A DNA stretch of 64,000 nucleotides. Origin: Proales similis. Taxonomy: Eukaryota > Rotifera > Eurotatoria > Ploima > Proalidae. A model generated the notes under the pieces. It had not been told where the DNA came from, ran no database searches, and saw only the letters and a program-made list of their open reading frames with translations. Both the position numbers and the translations under genes were made by a program. How positions within the stretch are numbered: position 1 is the first letter of the stretch; every line of letters begins with the position of its first letter. This document shows positions 1 to 64,000 of the stretch, one piece after another. Location: assembly GCA_019059635.1 (NCBI GenBank), contig JAGVRJ010000003.1, forward strand, positions 248,001-312,000, given 5' to 3'.

Positions 1-1
1 A

Positions 2-3000
2 GGTCGAACTTGCAACATGACAGTCGAGGGCTTCTGGAAGTTTCCCGACTGCGAAAAGTGCAACTGCAACGGCTACGCAGACAAATGCGACCAAAAGACG
101 GGCATTTGCATAAACTGCCGAAACAACACCGCGTGTGACCACTGCGACTGCTGCAAGAGCAACTTCTACGGCGCACCGAGCAGAAACATCGACTGCAAAG
201 AGTGCAAGTGTCCGGGCTCGGTCGGAGCGAACTACTTTGCCGACTCGTGTGAACTGGACGCACGCGACCAGATGAGCTGTCGGTGCCAGCCGGGCTACAT
301 TGGCGATAGATGCGAGCAGTGCGACGTGAACTACTACGGCACGCCAACGGAGCGCGGAGGCTCTTGCAACAAGTGCGAGTGCAACGACAACGTTGACATT
401 TACGACCGAGCGAGCTGCAACCAAACCACTGGAGTCTGCTCCAACTGCATGTACCAGACAGCCGGCGATCACTGCGAGCGATGTGCCGACGGCTATTTCG
501 GCAACGCCACGCTTCGCACTTGTCAAAAGTGCAATTGTCACACGGACGGCACCGAAGGCAACTCGCGCGACAACTGCGACCACGTCACTGGCCAGTGCAA
601 ATGCTTGCCGAACGTGGAAGGTCGTCGATGTGACAAGTGTGTTGACGGCTACTTCAATCTGACCAGCCGACTGGGCTGCGATTTCTGCGGATGCAATCAA
701 ACCGGAACCGTAAACGGAAGTAAGCTCTGCGATCAAAGAACCGGCCAGTGCGCATGCATTGACTCGCGAGGCGGCCGAACTTGCTCCGATTGCCGTGCTG
801 GCTTCTGGGGCGATCCGAACCAAGAGTGCAAGAAATGCGACTGTGATCCGAACGGCTCCAAAAACCCGAGCGACTGCAACAAGAAAGATGGCTCGTGTAA
901 ATGCAAGAAAGGCGTGGTCGGCTACAGATGCGATCGATGCGATCGAGGCACCTACGGCGAGATACCCTACTGCAATCCGTGCGGTGAATGCTATGACAAC
1001 TGGTCCGGCGTGATCGGTCAATTGGAGAGTGAGCAAAATTTTCGCTTAAATTCTGCCTCGAAATTCATTCTAAGACGCCGCACTCATTCTAGAATCGTTA
1101 ATCAACATTGAGCATCGAGCGAGCAACTTGGCCGTCGGTGCCGGCACTGATGTGCAGGACTTTTCCACTCAATACGAGGAGCTCGAGGGCAAAGTGAACG
1201 ACTTGAAAAAAGTTCTTGAGATCGAAGGCAAAGACCGACAGCTCGATACCTTGGAGAACCGCATCAGGGACTTGGAGTAAATTCAGTTCAACTTAATAAG
1301 CAAACGCAATCAAAAGGTTTTTAACGCTTTGCGAAAGAAATCAAGTCGACGAGAGAAAGAAAGAGATCGCCAAATACGACGCAATCGATCAATGGGACAC
1401 TCAGGCCAAGCAGGAAATGTTCGAGAGTCTGAAGGTCAATTTGACTGCGCTCCGAGAAAAGGCCGAGCAAATTGAAGAGCAAATAATGGAGTTCAAAGAA
1501 TCGAACCTTCAAGGTGAGCCCTCGAGTGTCACTAGGCTAGGCCGGTTTTTCTCAAACCTGAAAAAGGCGCCATGGAAAGCATAAACCAGGCGGAAACAAT
1601 CTCGCAAGAAAGCGACAACATTCTTGGCGCTGTGAAGGAGAAATTCAGCACTGTTGTGCGTCCGTTGCTCAGCCGTTTAGAAGCGAAACTGAACGAGTCA
1701 GAGAAGGAATTCGGCCGATCAGAGAAGGCTCTGAACGACTATTACTCGCAAGTGTTGACCAACTTGACTACCACGCTGGATGCGGTCGCCGGTCTGAACA
1801 AGGCCGTGTGTGGAGCAGAGACAAGCGAGAGCAAGCGCTGTTCGGCAGAATGCGGTGGCGCTCTCTGCAACGGAACTTGCGGATCTAGCACTGGCTCTTG
1901 TTCGGGGCTCATTGATGCATTCGAACAGCTCGAGAGCAAAAAGAAACAGTTCAACGAGCTGTTTGAGAGCAAAGAGCAAAAGTTCAAAGAAATTCTCACC
2001 AAACTGCTCAACTCGAGCAACTTGCTCAACTATGCCAATGACGAGCTGGGCAGTTTAGTCAATCGTGCCAATCAGTCGCTAGTCCGCATCAGCGAAAAGC
2101 ATCAGACTCTTGAACTTCTAGCCGAGCAAGTGGATAATTTGACGAGCATTCACAGAGATAAGCCGGCTCTGATTGTGGAGAACTGCGATAAGACTTTGAG
2201 TCAAAACGTAGATCTACGGGAAAACGAGCTCAGCGATATGCTCAACGAAATCGAGCTGTTGGCATCACAACTGAATGTGAGCAAGTTGGAGCAAGAGTCG
2301 CAGGAGAGTGTGCGCACAAGCTACCTCCTGCAATTGGACACAGAACGAGTCCAGCAGGTGGTCAACCAGACTCTAAAACAGGGCCAGATGGCGGCCGAGT
2401 TCTTTGAGAACGAACTCAACAGAAGTAGAACAATTCAAGCCAATCTAGAAGATGTGCAAGAAAAGAACGAGCTTATCAGCGATAATCTTCAGGAGAGCGA
2501 GAGTAGCATAGCGAGTATCGAGTCAATAATCAGCGACGTTCAAGATGCAGTCGACCAGCTTAAGAGCTCGGTCGAATTCCAATCCAAAGAGGAAAAAGCT
2601 AAAATAAAGGCCAGACAGGAGTCGCTCAAATCCAAAGTCAAAGAGTCAGAGATCACTTTGAATATGACCATAAGAGTAACGAACAAAACCATTTGAATGC
2701 CAAAACTGATCAATTGAATTTCATTTGTTGCTAGAATCTAGAGAATCTTCAAGGCAACTTGGCCACTCTGAATAAAAAGTTCGAGAGTGTGACTACAAGT
2801 GCATCCGAGGAACAAAGGGATCTTATCAAAGCGATGATTGATTTGAACAAGAAAATTTCCTCGACTAGGAAGAACGTCGAAGAGAAACTCCAAACGATTA
2901 AAGGTAAGCCGCGAGCTTCTTATTTGTTGCTTGTTCAGCTTCTTATTTCTCGCCAGATTTGCAAGCCTCTTATAACAGAAGCAGTCAAAGAGTGCTCAGC

Positions 3001-3093
3001 CTCAAGTCAACATTGGCTGAGCTCAAGTTACAAGCGATAAACATTAAAACGGAGATCCAGGAAAAGCAAGGCTTTTTTAACAAGTGCAGTTAA
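2..3093 (+). CDS. LAMB1: Laminin subunit beta, 3' part (5' end outside window)
   Basis: Basement-membrane laminin beta chain; secreted, assembling with alpha and gamma chains through a C-terminal coiled coil. The first exon encodes tandem laminin-type EGF modules with the repeating CxC...GxC..C...GxxC..C pattern up to about base 1000. Coiled-coil heptads follow, interrupted at bases 1810-1910 by a cysteine knob (CGGALCNGTCG) typical of beta chains and absent from gamma and alpha chains. The protein ends FFNKCS, and a near-terminal cysteine is the usual interchain link. Joining by phase gives exons <2-1028, 1093-1276, 1338-1513, 1567-2675, 2735-2903 and 2957-3093, with introns of about 53-65 bp. 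An AATAAA lies near 3326. The N-terminal laminin domain is off the window, and beta-1 versus beta-2 type cannot be decided. Confidence 0.9.
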
Positions 3094-3477
3094 GAGAAGA
3101 GCAAAAACCAAGTTTCATGCACCCGCCTCTGCCCATGCTCGCAGTAAAACAGGCAGAGATGTCTAAGCCTAATTTAGCTTTTTGCGTATTCGCTTTTATT
3201 CAACTTTGCTTTTTGTTCAGTCCTTTACTTTCGGCTAATTCATTCATTCTGAAATCGTTTTTCACTACGGGCTTCCAAGCCCCTATCTGCTTAAGTCACG
3301 ATTTAAATTAGGCTTTAAATTCAATTGAATAAAGATTAATATAATGATGATCATAATCCAGTTTTTATCAAGTTCATGCAATCCTACGTCCAAGAAAGAG
3401 ACTAGACGAGGCCAAGATAAAAAGCTAAGAAATCATTCATCGTTTGAAAGGATTAAAAGCGCTGCGGAAGAAAAAAC

Positions 3478-3549
3478 TTCCCACACCGGGAATCGAACCC
3501 GGGCCTTCTGCGTGAAAGGCAGAAATCCTAACCACTAGACCATATGGGA
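3478..3549 (-). tRNA. trnE-UUC: tRNA-Glu (anticodon UUC), copy 1
   Basis: The reverse strand folds as a complete 72-nt tRNA. The acceptor 5' TCCCATA pairs with TGTGGGA, the T arm reads CCGGGTTCGATTCCCGG, and the anticodon loop CTTTCAC gives UUC. A discriminator A precedes a T6 run that serves as a Pol III terminator. No intron. Confidence 0.95.
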
Positions 3550-3965
3550 CTGCAAGAGCTATCCATTTAATTATCTACATACTGCATTCACTTTTTTCAA
3601 ATGTCTGAATTTGTTTAGAATAATTTACTTCAGTTGGAGTGTGTTTCTCTAAGATCCAAATTTGAATCAAGAATGAAAAGAATGAAATTCAACTTGCAAG
3701 ACAAAGTGCGATTGAGGTTTTTTAACAACTAGTTATTTATAGTTCTTATCCTCCTATTTGACTGAACTTGAAGCAGCTTGTTCGGCGAAAACTTCTTCTT
3801 AATTTTAATTTCAATTGTAGTCTAATCGGGATCGAAAAACGGTGGCGTTTTGAGATTGTAGCAATTAGCCTAAGATTCTTTTTATCATAATCTACTTTCT
3901 GGCCCAAGTATTTCTAACCGACGCCAAATGCAACAAACAGCTTTTTAGAAAAAGATACAAAAAAC

Positions 3966-4037
3966 TTCCCACACCGGGAATCGAACCCGGGCCTTCTGCG
4001 TGAAAGGCAGAAATCCTAACCACTAGACCATATGGGA
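3966..4037 (-). tRNA. trnE-UUC: tRNA-Glu (anticodon UUC), copy 2
   Basis: Identical over the 72-nt tRNA to the copy about 490 bp away. It has the same strand, the same anticodon loop CTTTCAC and a T6 terminator. The flanks diverge apart from a few bases on each side. It lies about 130 bp downstream of the CFAP65 stop codon on the same strand. Confidence 0.95.
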
Positions 4038-4165
4038 CTGACAATAGATTCATTTAGGAAGTTTTTGAATCCAGCCTCTTCTAAATTGACATATTCAGAC
4101 GCCATTTTTCAATCTGCTTTATTGTTTGACATTCCTGATACATGCAAATCAGTTTATGTAGGAAG

Positions 4166-7100
4166 TCAGTTCTCAATGGCGTCTTTTGCCACTGCGGAGC
4201 TTAGTCTCTGCTTACTTTTACGCGGCGGAAGAGCAATGAGTCGAGGCCGATTGGTCAAGCTGAACTCTTGGGTCCATGCTTCTGTGAGAATATTGGCGAT
4301 CGTATTCTCGAATATACTTTCAATCAAAGAGCTGAACTCCGGTGAGCTATCGATTTTATGGGTTAGCAATCAAATCAAACACAATCGAGGAGAACCGTTA
4401 CGTTTTTTTAATCTGCTTAGCCGGTGCCTCTTTCTGGTATGCTTTAGAAACTTGGGCATGATCGGTCGTCTTTGCGAAATACAAAAGTCAATAAAGCAAT
4501 ACTCTTATAGTCATGAAGACCAACCTCATTTGGTTTTAATTGAACAAAGAACGGAACAGGTTCATGAGCGGCTTCCTTCAATGCGGCATGGAAACTTTGA
4601 TCGGCAACTAGATTTCTGTTTAAGCTCAGTGTTTAATTATTCCGGCTCGAAGGCTGAAACGAAAGAGCTACCCGATAAGCTCGGTGATGGCCGCCTCCAT
4701 GATATTGCATTCCTCTTGACTGCATCGAATATTAGCTGGATGCTGGTCTAGGGCTTTGAGCGCATCAACAGAGGCAGGGCCCATAAGTCGGTCGATGAAC
4801 TTGGCGCTCTGATTCATCGGCTCTTTGCTCGTTTCGAGCAAATCGTCCACAAACATTGTGCGCGCAATCACACTCAGATGCAAAATAAGAGGCGCAGGTG
4901 GCGTGGGACGGGTCCACTCTTTTCTTTTGGCACGTTCTTTTCTCACAATATCGACGTTCGAACTGTATTCAAAGTTTTTCTTCATCTCAAGTGATTGAGA
5001 TGCCTTTGTAAAGTTTTAATTACTTAGACTGATCTCTTTTTATCTTCAGCTATTTTGATTGAGGAGTTTTACCTTTGATTTTCCCACGCTCAACTGACTG
5101 ATGCTCTTCCTGTCGGCGCTACTACGCACGTTTTTCTTTAATTTCAAATTTTCCCTCAATGAAATCTGGCAATTCGAATACGCGAGATAGGCGTTCAAAC
5201 ATACCAAACGTTCGTTCAATTCATCTTCTTCGATTATAAACTCTTCATATTGACGCTTTTGCTCCATCTCCCAAGCGGCCAGCTTTTCGCGATAGTCTTT
5301 CAGCTGAACCTCGTCTTTGACCTTGAGTTATTCTCTAAGTGATCGATCAAACCGAAAAGCAGTTTAAGGCTTCTTACTTCGCAGATGAGATCAATGTTGT
5401 GGAATCGTGGCTCGCCCTCGGCTATGAATGTCACTTTGCACATACATGCTTTTCCGGGCTCAATCAGGCCTCTTGAAGGTTGTACTCGCACGATCTTCAT
5501 TTAACTGAGAATAGTTGTTCAAATGTGCACATCATGACCAACTCTTACGCGACTGTTCTCCGGATTTGTCAAATGCCAGACAAATGAAATCCTCGACTGC
5601 GCCGAATGGTTTTTAACAAACACCAGTTTGCGCTCGCGACTGAACAAGGCCACGTTATTGAGCAAGAGTCGATCGAGCGACAGAGACGAGAGCTATTCAT
5701 AATGTTTGCTCACAAACAAAGAACAGATTTAAAATTTCTTTATGTTTGAACTTGCTTGATTGGCTATGAGGCGAGCCTGCTTTTCCGGCACATCCGAATC
5801 AAAGCCAACAGGTTTTATTTGGCTCAGAGTTCGCTTGTCGTATCCGATGCACTTGAATGTAATTTGCTGAAAGCCGATGTCTTGAATTTTGAAAAACACT
5901 TCGGCCTTAGAGAGAAAGCCACAAGTGGCCCGAATTGACCGAACATGTCAAGTCCAACAGTCGAGATGGGCCTACCTCGTAAGTTCGTGCTTCAATTGGA
6001 GCGAATCGCCATTTGGTCTCGTAAACAGTGCCTGGAGGAATGCAGATCTCGTGCTTGCTCAGGCATTCGAGTATAGGCAGACAGTAATTGTCCATATTGA
6101 GCTCATGAAGGGAGCTGTCGTCAATCTCAACAGTCACGTCTGTATCACCGCCGTTGTAGAGCTCGTACGTTTGTACAGGATATTCAATCAGGCCGATTTC
6201 AACAGGCTGCAACTGAAAAGTGTTTGAAGGAAAGAAGAGGTACGGCTCCAACTGAGGCACTGTGATTCCAGTAAAGTTAAGCTAAAGCGGTAGATTGCTA
6301 AGACAGCGAACCAAGAATCTCTCTAAGCAGCATGGCTTTTACCATTATCTCTCGGCCCTCGGCAATCTTGAGCAAAATGGGCAGCTTGTTCAGTCCACAT
6401 TGACTGTGCTTATACGACAAAGTGATCGTCTTGATTTCACCAGGTTCCAGCTGGCCTTTCTTTGGCTCTACTCGAAACAGCTCGTTCGTTTGAATCTTCA
6501 TCTAAATTACAAGTCAAGTCGAGGTCATATGAACCTGGCGTTTTGGCGGCTTCTTACTTGGTTCAGCTCTTCTTCGTCGTACTCTCCGTTCTGAGCCCAA
6601 TATTCCAACTCTAGAAGAAGATCACGCGGAAACAGAATGGCCCTTAAAATTGGCGTTCGCAAGCGTGAATGGAGTCGATTGGATGAAAATGAACTCAGGC
6701 AACTTCAATTGCTCACCATTGAGCGGGCACGTAGCCCACATTCTGGACAAACAAGACGATCTGCGCGTCTTTGCTTCCGAGAGGCGCTGCACAAAAGTTG
6801 AAATCAATTATTGGCCCTTTTGGTTGACTGACTGCGCGTCGGTTTGGTTCTTGACGCGTAGCGATCGAGTAAACAAGCTCGTCGGGATTGGGCTCACAGC
6901 TCATTGAGGTGTTCAAGTCGTTGATGGACATCATTCGCCACAAGTACTCTTTGCTCAAAGCTGCAGTCGAGCCCATGGCCTTCAGATCGCACACAGACAG
7001 TTTGGGATAGACACCGTTCGCTGTCATGTAGCAAAGGGTCTGATTGGTACGCGGCGACTCGGCACTACTCGGTCGGCCATTGGGCAAAATGACGTCATAC

Positions 7101-10100
7101 TCGATTGTGAACTGATAGCTTATGAGCAAAGTGGGCCTCAGACGGCACATGACCGTTCGCCTGGAGCGAGCCTCGACTCTTCCTTGCTCTGTCTCGAGCT
7201 CCAGCACGCAAATCTGAGCAGCCCGGCTGGCCAGGGCTTCGTCAACTGTCTGTTTCACTCGCAGCCTGAAGTCAAGATCACAGTCGTTGTTGTTCATGAG
7301 CACGATTTGCCCGCTAACTGAACTTCCTACAATCACATTGCCAAAATCGTGGTACATTTCAGCAGCCTGCAATGAGCCCGTGGTGCTGGAGGCTAAAACT
7401 CGAAGAGAAAAGTTCTTTTTCGCCTCCGACCCATCGCTGGCAATGAGGGAGACTTTCTCATGAAAAGCGCCCACTTCGGTTGGCGAGTAGGTCCATTCAA
7501 AAGTCTATAATGACAAGAGCCAGTTGAGCAATCGGCGACAGTTGACTGAGAAACGGCCAAACACTTACTTTGGTCTCGTAGGGCTCAATCAAGCTGTGTG
7601 GCTGATCGACTCCGATTATCTGTCGACTATCGAACGGTATTATCCAGTCGAGAGTGAGAGGAGTGCGATTCAGATTGACTACACTGTAGAGCTGTTTGCC
7701 TTGGTTGTGAGCGCAAGTGGGCGCAAAGTAAAGAGTCGAGTCGTTTTCTAGGCGTAGACTAGCCCCAGCGATTGTGGCCAGCACAATCAATTCGAGCGAG
7801 CTCTTTCTCATGTAATTCAAGGTCAAAGACAATCGCTCTACAATATTGGAGTGCTTCAGGTGATTGGACGAGGCGCTGTATTTACAAACAAACACCTGAT
7901 GCTCGCCCTTTCTAATCAGTCCTTTTTGCGGACGAATCTCAACTCCTCTGCAGCAGAAAAAGACGTAATTTGTGGTCTGAAAAGCAAACAGACGCAGATT
8001 ACTCACTCATGCTCGAACGGTTCGAGATCGAACTTCAGCGAGTAGTCACTGGACAAGTTTCTGAGCACAATCGTCTTGTAGACACTGCGCTCGGGCAAAC
8101 AGGCCGGGAAGACCAGGCGCTCTTCGCTCAGGCTGTATCTGGGCGTGAAAAACGTGTCCGATGCCGGATGAAAGGTATGACCTGAGGTTCGGAGATGTGA
8201 AGAGATTCGGTAGAGCAAGCGTCTGGTTGAGTCTACTCACCAAAGCAGTTGAGCTGAAGAGAGATGGCCGGCAGGGCTAGCTTCGGTTCGATGAGCGTGT
8301 AGTCGAGCATTGACTTGAAAATGGCGTAGCCCTCCACTTGGGCCGAGTAGAATCTTTCGGCGGTTTGCTTTTTGCTCGTTTTAATGGAAATTCTTGCAAA
8401 ATAGAAGACGAGAACAGAAGAAACTAACTGGTTTGAATTGAACTCTGAACGAGTGAGATTTCATGGGCGCAATTTCGCACACGTTCGGCTGAATGTTGAA
8501 CGCCTGCTTTTCATGATTGTTCCAGTGGACAACTATTTTGCCGCGAGTTTTGTTCGTCAAGCTGATGCTCTTCTCTTGGCTAAAACTCGGATCGAAATTG
8601 TCGACACGTGACGCGCCGAATTCAACGTAAAACGAGTCGAGTTCAATGCAGTCGTTGAAGCTGGCCGTCCTCTGGCTCGAGTCGTTGGCAAAGTGAAATT
8701 TGTTCTCGTTCACATATTGCTCCATCCCGCTGTTCAATCGTGATTGAAGTTCTTGATTAAACGAGTCGGCAGCTTCATCCAGACTCAGTTCACCGCGTTC
8801 AAACAAAGCAGCAACTTCCTTTGAATCAAAATTGCTCACGAGTCGATTCGCTTTTCTTCCCCGCTTGTCACTCACCTCCGGTGATGCGGTCAGTTTCTGT
8901 CTCTGTTTCAAATAATAATGCAGGTCAATGTGCCGCTTGAACACCTCGGGCGGCTTAATGTAATCTGTGTGGCAAGTGGCGATCAGTTCGAGAAAAAGCG
9001 GATCCTGTTTAAAACAAGCGGTTCATTTCAAAGTGACTCGTGTTTTGGCTCGTCAACTCACGTGGTCCCGAACCAAACAAGTGACCAGTTTGTGGTAAAT
9101 GATCGCGTGTCTCGGCTTGAAGGTCACCTGAATGAGCCGTTTCTCGCCTGGCTCCAGTTTACCGTTTAAATTACTGAACTCAAACGAGCTGTATTCGTTG
9201 TCAATCTCGAACTTGAAATGTTTATTGGTGGCTAGAAGCAGATTTGAATCGGTCAATCAAGGCACAAACCTGGTACTCAAGCACCGAGTCGCTTTCATTT
9301 CGAATGTTGAACGTTCTAGACCGATGCTCGGACAAATTGCACAAGCCAAAGTTGATGAGAGAAGCGTCCAGACTGGCCTTGGCCACTTTGACACTCGTTC
9401 TAGTGGTTTATTCGAATGAAAATGCTTCAGCTGCTCACCGTCGTTGTTGCCAACACAGCTGATTACGCTCTTGGAAAGGCGTCCTTGGGCAAACACTTCA
9501 AAGTAGTCGTGGACTGGCTGATCAGACGGAAAACTGGCGTAATAAGTTATCTGAAGTTTAAACCTTATTGGTCGATTCCCAAATAGAGCCAAACAAACAG
9601 ATTAAACACGAACCGGTATTTTCAATCGCTCATAAGGCTGCAGGGTGCCAAACGTTTGAGCACAAGTAAAACAGCGATCGAACTTGGGAACGTGCGGACT
9701 GCGTTCGATAATGAAATCGGTTTTCACTTGAGTCATGTTCACAAGCGTAAAGTACTGGGTGGCATTTTTGCCGATCGGCGTTCGGCTAAATTCGAGTTTT
9801 ATGGCCGAGCTCATTTGGCCGTCGCTCTCCACCAGCACGTGCGGGTATTTGCCACTGCCGGTTACACTCATCTGCTTGAACAGGTTCAACTCTTGCTTGT
9901 TAATGGAGCCAAACTTGCAGATTAGAGTTCCCTTGTAGACGAATGCAGCCTGAGGAAAGCAGAGAAAGGATTAGAGGCAACCACTACCGAGTTTCAGGTA
10001 TGACAAACTACTTTGGGCTCGAAGAAGACCTCGATCTTTATCTTTTCTCCCGACTTGATCAGACCTTCTTGAGGCGAGACGAGAAACGGCTCTTTGAAAT

Positions 10101-10675
10101 CCCATTCGAACATCGTGTCCAGCTCACTAGGAAATGTAAAACCCTGTGAACTTGGCTATTCGCGTTTATCAAGCGGCTATTTACCTCGGATTTTTAATCT
10201 CGAACGTTTTGGACACCATTCCGTTGACACACGATAGAGCCAGATCGGTCGATTCCGGCACTTGGAGTTTGTACTCTGGCAGTTTGCTTATCAGTCTTAT
10301 GTGAACTGTTTGACCAAAGTCGAGCTGGCGAAGTTCAATCGTGTCCTCGTAGTTTTTCAACTCAAGCGGTCGAAATGTAATTGGCAGAGTGAACGTTGTG
10401 CCCGGACTGAGCGAGAGCGGCTTCGGGAATAACGTGGTGAACGCCTTGCTCTCCGGAATTCTGACGGCACGATTGTCAAATAAATTATTTCGGGTTTTGG
10501 AATTTTGGCCAAATTCTTACTTGTACTCGAGCTTGATTGATCGAGTGTTTAGGTTCTTAAAGTGAAGATTTTTTGTGTACTCGAAGCCAGGCTGCCATCC
10601 CGTAAACAACAGCTGACCGTTCATTTCGACGCCGTTCACATATTTCTTGCCACTTTTGCTGCTCCTCTGTTCCAT
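4166..10675 (-). CDS. CFAP65: Cilia- and flagella-associated protein 65 (CCDC108), multi-exon
   Basis: Axonemal central-apparatus protein built of many ASH/MSP-type Ig-like domains; needed for sperm flagella and motile cilia in other animals. The start at 10675 begins MEQRSSKSGKKYVNG and soon reads FTGWQPGFEYTKNLHFKN, which matches the conserved CFAP65 N-terminus. Repeated beta-sandwich modules rich in 'PGE', 'F.P' and 'NLS' follow, then a charged coiled-coil stretch near 5046-5267. I joined the last exons by phase: ...ITELIG, then PVPFFVQLKP, then ANILTEAWTQEFSL and RPRLIALPP, ending at a TGA (4166-4168). The final exon is 4166-4346. There are many short introns. The joined protein should be a little shorter than the roughly 1,900-residue vertebrate protein. 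AATAAA (reverse strand) lies at 4118-4123. Confidence 0.88.
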
Positions 10676-10953
10676 ATTGACAATCGAAGACCACCACCAG
10701 CTCAGCAGATGATTTTCGCCTCTTTTTATTTGAAAGAGAAGAAATACACGCTCAATCGCTAGGGCCAGTTTCCTAGCAACGAGCTGAGAAAAGCCGAGTC
10801 CACTTCTTTGACTTTTGTTTGACAGAGAACAAGTGCGTCTTTACTTTCGATTGACTGGGGCTATCACAGAATTAAACACCTAGCCGTCATTTAATAAAAG
10901 TCAAGTGGCCAGAAGGGGAGACCAACAGCCTTGAGATCATTCTAATATTTAAA
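10676..10953. other. Intergenic: CFAP65 5' flank
   Basis: Upstream region of CFAP65. I see no open frame of note, no repeat and no clear TATA box for the minus-strand gene. Confidence 0.4.
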
Positions 10954-11018
10954 TTTATGCTAATTAATGAGCGCATGTGTTCAGCTTAAACGTAGACCCA
11001 CTTGGGTCGCTATAAATA
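10954..11018 (+). promoter_or_regulatory. Octamer plus TATA promoter of ncRNA locus A
   Basis: TTTATGCTAATTAATG at 10954-10969 is a POU/octamer-like element, followed by TATAAATA at 11011-11018. The same 16-bp element and TATA recur at 22247-22305 in the same orientation. Nothing protein-coding starts downstream, so an snRNA-type external promoter is the simplest reading. A separate proximal sequence element is not obvious by eye. Confidence 0.55.
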
Positions 11019-11039
11019 CAAATCCTGCCTTTTCGAGAA

Positions 11040-11185
11040 AAGCACAAACACTTCAAAATATTCTAAAAGGTATGTGTCTATCTAATTCAGATGCCAATCC
11101 TACTGCAATGACGAGGGTGTCCGCCAGTTCAACCTTACAACAGGTTCGTTCTGGCCGACGCTGAGCGGTAGTTCCATCATTACCA
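11040..11185 (+). ncRNA. Candidate structured ncRNA A with kink-turn-like core
   Basis: Transcription should start about 25-30 bp after the TATA. The downstream part folds well. CTACTGC (11100-11106) pairs with GCGGTAG (11165-11171). Just inside the stem, ATGACGA (11108-11114) faces CTGA (11161-11164), a box C/D-like kink-turn. The hairpin GCCAG-AACCT / AGGTT-CTGGC (11123-11155) caps it. A donor-like AAAAG|GTATGTG lies 59 bp from the TATA start. Locus B (22.3 kb) shares the promoter, spacing and CTRCTGCMATGACGA core. I could not match it to U1-U6, U11/U12, 7SK, RNase P/MRP or 7SL. A spliced-leader-like or snoRNA-like RNA is possible. Ends are approximate. Confidence 0.45.
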
Positions 11186-11378
11186 TAAAACAAACTGCCC
11201 AATCAGCGTATGCATGTGCCGGTCCACAAAAATACTCATAGTTAGATCAATCCTATCGAGAGAACAGTTTCATTGGCGAGCACCGTTTATTTCCGGATTC
11301 AGGCTGGGTTGACGTGGTCAAAGTCATTTCTGAGGGGAGGCAAGCGGTGTCTGAACCTTCATCGGCATTTCCACTCTT

Positions 11379-12569
11379 CTAAGCGTAAATGGCGAGGAGA
11401 GCGTTCGACGCTGCTTTGATCGCGTCTTTGTCCTTCTCGCTCAGCCTGAAGCGGTTCTTGTTCGCATATAAATAGCGAAGTTGGGACATGCCCTGGAAGA
11501 GGAACGAGCCGAGCGAGTCAAGTCGATTGGAGTCCAAGTACAAATAGACGAGCGAGCGAACATGTTGAAATGCATGCTGGTCAATTAGGCTCAAGCGGTT
11601 AGTCGACAGTCGCAGCGAACTAATTTGCTTCAGATGGGCCAATGAATCTACGCTAATGCTTTCAAGCTCGTTCTCGCTCAGGTCGAGTTCAATCAGATTG
11701 GGCGTTGATTCCCACGTGTCTACTCCAATCGTTCTGAGCGAGTTATGGTCCAGTTTTAAGTCGACAAGCTGGTTGAGTCCAGAAAACATGATTGCGTCCA
11801 CTGTCTTGATTGAGTTCCATGAGAGCTTTAAAACTCGCAGCTCGCCAAGATCCTCGAGCACAAACGGTTTCAGGCTGGTGAACATATTGTCGGACAAATC
11901 GAGCTCAAGCAGATTCTTCAAGTCCTTGAATGCACCGAGTTCGATGTTTGTCAGAAGATTTGAGGCCAAGTTGAGCTTCTTCAATTCAAATAAGCCGCTG
12001 AACGTGCTCGCTCCAATTGAACTAAGCTGGTTGAACTTGAGGTCTAAATGAGTGAGGTTGCGCTGATTGACAAACGAATCGACTCCGATTTGTGATATTC
12101 GATTGAGACTTAGGTCCAATGTGTTCAGCTCGTTCAACTGCTCAAAGAGACCTGACTCGATGTGACTCAGCTCATTCGAAGATAAATCGAGCCTCCTGAG
12201 CTCGCTGAGATGCTCGAACACTGACGAGCCGAGCGATGAAAGCGAACATCTCGCGAGTCTCAATTGCTGCAGGCCCATTAGCGAATGAAAGCTGTTCTCG
12301 CTCAGGTTGAGGTGGCCGTTTGACGAGAGATCAAGAAATCGCAGATTTTTGAAATGCGCAAAAAAGCTCTCTCTAGTTCTTTTTATCTCTCGGGCAGCCA
12401 GATGAAGGAATTGAGTGTCAATGTCCAGCTGCCATTTGCCAATCATGTGTGAGTTCAAGTCGCCATCGAATTGTTCCTTAAGTTCGACTGTGTCCAGCTC
12501 AAGGTCACATCTCACAAAGATTAACACCGACAATATGAACAGCAGCGTGAGAGCTATGTCGAACCTCAT
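11379..12569 (-). CDS. Secreted leucine-rich-repeat protein
   Basis: Single-exon gene of 396 residues. A signal peptide (MRFDIALTLLFILSVLIFVRC) is followed by roughly a dozen typical 24-residue LRRs with LxxLxLxxN/NxL spacing from about residue 65 to 385. No transmembrane segment or GPI signal is visible at the C-terminus (ending LLAIYA), and there is no cysteine-rich C-terminal cap, so it is probably a secreted binding protein. It is divergently oriented to the cysteine-repeat gene at 12734, with a 164-bp shared promoter region. An AATAAA on this strand lies near 11285. The ligand is unknown; LRR solenoids generally bind proteins. Confidence 0.85.
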   Translation of the reverse strand: MRFDIALTLLFILSVLIFVRCDLELDTVELKEQFDGDLNSHMIGKWQLDIDTQFLHLAAREIKRTRESFFAHFKNLRFLDLSSNGHLNLSENSFHSLMGLQQLRLARCSLSSLGSSVFEHLSELRRLDLSSNELSHIESGLFEQLNELNTLDLSLNRISQIGVDSFVNQRNLTHLDLKFNQLSSIGASTFSGLFELKKLNLASNLLTNIELGAFKDLKNLLELDLSDNMFTSLKPFVLEDLGELRVLKLSWNSIKTVDAIMFSGLNQLVDLKLDHNSLRTIGVDTWESTPNLIELDLSENELESISVDSLAHLKQISSLRLSTNRLSLIDQHAFQHVRSLVYLYLDSNRLDSLGSFLFQGMSQLRYLYANKNRFRLSEKDKDAIKAASNALLAIYA

Positions 12570-12733
12570 TGTGAAATCTTTTGGACAAATGAATCAAAGA
12601 AAGCAAGAAATTGAAGAGAATAATTGAGAACTGCATTAGAGAACGCGCGAACGTGAACCTTATGCTCGGTTCCCACAAACTGAGAGGCAATTGATCGCCA
12701 ATCGTCAATACGCCAATCTGACGACGAATTGAA

Positions 12734-14326
12734 ATGTTTGAATCAGTAAAAAGGATTTTCTTATTTCTGACCCTGTGCCTGCCGCTAGTGTGCTTCACCC
12801 AGTCGCCCAATTGCAATCCGAAGTACGAATACGAACGAGCATGTCAGTGTCGAACGCGTGTTGCTCACTACTCGCAGCTGCAGGCGTCAGTGTTGCCGCC
12901 AAACGCGAGCTATTCATTCTGCGACAATGACGATCTCAGTTTTCACAAGTGTAACGAGCACAATTGCGAGCAGTTCTGCGAACGAGAAATTGGCCATTTG
13001 AATCAAGTAGATTCAAAAATCAGTCAGGAAGGCGGAGACAGAGTCTGCCAGTGGAGTTCTTCGGGCGTGAGCATCACCGAGACAGGACTTGAGCTTCTCT
13101 CAGAGCACGTGGCGGGAAACTGTGGCGCCAAGAGAAAGCAGATCGCCAAAGACATATGCTGCCATCTGAGATGCGAATGCAGCATTGAGCTCGGCCGTCA
13201 GAGCTCTTCTCAATTCAGGATTGATCTCTCTGACCAAATTGAGACACGGCAGCCTTACTACGACTGTTCTGAGTCGGAATTCGTTCGATGCGAGACTGAA
13301 TGTCGACGAGTGGCCGCCAACTATCTGAACCAAAGTCAATTACTTACCCCTCTGGATCGTCTCGATCTGTTCGCGAGTCAAGAAAATAGCGCGGGCCAGC
13401 TATTGTGCGATCGATTCAATAGCGAAATAGGCACGCACTCAGAAACCAATTTGGTGATCAGCACTGAGCCAGGTGATCTAAGCGTTCGAAAAGAAATTGG
13501 CCTCGGAAAGCTGTGTTGTAAGCAGGAGTGTAGTTGTGTTATTGAATTTCGTACCAGGGCGTCGAATGAGACAAAAGTGATCAAAATCGAAGTTGAGAGT
13601 CAGCTTGGATTCAACAAATGCGGCTCACAACGCGAGCAATGTCGAGCGCAATGCTTCAGAGCAATAGAGCGGCAAGGGGCCAATCCAGAGCTCGGCACTA
13701 TTCTTGGCACAGCCGAATTGCATCTCAACTTGTTTGACTCCAGCAAGCATCAGAATAAGAGTGCGCAGCTTGCAAAAAATATTTGCGACTCGGTTAAAAC
13801 TGGCGACCTAAATGGGTTAAAAGGCAGCGTCCAGTTGAAGCTCGCAATCGGTCAGCGTATGGAAGTACGTGATCTTGGCGATTTGTGCTGCCAGAGAACA
13901 TGTGAATGCCGCTTGCTTAAGCAACGACACGATTCGAGCGAGCCTTTAAGTGTTCTCAAAGATCTTGGCTCATTTATGCCTGAGTCGAGTTCGGCGTTCG
14001 ACTGCTTGCGAGAAGAAGAGCTATGCGAGGCCGATTGTCGACTGGCTACGTCCAAGCACTTTCGCAATATGAACGTGTTGAAACGTTCACCTCTCAATCG
14101 TTTGGACATATTTTCCGACTTCTCAAGCGCGTCGGCTGTGTGCAAAGACTTGGGAATCGAGATGAAAAAGCCCGGCCTGGACGTGTTTATGGGATTGAGA
14201 ACATCGCCTGATGATCGTCAGCTGAAAATCGGCAGAATTTGTTGCAACGAATTTCTGTTTCCGGCGAATCAATGCGTTTATCCGCTTTTGCCCAACATCA
14301 ATCAAACTAGTTCGGCTCTTGTTTGA
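12734..14326 (+). CDS. Secreted cysteine-repeat protein 1 (unrecognised family, four units)
   Basis: Intronless, 530 residues, beginning with a signal peptide (about residues 1-23). The mature protein is built of about four units of roughly 110-120 residues. Each unit starts with a CxC pair, then has C...(E)xxC-x3-C-x3-A, a 'LDLF' or similar patch, a lone C in 'LCD/VCK', and ends at 'IGxLCCxxxCxC', which opens the next unit. Unit ends are GKLCCKQECSC, GDLCCQRTCEC and GRICCNEF. Several N-glycosylation sequons are present. I do not recognise the family. Two paralogues with the same unit lie just downstream (-). The stop is followed within 112 bp by the converging stop of paralogue 2. The likely location is extracellular. 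Confidence 0.8.
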   Translation: MFESVKRIFLFLTLCLPLVCFTQSPNCNPKYEYERACQCRTRVAHYSQLQASVLPPNASYSFCDNDDLSFHKCNEHNCEQFCEREIGHLNQVDSKISQEGGDRVCQWSSSGVSITETGLELLSEHVAGNCGAKRKQIAKDICCHLRCECSIELGRQSSSQFRIDLSDQIETRQPYYDCSESEFVRCETECRRVAANYLNQSQLLTPLDRLDLFASQENSAGQLLCDRFNSEIGTHSETNLVISTEPGDLSVRKEIGLGKLCCKQECSCVIEFRTRASNETKVIKIEVESQLGFNKCGSQREQCRAQCFRAIERQGANPELGTILGTAELHLNLFDSSKHQNKSAQLAKNICDSVKTGDLNGLKGSVQLKLAIGQRMEVRDLGDLCCQRTCECRLLKQRHDSSEPLSVLKDLGSFMPESSSAFDCLREEELCEADCRLATSKHFRNMNVLKRSPLNRLDIFSDFSSASAVCKDLGIEMKKPGLDVFMGLRTSPDDRQLKIGRICCNEFLFPANQCVYPLLPNINQTSSALV

Positions 14327-14437
14327 GCTTATTTTTTCCACTCTTTTAGAACTGTTAGTAAAAAATAAGACTCGCCAGTTGAATGAAATTTTATTATCTC
14401 TTTTGCAGCGGCCAAAATTTCTAAGTCTTACTGAGCT

Positions 14438-15604
14438 TTACTGCTTGCAGGCGTTTTGCGGAAGAAGGCTGTCGAAAAATGGCTGACAACAAAGCCGACC
14501 GATGTAGACATCTTGAATTGAATATTCAGTCAAGTCGGAATTAGTATTATAGGTCAAGAACACATCCAGACCCGGCTCTTCAATTTTCTTGGCTACTCGT
14601 TTGCAAACGTTTGCTGCGAACGCAAAGTCAGAAAAAGACAGCGATCCGATTGTCTTCTCTTCGCTTTTTTGGTTCAGCTGATCTTTGTAGAAAAGAGCGG
14701 CTTTCTCGCATTTAGCTTGGCAGCCTATATTTTCCTTTAAGCAACCCGAGTAGCGAGTTGAAGCGGGCAAGTCCAAAGTCACAAGCGAATGAACTATTTT
14801 CTCGGTAGCATTCAGAGTCTCGATTCCGATTAGCTCACATTTGCATTCGTGTCGGCAGCAAAGTCTACCGAAGTAAGCACTAGATTGTTGGTCAGAACTG
14901 TGAATTAATGCGTAAATTTCGGCACCGGGTGGCTTCGAATCAACTATCTCTGGCCATTTGCTGCACATTCTGGTCGACAATTCAGGGTCGTTCTCGAATA
15001 GATCCATTTCCGTGTAAGGTAGTTGATGTCGATCAGCAACTAATCCAAGGCATTCAGATTTGCACAAGCTGAATTCTCGCTCACACTCGAATGATTTTCC
15101 GACCTTGGGAGTCAGTGTACTTGTCAGATTGCTCAATATGTGATGCTGGCCGCTGCTTATCAGATTCATGTGCAATTCACAGGAACAAATGGGCTGACAG
15201 CAAAGTGAGCTCAATTTCACATCCTGCCTATAGTTCGTCTCACTGAATCTTATCCGCAAGATTACACTTGCTCTTTGACTGGGACGCAGAGGAACTGCAA
15301 CCAGTGAACACAGCTTATCAGCTGCCTCGGATCCGATGAATTCATTCTTATCTGTCACCTTCTGGCCAAGGAAAGAACTGCCCTGGGAAATGCAAGCCAG
15401 CTTGCATTCGTTAGCTAATTTGATCTTGCTCGGCTCATCATCGGGCAATTTTATTGACTCAGACAAATCAACAGAAAGGAGTACGTCATTATATTCAGAC
15501 TGAGCGACATTCACCACGCATTCACATTGAGACTGAGACGATGAATCGATTGCGTTGAAAAGAAGAAAAATTGAAAACACAAGCACCGGACTTGAGAGGT
15601 TCAT
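14438..15604 (-). CDS. Secreted cysteine-repeat protein 2 (unrecognised family, three units)
   Basis: Intronless paralogue of the gene at 12734, about 388 residues from the ATG at 15604. I preferred this start to the ATG at 15634 because it puts the hydrophobic signal peptide MNLSSPVLVFSIFLLFNA first. The mature protein opens CECVVNV and carries three units ending SSLCCQPICSC, GRLCCRHECKC and the terminal GRLCCQPF. Each has the internal C-x3-C and lone C as in the other copies. Outside the cysteine frame the sequence is strongly diverged, so the duplication is not recent. An AATAAA on this strand lies near 14392, between the two converging genes. Function unknown. Confidence 0.8.
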   Translation of the reverse strand: MNLSSPVLVFSIFLLFNAIDSSSQSQCECVVNVAQSEYNDVLLSVDLSESIKLPDDEPSKIKLANECKLACISQGSSFLGQKVTDKNEFIGSEAADKLCSLVAVPLRPSQRASVILRIRFSETNYRQDVKLSSLCCQPICSCELHMNLISSGQHHILSNLTSTLTPKVGKSFECEREFSLCKSECLGLVADRHQLPYTEMDLFENDPELSTRMCSKWPEIVDSKPPGAEIYALIHSSDQQSSAYFGRLCCRHECKCELIGIETLNATEKIVHSLVTLDLPASTRYSGCLKENIGCQAKCEKAALFYKDQLNQKSEEKTIGSLSFSDFAFAANVCKRVAKKIEEPGLDVFLTYNTNSDLTEYSIQDVYIGRLCCQPFFDSLLPQNACKQ

Positions 15605-16088
15605 ATTTTTTGATACGGGCCGAAATTCGTCCAAGTTCGAATCGATCCCGACTCAGTTTTACGATCGATTGCTGGCATTTTCACACACCAACTGAGCTTG
15701 GCAAGTTTGTGGGGATTCTTCATTCGGCGCATTTTGTGCTATTGATTGCTATCGCTTAAACGATTTGAATCTCTTATCTTGCCCATTCATTATGGATTTA
15801 AAATGCTAGATTTGCAATCGGGCAAACCCGGGAAAAATTTTGATCTTATTTCTTATCTTGATAAGATCTTAATAAGCTTCAAAGCTAACATTTCATTTTA
15901 AAATTTCATTTTACAGTAAAAGGATCCAAATACTTTTTGTAGGAGAAATTTTGCATCAGTTTTGATCTCTTTCCATTTTGCACCCTAAACAGCACTCAAA
16001 CCGACTCATACCGCATTCTCTTTCTAACTGAAGCTTCAGCTTGTTTATTTAGAAAACAAAAAACAGCTAAGGCTAATGAGGCAAGGCC
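15605..16088. promoter_or_regulatory. AT-rich spacer with paired GATA-type motifs
   Basis: Non-coding spacer of about 480 bp between two minus-strand cysteine-repeat genes. It contains the 14-bp inverted arrangement CTTATCTTGATAAG (15852-15865), two GATA-type sites back to back, with further TTATCTT matches nearby (about 15775 and 15846). This is the probable promoter of paralogue 2. Nothing coding is seen. Confidence 0.35.
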
Positions 16089-17363
16089 TTAGCCAGAACC
16101 ACCCGGATAATTGAAACATCGATTAAAAGGGACTAGGCGGCCTTCGAATGGAAAGCAGCAAAGACGACCGAGGTAGAGGTCTTCGCTTGAACCGAATTGC
16201 GAATCGCTGTTCACTTGGTGTCGAAGTAAAACAACTTGCCCAGGTGGATTGATTGCTTCGCCAAATAGGTCGCAAACTCTTACCCCCGATATCGATTCTC
16301 TGAATAGATCCACATTGCTCGTAATCAAGCTGATCACTGTCTGGTTTCGAAGTAAAAGCTCGCTCTGTACGTATTCGGCCATCACCGATCGGCACATGCG
16401 CATGCAGTCTTTAATCTCGAGCTCGCATTGATACGAGCTTCGATTAAACTTGGCTACGACGTCCTTTGTCAGATCTACGAGCAATCGGTTTTTTTCTAGC
16501 TCATTTGAACTGACCAAAAGCGCATTCTGGCTCATAATCGAACAAGAACATTCTCGTTGGCAGCAAATTCTACCCAATCTAATAGCTCGGTCAACTTGGT
16601 TGGCGCCAAGTGCCATCTCGAGCACAACTTCCAAGCCAGGACTTTTTATCTGTTCTCCGTAAGCTGAACAGACAAACTCAGCCGCCATGTTCGCAGCTTG
16701 AAATAGATCTTGAGTAAACAGACTGAATTGAGTGTTGTATGACACGCTTGCTGTAGCTAGTTGAGGTCGTCTAAGATTGATGGCAGCTACATTTTTGCAC
16801 TCCGTCTCGCAGCGATCCATTTCAGATTCAAGGCAGCTGTAACTGATTGGAGGGCTTGGCAGCTGCTGGTCGAATGTGGCAAGTTGGATCGTTTGGCCAC
16901 CGTCGATGGGCTCTGTGCCACTCAGACTACATCGACATCGAGGCCTGCAGCATATATTCTCGGCCAACTGAACCGTGCCCGTTGCACATGCCGAATAGGA
17001 CCATCGGGCAGCGAGTTGGATTCCATTTGAATGGAGGCCTTGCTGTTTGATTGTCAGCTCACAGACTCGATTGCGTGCCACAGTATTCACCACTTGAGAG
17101 TTTTGGCCCAAAACAAGTCGAACACTTTGGGCACATTTGATAGCACATTCGTTTGACAATTCACATTTGAGACCGAGACCACAGTCTTCGTAAGAGTCAA
17201 GTGGCACACGTAAGCGCTTGAACTCGGTCTCGTTAGCGAATCGGTAAAGGGCTTCACAGCTGCACGTGCGTCTATTCTCCAGTCCATTGCATTTCAGCAG
17301 ACTCTCGCAGTTTATTAGGCTAAGCAGAAGAGCTGCGTAACAGACTTGCGCAAGTCGCCTCAT
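16089..17363 (-). CDS. Secreted cysteine-repeat protein 3 (unrecognised family, three units)
   Basis: Intronless, about 424 residues from the ATG at 17363 (MRRLAQVCYAALLLSLINC, a good signal peptide). An in-frame ATG at 17393 would add 10 residues before it. It has the same architecture as the genes at 12734 and 14438: an N-terminal CSCEALY segment, then units closing with ENICCRPRCRC, GRICCQRECSC and GRLCCFPF. Internal ExxxCxxxC and 'VC' cysteines are conserved. A short tail ends in GGSG. It is divergently arranged with the vWA gene starting at 17539, with about 175 bp between ATGs, so the promoters are probably shared. Role unknown; a secreted disulphide-rich structural or binding protein is likely. 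Confidence 0.8.
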   Translation of the reverse strand: MRRLAQVCYAALLLSLINCESLLKCNGLENRRTCSCEALYRFANETEFKRLRVPLDSYEDCGLGLKCELSNECAIKCAQSVRLVLGQNSQVVNTVARNRVCELTIKQQGLHSNGIQLAARWSYSACATGTVQLAENICCRPRCRCSLSGTEPIDGGQTIQLATFDQQLPSPPISYSCLESEMDRCETECKNVAAINLRRPQLATASVSYNTQFSLFTQDLFQAANMAAEFVCSAYGEQIKSPGLEVVLEMALGANQVDRAIRLGRICCQRECSCSIMSQNALLVSSNELEKNRLLVDLTKDVVAKFNRSSYQCELEIKDCMRMCRSVMAEYVQSELLLRNQTVISLITSNVDLFRESISGVRVCDLFGEAINPPGQVVLLRHQVNSDSQFGSSEDLYLGRLCCFPFEGRLVPFNRCFNYPGGSG

Positions 17364-17538
17364 TATTTTCGTTCTCAACACGTTGACTTGCAATTCGTTC
17401 GAAATGAATCTTCGTATCGATCATTTGCTTCAGTTCTCACTGGTGTTTTCGTTCTCATCAGTTCAGAATCCTTGCCATCGTTACTCGTCAGTTCGGCTCT
17501 CTCGAAACAATCGTCGAACGATACTGAGTATTAGAAAT

Positions 17539-18210
17539 ATGCTTAGAACGGCAAAGGGCCTCTTTCTTGTCGGTCTTCTCGTCTTGCTCGGCCTGATTCG
17601 GGTAGAGGGCCAACATCAATGTCAATTCTCAGCTCATTTGAGCATTCTATTGGACAATTCTGGAAGTATAAGTCCAACTAACTTTGAGCAAGCCAAATGG
17701 ATCTTGGGCAAACTGATCGAAAAAGTAAATGTTCACTCTGGCCATCCCTGCCATCTCAGTTTGGTGGCCTTTTCCAACCGGGCTCGATTCGTCGAGCAGA
17801 TTGCTAGCGATCAGCAATCGAAGCAAGCTTTCATAGATCAGATTCAACTGTTACCTTATGTGGGTCGAAGCACTGCGCTCGTTGATGCGCTCGAAATGGC
17901 CGAGTTTGACTCGTTTTACGACGCCCATTCCGATGCAACCAAATTCATTGTGCTAATCAGCGACGGAAGGTTCAACGAGCCTTCGCAACAAATCTGTTCA
18001 GTGGCGGCCAGGCTCTCGAGCCAAAACGTTCATCTTGTTGCTTTGAATTTGTATCCAAATTCTGACCATTCAATCACCAGTTCATGCGGATTCACGTCAA
18101 TCGAGCTGCTCGATTCAATTTCGGATGAGATTGTCTCTCGACTGGACTCACTTGTGCAATTCGTAAACGAGAGATCTCGATCCAACTGTGCACTTAACGT
18201 GTTCGAGTAG
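17539..18210 (+). CDS. Secreted von Willebrand factor A domain protein
   Basis: Intronless, 223 residues from the ATG at 17539, which gives a signal peptide (MLRTAKGLFLVGLLVLLGLI). The frame is open upstream to 17383 but without a leader. Almost the whole mature protein is one vWA domain. The metal-ion-dependent adhesion site looks complete: DNSGS near residue 40, a Thr in GRSTALVDAL, and the Asp of LISDGRF. It is probably an extracellular, metal-dependent protein-binding module. Cysteines in QHQCQF, HPCHL, QQICS, SSCGF and SNCAL may form disulphides. AATAAA starts 5 bp after the stop (18215-18220). It converges on the small membrane protein at 18315. Confidence 0.85.
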   Translation: MLRTAKGLFLVGLLVLLGLIRVEGQHQCQFSAHLSILLDNSGSISPTNFEQAKWILGKLIEKVNVHSGHPCHLSLVAFSNRARFVEQIASDQQSKQAFIDQIQLLPYVGRSTALVDALEMAEFDSFYDAHSDATKFIVLISDGRFNEPSQQICSVAARLSSQNVHLVALNLYPNSDHSITSSCGFTSIELLDSISDEIVSRLDSLVQFVNERSRSNCALNVFE

Positions 18211-18314
18211 AGAAAATAAAGCAAAGAAAGATTCTCAATTTATTTTTTATCCTCTTGTCAAGCCACTCAACTGGATCCCAAAGAGTTAAATTTTAGTTTT
18301 TAGATCCAACAAGT

Positions 18315-18770
18315 CTACGCATGCAATTCGATTCTCCTCATTGTAAACTCAAAGTAGGCCGCGTTGGGCGGTTGTGTCAGAGAAGGTGGACTGGCTCTTC
18401 TGGTTGGACGCACCAGTGTCTTAGAAGGCGCGGGCACTACTTTGCGCGGCCGAGAATTGGACTTGCAATAATAATATCCTCCGCCAATTATGAGAACAGC
18501 AGCGCCCGCTCCGAAAAGAGCCAGATTTGTGCTGTTGAAAAACGGCTCTGGTTTTCGGGTCGTTCCAAACTCGTTGTAATCGGACGTTGTTGTTGACCTG
18601 CTCTGTCCTATCGTGCTTTCGCTGCTTACTTCATAATCTTCAGTTGAAAACTGCTCGTCAGTGCTTTCCTCGTTCCAGGCGTCGTCCATCTCGATGGTGT
18701 CCGTCATCAGACCTGACCCGATTAAAATCATTTCGAAAAAAAGTAATCCGAAAAGTTTGGTGCGATCCAT
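18315..18770 (-). CDS. Small type I membrane protein
   Basis: About 151 residues from the ATG at 18770 (MDRTKLFGLLFFEMILIGSG, a signal peptide); an ATG at 18788 adds six residues. The acidic, Ser/Thr-rich ectodomain (DTIEMDDAWNEESTDEQF onward) resembles a short mucin-like stalk. It is followed by a transmembrane helix (LALFGAGAAVLIIGGGYYYC) and a basic, proline-rich cytoplasmic tail of about 50 residues. No known domain. It is one of the run of intronless secreted or membrane genes here. An AATAAA on this strand lies at 18239-18244. Confidence 0.65.
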   Translation of the reverse strand: MDRTKLFGLLFFEMILIGSGLMTDTIEMDDAWNEESTDEQFSTEDYEVSSESTIGQSRSTTTSDYNEFGTTRKPEPFFNSTNLALFGAGAAVLIIGGGYYYCKSNSRPRKVVPAPSKTLVRPTRRASPPSLTQPPNAAYFEFTMRRIELHA

Positions 18771-19157
18771 TTTTTTTATTTTGTTCACTTTTGAGGCTCA
18801 CTTTGTCCAAATGTGGCGAGAAATTGAAGCAATTTGTACTCGAGAGGGCCGAGTCATGATGACGGTTGCCAGGCTGTAAAAGTTTTAAATGCTCACTTGC
18901 GCTTCAATAGAGCTCTATCGACGCAAATAGAAGCAGTTCTCATTTTTCAATCAGTTAATAATTCGTTCGTTTTAGGCCAGTTCTAAGTCAACTGAACTCA
19001 TTTCAATCTTGCACTTTTCGATGATGATAGTAGAGTGAAGCGCTTATCTCACGTGACCATTCAAGAACAACAACTCGCGAGAACAAAAACACCGCTAAAA
19101 AAAAATTCATTCACAACGAGAAGGAGAGCTCCAAGTCGATTGAAAGAAAGCAGTGAG

Positions 19158-21992
19158 ATGGAAAAGTGTTTAATAGCGTTCGGTCTGGTTATAGTTTTGC
19201 TCAACGGCCGCTCAGGACTGAACGCTCAACAGTTAGCTATCAGACGAATAAGTGAATGCCCGACCGGAGCACCTGAGCAGTGCGAATGCTTTAGCTCAAG
19301 TTACTTGAATTGCGAAGGCTTTCTGAGCTTTGCTCAGCTGGACTTTAGTCAAGCAAGTTGGGCACCGTCTCAGTTTGACTTGATTGAGCTCGATCCGAGT
19401 GGACCGGCAAGTCTTGACGGCCCCCTGAATTGGAGTTGGCTACCGATCAGGAACGGAACTCGCTTCAAGATATCCCGCCTGTCCTCGCTCGAGTTTGAGT
19501 CAAATCCACTTGGGAGTGTGGCCAATGCTCAATTCGATCTCGAACTCGCCAATTCAACTCTCGCATTTTACCTATCTGGTCAGCAATTGTCGGAAAGATG
19601 CAATCTGGTAGCAACACAGACAACAAGGCGGCCTTTCTTCAGCTCGTTCAGAAAAATCGAGCTCAGTGCCACTGTGCGCTTCGACGGACTTGTTTGTCCG
19701 CTCGTGTTCAAAAACAGTCGAATTGAGCGTCTGACAATTTCCAGTTTGAACAAACAGAATCTGCTGAGCTTCCTCAGACTCTCCGGCTCAACAAGAGATG
19801 AAGTGAACGCTTCGATTGCTCGACTCGAGATTGAGCACAGCCAAATTGAGACGCTCTCTACGTCTCTGCTCAGCGCCGAGGTGTTCAAGGACATGAGAGA
19901 GCTGATAATCACCGGCTCAAGAATCGACGCAATCCAAAGCGATTTGTTCACGAGTTTCAGTCGATTAAATCAAATTCTCTTTTTTCTGGACAACATTAGC
20001 GAGCTCTTGAAGAGCAACACAAGCTGGATCGCCTCACTCAACTACCAAGCTCCGTCCACAAACCATTTGCTGCTCGGCCTGATTGACTCGAGCCAAAGGC
20101 TTGAGCTCGGCGACGACCAATTCTGTTCGTTTGTTGATTTTCCGCACCAGAAGCGAGTCTATGCATATATTAAGAGTCGACCGGCGCTCAACTGCACCTG
20201 CACTCTGGTGTGGCTGCTTCAAAACTGGCAAGAGAGTCCGTTCGCCGACACCATTCTTAGCTCCGATTCTACCTACGACTGCATAATTGACAAGAACCGT
20301 TTCGACCAGCTGTTCAGCAGATGCGATTTCGGTTCGCGAATAGACAAGTGCCTGGGAGTCACCACTGTGGAGAGCACAATCGAAGAAACAAAGAGCACAG
20401 AAGAAGCAATTGAGGAGACAACACAAGAAAGCGTTGAGATTGAACAGCCCGAGCCGTTTCCCATTTGGGCGATTTTTGCTGCCCTGCTCGTACTGCTTGT
20501 TCTTGTGGGTGCCGGGTATTTTCTATTGCCCAAACGAGCTCGTTCAAAAGTGAGATCGACAGATGAATCGGAGCAAATTGGCCAAGAAAAAAGAATCCCG
20601 CTCGAGTTGGTCGACTACGATCAGCAGGATGACAAGCGCTTTGTTGGCTCATTGAGTGGAGCAATGCACAAAATAGAACTCATTAAACCGAAGGCAAAAA
20701 AGATCGGCCAGATTCCCAAGACTTCACGTTCACTTCGATCGGTGATTGAGAAAGAGCTGAAGCGGCTGATTGACGCCAACTTGATTGTGAAGAGCTACGA
20801 GACCATCATGTTCTCGAATGTGATCGTCTGCCTGGAAGAGAGTCGAATGCTGGTCGACTATCGTCTGCTCAATCAGCAAAGTAGACGAATGCCTGCTTGG
20901 CCCAGTCTCCGGCTTGCTTTGGATCAATTGGCAAACTTTGAGTTCTTTTCTACGCTCTACTTCAACTTTGGCTACAATCAAATCACACTGGACGAGAACT
21001 CGTCCCGATTGACTACGTTCAGCACACACCAGGGCTCTTTCAGATTCAAATTTATGCCTCAAGGTCTTTTAAACGCCGATCGACTATTCGCGGCCACCAT
21101 GCAAGAGCTGCTCTCATCCTCTTTGATCGACTGCTGCTTGGTCTATCACGGCGGACTAGTCGTCCACAGCAGGAGCCAGTCAGAGCATGAACAACACCTC
21201 AAACGTGTTCTAACCGCCGTCTCTTCGTCCGGATTTGTGCTCGATAAGCAAAAAAGCAAGCTCAATATGAACGAGATTATCTTGTTGAACAATCGCATCA
21301 GCCACAATCAAATTCAGTTGAATCATTCGTCCATGGACGTGATCGACAAATGGCTTGGCTGGAATCAAACAGACCCGGCCGAGTTTCACAATTTTTTCAA
21401 TCAGTTCAACCAGTTGAGCAAAGCCCATGAACGAATGCTAAAGGAGTATCTTCTCACCCAGGACTCACTGACTCAGGTCGAGCTTGCAAAGCTGAAGAAA
21501 AAGCAGCACGACATCGGTCTCGTGTTGTACGAGGCATTGCGCAAAGAGATGAGCGTCGATCTTCGCACTAAACTAGAGCCTATCGACTCTGTGGTCACAA
21601 TCTACTTCAGTGCCAGCGTGCAAAACTTTGCCTGTGTGCTCGAGCTTGAACATGGCGCAATGATCGGAGGCCGAGGCAAAGTAGAAATAGTGGCTATGGC
21701 CCAATCTCCGCTCGATGCGATCGAGCTCAGCCCGGCTGAACAGAATGAGAACTCAAGAAAGCAAATCGCCTGCCTTAACTGGGCCCTGCAGCTCTTCAAG
21801 CCGCTGCTCATGGACAAGAGAATCAAGCTGGCCTTTGAGCCGCACAAATACCTGAACCAGCTGGAGGCGCGACTCGAGGAACAAAATCTCGACGCGACTG
21901 TGCTCCGTCTAGTCGAGCTCATCGCTGATCTAGACGTCTGCTTTGTGAACCGTAATCGGCACAAACTTGTTTCATTGTTGAACAAGTTCTAA
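19158..21992 (+). CDS. LRR-type transmembrane receptor fused to a catalytically dead Ty3/gypsy-type RT/RNase H module
   Basis: A single uninterrupted frame of 944 residues from the ATG at 19158, chosen because a signal peptide follows (MEKCLIAFGLVIVLLN); the frame is open to 19035. Residues 25-430 form an ectodomain with an LRR N-cap-like CPTGAPEQCECF, degenerate LRR-like hydrophobic repeats and an LRR C-cap-like cysteine set (LNCTCTLVWLLQNW). An acidic Thr-rich stalk and one transmembrane helix (about 435-456, IWAIFAALLVLLVLVGAGYF) follow. The cytoplasmic part has the order of a Ty3/gypsy polymerase: connection around 525, VDYRLLN, FSTLYFNFGYNQI, FKFMPQGLLNADRLF, then an RNase H-like segment (about 810-940) with ELSPAEQNE. 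Catalytic positions are lost: Tyr601 and Gly665-Gly666 replace the RT aspartates, and the RNase H acidic residues are also absent. No frameshift, LTR, gag or integrase is visible. I infer a domesticated domain used as a scaffold. Confidence 0.78.
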   Translation: MEKCLIAFGLVIVLLNGRSGLNAQQLAIRRISECPTGAPEQCECFSSSYLNCEGFLSFAQLDFSQASWAPSQFDLIELDPSGPASLDGPLNWSWLPIRNGTRFKISRLSSLEFESNPLGSVANAQFDLELANSTLAFYLSGQQLSERCNLVATQTTRRPFFSSFRKIELSATVRFDGLVCPLVFKNSRIERLTISSLNKQNLLSFLRLSGSTRDEVNASIARLEIEHSQIETLSTSLLSAEVFKDMRELIITGSRIDAIQSDLFTSFSRLNQILFFLDNISELLKSNTSWIASLNYQAPSTNHLLLGLIDSSQRLELGDDQFCSFVDFPHQKRVYAYIKSRPALNCTCTLVWLLQNWQESPFADTILSSDSTYDCIIDKNRFDQLFSRCDFGSRIDKCLGVTTVESTIEETKSTEEAIEETTQESVEIEQPEPFPIWAIFAALLVLLVLVGAGYFLLPKRARSKVRSTDESEQIGQEKRIPLELVDYDQQDDKRFVGSLSGAMHKIELIKPKAKKIGQIPKTSRSLRSVIEKELKRLIDANLIVKSYETIMFSNVIVCLEESRMLVDYRLLNQQSRRMPAWPSLRLALDQLANFEFFSTLYFNFGYNQITLDENSSRLTTFSTHQGSFRFKFMPQGLLNADRLFAATMQELLSSSLIDCCLVYHGGLVVHSRSQSEHEQHLKRVLTAVSSSGFVLDKQKSKLNMNEIILLNNRISHNQIQLNHSSMDVIDKWLGWNQTDPAEFHNFFNQFNQLSKAHERMLKEYLLTQDSLTQVELAKLKKKQHDIGLVLYEALRKEMSVDLRTKLEPIDSVVTIYFSASVQNFACVLELEHGAMIGGRGKVEIVAMAQSPLDAIELSPAEQNENSRKQIACLNWALQLFKPLLMDKRIKLAFEPHKYLNQLEARLEEQNLDATVLRLVELIADLDVCFVNRNRHKLVSLLNKF

Positions 21993-22246
21993 TCCGCTTC
22001 AATCAGTCAAACAAGCCTTGAAGTACCTGTCTAGTTGGCCAAAAGAAAGCGCAATAATTTCCCTAAAATGAAATTCTTTTATTTTAATTAATTTCTTAAA
22101 ATTTTATTTTCTGGCCGCCGTTGATCGATTCTCAACGGGGCAGATGGCGAAATCTATTCTCGGCTCGGTTGACTTTAGAACAGGACAGGATTCATGTAAA
22201 ATTCAAATTATATCTGCAAATGCGACAAGCGGCTCTTTATCGGCTA

Positions 22247-22305
22247 TTTATGCTAATTAATGCGCTAATCGCTTTGAATTTGAAACAGCTTTCTGATTAT
22301 AAATA
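22247..22305 (+). promoter_or_regulatory. Octamer plus TATA promoter of ncRNA locus B
   Basis: TTTATGCTAATTAATG (22247-22262) matches the element at 10954 exactly. It is followed by TATAAATA (22298-22305). The spacing is 51 bp, against 57 bp at locus A. Confidence 0.55.
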
Positions 22306-22324
22306 GCCAAGGGAGCCCTTAGAA

Positions 22325-22455
22325 ACTCACTATCTTTCAGAGATATCAAAAAAAGTAGGTTCCCTTATCCCTTTACCCAACTGCTGCCATGACGAAAGCT
22401 TCGGTTTGATCCGTGTCGGATCTATCCACACCGATGCAGAGCTGCAGTTTTTACT
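22325..22455 (+). ncRNA. Candidate structured ncRNA B with kink-turn-like core
   Basis: Related to locus A at 11.0 kb. Shared points are the promoter, a donor-like AAAAAAA|GTAGGTT 57 bp from the TATA start, and the core CTGCTGCCATGACGA. CTGCTGC (22381-22387) pairs with GCTGCAG (22441-22447) with one mismatch. ATGACGA (22389-22395) faces CAGA (22437-22440) as a kink-turn. The hairpin arms TCGGT/ACCGA and GATCC/GGATC lie between. A T5 run (22448-22452) could be a Pol III terminator or part of an Sm-like site. The segment ACTATCTTTCAGAGAT (22329-22344) recalls U3 box A, but the RNA looks too short for U3. Identity unresolved; ends approximate. Confidence 0.45.
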
Positions 22456-23190
22456 CAAAACAAAAGAAGTTTACAAGCCAAGCGAGCTCAATTGTTTAGA
22501 GGTGGTTGACTTAAATGTCTTCCTTTTAAATTTACAAACAGTTTTGAGCCAACAGAGAACGGTGGAGGCTGTGTGGTAGAAAGACTTGCGTAACGGTTGT
22601 TAAGCTAATCCGCACGCACAAGCCAAGGTTTCTACATGCCGGCCCGATGGCGAGTGTTCTTGTTCAAATAGCAACCTTCGGAGTTGTAAAAATCTTTTGA
22701 CATGTGTCAACACCCAAGGGAGACAAGCGAGAGTGTTGATTGCGCTCTTTTGATTTGTTTTAGGCGAGTGCGCGCTGCTATTAAACTACCGCGCGCACAC
22801 ACACACACATACACACACTAAGATGGTTAAAGTGATTTGTGAAGCCCGTTGAAATTCGATTTTGTCGGCATAATTCTTGGCCCCTTGCACAACGAGCAGG
22901 GCGTTACGCGAGTTTGTTGTCGTTGGTTACGCTTCAAACACAAAACTAATAAGAAAAGGCCATTCTCTGTCATTTAAATTTTAGATGCAGTTGATTTTTA
23001 GAGAGTTATTTTTTTCTAGCGAGCACAATACTGAGAGCGCACGACTCGATAAGCGTCAGATTCGAGTGTTTTCCCCACTCGCAGTTTTCTCAACCCGACT
23101 TGGTCTCTAGGCAATTCGGTCGGCCTTGGGCCAAAGCATCAGGCTTGAACTAAATAGAGTCTTGTTTGCCAAGCTCGCTTGCTCGTCAAT
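22456..23190. other. Intergenic with a (CA)n microsatellite
   Basis: About 730 bp upstream of the articulin-like gene. It holds an alternating CA-type tract at about 22794-22818. No open frame or RNA gene is recognised. It probably contains the promoter and 5' UTR of the gene at 23191. Confidence 0.5.
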
Positions 23191-24294
23191 ATGGCGAATG
23201 CGAATTATTTAGAACAATTCAGAAGATATGACATTGACCAGGCACTTGGTCAAGCCGGGCCCAGTTATGTGTACCAAAGGCCGGGCTATCGCAACGAGCC
23301 GTCGGATGTGACCAGAGTGACCACTGAAATCACCCATCAGCCGAGCAACCATTACACGACCGAGTACCGGGTTAATCAAGACCCGGAGCCAATCACCATG
23401 GTGCGTCAGAGTGAGCCCGTCAGGCAAACTCAGAACGTGAGAGTGCGCTATTTAGAGCCGCCCGAGCTTCCCGCACCGGCTCCCATAATAATCAAGGAGC
23501 GTCAGCTGACGCCTCTGCCCATTCCGCCGCCTCTTGTCATCCGGCAGGTAGAACCTCCGCCACCCACGCCACCGCCACTGATCATTCGAGAGAAGCCTCC
23601 TGCACCTCCAACACTTTACACGGAGCCAACGATAATCGAGAAAGTGATTCCTCCTCCGACTCCTCCGCCTCGGCAAGGTTCAACATCTCCTCTCTTGCTC
23701 TGACCGCTCTTGAAATACAATTCTTATTCAATCTAGTCATTATCGAGAGAATTCCAGCTGCTGAGAAGCCCCGGCCGGTTGTGTATGAGGTGCTTGGAAA
23801 ATTTGACTCGAAAATTCGACCAAACTTCTTTTCAACTTGACCCTTTTATTTTAAAGAAATGGCTTCCGTACAAACAGCAGCCCGAACGTCCAGTGATTGT
23901 CGAGCGAGGCAAAATGTACGAAAAGCAGGCCGCACCCAAGAACATGATCATTGAATACGAGCGTCCAAAGAGCCAGATTGAGACCAGTTTAATTGAAGAG
24001 GGCATTTTCAGAACTGATCCCAACTCGTATCCGTCATATGGCAATGCCGAGGTCAGAATTGTGGACAAAATCGACAATCTGCCGACTGGCGCTCGCGGGT
24101 ACACGCCAACATGGGCTTCCAGTTCGCAGCCACAAGTAGCCAGCAATCGTCCGATCACTCCTCAAACGAACAGGCTGATCAGCGAGCTGGGCAGATCGAA
24201 TGCGCCTCGAGGCCCGACCTCTTTCGCGGGCCCCTGGAACACGACCTACCGAAGCTCGTATACTGGCCGAGGCTACAACACTTTCAAACCTTGA
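23191..24294 (+). CDS. Proline-rich articulin/alveolin-like repeat protein, three exons
   Basis: Joined exons are 23191-23675, 23739-23788 and 23861-24294 (approximate at the inner ends), giving about 320 residues. The N-terminal third is polar (MANANYLEQF...). The middle carries imperfect repeats mixing I/V, charged pairs and proline, such as APIIIKERQLTPLP, PPLVIRQVEPPP, PPLIIREKPP, TIIEKVIPPP and VIIERIPA, continuing across the splice into RPVIVERGK and NMIIEYERP. This valine/isoleucine-charge-proline periodicity resembles articulins and alveolins of membrane-associated cytoskeletons, but homology is not shown. The C-terminus is Gly/Ser/Asn-rich. There is no signal peptide, so it is probably cytoplasmic. 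Protein-binding scaffold is my inference. Confidence 0.65.
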
Positions 24295-24587
24295 AACTAG
24301 AGTGGGGTCATTCGATTGGGGAAGCACTTGGCTCCACTTGACAAATGGCAACTTTTTCTAGAGCTATTAATAAATAGAAGCATTAAATTGTTCAGAAATG
24401 AGCGCCATTATATTCAAGGCAGAGACTCGGTTGGGTGTTGGAGATTGCCGAGAATTAAAAAAAAAAGGTCAAGTTGGACTCAATTGTATTTGAGAAAAAA
24501 GAAAAGAGATCGGAAAGGTTCTAGAGAGGCATAAATTAAAAATAGCAGATTTGAGTGAGAAAGAGAGAAGCGGAGTATGTTCAAGAG

Positions 24588-27500
24588 TTAGCTCTGGAGA
24601 GTTGTATGCACAATGCTGATCTGAGGCCGGTTCTGCTCTTGTTTTTTGGCTTCAGATTTGTTCAGAGTTGAGAACTGGTGGAATGATTCCAAGTGAGGCA
24701 AGTGGATGGCCAGTCGTTTGTGCTCATTTTTCATGGGACCCCAGTCGGCTGTGGGCTGGAACAAGGTCTTGATGCTCCGCTTGTTTATGAAGTAGACGTC
24801 AATCAGACAGTAGATGGCCCATCCAACGATGCCGGACAGGGCGATCAGAGTCATGATCCATCCGACCAGGTTTGCCTAAGTTTTCATAATAAAATTAGCT
24901 CGACCTTTGCAAGAGGCAAGTTGGGAGGGCTCATACCCAAAAGGGAAACACGTAGCCATCTGTCTCCAAAGGCTTATATTGCACAAATGAGATTATGATT
25001 AAGCCGAGTAGGATTATGGGCGCGATGAACATCCAGCAGCTGCCCCAATAAATGTAAAAGAACGGATGATTGAGCCTTTTGCCTGTCATGAGGACGATGT
25101 CTTGCCTGAACTTCTTGACACCTAGATTTGTTCAATTCTGGCTAGATTGAGTCTTTTCGTCCGCACTTGATTCAGTTGCCTACCATAAACCCATGCGACG
25201 CAAATGCATTCCAGCGCAGCCACCAACAGAACTGTCCAGCCCGACGAGAATTTGTCCTTTTAGCGCAATCAATTGCTGACCGAACAGCGGCTTTCAAATT
25301 GACCTTGAAAACTTACCACCACTTCGATCCAGTATTGGCCTCCCTGAAAATTCACGTGTGTTATCGTACATAAGCAAACGTAATCATTGCGCTTGACTTA
25401 CTCGAGTGCAAAAAGGCAAGCCGAGCAAGAACATGATCGCGCACATTGCGGTGATGATGTAGAGCTTACGCTTGCGCAGAGAGGGAAATATGTCCACAAT
25501 TGAAGTGATTATGGTCTCGAACGTGGCGAACTAGAAGCCAAGATCTCAGGTGAGAGAGACGACAGAGAGCGTGAAAAGTGGAATAGAAACCTCTGAGTCA
25601 AGGCCAAGAGTGAGCATCATCACGAAGAAGATTATCGACCAAAATGGCGCGCCCGCGAGCTGAGTGACCGCGAATGGGAACACAATGAACGAGAGGCCGG
25701 CGCCTGACGAGACAACATCTTTCACTTCTTGCTGGGTTAGGTTGGCCAAATAGCCAATGTAGCTGAAGACGATGAAGCCGGCGAACACGGCTGTGAGGCT
25801 GTTGGTGATTGTGATGACAAACGTGTCCCTATTCAATTCGAACGTTGAGCAATCTTTCGCTCAATTTCACTCTTTCTCTCCATTACCTGAACGTGTTTTG
25901 ATTGAAGCGGTTATAGCTGGACAAGGTTATCAGGCCTCCGTATCCAGTGCTCATTGCAAAGAAGATTTGCACGGCTGCGTCAAACCAGACGGTTACCTCG
26001 GCCAGACGTGAAAAGTCCGGCTTAATGTAAAACTCAATTCCTTGCCAAGCGCCCGGCAGACGGAATCCGTTGACGGCCAAAATGCCGAGCACCACAAACG
26101 GAAACAGACTGGTAAAGTAGACAACCTTGAGTTGGGCATCAGTTAGAAGTTGCTTTAGAAAATCTCAATCGAAGCTTACTTTTCCGCTCGATTTGATTCC
26201 TTTGAACACGCAGAGGAATACAATGACCCAAGCGGCGAATAGTGAAATGACCAAATGCCAGACAATCTCGCCCGAATCCTCCAGGCCCGGCGTCTTGTTC
26301 AACACGTAATTCCTGTCCAAACAGGCCATTCAGATCAGAGTGAACAACTACTGCGCAGATAAACGGGCAATACTCACTCGTAGTAATCTTGCGAGGGAAG
26401 CACAGGCTTTCTGTATTCGATTCGTTTCTTAACATCCCACCAGCCGATTAGAGTTTTGCCTACTGGCCCACTGTAATTGTAGCAAAGTCCATTCGGAGCC
26501 CGGTAGACATCGGCTTGATCGCACCTGAGCACAAACGAGTCGCCAAAGTCATCAGTGCAGTCTGATCAGAATCAAATTTAAGCGATTTGAACGATTTGAA
26601 CGAATTGTTGTGAGCCGAAACTTACTGGGACTAGACCAGGCGTAGTTGCAACGCGACCAGTCAAGCGGCGACTCAAACGAGTTGAACAAGAAGAAGAGCG
26701 AGTATGCGATGATCATGTTGTAATAAATGCAAAAGTAGAAGCTCACAATATTCATTGTGATTCCGAGTCCCTTGAGGAGAGCGTGGGCATTTAGAAATCA
26801 CATGAACGGCCTTGAAAGCACGAGTGAGCACTTACAATGAATATGGGCGCTATTTTAAAGCACATTATACATCCTTGACTGGTGTACTGGCCGAGATTAA
26901 GATCGAGGTAGAACAACGGAATGCCGACCAGCAACAAGAATATGAAATATGGCACAAGGAACACGCCGCCGCCGTTCTTGTAGCACAAATACGGAAAGCG
27001 CCACACCGCGCCCAGACCCACGGCGTAGCCCAGACACGACAGGAAGAACTAAAGCGAATGTGGAATGAGCGTCAAATGGAGCGAAATGATCGTTGCCAAT
27101 TACGTCGAATTTGCCCGACCAGTTCTCACGCTCTGCGCTGGTGCCAATCTCGCCTGCGTGATGCTCTACGCTGCCTTTCTGGTATTCGCCGACTGCGTAA
27201 GCGTCGTCCGAGACTATTTTCTTGATCAAGTATTTCTTGACGCGCTGTCGCTTGGACGATCGCTGCGAGCCGTTGCGGCCGCCCGTGTCAAACGAGATCA
27301 CGCCACCGTCGTAGTTGCTCTATTTCGATTTGCTATGAAATGAGCGTTCGAGCTTGAAACGCGCGCGGCAAACACTAACCGCTGATCCGTAAAGCGAGCC
27401 GTTCGACTGCGATTTAACGTCATAGCGCGTTTTGATGTCGTTCGAATTCGTTGTGAACATGTCAAAGGTTATGTTGGACTGGTTCAACAAATTGGACCGA

Positions 27501-27695
27501 TTCTGTGAGTTGTTGAATCGGTTGATTGACATCGGCTGGCTGTAGATGGACTCGGCGCCGGTCTCAACATCGCCTGCCACCGATGTTGCCTGTGTCTGCT
27601 CACATTTAACAGCTGATGAATTAATGAGGCGGGTCTGGACGTTCAATTCTCACCGGCTCAAGGTTCCAGTCGATTTGATCGTAGACTCCGTTCAT
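24588..27695 (-). CDS. SLC6 family Na+/Cl- dependent transporter (amino-acid/glycine-like), multi-exon
   Basis: Plasma-membrane symporter of the neurotransmitter transporter family. The ATG at 27695 starts [11 protein letters not shown], and a long polar N-terminal tail follows. TM1 reads [20 protein letters not shown], then [18 protein letters not shown]; this is the family hallmark. Later segments include [20 protein letters not shown] (TM6 region), [18 protein letters not shown] and [15 protein letters not shown]12 is followed by [11 protein letters not shown], resembling the C-tails of glycine transporters. TM1 has Gly where monoamine carriers have Asp, so an amino acid substrate is more likely. 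About a dozen introns of 50-70 bp interrupt it; an intron splits KFD from FFLSCLGY. The stop is TAA at 24588-24590. Confidence 0.9.
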
Positions 27696-28834
27696 GCTTG
27701 TTTAAATTCGATATCTAATTGATGGCGTCAGAGCTCGCTAGTGTGCGTGGGTGGACTTGAGTGTGAGTTTGAGGGGTTGTATGTGTGTGTATGTTCTATT
27801 TGCGACGATTCGACGAATAGAAACACAATGCCGACCTAGTTTGCGCAGGTAGGCCAGGCTCTTCAAACTCATAGGCGGCTCAGTTCGAAAGTTCACAAAC
27901 GCACTTGGCTGGACATGTTAATTATTATGATAATGGACTTGCGGCCGGCCACACAACACCGAAACGTATTCGATGCCGGCGACATTATTCGAGCAAGACG
28001 ACGGGCACGTCTGTTGAAAGGTGCTCAATGCATGAGTGAATTGATGGTCCGTTGACATCGTCAGACAAGCGGCCTGTCGATTGCATGCGGCCGAGCCGGC
28101 GCTGGCGTAATTAAATTTGACCCAAATGCCGCGGCGCCTTTCTCCCTCTCTATTCTTTTCGTTGAGGTGGCTTTCGGGCAGCAGAGCAAGCCCTTGCAAT
28201 GTTTGTTTGTGTATGGCAAACGACGCATTTACAATTTCTATGCTCCCTTTCTTCTTTATTCTTCATTCTCCCATTTGCACTTAATTGTGTGCCATCATCA
28301 ATTGAAGCGGCGCCGCACTCGTTCGCCGCAGCTCAAGTAGCCCGGCCGCTTGCCCTCTTTATTCGATCAGAGGTCTTTTTCATTTTCAGAATTGCTTTTA
28401 TTTAACTCGGAAAAGACAAAATCGCAATGTGATGATCCTGTATGGACAAAAATTATTCTCAAAATAGAATACGTATATAGAATGAAAAGTAAGCGAAAGT
28501 TGCAAGAGAGAGAGAGAGAGAGAGCTTGATCGAGTTGAAATTGAAAAATCGGACAATTGTGAAATGTGAAGGCCGTGAGAAAGTGGGCGCTTCTTCAAAT
28601 GTAACAAAAAAAAAAGCACATTTCAGATGAGCCAGCACAAGTCCTAGAATGGCCTAGAGCGATGGTCTCAGTGAATTGAAGCGAGTCGACAACAAAACAA
28701 AAGAATAGAGACAGAGAACTGAGAGAAGAAGGAATTCGATGATGAGAAGAGACGCACACTGAGATCAAATGAAAGATGAATGCGACAACAAGCCGAAAGT
28801 ATTTACAACCAGAAAATTGATGCCGAGTCTAAAA
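27696..28834. other. Intergenic between SLC6 and NOL4-like genes
   Basis: Contains the 5' region of the SLC6 gene, with GT-rich tracts near 27750-27800, and the 3' UTR of the NOL4-like gene. There is a pure GA tract at about 28506-28524. No further gene is supported. Confidence 0.5.
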
Positions 28835-30510
28835 CTAGTTTTCATTCGAGTCGTTAACCAACTGCTCGAGCTCGTCGGCCGAACGGTTTAGAAAAGCGGC
28901 CGACTCTCGATAGCTGTTGATCAGATTTTTGATTGTGTGCATTTCGCTCGAGCTGAGTTTGGAAAATTTTCCGCTCAGTTTGAGTTTGGCAGCCGGACCC
29001 GAGTTGAAGACGCCATTGGGAAGCCTTGAACTCAGGCTGCTCGAGTCGGGACTCATTTTGGCCACAGGCGGCGGATTGGGCGTTTTCTGGCTGCGACCGT
29101 TTTGACTATGGTTGAGCTGTTTGTCGCCTGCGCTGTTCAGAGTAGAAGATGAGGAAGAAGATGAGCCGATGGCGTGAGTGTCTCCAATCGACTTGGCGCC
29201 CAGCTCGCCGAGCTTGGGCGCTCCGCTCGGGGATCCGAAGCCGGGCAGTTGTGGCGCAAATGAGCCCATCGAGGACAGAAACGAGCTCGGACTAAACGGT
29301 GGCAGTCCGGACGCGTTCGGCTTGAACAAGTTGCCCAGACCGTTCAGGTAGGAGCTGTTCATGTCTGGCAAGCGGAATAACGGATTTGAGGCGGCCATTC
29401 GTAGAAATTCGGGATCGAGAAACGGCGAGTTGAGAGCGCCTGAGCCCGCGCCAGACGCGCCGAACAACGAGGGCAGGTTCATTCCGAGCGGGTTGCTTGC
29501 GCCACTCGACGAGCCGAAAGAGCCAAACAGTGACGGGTTGAAAGGTAACTTTGGATCAAATGGATTGTTTGGCATCGGCGAGTTGACCGAGCGAGCATCC
29601 GAGTGCTGCTGCTGCTGCTGCAGTTCAGAATAAAATTAGAGATAGAGAAATAGGAGGCTTGTGACAAACCTTTTTCTCGCTTGCTTCTTTCTTTGGTTTT
29701 TTCGCCTGCTTTTGCTCGTTGGCATTTGGCTTAAGCGACGGCGAAGGCGAAGAATGAGACGAGCTGGGCGATGGAATTGTTTTTGACTTTTGATTGCCTC
29801 CTCTTTCGCTCTTTGCCGGTTTGGTGGACAAATCTTCGCCCTCAGTCATGGCGGCGCTATTCATGTTGCTCTTGCTCGCTTGTTTGACTCGTTTCTGGCT
29901 GCCCATCAGCTCGGTGAGCACTGCACGTACACATTCGTTTACTTTCATTCGATTCACGTCCGGATAGAGCAGACTGCACTGGTCGGCAATCTCGTTGTAA
30001 CTTGCGTCCGAGCCGATCTGATCTACGGAGCGGCCGTTCTGCAGCAAGCTCTCCACTTCTCGTCTGGCAAACTCCTGGGCGCAAATTTCTGTGTTTAGCT
30101 GAGGGAAACGAGGAACTGACGAGATGGAGCATACCATGAGCGATCGAGTGTCGTCCTCGTCCGGCTCGGTGTCTTCGCTTGGCGGCATGTAATGCACCTC
30201 GGTCGCCTTTCTCTTGTTGACGCGTGTGGGCGTCTCGTTTGCCTTTTGCTCTACACTCGGCTCTTCGTTTACTTGCAGTGGTCCGGCCTCCTCGTCACTC
30301 TCGTCTGGCTGCATGCTCTCGTTCACATACGACTCTGAGTTTGAATCTTCGTACTTGAAAGGCCGCTTTTACACTTTGCGAGTGCGTTCAATTCACTTCG
30401 AACAACGAATTACCGTTCGCTCCAACTGCTGCAACTTAGGTTCGCTCATTGATTCGCATCGGCTAGCAAAGCGCTTCAGGTATGAATGAGTGGCCAATCG
30501 GAACAGAGAT
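28835..30510 (-). CDS. NOL4: NOL4-like protein, 5' exons not found
   Basis: Probable nuclear protein. The C-terminus HTIKNLINSYRESAAFLNRS followed by ADELEQLV closely resembles the conserved C-terminal helix of vertebrate NOL4/NOL4L. An internal block (ADQCSLLYPDVNRMKVNECV, then RAVLTELMG) is also NOL4-like. Between them lie basic, Ser/Pro/Lys-rich disordered stretches and a Gly/Ser/Phe-rich low-complexity region. The last exon is about 28835-29620, starting in a CAG/Gln run; the previous one ends ...EASEKK at about 29671. Further upstream exons read RPFKYEDSNSE and LFRLATHSYLKRFAS, the latter starting at an acceptor at 30510. An ATG at 30449 could start a short form. Upstream exons may lie in the gene-poor region beyond. 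The TAG stop is at 28835-28837. Confidence 0.65.
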
Positions 30511-33500
30511 CTGTAAATGCAAAAAGCGTGACTTGAAAAGCACAGAAAACAATCTTAATTGTAGCCGTGGAAAGAGTTGACAAATGATGGAGTCGAGCGC
30601 GTCAAACAATGCTCGTAATCAAACGGAATAGCGTCAAGGAAGCGAGCGCAGGCCCATTTCGCCGACAAACAGAGACAGGCACACACACGCGCGCGCGCTG
30701 AGCGGGCAAAGAACAAGAGAGGCTACGCCGATGAGGGAAAGTGAGGAAAAGAGGAAAGAACTGGAAAAAGCGGGAATGGTGGTGATGGTGGCGAATGAAA
30801 GAGCGAATTAGAGATGGAGGAGTGCGAACTAGAGGAATAAAAGTAATTAATCTAAGTGAGAGCAATGATCGGGCAGAGAGTTTATCATAAATTATAATCG
30901 AAGCGCGAGGGCAGGCGGGTGCGTACTTGCCATTAGAGAAGGCCTTTACAAATGGACGATGGAGAGAGAGAGAAAGCCGAGTGCTGTAAAGGGGCAAGGT
31001 GCGGAAGACAGCGGCTGACATCAGGCGACCGAATTATGCGAGCCGATTGATCCGATCGAGAGTAGCGGCTGTCATTGCCCTGCTTCTTCATTCGTATTTA
31101 TTTACAAATTAGAAAGAATGGCGAAGATGAAAATCGGAGCGAAATGCGATGCGCAAAATATGATGAATAAATGGCGACAAACCGCGTATTGATTTTTCTC
31201 TCTCTCTCTCTTTCTGGGGTGCACGCTTCCAGTCAATACTTGCATCGATGTCTTTTATTTCTCGCCATTGTTAATCTTTGTATTCATCTCAAATGCTAAT
31301 CGCTCTACTTCTCTCTCTCTCTCACTCGCTCGCTGGCTGGCTGACTCACTCGGTTTCTCGTTCGCTTATTGTCTGATAATAATAATTTGATGATTCAATC
31401 TGCTTACTGGTGCCTCGTAGTAGACTAGGCGCACTAGAACACTTGAAATCTTATGGTTCAACTGCTGTTGCAAATTATTCTCACGATCGCCAAGTTGTCT
31501 TGCTTGAATCAAAACACCTCTGCCAACGAGAATGTTGCCGATCGGGCGTGTGCCAAATTATTATTAATTTGTAAAAAGCCATGAATGCAATTATTTCCCG
31601 ATGATGAATGGCGCCGTTCAATAGGCGGTCCTGATCATCATCATCTTCAGCAGCCGCAGTAGACTGCTGCAGTCCGTATGAAGTGGCGGAGCAGAAGCGT
31701 CAATGCTCGGAAAGATCCAAATATAAGAGACAGAGAGAGAGAGAGAGAGAGACGAGAATAAAAATGCTGGTGATGTTGCTGCTCGCGCATTCATGACTTG
31801 AGAATTATGGGAGGATGGGCAATGTCATCGTTGCTATTGTTGCTTTGACAAGCCGAGGAGGCTCAGCAGCATAAAAAAAAAACATAAAAGAGGACTCGTG
31901 ATTCAAACGAGTTGACAAATGCGCGTTTGTTGAGCGAGAAAAGAGTGCCTGGCATCAAATGTCAATCGCAGGCAATCGCTGACTGGTTGGTGTGTGTTAG
32001 AGCGTGCCGCGCTTATTTACGCCGATTTTTTGTTGTCGGAAAATGCAGAAAGCTGCCGATTATGTACTAAAGAGAACAAGTAAAACCTGCGAAGCGATCG
32101 ATAGGCTAAGCAGCATTAACAACGATCGTGAACCGATTGCTTCCCGCCGCCGCCGCCGCAATTGCATCTCTCTGCTTCTCGATCGCTCTCACTCGCTTCT
32201 TCCTCACGCTCACCGATTTAATTCAATCAATCATTTCTTGTCTCGAGCAATGCCTCCTCGCACATACATGCGATTAAAAAGGACCGAACGGTCATTAGTA
32301 CCGACTAATAAAAGCGATCGAATCCACTTCACCACTTATGCCTCTCTCTCGCTCTGTGTTTGGCTTTTTCGCTGCTGGTGGTGTTCGTAGCCGCTTGACT
32401 CTGCTATTTTATTTGGAAACAGAGGCGATTATTATGCTGGTCGACTGACTGACTGTCAGCTTGGCATTCATTGCAAATAATCCAAAAGCGACTAAGATCG
32501 ATCAATCCTGCCCAAATATTTTAGCCGCGTTGCCTGCTTCATTCGATTTGCGAGTTTGCGTCACGCTCGACGAATGCCCTATACACAGGTGGCGTTCCTC
32601 CGTAATTGCTTGCGAATTCTTCAACAGCCGCAAACCCTCTAGCGGCTTAATATAATTTATTAAATTTTCGCTGTTGACGCTCGAATTTATCTTCGCTCTT
32701 CCAGATCGTTGAGCTGATTTGAGACAAGAAATATGCTGGAAAAATTCACTTTTGAACAGAGTCAAAATTAAAAGGGACATAGAAACAAAGAGAGAGAGAG
32801 AGAGAGGGAGGGAGGCAAAAGACGAATTCCTATCAACAAAAGTCAAGGCGGAGGAAAGCTGAGGCGTTGATGATGCGAGTGGCTGCGTTCGCAAAGCAAG
32901 TGGAGGGCTGTTATTTATTGCGGCCTTCGGTCGAGTCATTGGATCCAATTTCAAAATCAAGAGGGAGCCAGAATGATTACAGCATACTGAAGAGGCATCT
33001 CTAGATCGACGATTTGAATCATTAAAATGATGACGTAAACACCTTGGATTGCGGGCCGATAGAACGCCCTAAGCGAGTCGATTTGCGCATAGTAAAATTC
33101 ATCCTTCCGGCCTAAACAGACTCTACTCTGTTCGCTTAAGAGGCAATGCTCGCCACCAGGCCCCCTCGGTGTTTGATCGTCTATTTCGTTCATTCATCGA
33201 TTGTTTCACTAGTTTTCATTCATAAATAAAATTGAGAGAGAGAGAGAGAAAAAAAAGAAGGAATCGGAGGTGGATGAGAAGGACGAGAGAAGAGAGTCAG
33301 ATAGAGGGCAAACAACAACTGCCACCCTCGGCTTTCGGCTGGTAAACATGACTCAGCCGGTCTTGCAGGTGCAACCTTATTTACAGTCGACGGCCTACAT
33401 GCTTGTTTGACATTCAGCGCAATCAGAGCCCGAGTTCACAGTTGATCGAACCAAATTTACTATTTTACTTTATTCTCGCTGTTGGTCTGATTTCTATTAG

Positions 33501-36500
33501 TTCGAGGTTTCTTGTTTTTTCAACTCACGCCTGTGTTGATTTACAAAACGCAGACGCCAGTTTTCAGCGTTATATCAGTTCAAGGTAAATTCTGCTCTCG
33601 ATAACGGCAGTTCAAGTTCACGATACGGGTTCGCAATCAACTCTGACTGCCTGCCGACATGTCTGGGCTGAGCAAATCTGCGAACCCGGTCTCTGCCTCT
33701 CTCATTCTGGTTTCTCATTGAAATTTGCTCAGACTCGTTTGTTCACTTTTTTTTTTTATTCTCAATCTGCATCTAAAACAGCAGCAACAGCAGCCACAGT
33801 AGTGTCAGATAAGGATCATACAAACTGCTGCGAAATTTGAGATAAGAGAATCGTTATGGCTCGTTCCTCTCAACCAGCGTGCCAATGTGAAACAATGCAC
33901 ACATTGGATTGTAGTTGCGTTTATGGGCTGCAAAGAAAGAAGAAAAGATGCCCGCCTGTCGGCTCACGTCACACGCCTGGCAAGAACGCTGCCAATCAAG
34001 GTGCTTGTTGCCCAGCAGACGATTGCACGCATCGAATGCCAGAGAGGCTCTCTATCTCAGGCTGTTTAACTTGAGCCCTTGCCGCTATTCATCGTTCAGT
34101 TTTTTTTTTTTTGTTTTGTTTCGATTTCGTTTGCTCGCTCACTCGCTACGGCTCATATGCAACTCATTCGACTCGTTAGCACACAGAATTGGTTGGCGCA
34201 GCCGACGGCAAGCTTTGCTAAACTATTGCGATTCGATGAATAACCAATTAATCCCGTTTATCTTTCTGAGAATTTGTCGGCCCTCTCTCCTTCGCTCGCT
34301 CTCTCTCTCCCCCTTGCCCGTCTGTCTGTTTGCCTTTCTGTGTGCTCTAGACGCTTATCAATGGAATTTCTTTTTCTATTTTACTCCACATATACTTGGC
34401 TATTCAGCATCTCTAGAATCGCTTTTTTTGCTGCAAGCGCTGCGTTTTCTCACGCTTTCAACTCTATCGCATTTTTTCAATTCAATGAGCACTTTTGATC
34501 ACGAAGAGCCGTGTCTGCTCGCAACTTGGTAAGTGCACGCGTGTGTCTGTGTGTAATCGACAAAGAGCCAAATTTGGCGATGGGCGACCAGCCGCCTCGG
34601 ACGTTTTATCTTTTGCGAGATGAATACGATTTATTAGCGATGCGGCAAGAGCGTCTGCTGTCATAAATCTGTGCGCTCTTAATGCTGAGTTGCTCCAGGC
34701 CGGCTGCAAATATACAATAACCACTCGATGAATTTAAGCCATCATCAACAATTTGCCTTTAATTTCACTAATTTCTACACATTTGCGCTCCGGCATGATT
34801 ATAGGCCGTCAGACATGAACGAAATTTGAAATGTGTTCTGGGCGTGCTTGGATTCTGTTTGAATTAAACCAGAATCATGGCTTTGTTTGCTGCTTTCATG
34901 GTTATAAATCAGCACAGCGCTTTTCAATCGCCTGTGTGTGTGTGTGTGCGTGGTTTGCGCCTCCTCGAAATCCGGCTCTAGACAAAATGCCAGACTAGAG
35001 CTGCGATGGTCCGATTTCCCCGAATCAGCGTAACGGGCTCGCTCTAGCACCTGGCATGCGATCGTGATTTCCGATTTTTGAATATTTCTTGTCGGCCCAG
35101 AAAACCGCTTCAATTTAATAAAAGCATTTCCGATTTGAAACAAGCCGTTTGAACAGTCGTCGAAATCGGGCAAATAAAGACCAGACTGAGGCCAGAAAAT
35201 CAGCGAGAACTCTTGACACAGAAATGAATGGTCACAGCAAGCAGAGACATTGAGTGACAGACAGGCAAACAGACGGCAGAGAGTCACAAGTTGAGAACGG
35301 CGCCTCTTTGCCGGCCTATCTGTCGCGCAAATTAATTTTCCTTTCAACGCTTGTTCTTTCAAGTGCTCTCATCAGTTGGATGGTGACGAGAGTGGCGGTG
35401 AGTTCAAGTTGTACGGTGCGCGCTCATCCATATTTCACCAAAGAGCAGCATATTTTCCACAGTACTCGATAGTAGATCGAAAGCCTTTCAACTCATCGTG
35501 CTTCTTGTTCTCTCTTCCCCTTCTCTCTCTCTCTCTGTGCAGCGTGTTATTTCAAGTAGCTGCATTTCGATTTCCGCAACCTCTAATTCATCCGAGTCAT
35601 TAATCGATACTGGCTGCGCGACCAAATCATCGGCCGATTAGACTCTTTAATTTCGCCTAAACTAATTACGAAAGTTTTTTTTTTCGCGCATGCTTGAACA
35701 ATCGTTGGCTCAGCGCTCTTTCAGTCTGTGTCGCAGCAGCGCTCCCTTTTTTCATTTGCAAGCAGCACATCTTGCCTTGTAAATTCTCTCTGCCCCTCCC
35801 TCTTTCTCTCTCGGTTCTTTCCTTTTCGCTAGTTTTATTAGTCATCGACTTGGGCCATGGAGAGACAAGGTTCGCTCATGCTGCAATTAGTAGACCCTCA
35901 GAGCATTCTGTTAGACCGAAAATCGATCTAAATTCGATCAAGGCCACTCACATGCGCATGGCTCAATCCATTCGTGTCTTATTCAAAGTGTTTCAAAGCG
36001 TCATTTACAATCATATTCTCGATTGTCTTCATTGGCTCTTATCTCATCAAAACATAATCAAATATCCGTCTTGTTAGAAAAACAAGCGGCAAAAAGACGC
36101 ACGCAGGCGCGGCCAGGCAGGCAGGCTGGCACAGACTCTGCTTGATGTCTTTAAAGTCACTTGTTTTTTTGCGCACGCCGCTCTTGGCATCAATTCTCGG
36201 GACGGCCGAAATGCATTTTCGGCTCATTAGGGTGATTAACGAAACCAACTCATTTCTGAGCAGTAGATTTATTTTGAGAGTGCGCGTTCTATCTCTTTTC
36301 TCTCGAGTTTGCATTCGGGCCCGCTCGAACTGTCTTTTGCCTGCTTTGATGTCCTAACGCCAATTTGAGCTCATCCATCTTTAACCCATTCTTCCCTCCC
36401 TCTCCCCATTCTCTCTCTCTATGTCTCTCTGCTTCTGTCTCTGTGTTTGTATGTGGAAGCCTCTTTCTATCAATGTTTATCCCTCCGACGTACTTGGTTC

Positions 36501-36826
36501 ATTCAGGCACTTCATTTATACGCATGACAAGTAGATGCATCTTTCTGCTCCTCTCTCCTCGCCTTACAGCGTTTGCTACTCGCGAGCTAATTTGGTTTCC
36601 TGCTATTTTCATTATCTAACTAGGTTCACAACTGCCACTGACTCGGTCGCCTCTTAATTAAATCGTAAAATTCGTCTCTTCCACTTGACCGTCTCAGATC
36701 TCGCACGCTTTTCGTCAAATTCACTTTTTTGCCTGCTTCCGCTTGATAATCAGCTCGTCAACACTTACTTTCAGAACTGATCGAACCGGGTGATGAGTGA
36801 ACACTGTTGCTAAATTGCCAGCTGAA
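30511..36826. other. Gene-poor 6.3-kb region with GA/CT microsatellites
   Basis: By far the longest stretch without a convincing gene. It contains repeated (CT)n/(GA)n tracts near 31198, 31310, 31731, 32788, 33233, 35523 and 36412, plus poly-A/T runs. Open frames here are short, low in complexity or follow the microsatellites, so I do not call them. It may hold introns or 5' exons of the NOL4-like gene and regulatory DNA of the GPCR at 36827; neither is demonstrated. Confidence 0.5.
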
Positions 36827-38254
36827 ATGCAAGAGGACATGCACTCGGATTTAAACGCTTCAAACCAGAGCGACTTGTGTAAGAGAAGTGTGAATTACTT
36901 GAAATGGCCGCGAATAATCAAATCAATCTTAGGCCCAGTCGCGAGCGGAGCCGGCTTTCAGTCGAGTATGGAGTTCGAGGTGATCATTTACGGACCGCAA
37001 GGCTTCGTTCTCTGGGGCGTTGTGTTTGTGCTCATCGCGGCACTCGGCTGCATTGGCAATGTGTTGACCATAGTCGTTCTTAAACGCGATCCGATGATGT
37101 CCACCCTGACCATTTTGCTAATCGCATTGGCACTCAGCGACATGATGGCGCCACTAGCGAACGCGCTCGTTGCAGTGTCGTTCTATCACTTGTCGGGCAA
37201 ATATGAAAATTCGGTCGAATATCTCAAGTTCAACGACATATTGCGTCACATAATCCAGCCGCTGAGCACCATGTTCACAATGTGCTCAAGCTGGATTGTG
37301 ACATTGACCACCTTGTTTCGGCTGATTGCAGTGGTGAAGCCGCTCAAGGCCCGAGCGTTGATCACCAAACGATGCACGGTCGTTTGTCTCACCATCATAT
37401 TCGGCTGCAGTCTGGCGTCGATTATGCCAATCTACGCCAGTCTCATCAGGAGAGTGAAATGTACCAGTGACCGTCAGCAGCAGTATGTTGCGTTCGACAT
37501 TCAAATAACATCGCAAATGATGGCCAAAGCCTATCTGCCCCTCTTGCAGACGTTGTGTTTCTACCTGCCCTGGCTCATTGCGCTCGCTCTCTGGTTGTGT
37601 CTGCTTCGCACACTGAAGCGGTCGGAGCGCAATTTCAAATCGTCACTGTCTGCCAGAGAGCTGTCCACGATCACTGCTCACGGCGCGCACCAATCGTCGA
37701 CCATGAGCGCGTCGGACAGGTCGAGGAAAAAGCGCTTGAGCAAAGAGAACAAAAACGGCCAGCAGAGGCAGGACGACTCGATGCGCTCCGATCGAGCCGA
37801 GTCGTTCAGATTCGGCATCCACAACGTTGAAAAGCGTCAACGCTGCTACAACAAAATCACCCTGATGGTCGTTGTTTTGTGCTTTACAAATCTCATCTGC
37901 CGTGTGTTCACCTTTGTGTTCATATTCGAAGTGATTTACAACGAGTGGCTTCGACTGGACCCAATCGACTCGGCCGACGGCTACGAAACGAGCAACATTG
38001 AAAACTATGACCCGAGAGCAGAGAACGCTCGCACTCACTTTCCCAAATTCCTCGCCTATTCGCTCCTACTCAACAACATATTTCTCTGCCTGAACCACAG
38101 CTCGAATATAATCATTTACACGGGCACCAATCCACGCTTTAGACGCAACCTTGTCTCGCTCATCACGCCCAAGTGGCTCTCAGACCGAGCAGTGCTCTCA
38201 GAGCGCAAGGCGCGCTACGACGAGCATTTACCAAACGAGCGCGCATGCCGTTAG
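36827..38254 (+). CDS. Rhodopsin-family (peptide-type) G protein-coupled receptor
   Basis: Single-exon receptor, 475 residues from the ATG at 36827. Seven hydrophobic segments are visible: TM1 with GNVLTIVVLKR, TM2 with ALSDMMAPLANAL, TM3 with WIVTLTTLFRLIAVVKPLKA, TM4, TM5, TM6 after a long basic third loop (about 100 residues, SDRSRKKRLSKENKN), and TM7 with LLLNNIFLCLNHSSNIIIYT. The TM1 GN and TM2 LxxxD motifs fit FMRFamide/neuropeptide-type receptors. The DRY motif is FRL and NPxxY reads SNIIIY. NASNQS in the N-terminal tail gives sequons. Ligand unknown. AATAAA lies at 38520. Confidence 0.85.
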   Translation: MQEDMHSDLNASNQSDLCKRSVNYLKWPRIIKSILGPVASGAGFQSSMEFEVIIYGPQGFVLWGVVFVLIAALGCIGNVLTIVVLKRDPMMSTLTILLIALALSDMMAPLANALVAVSFYHLSGKYENSVEYLKFNDILRHIIQPLSTMFTMCSSWIVTLTTLFRLIAVVKPLKARALITKRCTVVCLTIIFGCSLASIMPIYASLIRRVKCTSDRQQQYVAFDIQITSQMMAKAYLPLLQTLCFYLPWLIALALWLCLLRTLKRSERNFKSSLSARELSTITAHGAHQSSTMSASDRSRKKRLSKENKNGQQRQDDSMRSDRAESFRFGIHNVEKRQRCYNKITLMVVVLCFTNLICRVFTFVFIFEVIYNEWLRLDPIDSADGYETSNIENYDPRAENARTHFPKFLAYSLLLNNIFLCLNHSSNIIIYTGTNPRFRRNLVSLITPKWLSDRAVLSERKARYDEHLPNERACR

Positions 38255-38969
38255 AGATGCGTTCAATACTCGACTGTGTGCATTGGCTTTAAGCCCGTCT
38301 CGTTTTGTTTTCGCCTGAATTGAGTTCGACTCGCTTTACTCGATTCAATCACAAATCTTTTCTCTTTCAATTTCAATCAAATCGCGCTTTAGACAAGACA
38401 AGTGTCTGCAAACAACTCTTGCTTTTCTTTCTTCTCAGTATTGTCTTCGAAACCGGGTCAAATGAAACAAGCTGCATGCCCTTTTACCTTGAACATTCAT
38501 GTAATCTTCTGTATTGACGAATAAAAGCCTGTTTGCAAATGCTCGCATCGAACATGATCATCCAGTCTCGTTGCAAAAGTGAACCCTGGAGAAGCCTAAT
38601 TGCACATCTCTTGCTCCGTCATGCGTGCGACTAATAAGCGCTCATCCGGAAACAAGCCGATAATTTTCTGTACTTGCTGCATTCGGTCCAGAACTGGATC
38701 AAAGAGTTTCGAACAGATTTATTAAATTTTGATGGAAGCTGACATCTGTGAGAGTTCTATTCCAAGAGCATTCTAGAAGCGTCTGCGAAGCGCTTCCATC
38801 TGACAGTGACAGCAGTTTAGGCCCTTCGAAGCTCCTCTCCAAATTGCTGCTCGACTTGTCTCAGCCGCAAAGGGTTTATTGCGAAAAAACAAAAAAAAAG
38901 ATTGAACAAGTGAAGTAGACGAAGAAGAATTTTAAGAATTAACAGAATGCAGGGAGAAGAGGATACAGT
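38255..38969. other. 3' flanks of converging genes
   Basis: Contains the GPCR 3' UTR with AATAAA at about 38520, then the 3' UTR of the minus-strand disordered protein. No gene is seen. Confidence 0.5.
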
Positions 38970-41900
38970 TCAATGCCGATTGTGTCGTCGATGCTGATCA
39001 CGAGTTCGCTGCTGCTGCTGCTGCTTGTCCTTAGTTGGCTCGGCATCGATTGCACGCTGACAAGAGCGTTGTCGATGATGACGAGAAGAAGATGGCGGCA
39101 GCGGACTCGGCGTGCGATCACTCTGTTGACTTGAAGATCTTGACATGGATGACGTGGATGAAGTGACGACTTGAGACTTGTGTCTGCGCGCTCCCTGTCT
39201 AAGCTCTTGGCGTTCATAATTTTGACACTCGGCAAGCTGCTGTCTTTGCCTAGAGCTTTTCTCGTTCTCATTGCTTGTTCGCTTGCTTTTGACCGGCGGC
39301 AGCGGTGGCCGCGGTGGCAGATTCAGACTCTCGCTTGTGCAGTTGAGCAAGTCCCTGTCCCGATTGGCTCTCCTACAGTCGCCATTCGATCGACCCGCTT
39401 TCTTTGACTTTAAATCGCAAGGAGAGTCAGCGCGTGTTCTCGCTCCTCGGCCCGTCGCCACACTTATGGCCGGACTCGACGGTCTCGGCGGCGGTGGACG
39501 CTTCGGTGGCGCTGGACGCGACGGGGTCGCGCTTTTGTTGTCCCTTGTAGCTGCGCGCTGTGCGTTTGCTCTGCTCCTCGAGTCGGTCGTCTTGCGAGTC
39601 CTCTCCACTTCAAATTCTTGGGCGTGGTCCTTTTGCCGCACGCGTCGGTGTCTACTTTCATCAGCTCGTCTTGCCTCTTGTCTAATCGAGACATTCTCCT
39701 CGGTGGGCGTGAGCGATGCATCCGACAAATCGCTCTGCATTGCGACAAGGACCGATCGGTGATGACGTCTGGAGCGGGTCGGCTCGACCGAGTGGTCCGA
39801 CGCATCCGCCGCACGGCCAACGCGACTGTTGATGCTGCACTTGTCTTGCTTTCTCTCTGGCGTCTTGTGCGCCATGTTCTTTATTTTGTTGCCCAATTTG
39901 GTCTTTACGATCTTACTAAACTCGTCGCGGAACGCCCGAGCACTTTCCGACTTATATAAACTCTTGCATTTTGATATTATGTTGGTCTCGTCGGCTTGCT
40001 CACAAATCTCCTTTTTGCCAGCGTTTGACTCGTTAGCATCGCGTCTGGCTACTCGTCGTCGTGTTTGTTGTTGTTGTTGGAGCGAGCTCACATTAGCATC
40101 CTCATCGTTCTTGCTTGTTTGCTCCCTACGCGTCTTGATTGTCCTCTCTGTGCCGGGCTTCTTGTCTCGGCCAAACAGATTACCTAAAACCCCAAGCCGC
40201 ATTAGAATCGGATGCCACTCGATGTTTGGCTAATATTCGTCCTAATGCTTCTAATTGCAAGCAAATACCGAGCTCGACTCGACCCATCAAACCAAATGGC
40301 TTAGCGTGCTCGAGATTGGCATTTGGCCCAACCCACAAAAATTGTCAAATCGAAATCCCCTCTTACCTGCAGCGGCGTCTGCGGTCGACTTGAGCGGACT
40401 TTTGTTTCTCATTGCTGCACTTGCCAGCTGGTCCAGTTTGCTACCTCGGTCTTTTTTCTTCAATATTTCCTTTATGTAGCTGATGTCGTTCTTGTCCAAC
40501 GTGAGTTTGAGCGCCGACTGTCCGCTTTCGTCCTTGGCCACCTTTGAGCTGTTCAACGAGCCGTTTTCGTCGCCGCGCAGCTCATGCTGAGTCAGAGTTG
40601 ACAGGTTTCGCCGGAGCTTTTGCTGCTCACTTCGGCTCTCGCCTCTGGCTGCACAGCTCACGCCACTTTTCGATTTGTGCACGGGCGTCGTATGTAGGCC
40701 GCCACCAGAGTCGTTTTGCCTTTCGGACAAATGGCTCATGTCGGCAAAGTTGGGCTCCGATTTTGCACATCGCAGTCGCCTCTGCTCCATCAGCTTGCGT
40801 CTGTAGCTGATTCGCTCTTGCTCGGTGAAGCGTCCCCGAGTCCGAACCAGCGTCTCCAAATCGAACTTGGGATCCTTGTCCATTCTCTTGATGATTGTGA
40901 ACCATTCGTTGTAAAGAATGCGTCTCTCCGGACTCTTCAGTTTGGACAGGGCAGCCAGAGGGCGTCTGAACGGGTTCCTGCTCAGTTCGCTGGCTTTGGA
41001 TTGAAGCTCGCTCGGCTCGTTAGACACAATTGAGACCAAATCGAGCTTAGTCTTGCTCAACTGACGACTCGGCTCAGTTCTTCGGCCGACCTGCTCACTT
41101 CCCCTTTCTCCTCTGGCTTGTTTCTTTCTCAGCTGCGCATTGAGCTCAAGCTCAGTTATCTCGTTGTAAAAGTGATCTGGATGCTGCTGTTCGTGCAAGT
41201 TCTCTGCCGCTGTTGCTCGCGAGGTGCGTCTGATCGGCTTAGCAGTGCGATTGCGGCTCTCATGTTGACCGTGACAGGTGAAATTACGACGGACAAACTG
41301 CTCATCATCTTCCAGCTCGTCGATGAGCTCGTCACTCGACTCTTCGTCTATGCGCGGAATTGACTCGATCTCACTCGCACTTGACGCGTCTCTCATGGTC
41401 GATTCGGCCGCCGGTGTTTGAACGCGACTCTCCAGCGACTCGGTGCGGCTCATTCGCTTCTCTTTGCTTGTCACCACCGTCTCCGCGTTGTCGTTCAGCA
41501 CGTTTGCGTAGAGACGGCTAATGCTCTGCTCGCCTTCTGTTTGCACTTTAGACCCGCCTCGTCTACTCATCTTGTCCAACAGCTGCCGCTTCTTGTTGAT
41601 CAGAAACTGCTTTCCGCTCGGCTTGCGCGGCTTCTTGCTTTTGCGCAGCGACTTTTCCGCTTTCTCAAGCAGTTTGTGCCATTTTTTCACCTGATTCTGA
41701 CTGATCTTGTTGCCGCGCTTGCTGAACACTTTGGGCAGGGAGTCGGCATCGGCGCGCTTGATCACGTGCAGCAAGAGCTGCTCGAGCGACTCAGCGTCCA
41801 AGTTCTGCATCGGAATCTCGCTTTGACATGCTTGGCGTAGCTCCTCTATGGTCACAATCAGTTCCATCTCGTAGATGCACTCCTGCTCCTGTTTGCGTCC

Positions 41901-42926
41901 GGTCAAATGCTTAAATTCGCTCAGGTACTTGCGCAGACTGCCCTTTGACTTTTGATTGCCCTTCAGATTCTGCAGGTCTTTCATCATGTTCGATTTGGAG
42001 TTGCGCAAGAGCTCTTCTTGAAACTGAGCGAGCACGGGCTTCATGAGTTCACTCTGAATAGACGAGCAGTCGTCGTCATCCGGCTGATTGTCGATCGACT
42101 TGGCGTCGTCGTCAAAATCATCACCGAATCGTTCTTTCAACGACTGGTCGTCATCAATGAAGGACGCATGTAGAGCGGCACTCGATTCACTTTGATTGGA
42201 GGCCACTTGCTCAGCTGTCGCACTGCTGCCTGCCGCTCCTTGGCGCCGTGGCGGCGATAGGCTCCGATAGTGCGCGCTCTGCTTCAGGCGACGCTTCGGA
42301 ACTTGCGGGGTTTCGGCAGCTGCACGACGACAAATCGGTTTGGGCGAGCACAGATGACGTTCAGAGTCGGAGCAGATCGAACTCGGTGACAAGGATTTTT
42401 TTCGTTGCGCCAATCGTGGCGAAGAGAGCTCGCGGATGGAACTGTGCTCGAGACTGGCGCTGCGCGACTTGACGCTTTCAGTCTCGATTTTGCGAGATTC
42501 GACTTCTGGCTCTGGCTTGCACTCGTCCGCTGGTCCAGAGTCTGCTGCTGTCGAAGCCGATTTGATCACGGCTCGACGAATCAAAACTGGAGAGTCTATT
42601 CGAAGAACGTCCTCCTCTCCCTCTCCCTCTCGTTTCTCTTCTTCTTCTTCCATTTTGGCCTGAGAATGCTCGGCCCGGGCGCTCATGGTCGACAAGAATG
42701 TGATGTTGGTCGACACGGACATGTTGGTGAGTTGATTTTTTATCGACTTGTCACACCCTTCCGACTTTGTCTGGGCTGGCGGTGGCCAATTAGGCGCGTC
42801 ACTGTTGCAACTTGCCGACGAAGTCGAGCTCTTGGCCGTCTCGTGTCTGGTCAGCTCTTTGTCGATCTCGTCCTCAAGACCGATCATTTGCATGTTTTGA
42901 AATAGAAAACTTTGAAAGTCAGTCAT
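38970..42926 (-). CDS. Large charged, mostly disordered protein, two exons
   Basis: Exon 1 runs 42926-40367 and exon 2 runs 40183-38970. The splice GCTGCAG|GTAAGA ... TTTTAG|GTAATC keeps phase and reads AAAGNLFGRDKK. The joined protein is about 1,260 residues. I start at ATG 42926 (MTDFQSFLFQNMQMIGLEDE); the frame is open further but only with non-ATG codons. It is rich in Ser, Arg, Lys, Glu and Gln. Two more ordered stretches stand out: a helical part around ELMKPVLAQFQEELL to NQVKKWHKLLEKAEKSLRKS, and NEWFTIIKRMDKDPKFDLE near two thirds. The C-terminal exon has Pro/Arg segments (PSRPAPPKRPPPPRPSSP) suited to SH3 binding and a poly-Gln tail. No signal peptide or known domain; a cytoplasmic or nuclear scaffold is only a guess. 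Confidence 0.6.
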
Positions 42927-44118
42927 GCTGCCCAGTTGGAGTTGAATCTGCCGTTGAAAGCTAGGGCGCAAGTTGAATTTACTTGCCACAACAAGACAAC
43001 TCGAATGGCTGGCGATTGGCGACCGCTTTTACTTGCTAGAAATAAAGCGCAATAAGAACGATTGAGGCGCAAGAGAACGAGAGTCAGTCGCGCTGACAGA
43101 CACACACGCGCGCACATCCACGCAGCCCACACACAGACGAACGGCTAAAAAAGCTCGAGATATCAACACTTTCGAACTGTTTAAACTCTATTTAGAAGCG
43201 CCGCTCAGATGGAATAGAGTCAATCCAAAAAGGCAGCTGATCAATATTAAACAAACGCTAGACTTTTTAATCCTCCCATTAAATTTCGTTCTCCCTAAGC
43301 CGCTGGCCAACGCGCCAATAGAGAACCAAGCAGACGAAAGAGAAGCAGGCGTGTTTTAGTTGGCCAAATATCAATGCTTGTCGATCGGCGCTCGGCCTGA
43401 TCGCTCGCTCGATTGCCAAACATCATCGACACTGTATGCTCGTCGCTCTTCCTCCTTCTTCTTCTCCTCCACGTCATTGGTGTCCTCCTCGCTCATGTTT
43501 TTGTTTTACTTATCCTCATTAATTAGGACACAGCAGTTAAGCCAGACCCCACCTCCGACTCATAGTCTAGTCAACTCCAGCTCTTGTCGCCTATCCCCCT
43601 CCCCTAAGAGCGCTGGACTATTCTCCTTTTACTCTACTTTTGCCCCAATCAATACTAATGCGAGCAGCAGCAGCCGGCATGTCGAAAATCATTTAGACAC
43701 GAGACACATTGATGTATTCACTATTTTAAAAGATTACGACAACCAGCAGTTCACTGCAAGACGCTAACCACCGCTAATCTCACTACTGGTCATCGGCTTC
43801 TCAACTCTGCTGCATTCGATCGGTGATCGGTGATCGATCGTTTGCCCTTTTGGCCAGCGGCCATGTGATATCCGTTGTCTGTTTGTATAATCTTAGGCCG
43901 ATTTGAAGTTGTTGGCTAATCACTCGAGTTTGGCATGGCTTGGCTGGAATTTCAACTCTCTCCGAAATCATCCAACAAGCGTGCAAAGTCAAAAGTAAAG
44001 ACACAGCGTCAATGAATACACTTGTGAATTGCTTCTTTAGAAATTGAATTAAAGTTGCCCGCCTATTTCGTCCGTTTGCGAACCGTTTTTGGCGGCACGA
44101 GAGACAATAAAGAAGCAA
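42927..44118. other. Divergent intergenic region
   Basis: About 1.2 kb between divergent starts. It probably carries promoters of both the disordered-protein gene (-) and membrane protein copy 1 (+). There are short CT-rich runs near 43450 and a repeated GATCGGTGATC near 43820. No gene is supported. Confidence 0.4.
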
Positions 44119-45051
44119 ATGGTGAGAGCGGACAGTTTTGCCGAGTTTCTGGTCAAGTACGGCCTGCCTTTGATAATTGTGTTGATTGTCGTGGCCGTGT
44201 TGGTCTCGTATGTGTTCACTCGAGTGATTCTCGGTCGCAAGTACCTCGAGCCGATCACCGAAAATCTGCTCGGCATGTTCGGCTTCGATTTCTACGAGGT
44301 TGTGCAACTAGTGCCCGAGCAACATTCGAGCTGCTTACTTGGCGTTCGCCACAAGACTCACGCGCATATAAACCGCTCGTGCTACAACATAAAGCTGGAC
44401 GCCTCGTCGCGCTACATTAAATTCCCAATTTTCACTCGCTTTCTCAGCTACGTGCTCTTTTGGTCCTATTTCTCACTGCGCACCATGTTACAGGCCGAGG
44501 TTGTTTCTAACCAGCCGCTGGACGGCTACAAATGCGCTCATTTAAATCGCATGGTTGGCAACAAGATTTACAGATGCAATAAATTTGAGCTGAAATCGCC
44601 CCATGAGCTGCTTTCAAGTATTCCGGACATTGCGGGCATATTCACTCTTCACCTGATAAACGGCTACGTCTTCAAGTTTTCATTCAAATTCTTCAAATAT
44701 GCCATGCCACGCTGGTTCAGCTTTTACTACAAGCGCCTGTTGGCGCGCCATCAAAATGCCAAAATCCCACTCATCTCGCTGAGCCAAGTGAACTACCTGC
44801 TGATGGTGGTGCTGCTCTCGCTGGCCATCTACGACAACCTGGTCACCGAGCGCTACTACCTGCCGATCGGCTTCGTCTGCTTCGTGGTGCTCGCCTACTC
44901 GACAAGTCTGTCCTCGTACGCGGCGGCCAAGTACGCGCTGCTGCATGGCCAGTTCGAGGAGGACTACTTGCCCATGCTGCGCTACGTCGAGCCCGGCGCT
45001 CAGCCCAGTCCGACGAGCAGCGCGGCTCTTTCTAAAGAGATAATCAACTAG
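44119..45051 (+). CDS. Multi-pass membrane protein, copy 1 (unrecognised family)
   Basis: Intronless, 310 residues from the ATG at 44119 (MVRADSFAEFLVKYGLP); an upstream in-frame open stretch lacks ATG. A first helix (about 12-35) is followed by a polar region with RVILGRKYLEPITENLLGMF, then hydrophobic segments FLSYVLFWSYFSL, IAGIFTLHLINGYVF, YLLMVVLLSLAIYDN and YYLPIGFVCFVVLAYSTS, so four to five membrane passes are likely. The C-terminus is short and polar. I recognise no family. It is a tandem paralogue of the next gene. Bases 44763-45022 are identical to 46129-46388, while the first two thirds differ at many sites. Confidence 0.75.
   Translation: MVRADSFAEFLVKYGLPLIIVLIVVAVLVSYVFTRVILGRKYLEPITENLLGMFGFDFYEVVQLVPEQHSSCLLGVRHKTHAHINRSCYNIKLDASSRYIKFPIFTRFLSYVLFWSYFSLRTMLQAEVVSNQPLDGYKCAHLNRMVGNKIYRCNKFELKSPHELLSSIPDIAGIFTLHLINGYVFKFSFKFFKYAMPRWFSFYYKRLLARHQNAKIPLISLSQVNYLLMVVLLSLAIYDNLVTERYYLPIGFVCFVVLAYSTSLSSYAAAKYALLHGQFEEDYLPMLRYVEPGAQPSPTSSAALSKEIIN
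44763..45022 (+). repeat. 260-bp identity block, copy in membrane protein 1
   Basis: Base-for-base identical by eye to 46129-46388. It begins at AATCCCACTC and ends at GACGAGCAGCG. Identity stops abruptly at both ends, as expected of a gene-conversion tract. Confidence 0.9.
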
Positions 45052-45487
45052 CCGCCGATGAGCGTGTTCAACCGCCATCCGGTTTTATTCTGCTTAGACG
45101 AAGTTGTCTTGTCTATTTTTTAAATCCTCTTGTTTAAAATGTAAATTATTCTGTCACTTCAATTCAATCTATTTATAAACTATTTGTCTAAAATTCAAGC
45201 AATCGTGCTAATTCTGATTTAGTTAACAACGGGGGGGGCCTGATTGCCGAGTCAGAATTAATTGCTCGGTTCCACAGTGTTCCGTTCTGTTCAGTGTGGA
45301 CTGTTCAGTTAGGTCAAATTGAGAGACATCAGTAAACGTGGCTTCAGGAGTGAATGGATCGATTTTGCTTACCTTGGCAAAACAGCGCTAATTATCACCT
45401 ACGGAGTGAGATCACGAGACAGTCAAGTTCAGCCCAGACCTGTCATCGCACGAGAGCGAGAGAGGGACAGATAGCTTAGGAGAGAAG
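45052..45487. other. Spacer between tandem membrane-protein copies
   Basis: About 440 bp holding the copy 1 3' UTR and copy 2 promoter. A G8 run lies near 45231. No gene. Confidence 0.5.
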
Positions 45488-46411
45488 ATGCTGAACGCAG
45501 AGAGTTTCGCCGAATTCGTCGTCAAGTACGGCCTACCAGTGATTATTTTGGCCATTCTTGTTACAGTGCTGACCAGCTACTTGATTGTGCGGGTCATACT
45601 CGGCCATAAATACCTCGAGCCGATCACCGAAAATCTGCTCGCTCTGTTTGACTTTGACTACTTTGAAGTGGTTCGGCTTGTGCCGGGCACCAACGACGAC
45701 GCACTGGGTGTGCATCACAAGGCCCAGGCGTTCATAAATCGTTCCAGTTACAATTTAAAGTTGGATGCCTCGTCTCGCTACATTCAGTTTCCGATGTTCA
45801 CTCGCTTTCTCAGCTACGTTCTCTTTTGGTCCTATTTCTCAATACAGACCATATTTCTCACCGAAGTGCTTTCCAACGAGCCGCTTGACGGCTACAAATG
45901 CGCCAATCTCAGCCACAAGGTGGGAAACAAGTTTTTCAAATGCGACCGATTCGAGCTCAAGTCGATCGACGAGCTGTTGGCCAGCATGAACGACATTGCG
46001 GGCATATTCACTCTTCATCTAATAAATGGCTACGTCTTCAAGTACTCGTACAAACTGTTCAAATTCAGCATGCCGAGATTTTTCAAGCGCTACTATCGAC
46101 GTCTGCTCGAACGCCACGAACAAAACCGAATCCCACTCATCTCGCTGAGCCAAGTGAACTACCTGCTGATGGTGGTGCTGCTCTCGCTGGCCATCTACGA
46201 CAACCTGGTCACCGAGCGCTACTACCTGCCGATCGGCTTCGTCTGCTTCGTGGTGCTCGCCTACTCGACAAGTCTGTCCTCGTACGCGGCGGCCAAGTAC
46301 GCGCTGCTGCATGGCCAGTTCGAGGAGGACTACTTGCCCATGCTGCGCTACGTCGAGCCCGGCGCTCAGCCCAGTCCGACGAGCAGCGTGACTCCGCTTA
46401 CCGATAATTAG
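45488..46411 (+). CDS. Multi-pass membrane protein, copy 2 (unrecognised family)
   Basis: Intronless, 307 residues, same strand and about 440 bp after copy 1. It starts MLNAESFAEFVVKYGLPVII, with the same helix order and the same blocks (LEPITENLL, FTRFLSYVLFWSYFS, DIAGIFTLHLINGYVFK). Cysteines in GYKCANL and FFKCDRF are shared with copy 1 and may form a luminal disulphide. The last 86 or so residues before the variable tail are identical to copy 1 at DNA level, third positions included. The tail differs (SVTPLTDN). AATAAA follows near 46485. Function unknown. Confidence 0.75.
   Translation: MLNAESFAEFVVKYGLPVIILAILVTVLTSYLIVRVILGHKYLEPITENLLALFDFDYFEVVRLVPGTNDDALGVHHKAQAFINRSSYNLKLDASSRYIQFPMFTRFLSYVLFWSYFSIQTIFLTEVLSNEPLDGYKCANLSHKVGNKFFKCDRFELKSIDELLASMNDIAGIFTLHLINGYVFKYSYKLFKFSMPRFFKRYYRRLLERHEQNRIPLISLSQVNYLLMVVLLSLAIYDNLVTERYYLPIGFVCFVVLAYSTSLSSYAAAKYALLHGQFEEDYLPMLRYVEPGAQPSPTSSVTPLTDN
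46129..46388 (+). repeat. 260-bp identity block, copy in membrane protein 2
   Basis: Partner of 44763-45022 at the same place in the paralogous gene and in the same frame. Flanking coding sequence is clearly diverged. Confidence 0.9.
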
Positions 46412-47414
46412 AATTTTAAAGGGCTCTTGAAACTTTAAGCGGCAATTCGATCTGCTTCCACTCATGTTCGTCATTTCAGTTAAAAATAAAACAAAATTGG
46501 CCAAAAAAAGTGAGCAGAAATAATTAATTGTTCAACAGTCGACGGTTGCTTTCCTAAAAATGTCTCTGCAATTTGTGCCACCGGTAGGCAAAATTTTTCA
46601 AGTGGCTTTAATAAACGTTTCATTTGACTTTGGCTTTCATAAAAACAAGCGGCACCCAATTGGCTCTATTTTCTTTATTTGCACTCTCTCTCTCGCTCTC
46701 TTTTCCTCTCTCTTTCTCTCTTGCGCTCGTGCAGCCTACCTGCTCTTTCGGTTTGTTTTCAGTCCAAGTGTTTTAATATAATCACTTGGCTTTAGTTTAT
46801 GCCGTTTGAAAGGATTCAAATGTTCAAATGTTTGTTTACGTGAACCGAATGAAATCAGAGGCAGCGAGCAGAAGAAAGCTAATGAGCAAATCAAGTTCAA
46901 ACGGAAGTGAATACGAACGGGCCAAACTAACCAAGAAGGGAGCGAGCTTTTTTTATTCGTCGATCGCTTATTCTCGAGTAGTTTGACGCGTAGCGGCTGC
47001 AATTTAACGACGACATGCGATTGCTGTTTACCTTGTTGACGCTCTCTAATTGATTGCTTGCTTTCGCTTTTAATCGAATAAAAAAAAAGCGACTTTGGCC
47101 GGTCTAGAAGCGAATAATCATTTATTTAGATTGTCGCCGTCCTTCTACTTGCTACTGCTGCCGCTCTTGTTGCACTGCCGAGTCGCCTCAGGCAAATTGC
47201 TTCTTTTCTCTTCAAACAGCCGCTCGAAAACGAGGAGGCAACAGTTGCGTTTTGCATGTTTGCTTTACTATTAACAGAACGCCGCTGTTGTTACTGGTGT
47301 GGCAGGTGAACCAGGACGGTGAGAAGAAAAGAAACACAAACGACAACAACGCCTAGTGTCATGTGATTGCATTCTTGTTAAGTTTAGATAGAGCTCAGTC
47401 GGCTGGTTGAAAGA
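46412..47414. other. Intergenic region upstream of ankyrin gene
   Basis: One kilobase with CT-rich runs near 46682-46722 and no supported gene. It probably contains the promoter of the gene at 47415. Confidence 0.45.
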
Positions 47415-48908
47415 ATGACACTGCGACTGGCATCGCTGCCCAAATTGACGCCAACCAAAGGCAAGACGACGCCGAACTCGAACGCGTTGCACCAGGCCGT
47501 GTTTGACGGTCGCCTCAAACAGCTCGGCTACTTTCTCGACCTTGGCATGAAAGTCAACTCGCGCGACAAATTCGGCCGCACTTGTCTTATGCTCGCCTGT
47601 ATGAGCGACCATCAGTCCTATGGACTCCGAGTGGCCAAGCTTTTGCTGAAACGAGGCGCCAGTCTCAACTACACCGATCGTCTTGGCCGCACCGCCGTTT
47701 TCTTGGCCGTCGAACTTCAGCGAGCATCCTTGTTTCATTATTTTCTCAACTCGTACTCGTCCTCGATCGACTTGCGGGTAAGAGACAACGACGGCAATGG
47801 CCTTCTCAGTCGGGTGGTTCTCCTCGGCACCCCTCAAATGGTGAGAGAACTGGTGAGTTTGATGCGCGAGCGTCGCATGAGCGTCGACGAGCGCAACTTT
47901 GCCGGCTACACGCCGCTGCTGCTCGCTGTAAAGAACGGCCGCTACGCGAACGCACTCGAACTGCTACATCAAGCACGTCCATCGGTGTCGACTCGAGACT
48001 CCGAATGGCATCTAAACGCAATCGAATGGCTCTTGCACAAGGCCGAACAGAGCCGAGATAAGCAGAGCTCGCCACTCGAGCGAGTCGGCAAGGAAATTAG
48101 AAGCGAGCGGGCAAGCAGTCGCAATCAATACTTTGACCAATCGGTCGAATGCGGCCACCAGACTCGCACCGATCTGACCATCGATCATCAAAAGAGCTGC
48201 TTTGTGCCTCCAAACTATGGCACGGATAATCGCGAGCAAAAGACTTCGATGAGCAAGTCAAGCCAAAGCTACTACACAGATTGCAGCTACTCTTCGACAG
48301 AGCCTTACCTCGACCAAGTGCACATAACGGGACAAGACGAACAGGAGCTGATTAAGAGCCTCTACTCAATTCTATTCAAACGCTTGTCAGAGATGAAAAG
48401 GAGTCCGGCGCCGGTCGACTCTGTCCGGCCCGAGTCGAATGTTCAGACCGCAGAGACAAGCGCCAAGCCGATAAAAAGCTCAAAGATAAGCAGCAAGATC
48501 CGCACCATATCCAACGCAAGCTCATTTGCCCATCGACCACAGAACGCCAAACGAGTCGTTGAGCGGCCACGAACTGAGTACCACAAGTACTTGGGCAAGT
48601 TCGATCAGGACACGAACATATTCGAGCTGGAGAGGATGCGGCACACTCCGAAGCTGATCGCTCTAAGCAAAGAGAAGAACGATGCGCCCGTGTCGTGGAA
48701 GACGAGTCTCCAGGAGCTCTACGGACGATATGAGCGCGGCCCGATCAGCTTCGGTCGAGAGTATTCGATCACGCGGTCGGTAGACAGCGCGACCGCCTAC
48801 CGCCTGTTTCGGGACAAGTCCAAAAGCGGCATTTGGTCGAGCACAATAGCTCGCACACCAGAGCACAGCGGCGACGTTAGTCGAGTGAAATTTTCCAGAG
48901 AACAGTAA
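47415..48908 (+). CDS. Ankyrin-repeat protein
   Basis: Intronless, 497 residues. Residues about 22-200 hold four to five ankyrin repeats: NALHQAVFDGRLKQLGYFLD, DKFGRTCLMLAC, DRLGRTAVFLAVELQ, DNDGNGLLSRVVLLG and NFAGYTPLLLAVKNGR. The middle is Ser/Arg/Glu-rich and probably disordered. The C-terminal 120 residues look more ordered (KYLGKFDQDTNIFELERM, and SWKTSLQELYGRYERGP) but match nothing I recognise. There is no signal peptide, so a cytoplasmic adaptor is the likely role. The loose first repeat resembles ANKRD34-type proteins, but that assignment is weak. An AATAAA-like signal (AGTAATAAAAG) overlaps the stop region. Confidence 0.75.
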   Translation: MTLRLASLPKLTPTKGKTTPNSNALHQAVFDGRLKQLGYFLDLGMKVNSRDKFGRTCLMLACMSDHQSYGLRVAKLLLKRGASLNYTDRLGRTAVFLAVELQRASLFHYFLNSYSSSIDLRVRDNDGNGLLSRVVLLGTPQMVRELVSLMRERRMSVDERNFAGYTPLLLAVKNGRYANALELLHQARPSVSTRDSEWHLNAIEWLLHKAEQSRDKQSSPLERVGKEIRSERASSRNQYFDQSVECGHQTRTDLTIDHQKSCFVPPNYGTDNREQKTSMSKSSQSYYTDCSYSSTEPYLDQVHITGQDEQELIKSLYSILFKRLSEMKRSPAPVDSVRPESNVQTAETSAKPIKSSKISSKIRTISNASSFAHRPQNAKRVVERPRTEYHKYLGKFDQDTNIFELERMRHTPKLIALSKEKNDAPVSWKTSLQELYGRYERGPISFGREYSITRSVDSATAYRLFRDKSKSGIWSSTIARTPEHSGDVSRVKFSREQ

Positions 48909-49379
48909 TAAAAGCGTTTCGGTTTTAGTCGGCTGCCGCTTGTTTTTTACTTTTTCTGGTTTGTCCGAAAAAGATTTGAAAGAGGTCAACAGACTGACAC
49001 GATAGATGAGAGCTATGTCGTTTATTCGATAATTTCCATATCGAATCCAGTGTCCGAAGTACAAAATAAAGAAGTCGAAAGGCGTCTTTGAGCCGAAGAA
49101 ATGAGAAACAAAAACATCAACAAGCAACTGCGTGTCTGCCAACGAAAGAAACATATAGATAGCGAAAGAGGAAGGACGGGCGAAACGAGCAGAGATTGCA
49201 AAAAAAACACCGCTTGCTCTCTGTCTGGTTGTCGCTCGAAAATAGATATCTAGATTAGAAGGAATATATATATTTGTATAGAGAAGTAGAAATCAAAAAG
49301 GAGACGAGCGTATGTATAGAAGAACAAGAAGAAGAGGCTGAGAATGAATAAAAAAGGGACGAGATCGAGGAATTTTGTT
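48909..49379. other. 3' flanks of converging genes
   Basis: About 470 bp of 3' UTR sequence of the ankyrin gene (+) and ataxin-7 homologue (-). Contains AT-rich runs (ATATATAT near 49265). No gene. Confidence 0.45.
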
Positions 49380-51117
49380 TTAAAAATCGATTTGAATGTC
49401 CATGGGAGGCTCGCTAGGACCCCGGCTGATGCTTGCCTCGTAGGCAATCGAATCAGATGTGTGCGAGTCGAAATTCGCAACTCGGCCGAACGCCGATGAG
49501 GTTGAAGACGACGACCCGCTCGAAGAGGAGGGCGACGTGATTGAGATGAATTCGCTTCTCTTTTTCACACTCTGCTCGCTTGTGGTCAATATTTTGCTGT
49601 ACTTGCTCATCATCGAGCCGACTGCACCGGTCGACTGCACGTTTGCACTTTGCCAACCAGTCTGGCCGGTGCCAACAAAGTTGCCGTTGGCACTTGCGCT
49701 GTCGCACTCGTTCGCGATTGTATGAGAACGTTTGAGGCCGGTGGCCGCAACTGGCCGCGACCAGGTCGAGGAGAGCGGCGACCAGATTTTGGCGTTTATC
49801 AGCGGACTTTTTGAAAATGCTGTTTCACTTGACGTGTTTAATAAATGGCGAGTTTGGATTTCGTCTCGACTCTCGAATTTGCCGCCGACTCCTGTTGGCA
49901 TGCTTTGCTGCTGCTGTGGCTGCTGCTGCTGGCTAAGGTGATTATGGTCTTTGGACGAGTTTAAATAACTGTGCTCGTAAATAAATTGCTGCGGCGGTTG
50001 AATATAATTCGGAGCATTTGAACGCATGAGAACTCCACAAGAGTTAAAGGAACTGTTCAATAAAAGACGAAGGCTGTCCTGACGTCTGTTCCACAACGTG
50101 AAGCCGCCGCCCGTGTCGGTGAGTCTGGCGCCGAACGAAGCGATCGCCGACGGACGTGGATGGTGTCGAACGAGGGCGCCCAGCGAGTGCTGCTGGCTCA
50201 AGAATAGATTGCTCGTGTCCATGCACTCGTAGCGAGTCGGCGAGTTCAAATTTGTGGCGCATTCTTCGCTTTTCGTCTCAATTGTTTCGGTCTTGATGCT
50301 TTCATTGGTCGATTTCAATCGGCCTTTGGGCACTTCTTTGCGCATTTTGAGCACCTGTTTCTGCATTCGAAAAAAAACGAATAAAATCAACTCGTTCAAG
50401 ACTCTTCAAGGAACTGGACTCACTCTTTGACCCGGGCCGCTCGATTTGCTTGACTGCTGTTCAACGATGGCAAAGGCGCCCGTTTGATCGCTGATCTCGT
50501 TGATTGCCGGCTCTTTAATCGGCCTGAATGTAAGAGGCAGACTAGAGATGGGCGGTGTTATGGTGTCCTGATCGGTCGGCGGTGTCGGAATGAGACTGGC
50601 CAGTGTTTCGGCCTTTTTCAATGTGCCCTTGGTCCTGCCAGCTTTAGCCGAGCCGCGGCCGTTTTTTTTCAACTCTGACTCGCCGCTGCTCAGCTCTGAC
50701 TTGCTTTTTAACTTGGCACGTATCGAATTTCTGCTGTTACTGTTGTTGTTGTTGTTGTGGGTGCCATTTCGCTGAGCTTTTGCCGATTTCTTGCTCGTCT
50801 CGTCGCTAATCACCGAACAGCCCAAATCGGCCTCGGCTTCGTTCTTAAGAACGCCTTTCTCTTGTTCGTCGCCGCCGTGTCTCCTGGCTGTATGTCAGTC
50901 AATGGACACAGAACGATCAGAATCACTTGGACGAATAGAAGCGGAAGAGCTCGCTTACCAATGTGTTCGCTCAGCAACGAGACCTTGACGACCAGCTGGC
51001 AGAGATGACATTTTACCAGCACTGTCTGGTCATACAGTGGACTGACGCCGTAGATCGGAAATTCTTTATCGGAATACGGAGACGTGCTCGCCTGAGGTGC
51101 GATATGTGCAAGGCTCA
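49380..51117 (-). CDS. ATXN7: Ataxin-7 homologue (SAGA deubiquitinase-module subunit), 5' end uncertain
   Basis: Ataxin-7/Sgf73 anchors the deubiquitinase module in the SAGA co-activator. Joining the exon ending SLLSEHI (about 50960) to the next (ARRHG...) rebuilds FPIYGVSPLYDQTVLVKCHL, then CQLVVKVSLLSEHIARRHGG. This has the C-x2-C...H-x4-H spacing and order of the ataxin-7 N-terminal zinc-binding segment. Poly-Asn and Ser/Lys-rich sequence follow (HNNNNNSNSRNS), then a splice at 50407-50378 region (GPGQR|KQVLKMRKEVPKGRLKS). The last exon is Ser/Gln-rich to IQIDF. I do not see a clear SCA7 domain. The first coding exon was not located; the frame is open to about 51117 without an ATG. The stop TAA is at 49380-49382. 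Confidence 0.65.
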
Positions 51118-51495
51118 CCTGAGCGATTCATGCCAGAATGCTGCGCGACTAGATTAACGCGTATGGCATGTAAATAGATGACGAACGTGCTATAACCGCT
51201 AGCCGAGATGTTCGCGTATCATCTAATAGATATCAAGATTCGTCTAGCAAGAGTGAGAGGACAGCTGACATGTACTGAAAATGAAACGTTGTCGTCGAAC
51301 GGTCGACGGCCGGCGGGCGGCTGGTTCAGTTTTACTAGCAACGCGCATGCAAATCATCGCTTGCCTTCTACATTGATATGGCGTGCGATATATTTGATCG
51401 CCAAAGAGCTAACTTAACTTGGCAGTGCGATAATTTGCACCAGAGGGCTCTGCTTGAGCTGGCCATCGCCAGCCAATGCTTCTATTTAATTGTCC

Positions 51496-51902
51496 AATGT
51501 CAATTTCAAAGCAAAACAACAACAACGACTCGCTTGACTTGCTCAAGCTCTTTCAAAGTTCGAAATCTTTGTCCGATACTTGGATTTCGCATTTCTTCTC
51601 GTTCATGGACAAGCTGGCCAAGAATTGAACAAACAAAGCCAAGAGGGACCGTGAACAATTCAGCTCTAGTGTCCAGGTCTTGGTCGATACGAGCGATTTT
51701 CAAGAGCTCTCGCCAGCGGCTAGAATCGGCCAGCGACAGAATGCCGATCGAATGGTTAGGAGCCATCACAAGCGCCAGAGCGAGTTCAAAAAGAATGCTC
51801 CCAGTTGACTATTGCGTGAAGCTTTCAGGATTCAGAATGAAGATGAGAAAAGAGAAGAGAAATTTTGGAATGCGAGTTTTAGAGTTGAACCGTCAGAGTC
51901 GA
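51496..51902 (+). pseudogene. Possible broken coding frame with in-frame TGA codons
   Basis: From ATG 51496 one frame reads MSISKQNNNNDSLDLLKLF and on to MDKLAKN, then a TGA. It continues in the same frame with protein-like sequence (KAKRDREQFSSSVQVLVDTS, ELSPAARIGQRQNADRM), a second TGA, REAFRIQNEDEKREEKFWNA and a third TGA. No obvious GT-AG introns remove the stops. It could be a decayed gene or chance. It lies just upstream of the S18C gene on the same strand. I do not recognise a parent. Confidence 0.25.
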
Positions 51903-52033
51903 AATGAGTGGAGAATGCGCAAGTCGATTTGTGAACTTGTAATTGCGAGCTTGAGATGGTATGCGGTGGATAGTAAGCGTTCGGCACTAACTCAGACAGA
52001 GTAAAAACAAGGCAGACAGAGTGATTCCGTGCA

Positions 52034-52708
52034 GCTCCGTGTGCGAAACATACTGCGAAACCGATATCCGATCAGAAACTCGGACGGCACGTTCAAGGAG
52101 TACAACGAGTCGATCACCGTCCTGCCCAAAGAGTTTGAGAGAGAAGGTGAGCTGCCGCGCCTGGCGGGCTTGTTTTTCTCTTTCTAATTTCGACTCGGCC
52201 AGACGAGTACAAAAGGGAGAAGCGAGAGGCGGAAAGGTACAAAAAGCGCTACGAGGAGCACTTGGCCGAAAAGCAGCGACTCTACAGCATCCGAGCCGAC
52301 GAGGAGAGTGAGAAAGAGTTGGGCGATCGATTGCCGTCGTGCGAGTTCACCGAGTCGGACGAGCCCGTCGGCAAACTGCCCGGCGGTGATCCGTATAAAA
52401 AGTCAATGCATCAGTGCATATTCTGCAAATACAATGTGCCGCTTGACTACAAAAACGTGCAGCTGCTGAGTCAGTTCATATCGCCGCACACGGGCATTTT
52501 GTACAGTCAGCAAGCGACCGGTCTGTGCTATCCCAAATACGAGCAGCTCGAGAAGACGGTGTTCAAGGCGCGCAAGCTCGGCCTCATGCCCTTCTTCTAC
52601 AAGGACTCTCAGTTTGTGTCCGATCCAAAGTTGTTCGATCCGTTCAAGAACAATCTCAAGTCGATTCCGGTCGACCATGATCGACGCAAGCTCAACTCAG
52701 ACGAGTAG
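52034..52708 (+). CDS. MRPS18C: Mitochondrial ribosomal protein S18C (bS18m), first exon not found
   Basis: Small-subunit mitoribosome protein. The diagnostic block is HQCIFCKYNVPLDYKNVQLL followed by SQFISPHTGILYSQQATGLC, then KARKLGLMPFFYKDSQFVSD. The order 'DYKNVQLLSQF..P.TG....TGLC' and the GLMP..YKD end point to the C paralogue rather than A or B. CxxC is present (CIFC). Exons by phase are about 52034-52146 and 52203-52708. The first of these (LRVRNILRNRYPIRNSDG) begins after an acceptor, so an upstream exon with the start and a mitochondrial targeting peptide is missing from my model. The N-terminal extension is charged and helical. It converges on the glycosyltransferase-like gene. Confidence 0.82.
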
Positions 52709-52866
52709 ACATGAGTGTTGTTTGCTCGCTGCTTAGAGTCGTTTCCCTCAAGCCAAATCAATCATTCTCCTGTTTTCTTCTTTTCTTTTTATTCTTTTAC
52801 TCAGAACTGAATAAACAACCCGTTTGTTCCCGAAACAGCTCAACAACAAGCTGAAAAGAGAACAAG

Positions 52867-53772
52867 TCAGTCGACTGAATGGCCGCCATGGACCAGACAA
52901 GTGTTGGGATGGGTCGAACGCAGCCGCTTGATCGAGTAGTTTGTGCGCCAAAGATCTTGAATCAGATCGGTGAGAACGAATTTGTGCGCAATTTGCCGCA
53001 CTCGTTCGTAATTATGAGTGTCGATGAGGAACTGGGCGAAATCGGTGTCGTAGGCCGACTCTTTCTGGTAGACCGGTCTTCGTTTCAGCAAGTAGGGTTT
53101 TAATTCGTCGAAATAGAAGCTGACGAACGATGGATCGGCCAAGTTGTAGACCGCGTTGCCGTTTATGTGATATCGATAAGGCAAATAGGCTGTGGAGGCG
53201 AGATCGAACGCACCTCTGTAAATTGAGCCTTTTATCCAGAAACTGCCCGAGCCCGCCTGCTCTGCTCTGATCTGGTCGAGCCAGTCGGTGCGCACCGGTC
53301 GACAGTCCGGCTCCATATAGAGCACGTACTGGGCGTCTTCTAACGCCGGATGCTCTCTCGACAAGAAATACTCAAACATGAGTCGAGCGCCTCTCAAGTG
53401 CTGGTCGTCGCTCTTGTTCAGAAATTCGTATTCAATTAAGCGAACAGGAGTCTGGAAGCAGCCGAGGAGATGATCGAGCTGCGCTAGTCGCGAGCGTAGC
53501 TCAACTTTGGAATAACGATGATAGCCAGCGTAGAATATGAGCCGTGGCAGATCGTAGCCATTCGACTGGCTGCACGGCTTGTAAGCTGCCCATGAGCGCA
53601 CATTATCGACAAGTAAATCGAGCTGTTTGGGATGAAAGGCAACTACCAGATGAGAAAGATGGCGAGAGTGAGCTAGCGGCTGTCGACGTGAACATCCAAG
53701 CAGTTGGACAATCGAAACGAAAAGGAGTGAAGCGACAACAACAGTTAAAGAGAGCCGGGCCCAACAGCGCAT
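52867..53772 (-). CDS. Type II membrane glycosyltransferase-like protein
   Basis: Intronless, 301 residues. A short N-terminal anchor (LSLTVVVASLLFVSIVQLLG) fits a Golgi type II protein. The catalytic-type core has YVLYMEPDCRPVRTDWLDQI, where the EPDC acidic motif sits where GT-A enzymes bind metal and nucleotide sugar. FWIKGSIYRG and YRYHINGNAVYNLADP follow, and CLVHGGHSVD ends the protein. This arrangement is seen in nucleotide-diphospho-sugar transferase-like proteins of algae, plants and some invertebrates. Donor and acceptor are unknown. The stop TGA is at 52867-52869. It converges on MRPS18C, with only about 160 bp between the stops. Confidence 0.7.
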   Translation of the reverse strand: MRCWARLSLTVVVASLLFVSIVQLLGCSRRQPLAHSRHLSHLVVAFHPKQLDLLVDNVRSWAAYKPCSQSNGYDLPRLIFYAGYHRYSKVELRSRLAQLDHLLGCFQTPVRLIEYEFLNKSDDQHLRGARLMFEYFLSREHPALEDAQYVLYMEPDCRPVRTDWLDQIRAEQAGSGSFWIKGSIYRGAFDLASTAYLPYRYHINGNAVYNLADPSFVSFYFDELKPYLLKRRPVYQKESAYDTDFAQFLIDTHNYERVRQIAHKFVLTDLIQDLWRTNYSIKRLRSTHPNTCLVHGGHSVD

Positions 53773-54387
53773 TTTCCACTCAGACCAGGCTCAGCACAAG
53801 GAGTGAAGCCCTGAATACTTCAACTCAAGTATCGTATGCATAAGAAACAAGCGAGAGGAAGCCTCTCGGGCTGTTGCCATGACGTAAAGCGGCGGCACAT
53901 GGCCGATAAATGGTCTTGATCACTCGAGTTGCTCGACGATGCTCGGCTGTAAGCTTAAATTTAGAAGAGAAATAAGATATTGACGAGCGCGCAGATGATC
54001 GATCATCAATCACAAGGTCGCTATATTTCAATTGGCTACTCGCACAGATCGCTGACGCTAATGAGCTAGAGCAGCCAGTCAAAGAGCCATGTTCATTGAA
54101 CTCTCCTCTCAACTCTAGTAGATCAGGCTCAATTCAATATAAATAAAAGCCGATTGTGAAATTTCCACAAGTCTATGTGTGTTCGATTCTATTTTCCTTG
54201 ATTTGACTCGTTCGATTCGTGTCTGTCGGCTTGCTTGCGTTTGCTTGCGTGTGTGTGCGTTCGAGTAAATTGGCGACGATAAGCTCAAATTCGAACGCGT
54301 TCGATCACTCAGCTTGATTGCTCTCAATGAACGCTTAATCAGTTTGCTTTGTAAGCTTCAATCACTAAGCCAATGGCGAACAGTTTT
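53773..54387. other. Divergent intergenic region
   Basis: About 600 bp between the glycosyltransferase (-) and the CBM14/EGF gene (+). It has a GATCGATCATC cluster near 53998. No gene is supported. Confidence 0.45.
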
Positions 54388-54394
54388 TATATAT
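54388..54394 (+). promoter_or_regulatory. TATA box of CBM14/EGF gene 1
   Basis: TATATAT within TTTTTATATATTT, about 50 bp before the ATG at 54439, predicting a very short 5' UTR. Confidence 0.5.
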
Positions 54395-54438
54395 TTAGAC
54401 TTGTTGTTACGTTGCTAGCTTAGTTGGCAGCAATAGTT

Positions 54439-56530
54439 ATGTTGAGAGTAAGTAAATTGATTTGAACTTTGTTAGCAGCCAATTGACCGCTTCTTTTGCG
54501 ATTAGATTACTTTTACTTTGGCCATTTTGGCTCTGGCTTATGGTAAGCGATTCACAAATCAAGTCTGCCACTGCATATGATCACAATGAAACCTTATTTA
54601 AGCCACAAACTCAAACTTCAACAATGCCCAGACCCAGTTTGGTCAGCATTCGCGACGACTTCAGCTGCTCACCAACGCTGTTGGTGCTCGCATGCTTTCG
54701 GGACGTGACGGTAATTTCATTTAAATTGGTCTGGTTTGGCAGACAGCGGTGATCGAATTGTTGGGTCTAGGTCAAGTAGACGCCATGAGCCAGTTCGGCG
54801 GTCAGGCCACTCAGGAGGGCACCTTCCAGCCCTTCCGATCGGCTGAGAGCAACTTTGTACCCATTCCCCGAAGCTCGCCCTCGACCATGATGCGAAACAA
54901 CGGATTCACCAACAGCATGAGCGGCAACACTGGCTTCGTCAACCCGCAGATGAACGAGCGAAGCTTCACCAACCAGGGATTCGGAACCAACGAGGCATTC
55001 AACACCCAGGTTCCCACCACCAACAACAACAACAACTTGTTCACTCGATCAAGCCACACCAGTGACTTCATCAGCGTCCCGAACACTCAGAACATGATCC
55101 CAGTTGTTGAGGACACCACTGCCCAGATCATCACCACGACCACCACTCTGCCACCGTCGCTGGGCAGTCTTGGCCTCTCAGCCGAGCAGCTTCAGGCTAT
55201 GATCGCGCAGTTCCCTCAGTTGGCTGACATGATGCCCCAGCTCAAGCAGGTGACCACCACCCCTGTCCCGACTACCACCACCACCACGACGACCCAGGCG
55301 AGCTTTGTGCAAAAGCCCATGTTCGGACACATGCAGATGAACCAGCAGATGCCGCAGAACTTTATGCGCCAAGTTGAGATGACCGGCCAAACCGGCATGC
55401 ACGGACAGTTCAACCCCAGCGAGCTTCTTCAACAGCAGCAGTTGATGCAAGACCAAGAGATCCAGAAGCAGCAGCGACTTGAAGAGCAGCAGCGAAAAAC
55501 CGAGCAGCAGCAAGAGATGCTCAACCAGCAGTTCTTGAACCAGGCTCAGCTCAAGCAGCAGCAGATCAACCAGCAGCAGTTCGGCCAACAGCAGCAGCAG
55601 CAGCAGACCCAGTTCCCGTCTCAGTTCGCTCAGCAGGGTATGAACCAGTTCGGCCAGCAAGGCATGTCTCAGTTCGGCCAGCAGGCTATGAACCAGTTCG
55701 GTGAGCAGCCCATGACTCAGTTCATGCAGCAGACCACCACCCCTGTCCCGACCACCACTACCACCACCACAACCACCACCACCACGCCACGACCGTTCAC
55801 CAACACCCAGATGGGATTCGGCACCCAAATGAGCGGCCAGTTCGATAACCAGATGAACAATCAGTTCGGCAACCAGATGAACAACCAGTTCGGCAATCAG
55901 ATGAACAACCAGTTCGGCAACCAAATGGGTGGTCAGTTTATGCAGCAGGGAGTCGACTTCTGCCGAAACGCTCAGCCAGGCGATTTGATCGCTCACCCCA
56001 ACAACTTGCAGATGTTCATCATCTGCTACGGATTCGGCGAGTTCACCATCATGAGCTGCCCTGAGCACCTCTTGTACAACCCTCACTTGCAGCGATGCGA
56101 CACCGACATCTCAATGCCACCGGGCTGCTCGTCCAACCCGTGCTTGAACAACGGCAAGTGCATCGAGACCAACAGCTTTGAGTACTCGTGCGAGTGCCCG
56201 ACCGGCTTCGCTGGCGCCCGATGCGAGCGATTGGACGCGTGCGCCACCAACCCATGCGGCCGAAACGCCACCTGTGTGTCAATGGCCGCCGGTAGCCCGA
56301 TGAGCCACGTCTGCTTCTGCGAGGGAGGCCGCACTCTTGGCAGCTCGTGCATGGGCAACGGCAACATCGAGAGCAACCCTTGCATGGACCCAGAGGCCAA
56401 CTTGAGAATCTTCCCGTCGCAGCTCAACCGATCCATGTTCATCCACTGCGAGGGCCGACGACCGCACTTCAAGTTCTGCTTGCCGCCGCTCGTCTTCTCG
56501 CCCAAGTTCAACGCTTGCGACTGGAACTAA
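54439..56530 (+). CDS. Secreted chitin-binding/EGF protein 1 with Gln- and Thr-rich stalk
   Basis: Exons by phase are 54439-54447 (ATG TTG AGA only), 54506-54542 and 54771-56530. This gives the clean signal peptide MLRITFTLAILALAYG followed by QVDAMSQFGG. About 400 residues of low complexity follow: Asn/Phe-rich, two TTTPVPTTTTTTT blocks, poly-Gln and repeats of QFGNQMNN. Then comes a CBM14/peritrophin-like domain (DFCRNAQPGDLIAHPNNLQM...LQRCD), EGF 1 (CSSNPCLNNGKCIETNSF), EGF 2 (CATNPCGRNATC) and a second CBM14-like domain ending NACDWN. It is probably a cuticle or mucous matrix component that binds chitin. Codon use is strongly biased to C-ending codons, as in highly expressed genes. AATAAA-like signals lie near 56735. 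Confidence 0.85.
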
Positions 56531-57168
56531 ACTCTTTTAAATTTTATTCTTGCGTCTTGATCCATCCATTCGAATGGGCGCTTGCCTTATCATTTTAAAC
56601 AGCCAGTCATGGTGATTCTCAGTCACTGTGGCCATTATTTAAGAGAAATTTTTAGTTGTCTGTTATAGAGCTTGCTTGTCTTTGCCTTCTATTGTTTGTA
56701 TGTCGAAATGAAGCGCGAGGCGAGCAGCAATAATAATAAAATAGAAAACCCTCAGCTAAATGCGTTGGCGTCTTAATATCTCACTTTGTTGCGTCCTGTC
56801 AGTTTGCTTCACAATCGCTTGCCTCTTTTCGGCTTGATCTCACGCCTCTGCTGTGACTTGACAAATCGTCAGACTGTAATTGGCCAGAAGAGCCCGTTGC
56901 CGACAAATTCAAAGCCAAAGAGTTTCAAAGAGCGACTTTTCGTCGCCAAATAACTGGATTTAATTTTTAAAATTCTTTGATAAATAGAAGAGAATAAAAC
57001 CAGTGAGTGGAACAATAAATGCAGAGGAATGGGATTAAAGAAACAACATAGAAACGAGAGTAACAAGCTAACAGGTGAATTAATTGACTCGTATCAACAA
57101 GATTAAGCGGACCAGCAACATGTAGCGGGTCGCATTCAAGCTGACGGTGTGAGCATTCAAGTTGTTGT
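56531..57168. other. 3' flanks of converging chitin-binding genes
   Basis: Contains the 3' UTR and an AATAATAAAATA polyadenylation region near 56730 for the plus-strand gene, and AATAAA on the minus strand near 57016 region for the next gene. Nothing else seen. Confidence 0.45.
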
Positions 57169-58622
57169 TCAGGGCAGAACTCGACGGTGAGCAGCGCGAG
57201 TGCGTCGCTTGTGCATGTCGTGCCATTTGCAAGGACCGAACGGGTCGAGCGGATCGTCGCGGAAGCAGTACATGAGCTTGATCTGGTCCTCGTTGCAATG
57301 AACGTAGATGTTTTGTCCGATGTGGCTCGGGTAGTAGTTGAGCGGATTCTCTTCGGCGTAGATGCACGGATTGCGCTCGGCTTTCTCGGCGCAGTCGAGG
57401 CCGTAGGCACGGTTGTTGTGACACGTGCAGTAATAGGGCACCGGACTGTGATCGGGCATCGAATGGCAGTGGCCGTGGTCACCGCACGGATTCATGGCGC
57501 ATCGGTCGGGCGCTATCTCGCAGTGCTCTCCGAAATAGCCGGCCGGACACATGCACTGGTAGCTGCCGTCGCCTTTTTCCACACACTCGGCGCCGAACTT
57601 GCACGGCTGCGACTGGCAAGAAGAGCCGAGCGGCTCGCTCGTCTCGTCGCATCGTTCAAGATACTGGTTGAACATGTAGCCGTCCGGGCAGTTGTTGATC
57701 ATGTAGAGATCGTCGCCAAGACAAGCGATGAACTTGGCCGGCTCATACGGATGCGGGAAGCGATGGAATACCGACTTGCCCACGCAAATCTTGTCAAGTT
57801 CCTCTGCAATCGCGTCGTCGTTTTTATTAGCACCTCACTTTGACTTGGCCAGATTTTGAAACTCACCGATTGAGACGGGCATTTCTTCGCCGCTCTCCTC
57901 TTCATCTTCATAGACAGGCTCGGACTTAGGTTCAGGTGTCTCAGTTAGCTGCTCAGTGAGGACTTGACTGTTTTCTGTTCAATTCAAACAACAACAACAA
58001 CAACGTCAAATTGGCGACTGGCAAACGAAATGAAAGCATTCTACCAGATTCAGCTGGTCCGTCACGGTCGATGCAAATGTATCCGTCTTTCTCGTTCTCG
58101 TCTGGCATGCAGACAGCGCTCGACGGACACGGATTGTTCAGACAAGGGTTCGGCATTTTGGCTCTAAGCCGCACAATCTGATTGTCCGAGTCTTGAAGCA
58201 CAATTGGCCCCACACGGACTTGGGAGTGGTTGTTGGTCGTGATGGCGAATGGCATCTGTCCACGGAACTGGGCGTCAATCAGCCGATAGTGGCTTCGAGC
58301 GTTCGCGATTTGCGGCGAAAAGTCAACTTCTCGCGTGCAAATGAAGCTGTTTGTTTCAAATATGCTTCTGCAAATGGTTCCGAACGAGCACGGACTACTG
58401 AGACAAGGATCCATTATGATCTTGTCATTGTCGAGCGTGTCTTTTTGAGTAGAACGTTTAAGCAAAAACAAAGAAACCAGTTGGCGATTGTCGCTCGCTT
58501 ACCTTGGGCGTTGAGGAGAGACGCGAATAATAGAGCTGTTAGCAAAGTGGTCTGTTGGTTCAAAAGATGAAAGGATTAGAGGCCGAGGGGCGAGCAGGAC
58601 GCCGTTTACTTACTCGGATCAT
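57169..58622 (-). CDS. Secreted chitin-binding/EGF protein 2, multi-exon
   Basis: The start at 58622 gives a 9-nt coding exon (ATG ATC CGA) like gene 1. A signal-peptide exon follows (TTLLTALLFASLLNAQ) and then a phase-1 intron. The next exon carries EGF-like modules DPCLSSPCSFGTICRS and NPCLNNPCPSSAVCMPDENE. An acidic linker exon follows (LTETPEPKSEPVYEDEEESG). The last exon has CBM14 (CVGKSVFHRFPHPYEPAKF...LERCD), EGF (CQSQPCKFGAECVEKGDG), EGF (CAMNPCGDHGHC) and a second CBM14-like domain (NPCIYAEENPLNYYPSHIGQ). It ends RRVLP. It is the paralogue of genes 1 and 3, facing gene 1 tail to tail. Secreted matrix protein. Confidence 0.82.
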
Positions 58623-59171
58623 GTTCGACCGGTCTGGCGCTTATCAAGTTAGGCCTACGAGTTGAACGAATACGTATTTTATTTTGATTTTTTTGTTTGT
58701 CTACTTGAGCAAACGAGTGAATTTGTTCGCAGTTGAGCTAAAGATGATGAGCGCGCGCGATTATTCACTCTGGAACGAGCAGCGACCAGCGTAGAGCCGA
58801 TTGGCCGGGCACACGTGCACGCTTTAGCTTACATTCACTCCGTCAATCGTCAAATCAATCAATCAGTCGCACTCTGTTTCTAATTTTGCTTTTCTCCATC
58901 GCCATTTTCGCTCGCACATCCATTCTCGATCGTGTGGCTCTTAGAAATTTCGAATTTGCTTGCCTCTTGAACGGAATGAGCAGCCGCTGAGAACTGGCGA
59001 CTCTCGATCGAAAACATTTCTTTAGTCAAAACATTCGAGACTTGACCACTCAACAAAATAGTTTATTTCTGATCGTGTTGACTTTTTATTCAAACTAAAC
59101 GCTGACTAGGATTCAATCTGGAGCTAAAATGCTTTGCTATTTGAGAGAAAAAAAAACTTTGAAAAGGCGCT
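58623..59171. other. Intergenic, promoter of CBM14/EGF gene 2
   Basis: About 550 bp with no open frame of note. It holds the 5' flank of gene 2 and the 3' UTR of the repeat protein. Confidence 0.4.
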
Positions 59172-60692
59172 CTATTGCATGAGCTGTTGGAGTAGGCTTT
59201 CATAGATGTGAGCAAGATTTGGAGTGGGTGGCCTGGGCTTCTCTTGAGGCTTCGGAATAGGCCGCTGAGGTTGTGAATAGTCGTAAGGTGACGACGACGG
59301 CTCTTGTTCAGTTTGCGACAACGCGTCTTGTTCCCACCAGTCATAATAGTCGGAGTAGTCGCTCTCTGGCTCGGGCTGTGGCTCAACTGACGGTTTGTAG
59401 CTGTTGTATGGGCTTGGCTGCTCAGGCTCTCGATTCGGCTTTATTTGAGGCAAATAGTATGAATTGAGTTGAGGCTTGGGAGTTGCCTGCGGAAGAACTG
59501 GCTCTAATTGGGGCAAGATTTGGGACAGAGGCGAGTAGTAGGGGTTCTGAGGAGGTTTGGGCTTCGGCTCTTGTTCCAGTTGGGGTAGGATTTGAGAGAG
59601 TGGTGAGTAGTAGGGATGTTGGGGTTTCGGTTTAGGCAATGGCTGTGCATTTGGTTCTTGCTCCAATTGAGGCAGAATTTGAGACAGCGGCGAATAGTAC
59701 GGGCTTTGAGGCTTTGGCTTGGGCTCTTGTTCTAATTGAGGCAAGATTTGGGACAGTGGCGAGTAGTAAGGATTCTGAGGCTTGGGCTTGGGCAATGCCT
59801 GTGGCTGCGGTTCTTGTTCTATTTGCGGAAGAATTTGCGTGTTTGGTCTCCAGTTGAACGGGTTGAAGTCTGGTTTGGGCTCCGGCTTGCTCGGAGGCTT
59901 AGCCTGATAGTAGTACGACATGGGGGGCTTTTGAGTTGTTGTTGGCACTTGCGGCCAGTAATAGTCATAGTCCTGCTCTGACTCTATTTGAGGAAGAACC
60001 TGTGGCTTGGCCGGTGGCTTTGGAAGAGAATAGCTCGGCTGATTGTAATATTGCTGACTGGCAGCGTTTGATCGGGCCTGGGCTCCACGCCACGAAGGCT
60101 CTTGCTGCTTCTGAGTTCGTCTGGCTCCCATCCTGAAAAACGATGGCCGGTTACGATCGGCCCGACCTCCGGTCATTCTGAACGACTGAGGCCTCTGGGT
60201 GGTGGTCTCCTGCACTTTGGGCATGAAGAAGCGACGTTGATTGGCCTGCGGTTGCGGTTCGGCTCTAAGAAACGGCTGGATCTGTGGTCTTGGTTTCATG
60301 AGGTGTTGACCCATTTGTCTCATCATCGACTCAGGCGCAAGTCGCTCGGGCTTGGGCTCCGGCCTAGCCGAGTAATACGGTTTCTGATCGGCTTGCGGCG
60401 ATGGCTCTATTTGCGGCAGTGCCTGTGGCCTTGGACGCGCCATGCCATAGCTGTTCTGTGACTGGTAGCTGGGCTCGGGCTGAACTTGCGGTTTAACTTG
60501 CTGCTCTGGCTCATATGGATACTTTTGAGTGCTAAGCTCCGGCTCAACGTTCGGCTTCACTTCGGCCTCCGGCTTCGACTGATAGGAGTTTACCTCTTTG
60601 CCGACGTCTTGTTTGGATTTGTCCAGCTCTGATTTGGCTTGAGCCAGTGCGAGTAAGCACAATAAAAACGAAAGTTTCTTAAAATTTAACAT
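59172..60692 (-). CDS. Secreted Pro/Gln/Tyr-rich tandem-repeat protein
   Basis: Intronless, 506 residues from the ATG at 60692, which gives the signal peptide MLNFKKLSFLLCLLALAQA; an in-frame ATG further up lacks a leader. The mature protein has extreme composition (Pro, Gln, Glu, Lys, Tyr, Ser), no cysteine-rich domain and tandem copies of a unit around PYYSPLSQILPQLEQEPKPK. There are about five copies between roughly 59500 and 59830, plus looser copies such as QVLPQIESEQDYDYYWPQVP. Arg/Asn/Gln-rich segments lie upstream and acidic Tyr-rich (DYSDYYDWWEQD) downstream. Such proteins are usually extracellular structural or adhesive material. It sits between two chitin-binding genes, which supports a matrix role. 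No homologue recognised. Confidence 0.75.
   Translation of the reverse strand: MLNFKKLSFLLCLLALAQAKSELDKSKQDVGKEVNSYQSKPEAEVKPNVEPELSTQKYPYEPEQQVKPQVQPEPSYQSQNSYGMARPRPQALPQIEPSPQADQKPYYSARPEPKPERLAPESMMRQMGQHLMKPRPQIQPFLRAEPQPQANQRRFFMPKVQETTTQRPQSFRMTGGRADRNRPSFFRMGARRTQKQQEPSWRGAQARSNAASQQYYNQPSYSLPKPPAKPQVLPQIESEQDYDYYWPQVPTTTQKPPMSYYYQAKPPSKPEPKPDFNPFNWRPNTQILPQIEQEPQPQALPKPKPQNPYYSPLSQILPQLEQEPKPKPQSPYYSPLSQILPQLEQEPNAQPLPKPKPQHPYYSPLSQILPQLEQEPKPKPPQNPYYSPLSQILPQLEPVLPQATPKPQLNSYYLPQIKPNREPEQPSPYNSYKPSVEPQPEPESDYSDYYDWWEQDALSQTEQEPSSSPYDYSQPQRPIPKPQEKPRPPTPNLAHIYESLLQQLMQ
59490..59850 (-). repeat. Coding tandem repeat (about 60-90 bp units)
   Basis: Imperfect repeats encoding YYSPLSQILPQLEQEPKPK-type units. 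Unit length varies because the linker (KPKPQNP, PNAQPLPKPKPQHP, PKPKPPQNP) differs. Typical of slippage or unequal exchange within a structural protein gene. Confidence 0.75.
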
Positions 60693-60796
60693 TAAATGAA
60701 GTTGCGAAATGTTTATCAAATGAAGCTCACCATTTCCAATGTCCAAGCTGATCTGCAACCAAAATCTGAATTGGACTCGGGCAGTATGAAGCTTCG

Positions 60797-60803
60797 TTTT
60801 ATA
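60797..60803 (-). promoter_or_regulatory. TATA box of Pro/Gln repeat protein gene
   Basis: TATAAAA on the minus strand, about 105 bp before the ATG at 60692 and well placed for a TATA-driven start. Confidence 0.5.
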
Positions 60804-61281
60804 CTCGTCAGTGAGATAAATTCAAACAGCCAGTCCCAAACTTTTCTACCAAATCTATTCAATTTCACTCACAATCGCATTGACCTATCCCTTCGAATGG
60901 TTTTAGACCGTTCATCAAAGTTCATGCAAAGTCAAATTCAATTCTAAGCTTTGAGCTTCTATTTTTCGCATTGCTCATCACCACCACCAGCACCACCATT
61001 TTCAAGGCCTAGATGTCTGGATTGTCATTTCAATTTTTGGCTTAGTTCAAATTTCAAGGTCAACATGTTCCTCGAACTCCTCGACTCCCAGTTTCGTCTT
61101 TTTTTGTCCAATTTGCATCCAAATTAACACACACGCCACAATCCCTTTCCTGTTCGTCTTTCCGCTCCTCTTTGCTTCTATTTGCCCCAAGATAGCAGCA
61201 AGAATTGAGATAAAATGCTGGAATAACTAGTGATTTATTGGAGCGAGATAACCGCAGATAAATAAAAATCAAAGCTAAAGG
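60804..61281. other. Intergenic
   Basis: About 480 bp with a CACCACCACCAGCACCACC run near 60980. Contains the 3' UTR of CBM14/EGF gene 3, with AATAAA on the reverse strand. No gene. Confidence 0.4.
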
Positions 61282-62244
61282 CTAATAGTAAAAGTTGAAG
61301 GCAAACGGCAGATTGAGAGGCGGCCTAGCTGCTGATGGCGACGGCAGACTGCTTGTGCTGTTGCTTGGCCAAATGCATCGATTTAAATAGGCAGAGAACA
61401 TAAGAGGCGCGACGCATGCTTTAACGTGAAAGCGTTCGCCATCGCAGTGAACAAACAACGAAGGATGTATGGAGGTTGGATGGAACTCGAGCGAGCCTTT
61501 GGTACACGGATTGGCCTCGGCCAAGTGATTACAGCTCAGACCCAAGGCCTGATTATTAAAACAGGAACAGTAGAACGGCACAGGGCTCGCAAGAGGCAAT
61601 GGGCGGCATTCGGCGCCTGAACCGCACTGGTTTATTCGACACGGATTCGGTGACATTTCACAGTTGCGACCGTAGAAGTTGGCTGCACATTTGCATTCAT
61701 ACTCGCCCATAGTGGCACCTTGAATGCATTGGCCGCCGTTGAGACAAGGCCCGTTCTCGCAGACCGATCGAATTGGATCCGCATGATAGTCGCATCTGTC
61801 AAGGTACTTGTTAAACACCAGACCCTTGGGACAGCTCATGATGCTGTAGTCGCCCTCAGGCAGGCAGCTAAGGAACTTGCCGCTGTTCGTAGGATGAGGC
61901 ACCCGCTGGCGGCATTCGGCACCTTGAGCTCGCTCGTTTAATCCCAATTAGCGGCCATTCGAGCAGAAAGTCAACTCTCACCTCCAAGCATGTTCTTCAG
62001 AATCATGATTCGCAGTTGCTTTTCCAATTTCTGCTGAGCCTGGTCGACCGGCTGGCCGCTTGACCAGCTATCTGGCTCGTTCGGGCTTTTGATTCCAACG
62101 TCGGACGCCAGATCTGTTTATGAAAATGCTCAAATCGACTAGCAGAGAGAGAGAGAGCGAAGGATGCGAGTGTCTACCGCCGGGGGCGATGGCCAGGGCG
62201 ATGCTGATGAGCGCGACGAGCATTTGATCGGCTTTGAAAATCAT
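61282..62244 (-). CDS. Secreted chitin-binding/EGF protein 3, three coding exons
   Basis: The start at 62244 encodes MIFKADQMLVALISIALAIA (signal peptide). A phase-1 intron follows, then an exon for a polar segment with DSWSSGQPVDQAQQKLEKQL, a second phase-1 intron, and a last exon starting GAECRQRVPHPTNSGKFLSC. Domains in the last exon: CBM14 (to LDRCD), EGF (CENGPCLNGGQCIQGATMGE), EGF (CRINQCGSGAEC) and a second CBM14-like domain (NPCTKGSLEFHPTSIHPSLF...NRCIW). A short Ser/Pro tail follows, ending FNFYY. The architecture equals the C-terminal halves of genes 1 and 2. It probably binds chitin in a cuticle or similar matrix. Unlike genes 1 and 2 it lacks the three-codon first exon. Confidence 0.82.
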
Positions 62245-62492
62245 GTTCGATGTTTTAGTTCTTAAAAACTTGTTTGCTCGATCAGAACGATTAGAGCAGC
62301 TTTAATTGACAAGCAGTGCGTCTCATCATTCCCATTTGTTGTGGTGCGCTCCTCGTTCGAGCTCTTCAATCGACTTGACTTGGCTCAGCTTATTAGCTTG
62401 GGAGTGTGTGTGTTGATCGTTTGGTTTTGCGTTTTATTTCACAAAATACGAACGTTTGAGACGAACAAACTGGGAAAAGGGATTGTTTAAGC

Positions 62493-64000
62493 TTAGAAGA
62501 GAGACAAAGTGAATAGGAAAACGGAGAAAAGAGAAGAAGAGACTAAAAGCGTCGAATGGTTGAGTGGTGAGTGAGAATTACGACTTGTGACCATGTCGAA
62601 CTGTTTTTTGTGATACGAGCTGGTGGTCCAAGCCGAATACCAGCCAGCAGTTGGAGTAGCAGGCTGTCGCGAAGGCCAAGTGGCCACCGACTGAGCTGTT
62701 GGCATCGTTTGAGTTGTCCTCGAAGAGATCGGAGGTTTGGTGGCGCGACTTGAGCTCGGCCTTTCTGTTGCAATAATGGTCTGAGGAGACGGGCTCAAGG
62801 GTGACGTATAGTTGGCGACAGTTTGATCGGCTTTTTCGTCCACTGTGCTGGTGCTAAATGGCGCCTCTTTCATTTCAATTGTGTCCGGCTCACTGCTCGG
62901 TCCAATTTGCAGCGCATTGGTGGGATCAGAGCTCCATTCAAGCCAGCCGCCGTCGTACATCGATATCTTGTACAAGCCCATTAGCTCGGCGTAGAACAGA
63001 ACCTCGGAGGCGCGCCAGCCATCGCTCGAGTAAAATATGAGATGCTTGAACTTGTAGTCAATGCCGAGCTCGTCCCACATTTTCAATATCTCGACGCCAG
63101 AGCGCATGGTCAGATCTGGATTGCGGTAATACTCGAGATTGCGCGCACTCGAGCCGGCCTTGCCCCAAAGGCTGGTCGGAATTTTGCCCTTTGTCTGAAT
63201 GCCGTCTTTGCCGCTGCTCTCGCCGACGTGCTCTTCGTATGTTCGAATGTCGACCAGGACGTAATGCTCGGAGAAGAGCTCGTAGTTTTTTATGATGTCG
63301 GCCACGTAGTCGCGGCTCACAATGTAATTGATTGGCGAACGGGCGTTCAGGGACTGCTGCTCGAGTTGGATCACTTTGCTGGGCACGTCATGGGTGATGG
63401 CCACAGTTCGACTTGTGTACTGCTCAATCGGATAGTTGTTGAGGAGCCACGAGCGAAAGCCGCCATTCAGAACATGAACACTACGAACGCCCATCCATTT
63501 CATGACCACGGCTGCCCTGAACGAGGCCATCGGATCGGGGTTGCCATACAGAATTACCATCTTGGTATTGTTGGCTTGAATGCCGTAGCTGAGCAAGAGC
63601 TCGGCAATCTCGCGTCTGCTCTTTACTTGACCGTTCTCAGTCTCGAGCTCGTCTGTGTTGAGATGAACCGCGCTCGGAATGTGCGAGTGGTCGTAGTAGC
63701 GATCGGGCTCACCTTGGCTAACGTCAATAACCACGCACTCGGCTATTGGACGAGTATTGATCACATACGTGTCGTTGAACGGATGCAGAATGGCGTAGAG
63801 CGCATCGGCCGATATGAGCATGTCGTAGAACGGCTCTTGAAAAAAGAGCGGATCGGCCATGTCTTGGCGTCGTTGCTGCTCGTTCAGCTTGACGCCAATC
63901 TCCTCCTCTTCTATCTGGCACAAGTACAGCGAGCTCAGAGTGAAATGCTGCATCAGATAATTCTTCGCCTTCTCCACCCGGCTCTTCTGAGTGTCGTAGA
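62493..64000 (-). CDS. Two-domain rhodanese-like protein without catalytic cysteines, 5' end outside window
   Basis: The 3' part of a sulfurtransferase-like gene; the frame runs off the window end (YDTQKSRVEKAKN). Domain 1 has VVIDVSQGEPDRYYDHSHIP and the loop LYGNPDPMASFRAAVVMKWM. Domain 2 has YVLVDIRTYEEH, GKIPTSLWGK and the loop YSSDGWRASEVLFYAEL. In active rhodaneses these loops begin with a catalytic Cys; here the positions are occupied by Tyr/Gly and Ser, so sulfur transfer is unlikely. A Ser/Thr/Pro-rich linker of about 90 residues and a hydrophobic C-terminus (LLVSSSLFSVFLFTLSLF) suggest a GPI-anchored surface protein, an odd place for a rhodanese. Not interrupted by introns here. Confidence 0.75.
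   Translation of the reverse strand, partial: YDTQKSRVEKAKNYLMQHFTLSSLYLCQIEEEEIGVKLNEQQRRQDMADPLFFQEPFYDMLISADALYAILHPFNDTYVINTRPIAECVVIDVSQGEPDRYYDHSHIPSAVHLNTDELETENGQVKSRREIAELLLSYGIQANNTKMVILYGNPDPMASFRAAVVMKWMGVRSVHVLNGGFRSWLLNNYPIEQYTSRTVAITHDVPSKVIQLEQQSLNARSPINYIVSRDYVADIIKNYELFSEHYVLVDIRTYEEHVGESSGKDGIQTKGKIPTSLWGKAGSSARNLEYYRNPDLTMRSGVEILKMWDELGIDYKFKHLIFYSSDGWRASEVLFYAELMGLYKISMYDGGWLEWSSDPTNALQIGPSSEPDTIEMKEAPFSTSTVDEKADQTVANYTSPLSPSPQTIIATERPSSSRATKPPISSRTTQTMPTAQSVATWPSRQPATPTAGWYSAWTTSSYHKKQFDMVTSRNSHSPLNHSTLLVSSSLFSVFLFTLSLF

Follow-up and report, generated by a model that had tools for sequence, protein, structure and literature searches.

A single open reading frame of 944 codons, free of internal stops, occupies positions 19158-21992 on the plus strand of the window, the 64,000-nucleotide stretch of DNA analysed here as sequence from a compact animal genome assembly (32.7 Mb). 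Translation is taken to start at 19158, where the first ATG in phase occurs within an open frame of 998 codons, and the predicted product joins a leader, an LRR-type ectodomain, a stalk and one hydrophobic segment (residues 439-457, the only one in a crude hydrophobicity scan) to a region related to RT-RNase H (Table 1). A helix at residues 437-455 is also present in an otherwise low-confidence AlphaFold2 model. This confirms the layout of the original prediction, which had placed a signal peptide (here read by eye), an LRR ectodomain, one transmembrane helix and an RT-RNase H region in one intact 944-codon frame. A misassembly at the receptor/RT join may be conceivable in the one assembly examined, and no sign points to one.

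Table 1. Features of the chimeric gene, with positions in the window
Feature	Positions	Strand	Basis
Complete frame of the chimeric gene (944 aa), including the stop	19158..21992	+	no internal stop; first in-frame ATG
Signal peptide, ~residues 1-23	19158..19226	+	read by eye
LRR-type ectodomain, residues 34-398	19257..20351	+	family alignment; profile matches to VLR, TLR3 and LGR5 structures
Acidic Thr/Glu-rich stalk, residues 399-438	20352..20471	+	sequence
Transmembrane helix, residues 439-457, then basic stretch	20472..20528	+	crude hydrophobicity scan
Juxtamembrane linker, residues 458-503, with one donor-like GTGAG (20550)	20529..20666	+	sequence
RT fingers-palm region, residues 504-730	20667..21347	+	Pfam, Ty3 RT alignment, structure comparison
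Connection and RNase H region, residues 731-944, to RNase H C-terminus	21348..21989	+	weak profile match, alignment, predicted fold
Tyr601 replacing motif A catalytic Asp	20958..20960	+	Ty3 RT alignment, multiple alignment
Gly665-Gly666 replacing catalytic Asp-Asp pair	21150..21155	+	Ty3 RT alignment, multiple alignment
Ser818 replacing first RNase H Asp	21609..21611	+	multiple alignment
Gln869 replacing RNase H Glu	21762..21764	+	multiple alignment
Pro895 replacing second RNase H Asp (Glu894 adjoins)	21840..21842	+	multiple alignment
Ser939 replacing last RNase H Asp	21972..21974	+	multiple alignment

The window also encodes chitin-binding and EGF domains, in keeping with an animal. Head to head with the chimeric gene lies a 157-codon frame (18315-18788, minus strand) with a leader, an acidic stalk and one hydrophobic segment, for which no convincing similarity to the chimeric gene product was found. 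Two adjacent cysteine-rich, probably secreted proteins are encoded at 14438-15634 and 16089-17393 (both minus strand); they are 26% identical over 405 columns (E = 5.8e-23), and neither gave a Pfam match.

The ectodomain begins with the cysteines C34, C42, C44 and C52, continues through degenerate LRRs and ends with C346, C348 and C375, the two groups being what we take to be the N-terminal and C-terminal caps, respectively. As a single sequence it gave no Pfam LRR match, and no relative was found in the protein database among the ~8000 best word-sharing candidates scored per search. A profile of ten family ectodomains matches LRR structures, with the best E-value for variable lymphocyte receptor C (4.5e-6), followed by TLR3 (5.5e-6) and LGR5 (6.1e-6). 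An AlphaFold2 model of the ectodomain from its single sequence was poor (pLDDT 44.3) and was set aside. Searched against its own genome, the whole protein matches at least 43 places: its own locus, 16 places similar to the RT part and 26 similar to the ectodomain; the total is a lower bound, since 48 of 135 first-look candidates were scored. None of the at least 26 ectodomain places listed also matches the RT part, and 9 of the 26 sit in frames that span 416-515 codons. Among the places listed, the top-scoring paralogue is 32% identical (E = 9.8e-47). In the nine paralogue frames that were read, a leader precedes a related ectodomain, and the product ends in a hydrophobic segment or a short tail. 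Judged by these similarities, the front half of the 944-aa protein is a member of a host gene family, its cysteine-capped LRR ectodomain being related to those of this genome's single-pass LRR receptors.

The LRR ectodomain of a paralogue also matches 40 distinct open frames, 734-880 codons long (loci L045-L057, at C2:2.09-2.13 Mb, C2:2.23-2.25 Mb, C3:1.14-1.16 Mb and others). The family members scanned contain one to six hydrophobic stretches each, many of them with several in the C-terminal half, and no Pfam 7TM match was found in five of the 734-880-codon frames. These loci suggest that an LRR receptor family with multi-pass tails has expanded.

Behind the membrane segment, residues 578-703 are recognised by Pfam RVT_1 (E = 2.3e-13) and residues 504-719 align with the solved Ty3 RT (E = 3.3e-17), values that are far above chance and bear out the Ty3/gypsy affinity proposed originally. 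The gene is also among the 38 matches of a genome-wide RVT_1 search (E = 3.0e-13), and the best match of its RT part to a Ty3/gypsy element of its own genome has an E-value of 2.0e-20. For the RNase H half, sequence similarity taken by itself is weak: its match to PF17917 (E = 0.12) falls under the curated cut-off, and it scores 7.4 bits on a profile built from 11 intact elements, where the best of 1000 self-shuffles reached 6.7. The tail alignment, guided by RT homologues, stays colinear up to where the RNase H domain ends. Structure prediction, proposed earlier as a test, returned an RT-RNase H fold, and the RT region of the AlphaFold2 model superposes on the MMLV RT fragment 4m94 at 2.1 Å over 236 residues; this support is partly circular, because RTs made up the input alignment and the fold stands without a control. 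By descent, the tail is most readily identified as a Ty3/gypsy RT-RNase H, less distinctly so in its RNase H part.

A review of Ty3 RT (PMC5371799) gives D151, D213 and D214 as polymerase residues and D358, E401, D426 and D469 as RNase H residues, and describes D151N, D213N, D358N, E401Q and D426N as each abolishing activity. The tail keeps none of these seven catalytic acidic residues, each of which is present in 11 of 11 intact elements. The two polymerase sites were placed by the Ty3 alignment and the RNase H positions through conserved columns of the multiple alignment, and both losses read from the letters alone, that of the RT aspartates (Tyr601; Gly665-Gly666) and that of the RNase H acidic residues, held up on alignment, which puts Ser818, Gln869, Pro895 and Ser939 at the latter positions. 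Since no metal-binding residues are left, the tail is probably unable to act as a polymerase or nuclease. In the multiple alignment, the plant elements P0004, P0006 and P0007, database Ty3/gypsy proteins annotated with a second RNase H domain, are without the first RNase H Asp and keep the RT Asp residues. Loss of RNase H residues alone is therefore no proof of domestication, and the claim rests on the RT and RNase H losses together.

The RT part of the tail is 23-27% identical to five RTs of its own genome, which share 34-45% mutually, and its RNase H part is 11-19% identical to five such elements, which share 37-58%. The branch of the tail (2.49) is by far the longest of 16 in the tree (median 0.86). 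Because of this low identity and long branch, the capture is likely to be old or the tail fast-evolving. The tree does not place it firmly, support for its neighbour P0003 being weak (74/55). The genome contains long open Ty3/gypsy frames; some, of 1555-2100 codons without stops, form score-identical pairs (C5:653183 and C15:524753; C1:2465836 and C9:724296), so that recent Ty3/gypsy activity is likely. An active resident element would be the target if the tail were an interference factor that pairs with such an RT at the membrane and poisons it, and the asymmetric homodimer in which Ty3 RT works is described as having one of its polymerase sites occluded (PMC5371799). We nevertheless consider this very improbable, the least probable of the alternatives, given the low identity of the tail to the resident RTs examined and the unexplained location on a receptor. 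In addition, the two dimer arginines of Ty3 fall on Gln and Ser in the Ty3 alignment (counted by hand); these arginines are, however, not general among these Ty3/gypsy elements.

To gauge conservation, 11 of 18 non-tail alignment rows were used as a yardstick, leaving out L022 (a fragment of L005 type) and six partial, gapped or double-RNase H rows (P0004-P0008 and P0013). Of 58 near-invariant columns the tail has kept 24, against 74-97% for intact elements left out one at a time. Among the non-catalytic columns 24 of 51 are kept and 27 changed, with the RT part keeping 16 of 23 (7 changed) and the connection-RNase H part having changed 20 of 28, which indicates that much of the tail has changed since capture. 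Given the overall loss rate, losing 7 of 7 catalytic residues would by arithmetic be a ~1% event.

The low identity of the RNase H half is what would be expected of a young or decaying fusion without function, whose tail drifts and is stop-free by luck. In neutral simulations (substitutions only, from an ancestor assumed to carry consensus residues), evolution to 53% amino-acid change produced a mean of 13.5 stops, and stop-free runs numbered 0 of 300 at 53%, 0 of 300 at 27% and 16 of 300 at 10% change. The earlier argument from the stop-free frame is thus strengthened, an open tail being unlikely under neutral drift. Hydrophobic-core columns are 85% kept over the whole tail, a value matched by 2 of 200 neutral runs, and 80% kept in the RNase H half, which none of 200 neutral runs reached (mean 59%). 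The RT half gives no selection signal on this test, since its core (89% kept against a neutral 85%) was equalled by 53 of 200 runs, and to that extent it fits drift. Third-codon-position GC is 0.63, compared with 0.42 and 0.40 in flanking DNA, and synonymous codon usage is host-like over element-like by +54.5 log units (0.122 per codon; 0.051-0.117 in the five paralogues tested), both as in a host gene. We therefore regard a drifting fusion as improbable, ahead only of pairing with an active RT, and infer selection on the tail from the simulations. Three marks of a domesticated gene are found together here: a single copy (no second copy of the 1393-base tail DNA was found in the genome), selection on the coding frame as judged by simulation, and loss of mobility. 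No orthologue was found in the protein database among the ~8000 best word-sharing candidates scored per search.

Translation across the join is the best explanation for selection on a tail frame that continues the phase of the receptor. This bears on whether receptor and RT part form one working protein at all. Most transcripts might instead stop, or be spliced, downstream of the transmembrane segment, or translation of the tail might begin separately at its own start. The juxtamembrane GTGAG is the only donor-like site in a GT[AG]AG scan of the frame, a Met at residue 503 stands directly before the RT homology, and the paralogues inspected have short tails, all of which would suit separate products. 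Early polyadenylation is possible as well, because the frame contains an ATTAAA at 20682, and in the 1.3 kb 3′ of the stop a single AATAAA/ATTAAA was found, at 22780. However, no stop separates the two parts, and no acceptor-like partner (YAG after at least 80% pyrimidine, a crude rule) was found in 20581-22400. Separate products are in our estimate distinctly unlikely, and rank above a drifting fusion.

If the tail is selected without catalysis, it could still bind nucleic acid, with RNA or DNA retained in the dead polymerase cleft beneath the membrane, for instance in a sensing role. The RT half remains basic (+7, within the +1 to +11 of the 11 intact elements) and keeps R563, Q608, T619, G636 and K699, which are near-invariant in those elements. 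The connection-RNase H half, by contrast, has lost its basic charge (-1 compared with +2 to +11) along with the 20 near-invariant non-catalytic residues noted above. The nucleic-acid-binding option of the original prediction thus keeps some footing in the RT half and is weakened for the RNase H half; it is the first of the rival explanations, and unlikely.

The reading we favour, at somewhat better than even confidence, is that the RT-RNase H part has been domesticated as a non-catalytic scaffold and is the cytoplasmic tail of an LRR receptor. The sequence itself shows the order of the parts, their homology and the absence of all seven catalytic residues; the topology, the single mRNA and the scaffold role are proposed. 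Under this proposal, a host single-pass LRR receptor-like gene would have captured a Ty3/gypsy RT-RNase H segment in frame, so that the LRR domain lies outside and a tail of ~440 residues with the RT-RNase H fold lies in the cytoplasm. A cytoplasmic location is probable because of the leader and the positive charges just inside the helix. No longer copying or cutting nucleic acid, the tail would act as a folded, non-enzymatic scaffold that holds or pairs with partner proteins, like the non-catalytic subunits or cores of other RT proteins. A folded and possibly pairing scaffold is favoured by the absence of the metal residues, the lost RNase H charge, the Ty3 dimer and the precedent of Prp8. 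That an RT-RNase H fold without either activity is the effector or scaffold tail of a surface LRR receptor, and that a polymerase fold has so been recruited into transmembrane signalling, is a more tentative step, to which we give a little less than an even chance.

The nearest parallels found are Prp8 and plant NLRs with integrated RVT-type domains. Prp8, in the spliceosome core, is described as an RT-derived core that has lost its catalytic residues and acts as a non-catalytic scaffold (PMC5718144). It is an analogy only, since it is of a group II intron-like RT lineage, nuclear and RNA-bound, without a receptor or membrane. Plant NLR immune receptors, which bear LRRs, are listed with RT-associated domains such as RVT_3, RVT_2 and zf-RVT in a paper whose authors claim no function for them (PMC4759884); unlike the 944-aa protein, they are cytosolic rather than single-pass surface proteins with LRRs. 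Animal single-pass LRR receptors (the paralogues, with TLR and LRRTM as distant kin) share the signal peptide, the cysteine-capped LRR ectodomain, the stalk and the one transmembrane helix, but the paralogues inspected stop shortly beyond the membrane segment or carry a short tail, whereas this protein continues into RT-RNase H. Ty3/gypsy (Metaviridae) RT-RNase H proteins, such as Ty3 RT (4ol8), share the RT homology of the tail; they differ in having the catalytic residues, whereas the 944-aa frame itself contains no gag, protease or integrase and places the tail behind a host receptor and transmembrane helix. In literature searches, judged from their listings, no surface receptor with an RT tail was found.

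The gene is a host-transposon chimera with an unusual partner. That host genes often take up transposon parts, and that dead RT cores such as Prp8 exist, is known already; if the inner domain of a surface receptor is indeed an RT-RNase H module, the fold has been put to a new use, and the protein is a natural case of a polymerase selected for its shape and not for catalysis. Apparently intact Ty3/gypsy elements are present in the genome as well, so that whether the captured RT signals, scaffolds or restrains its relatives can be asked directly.
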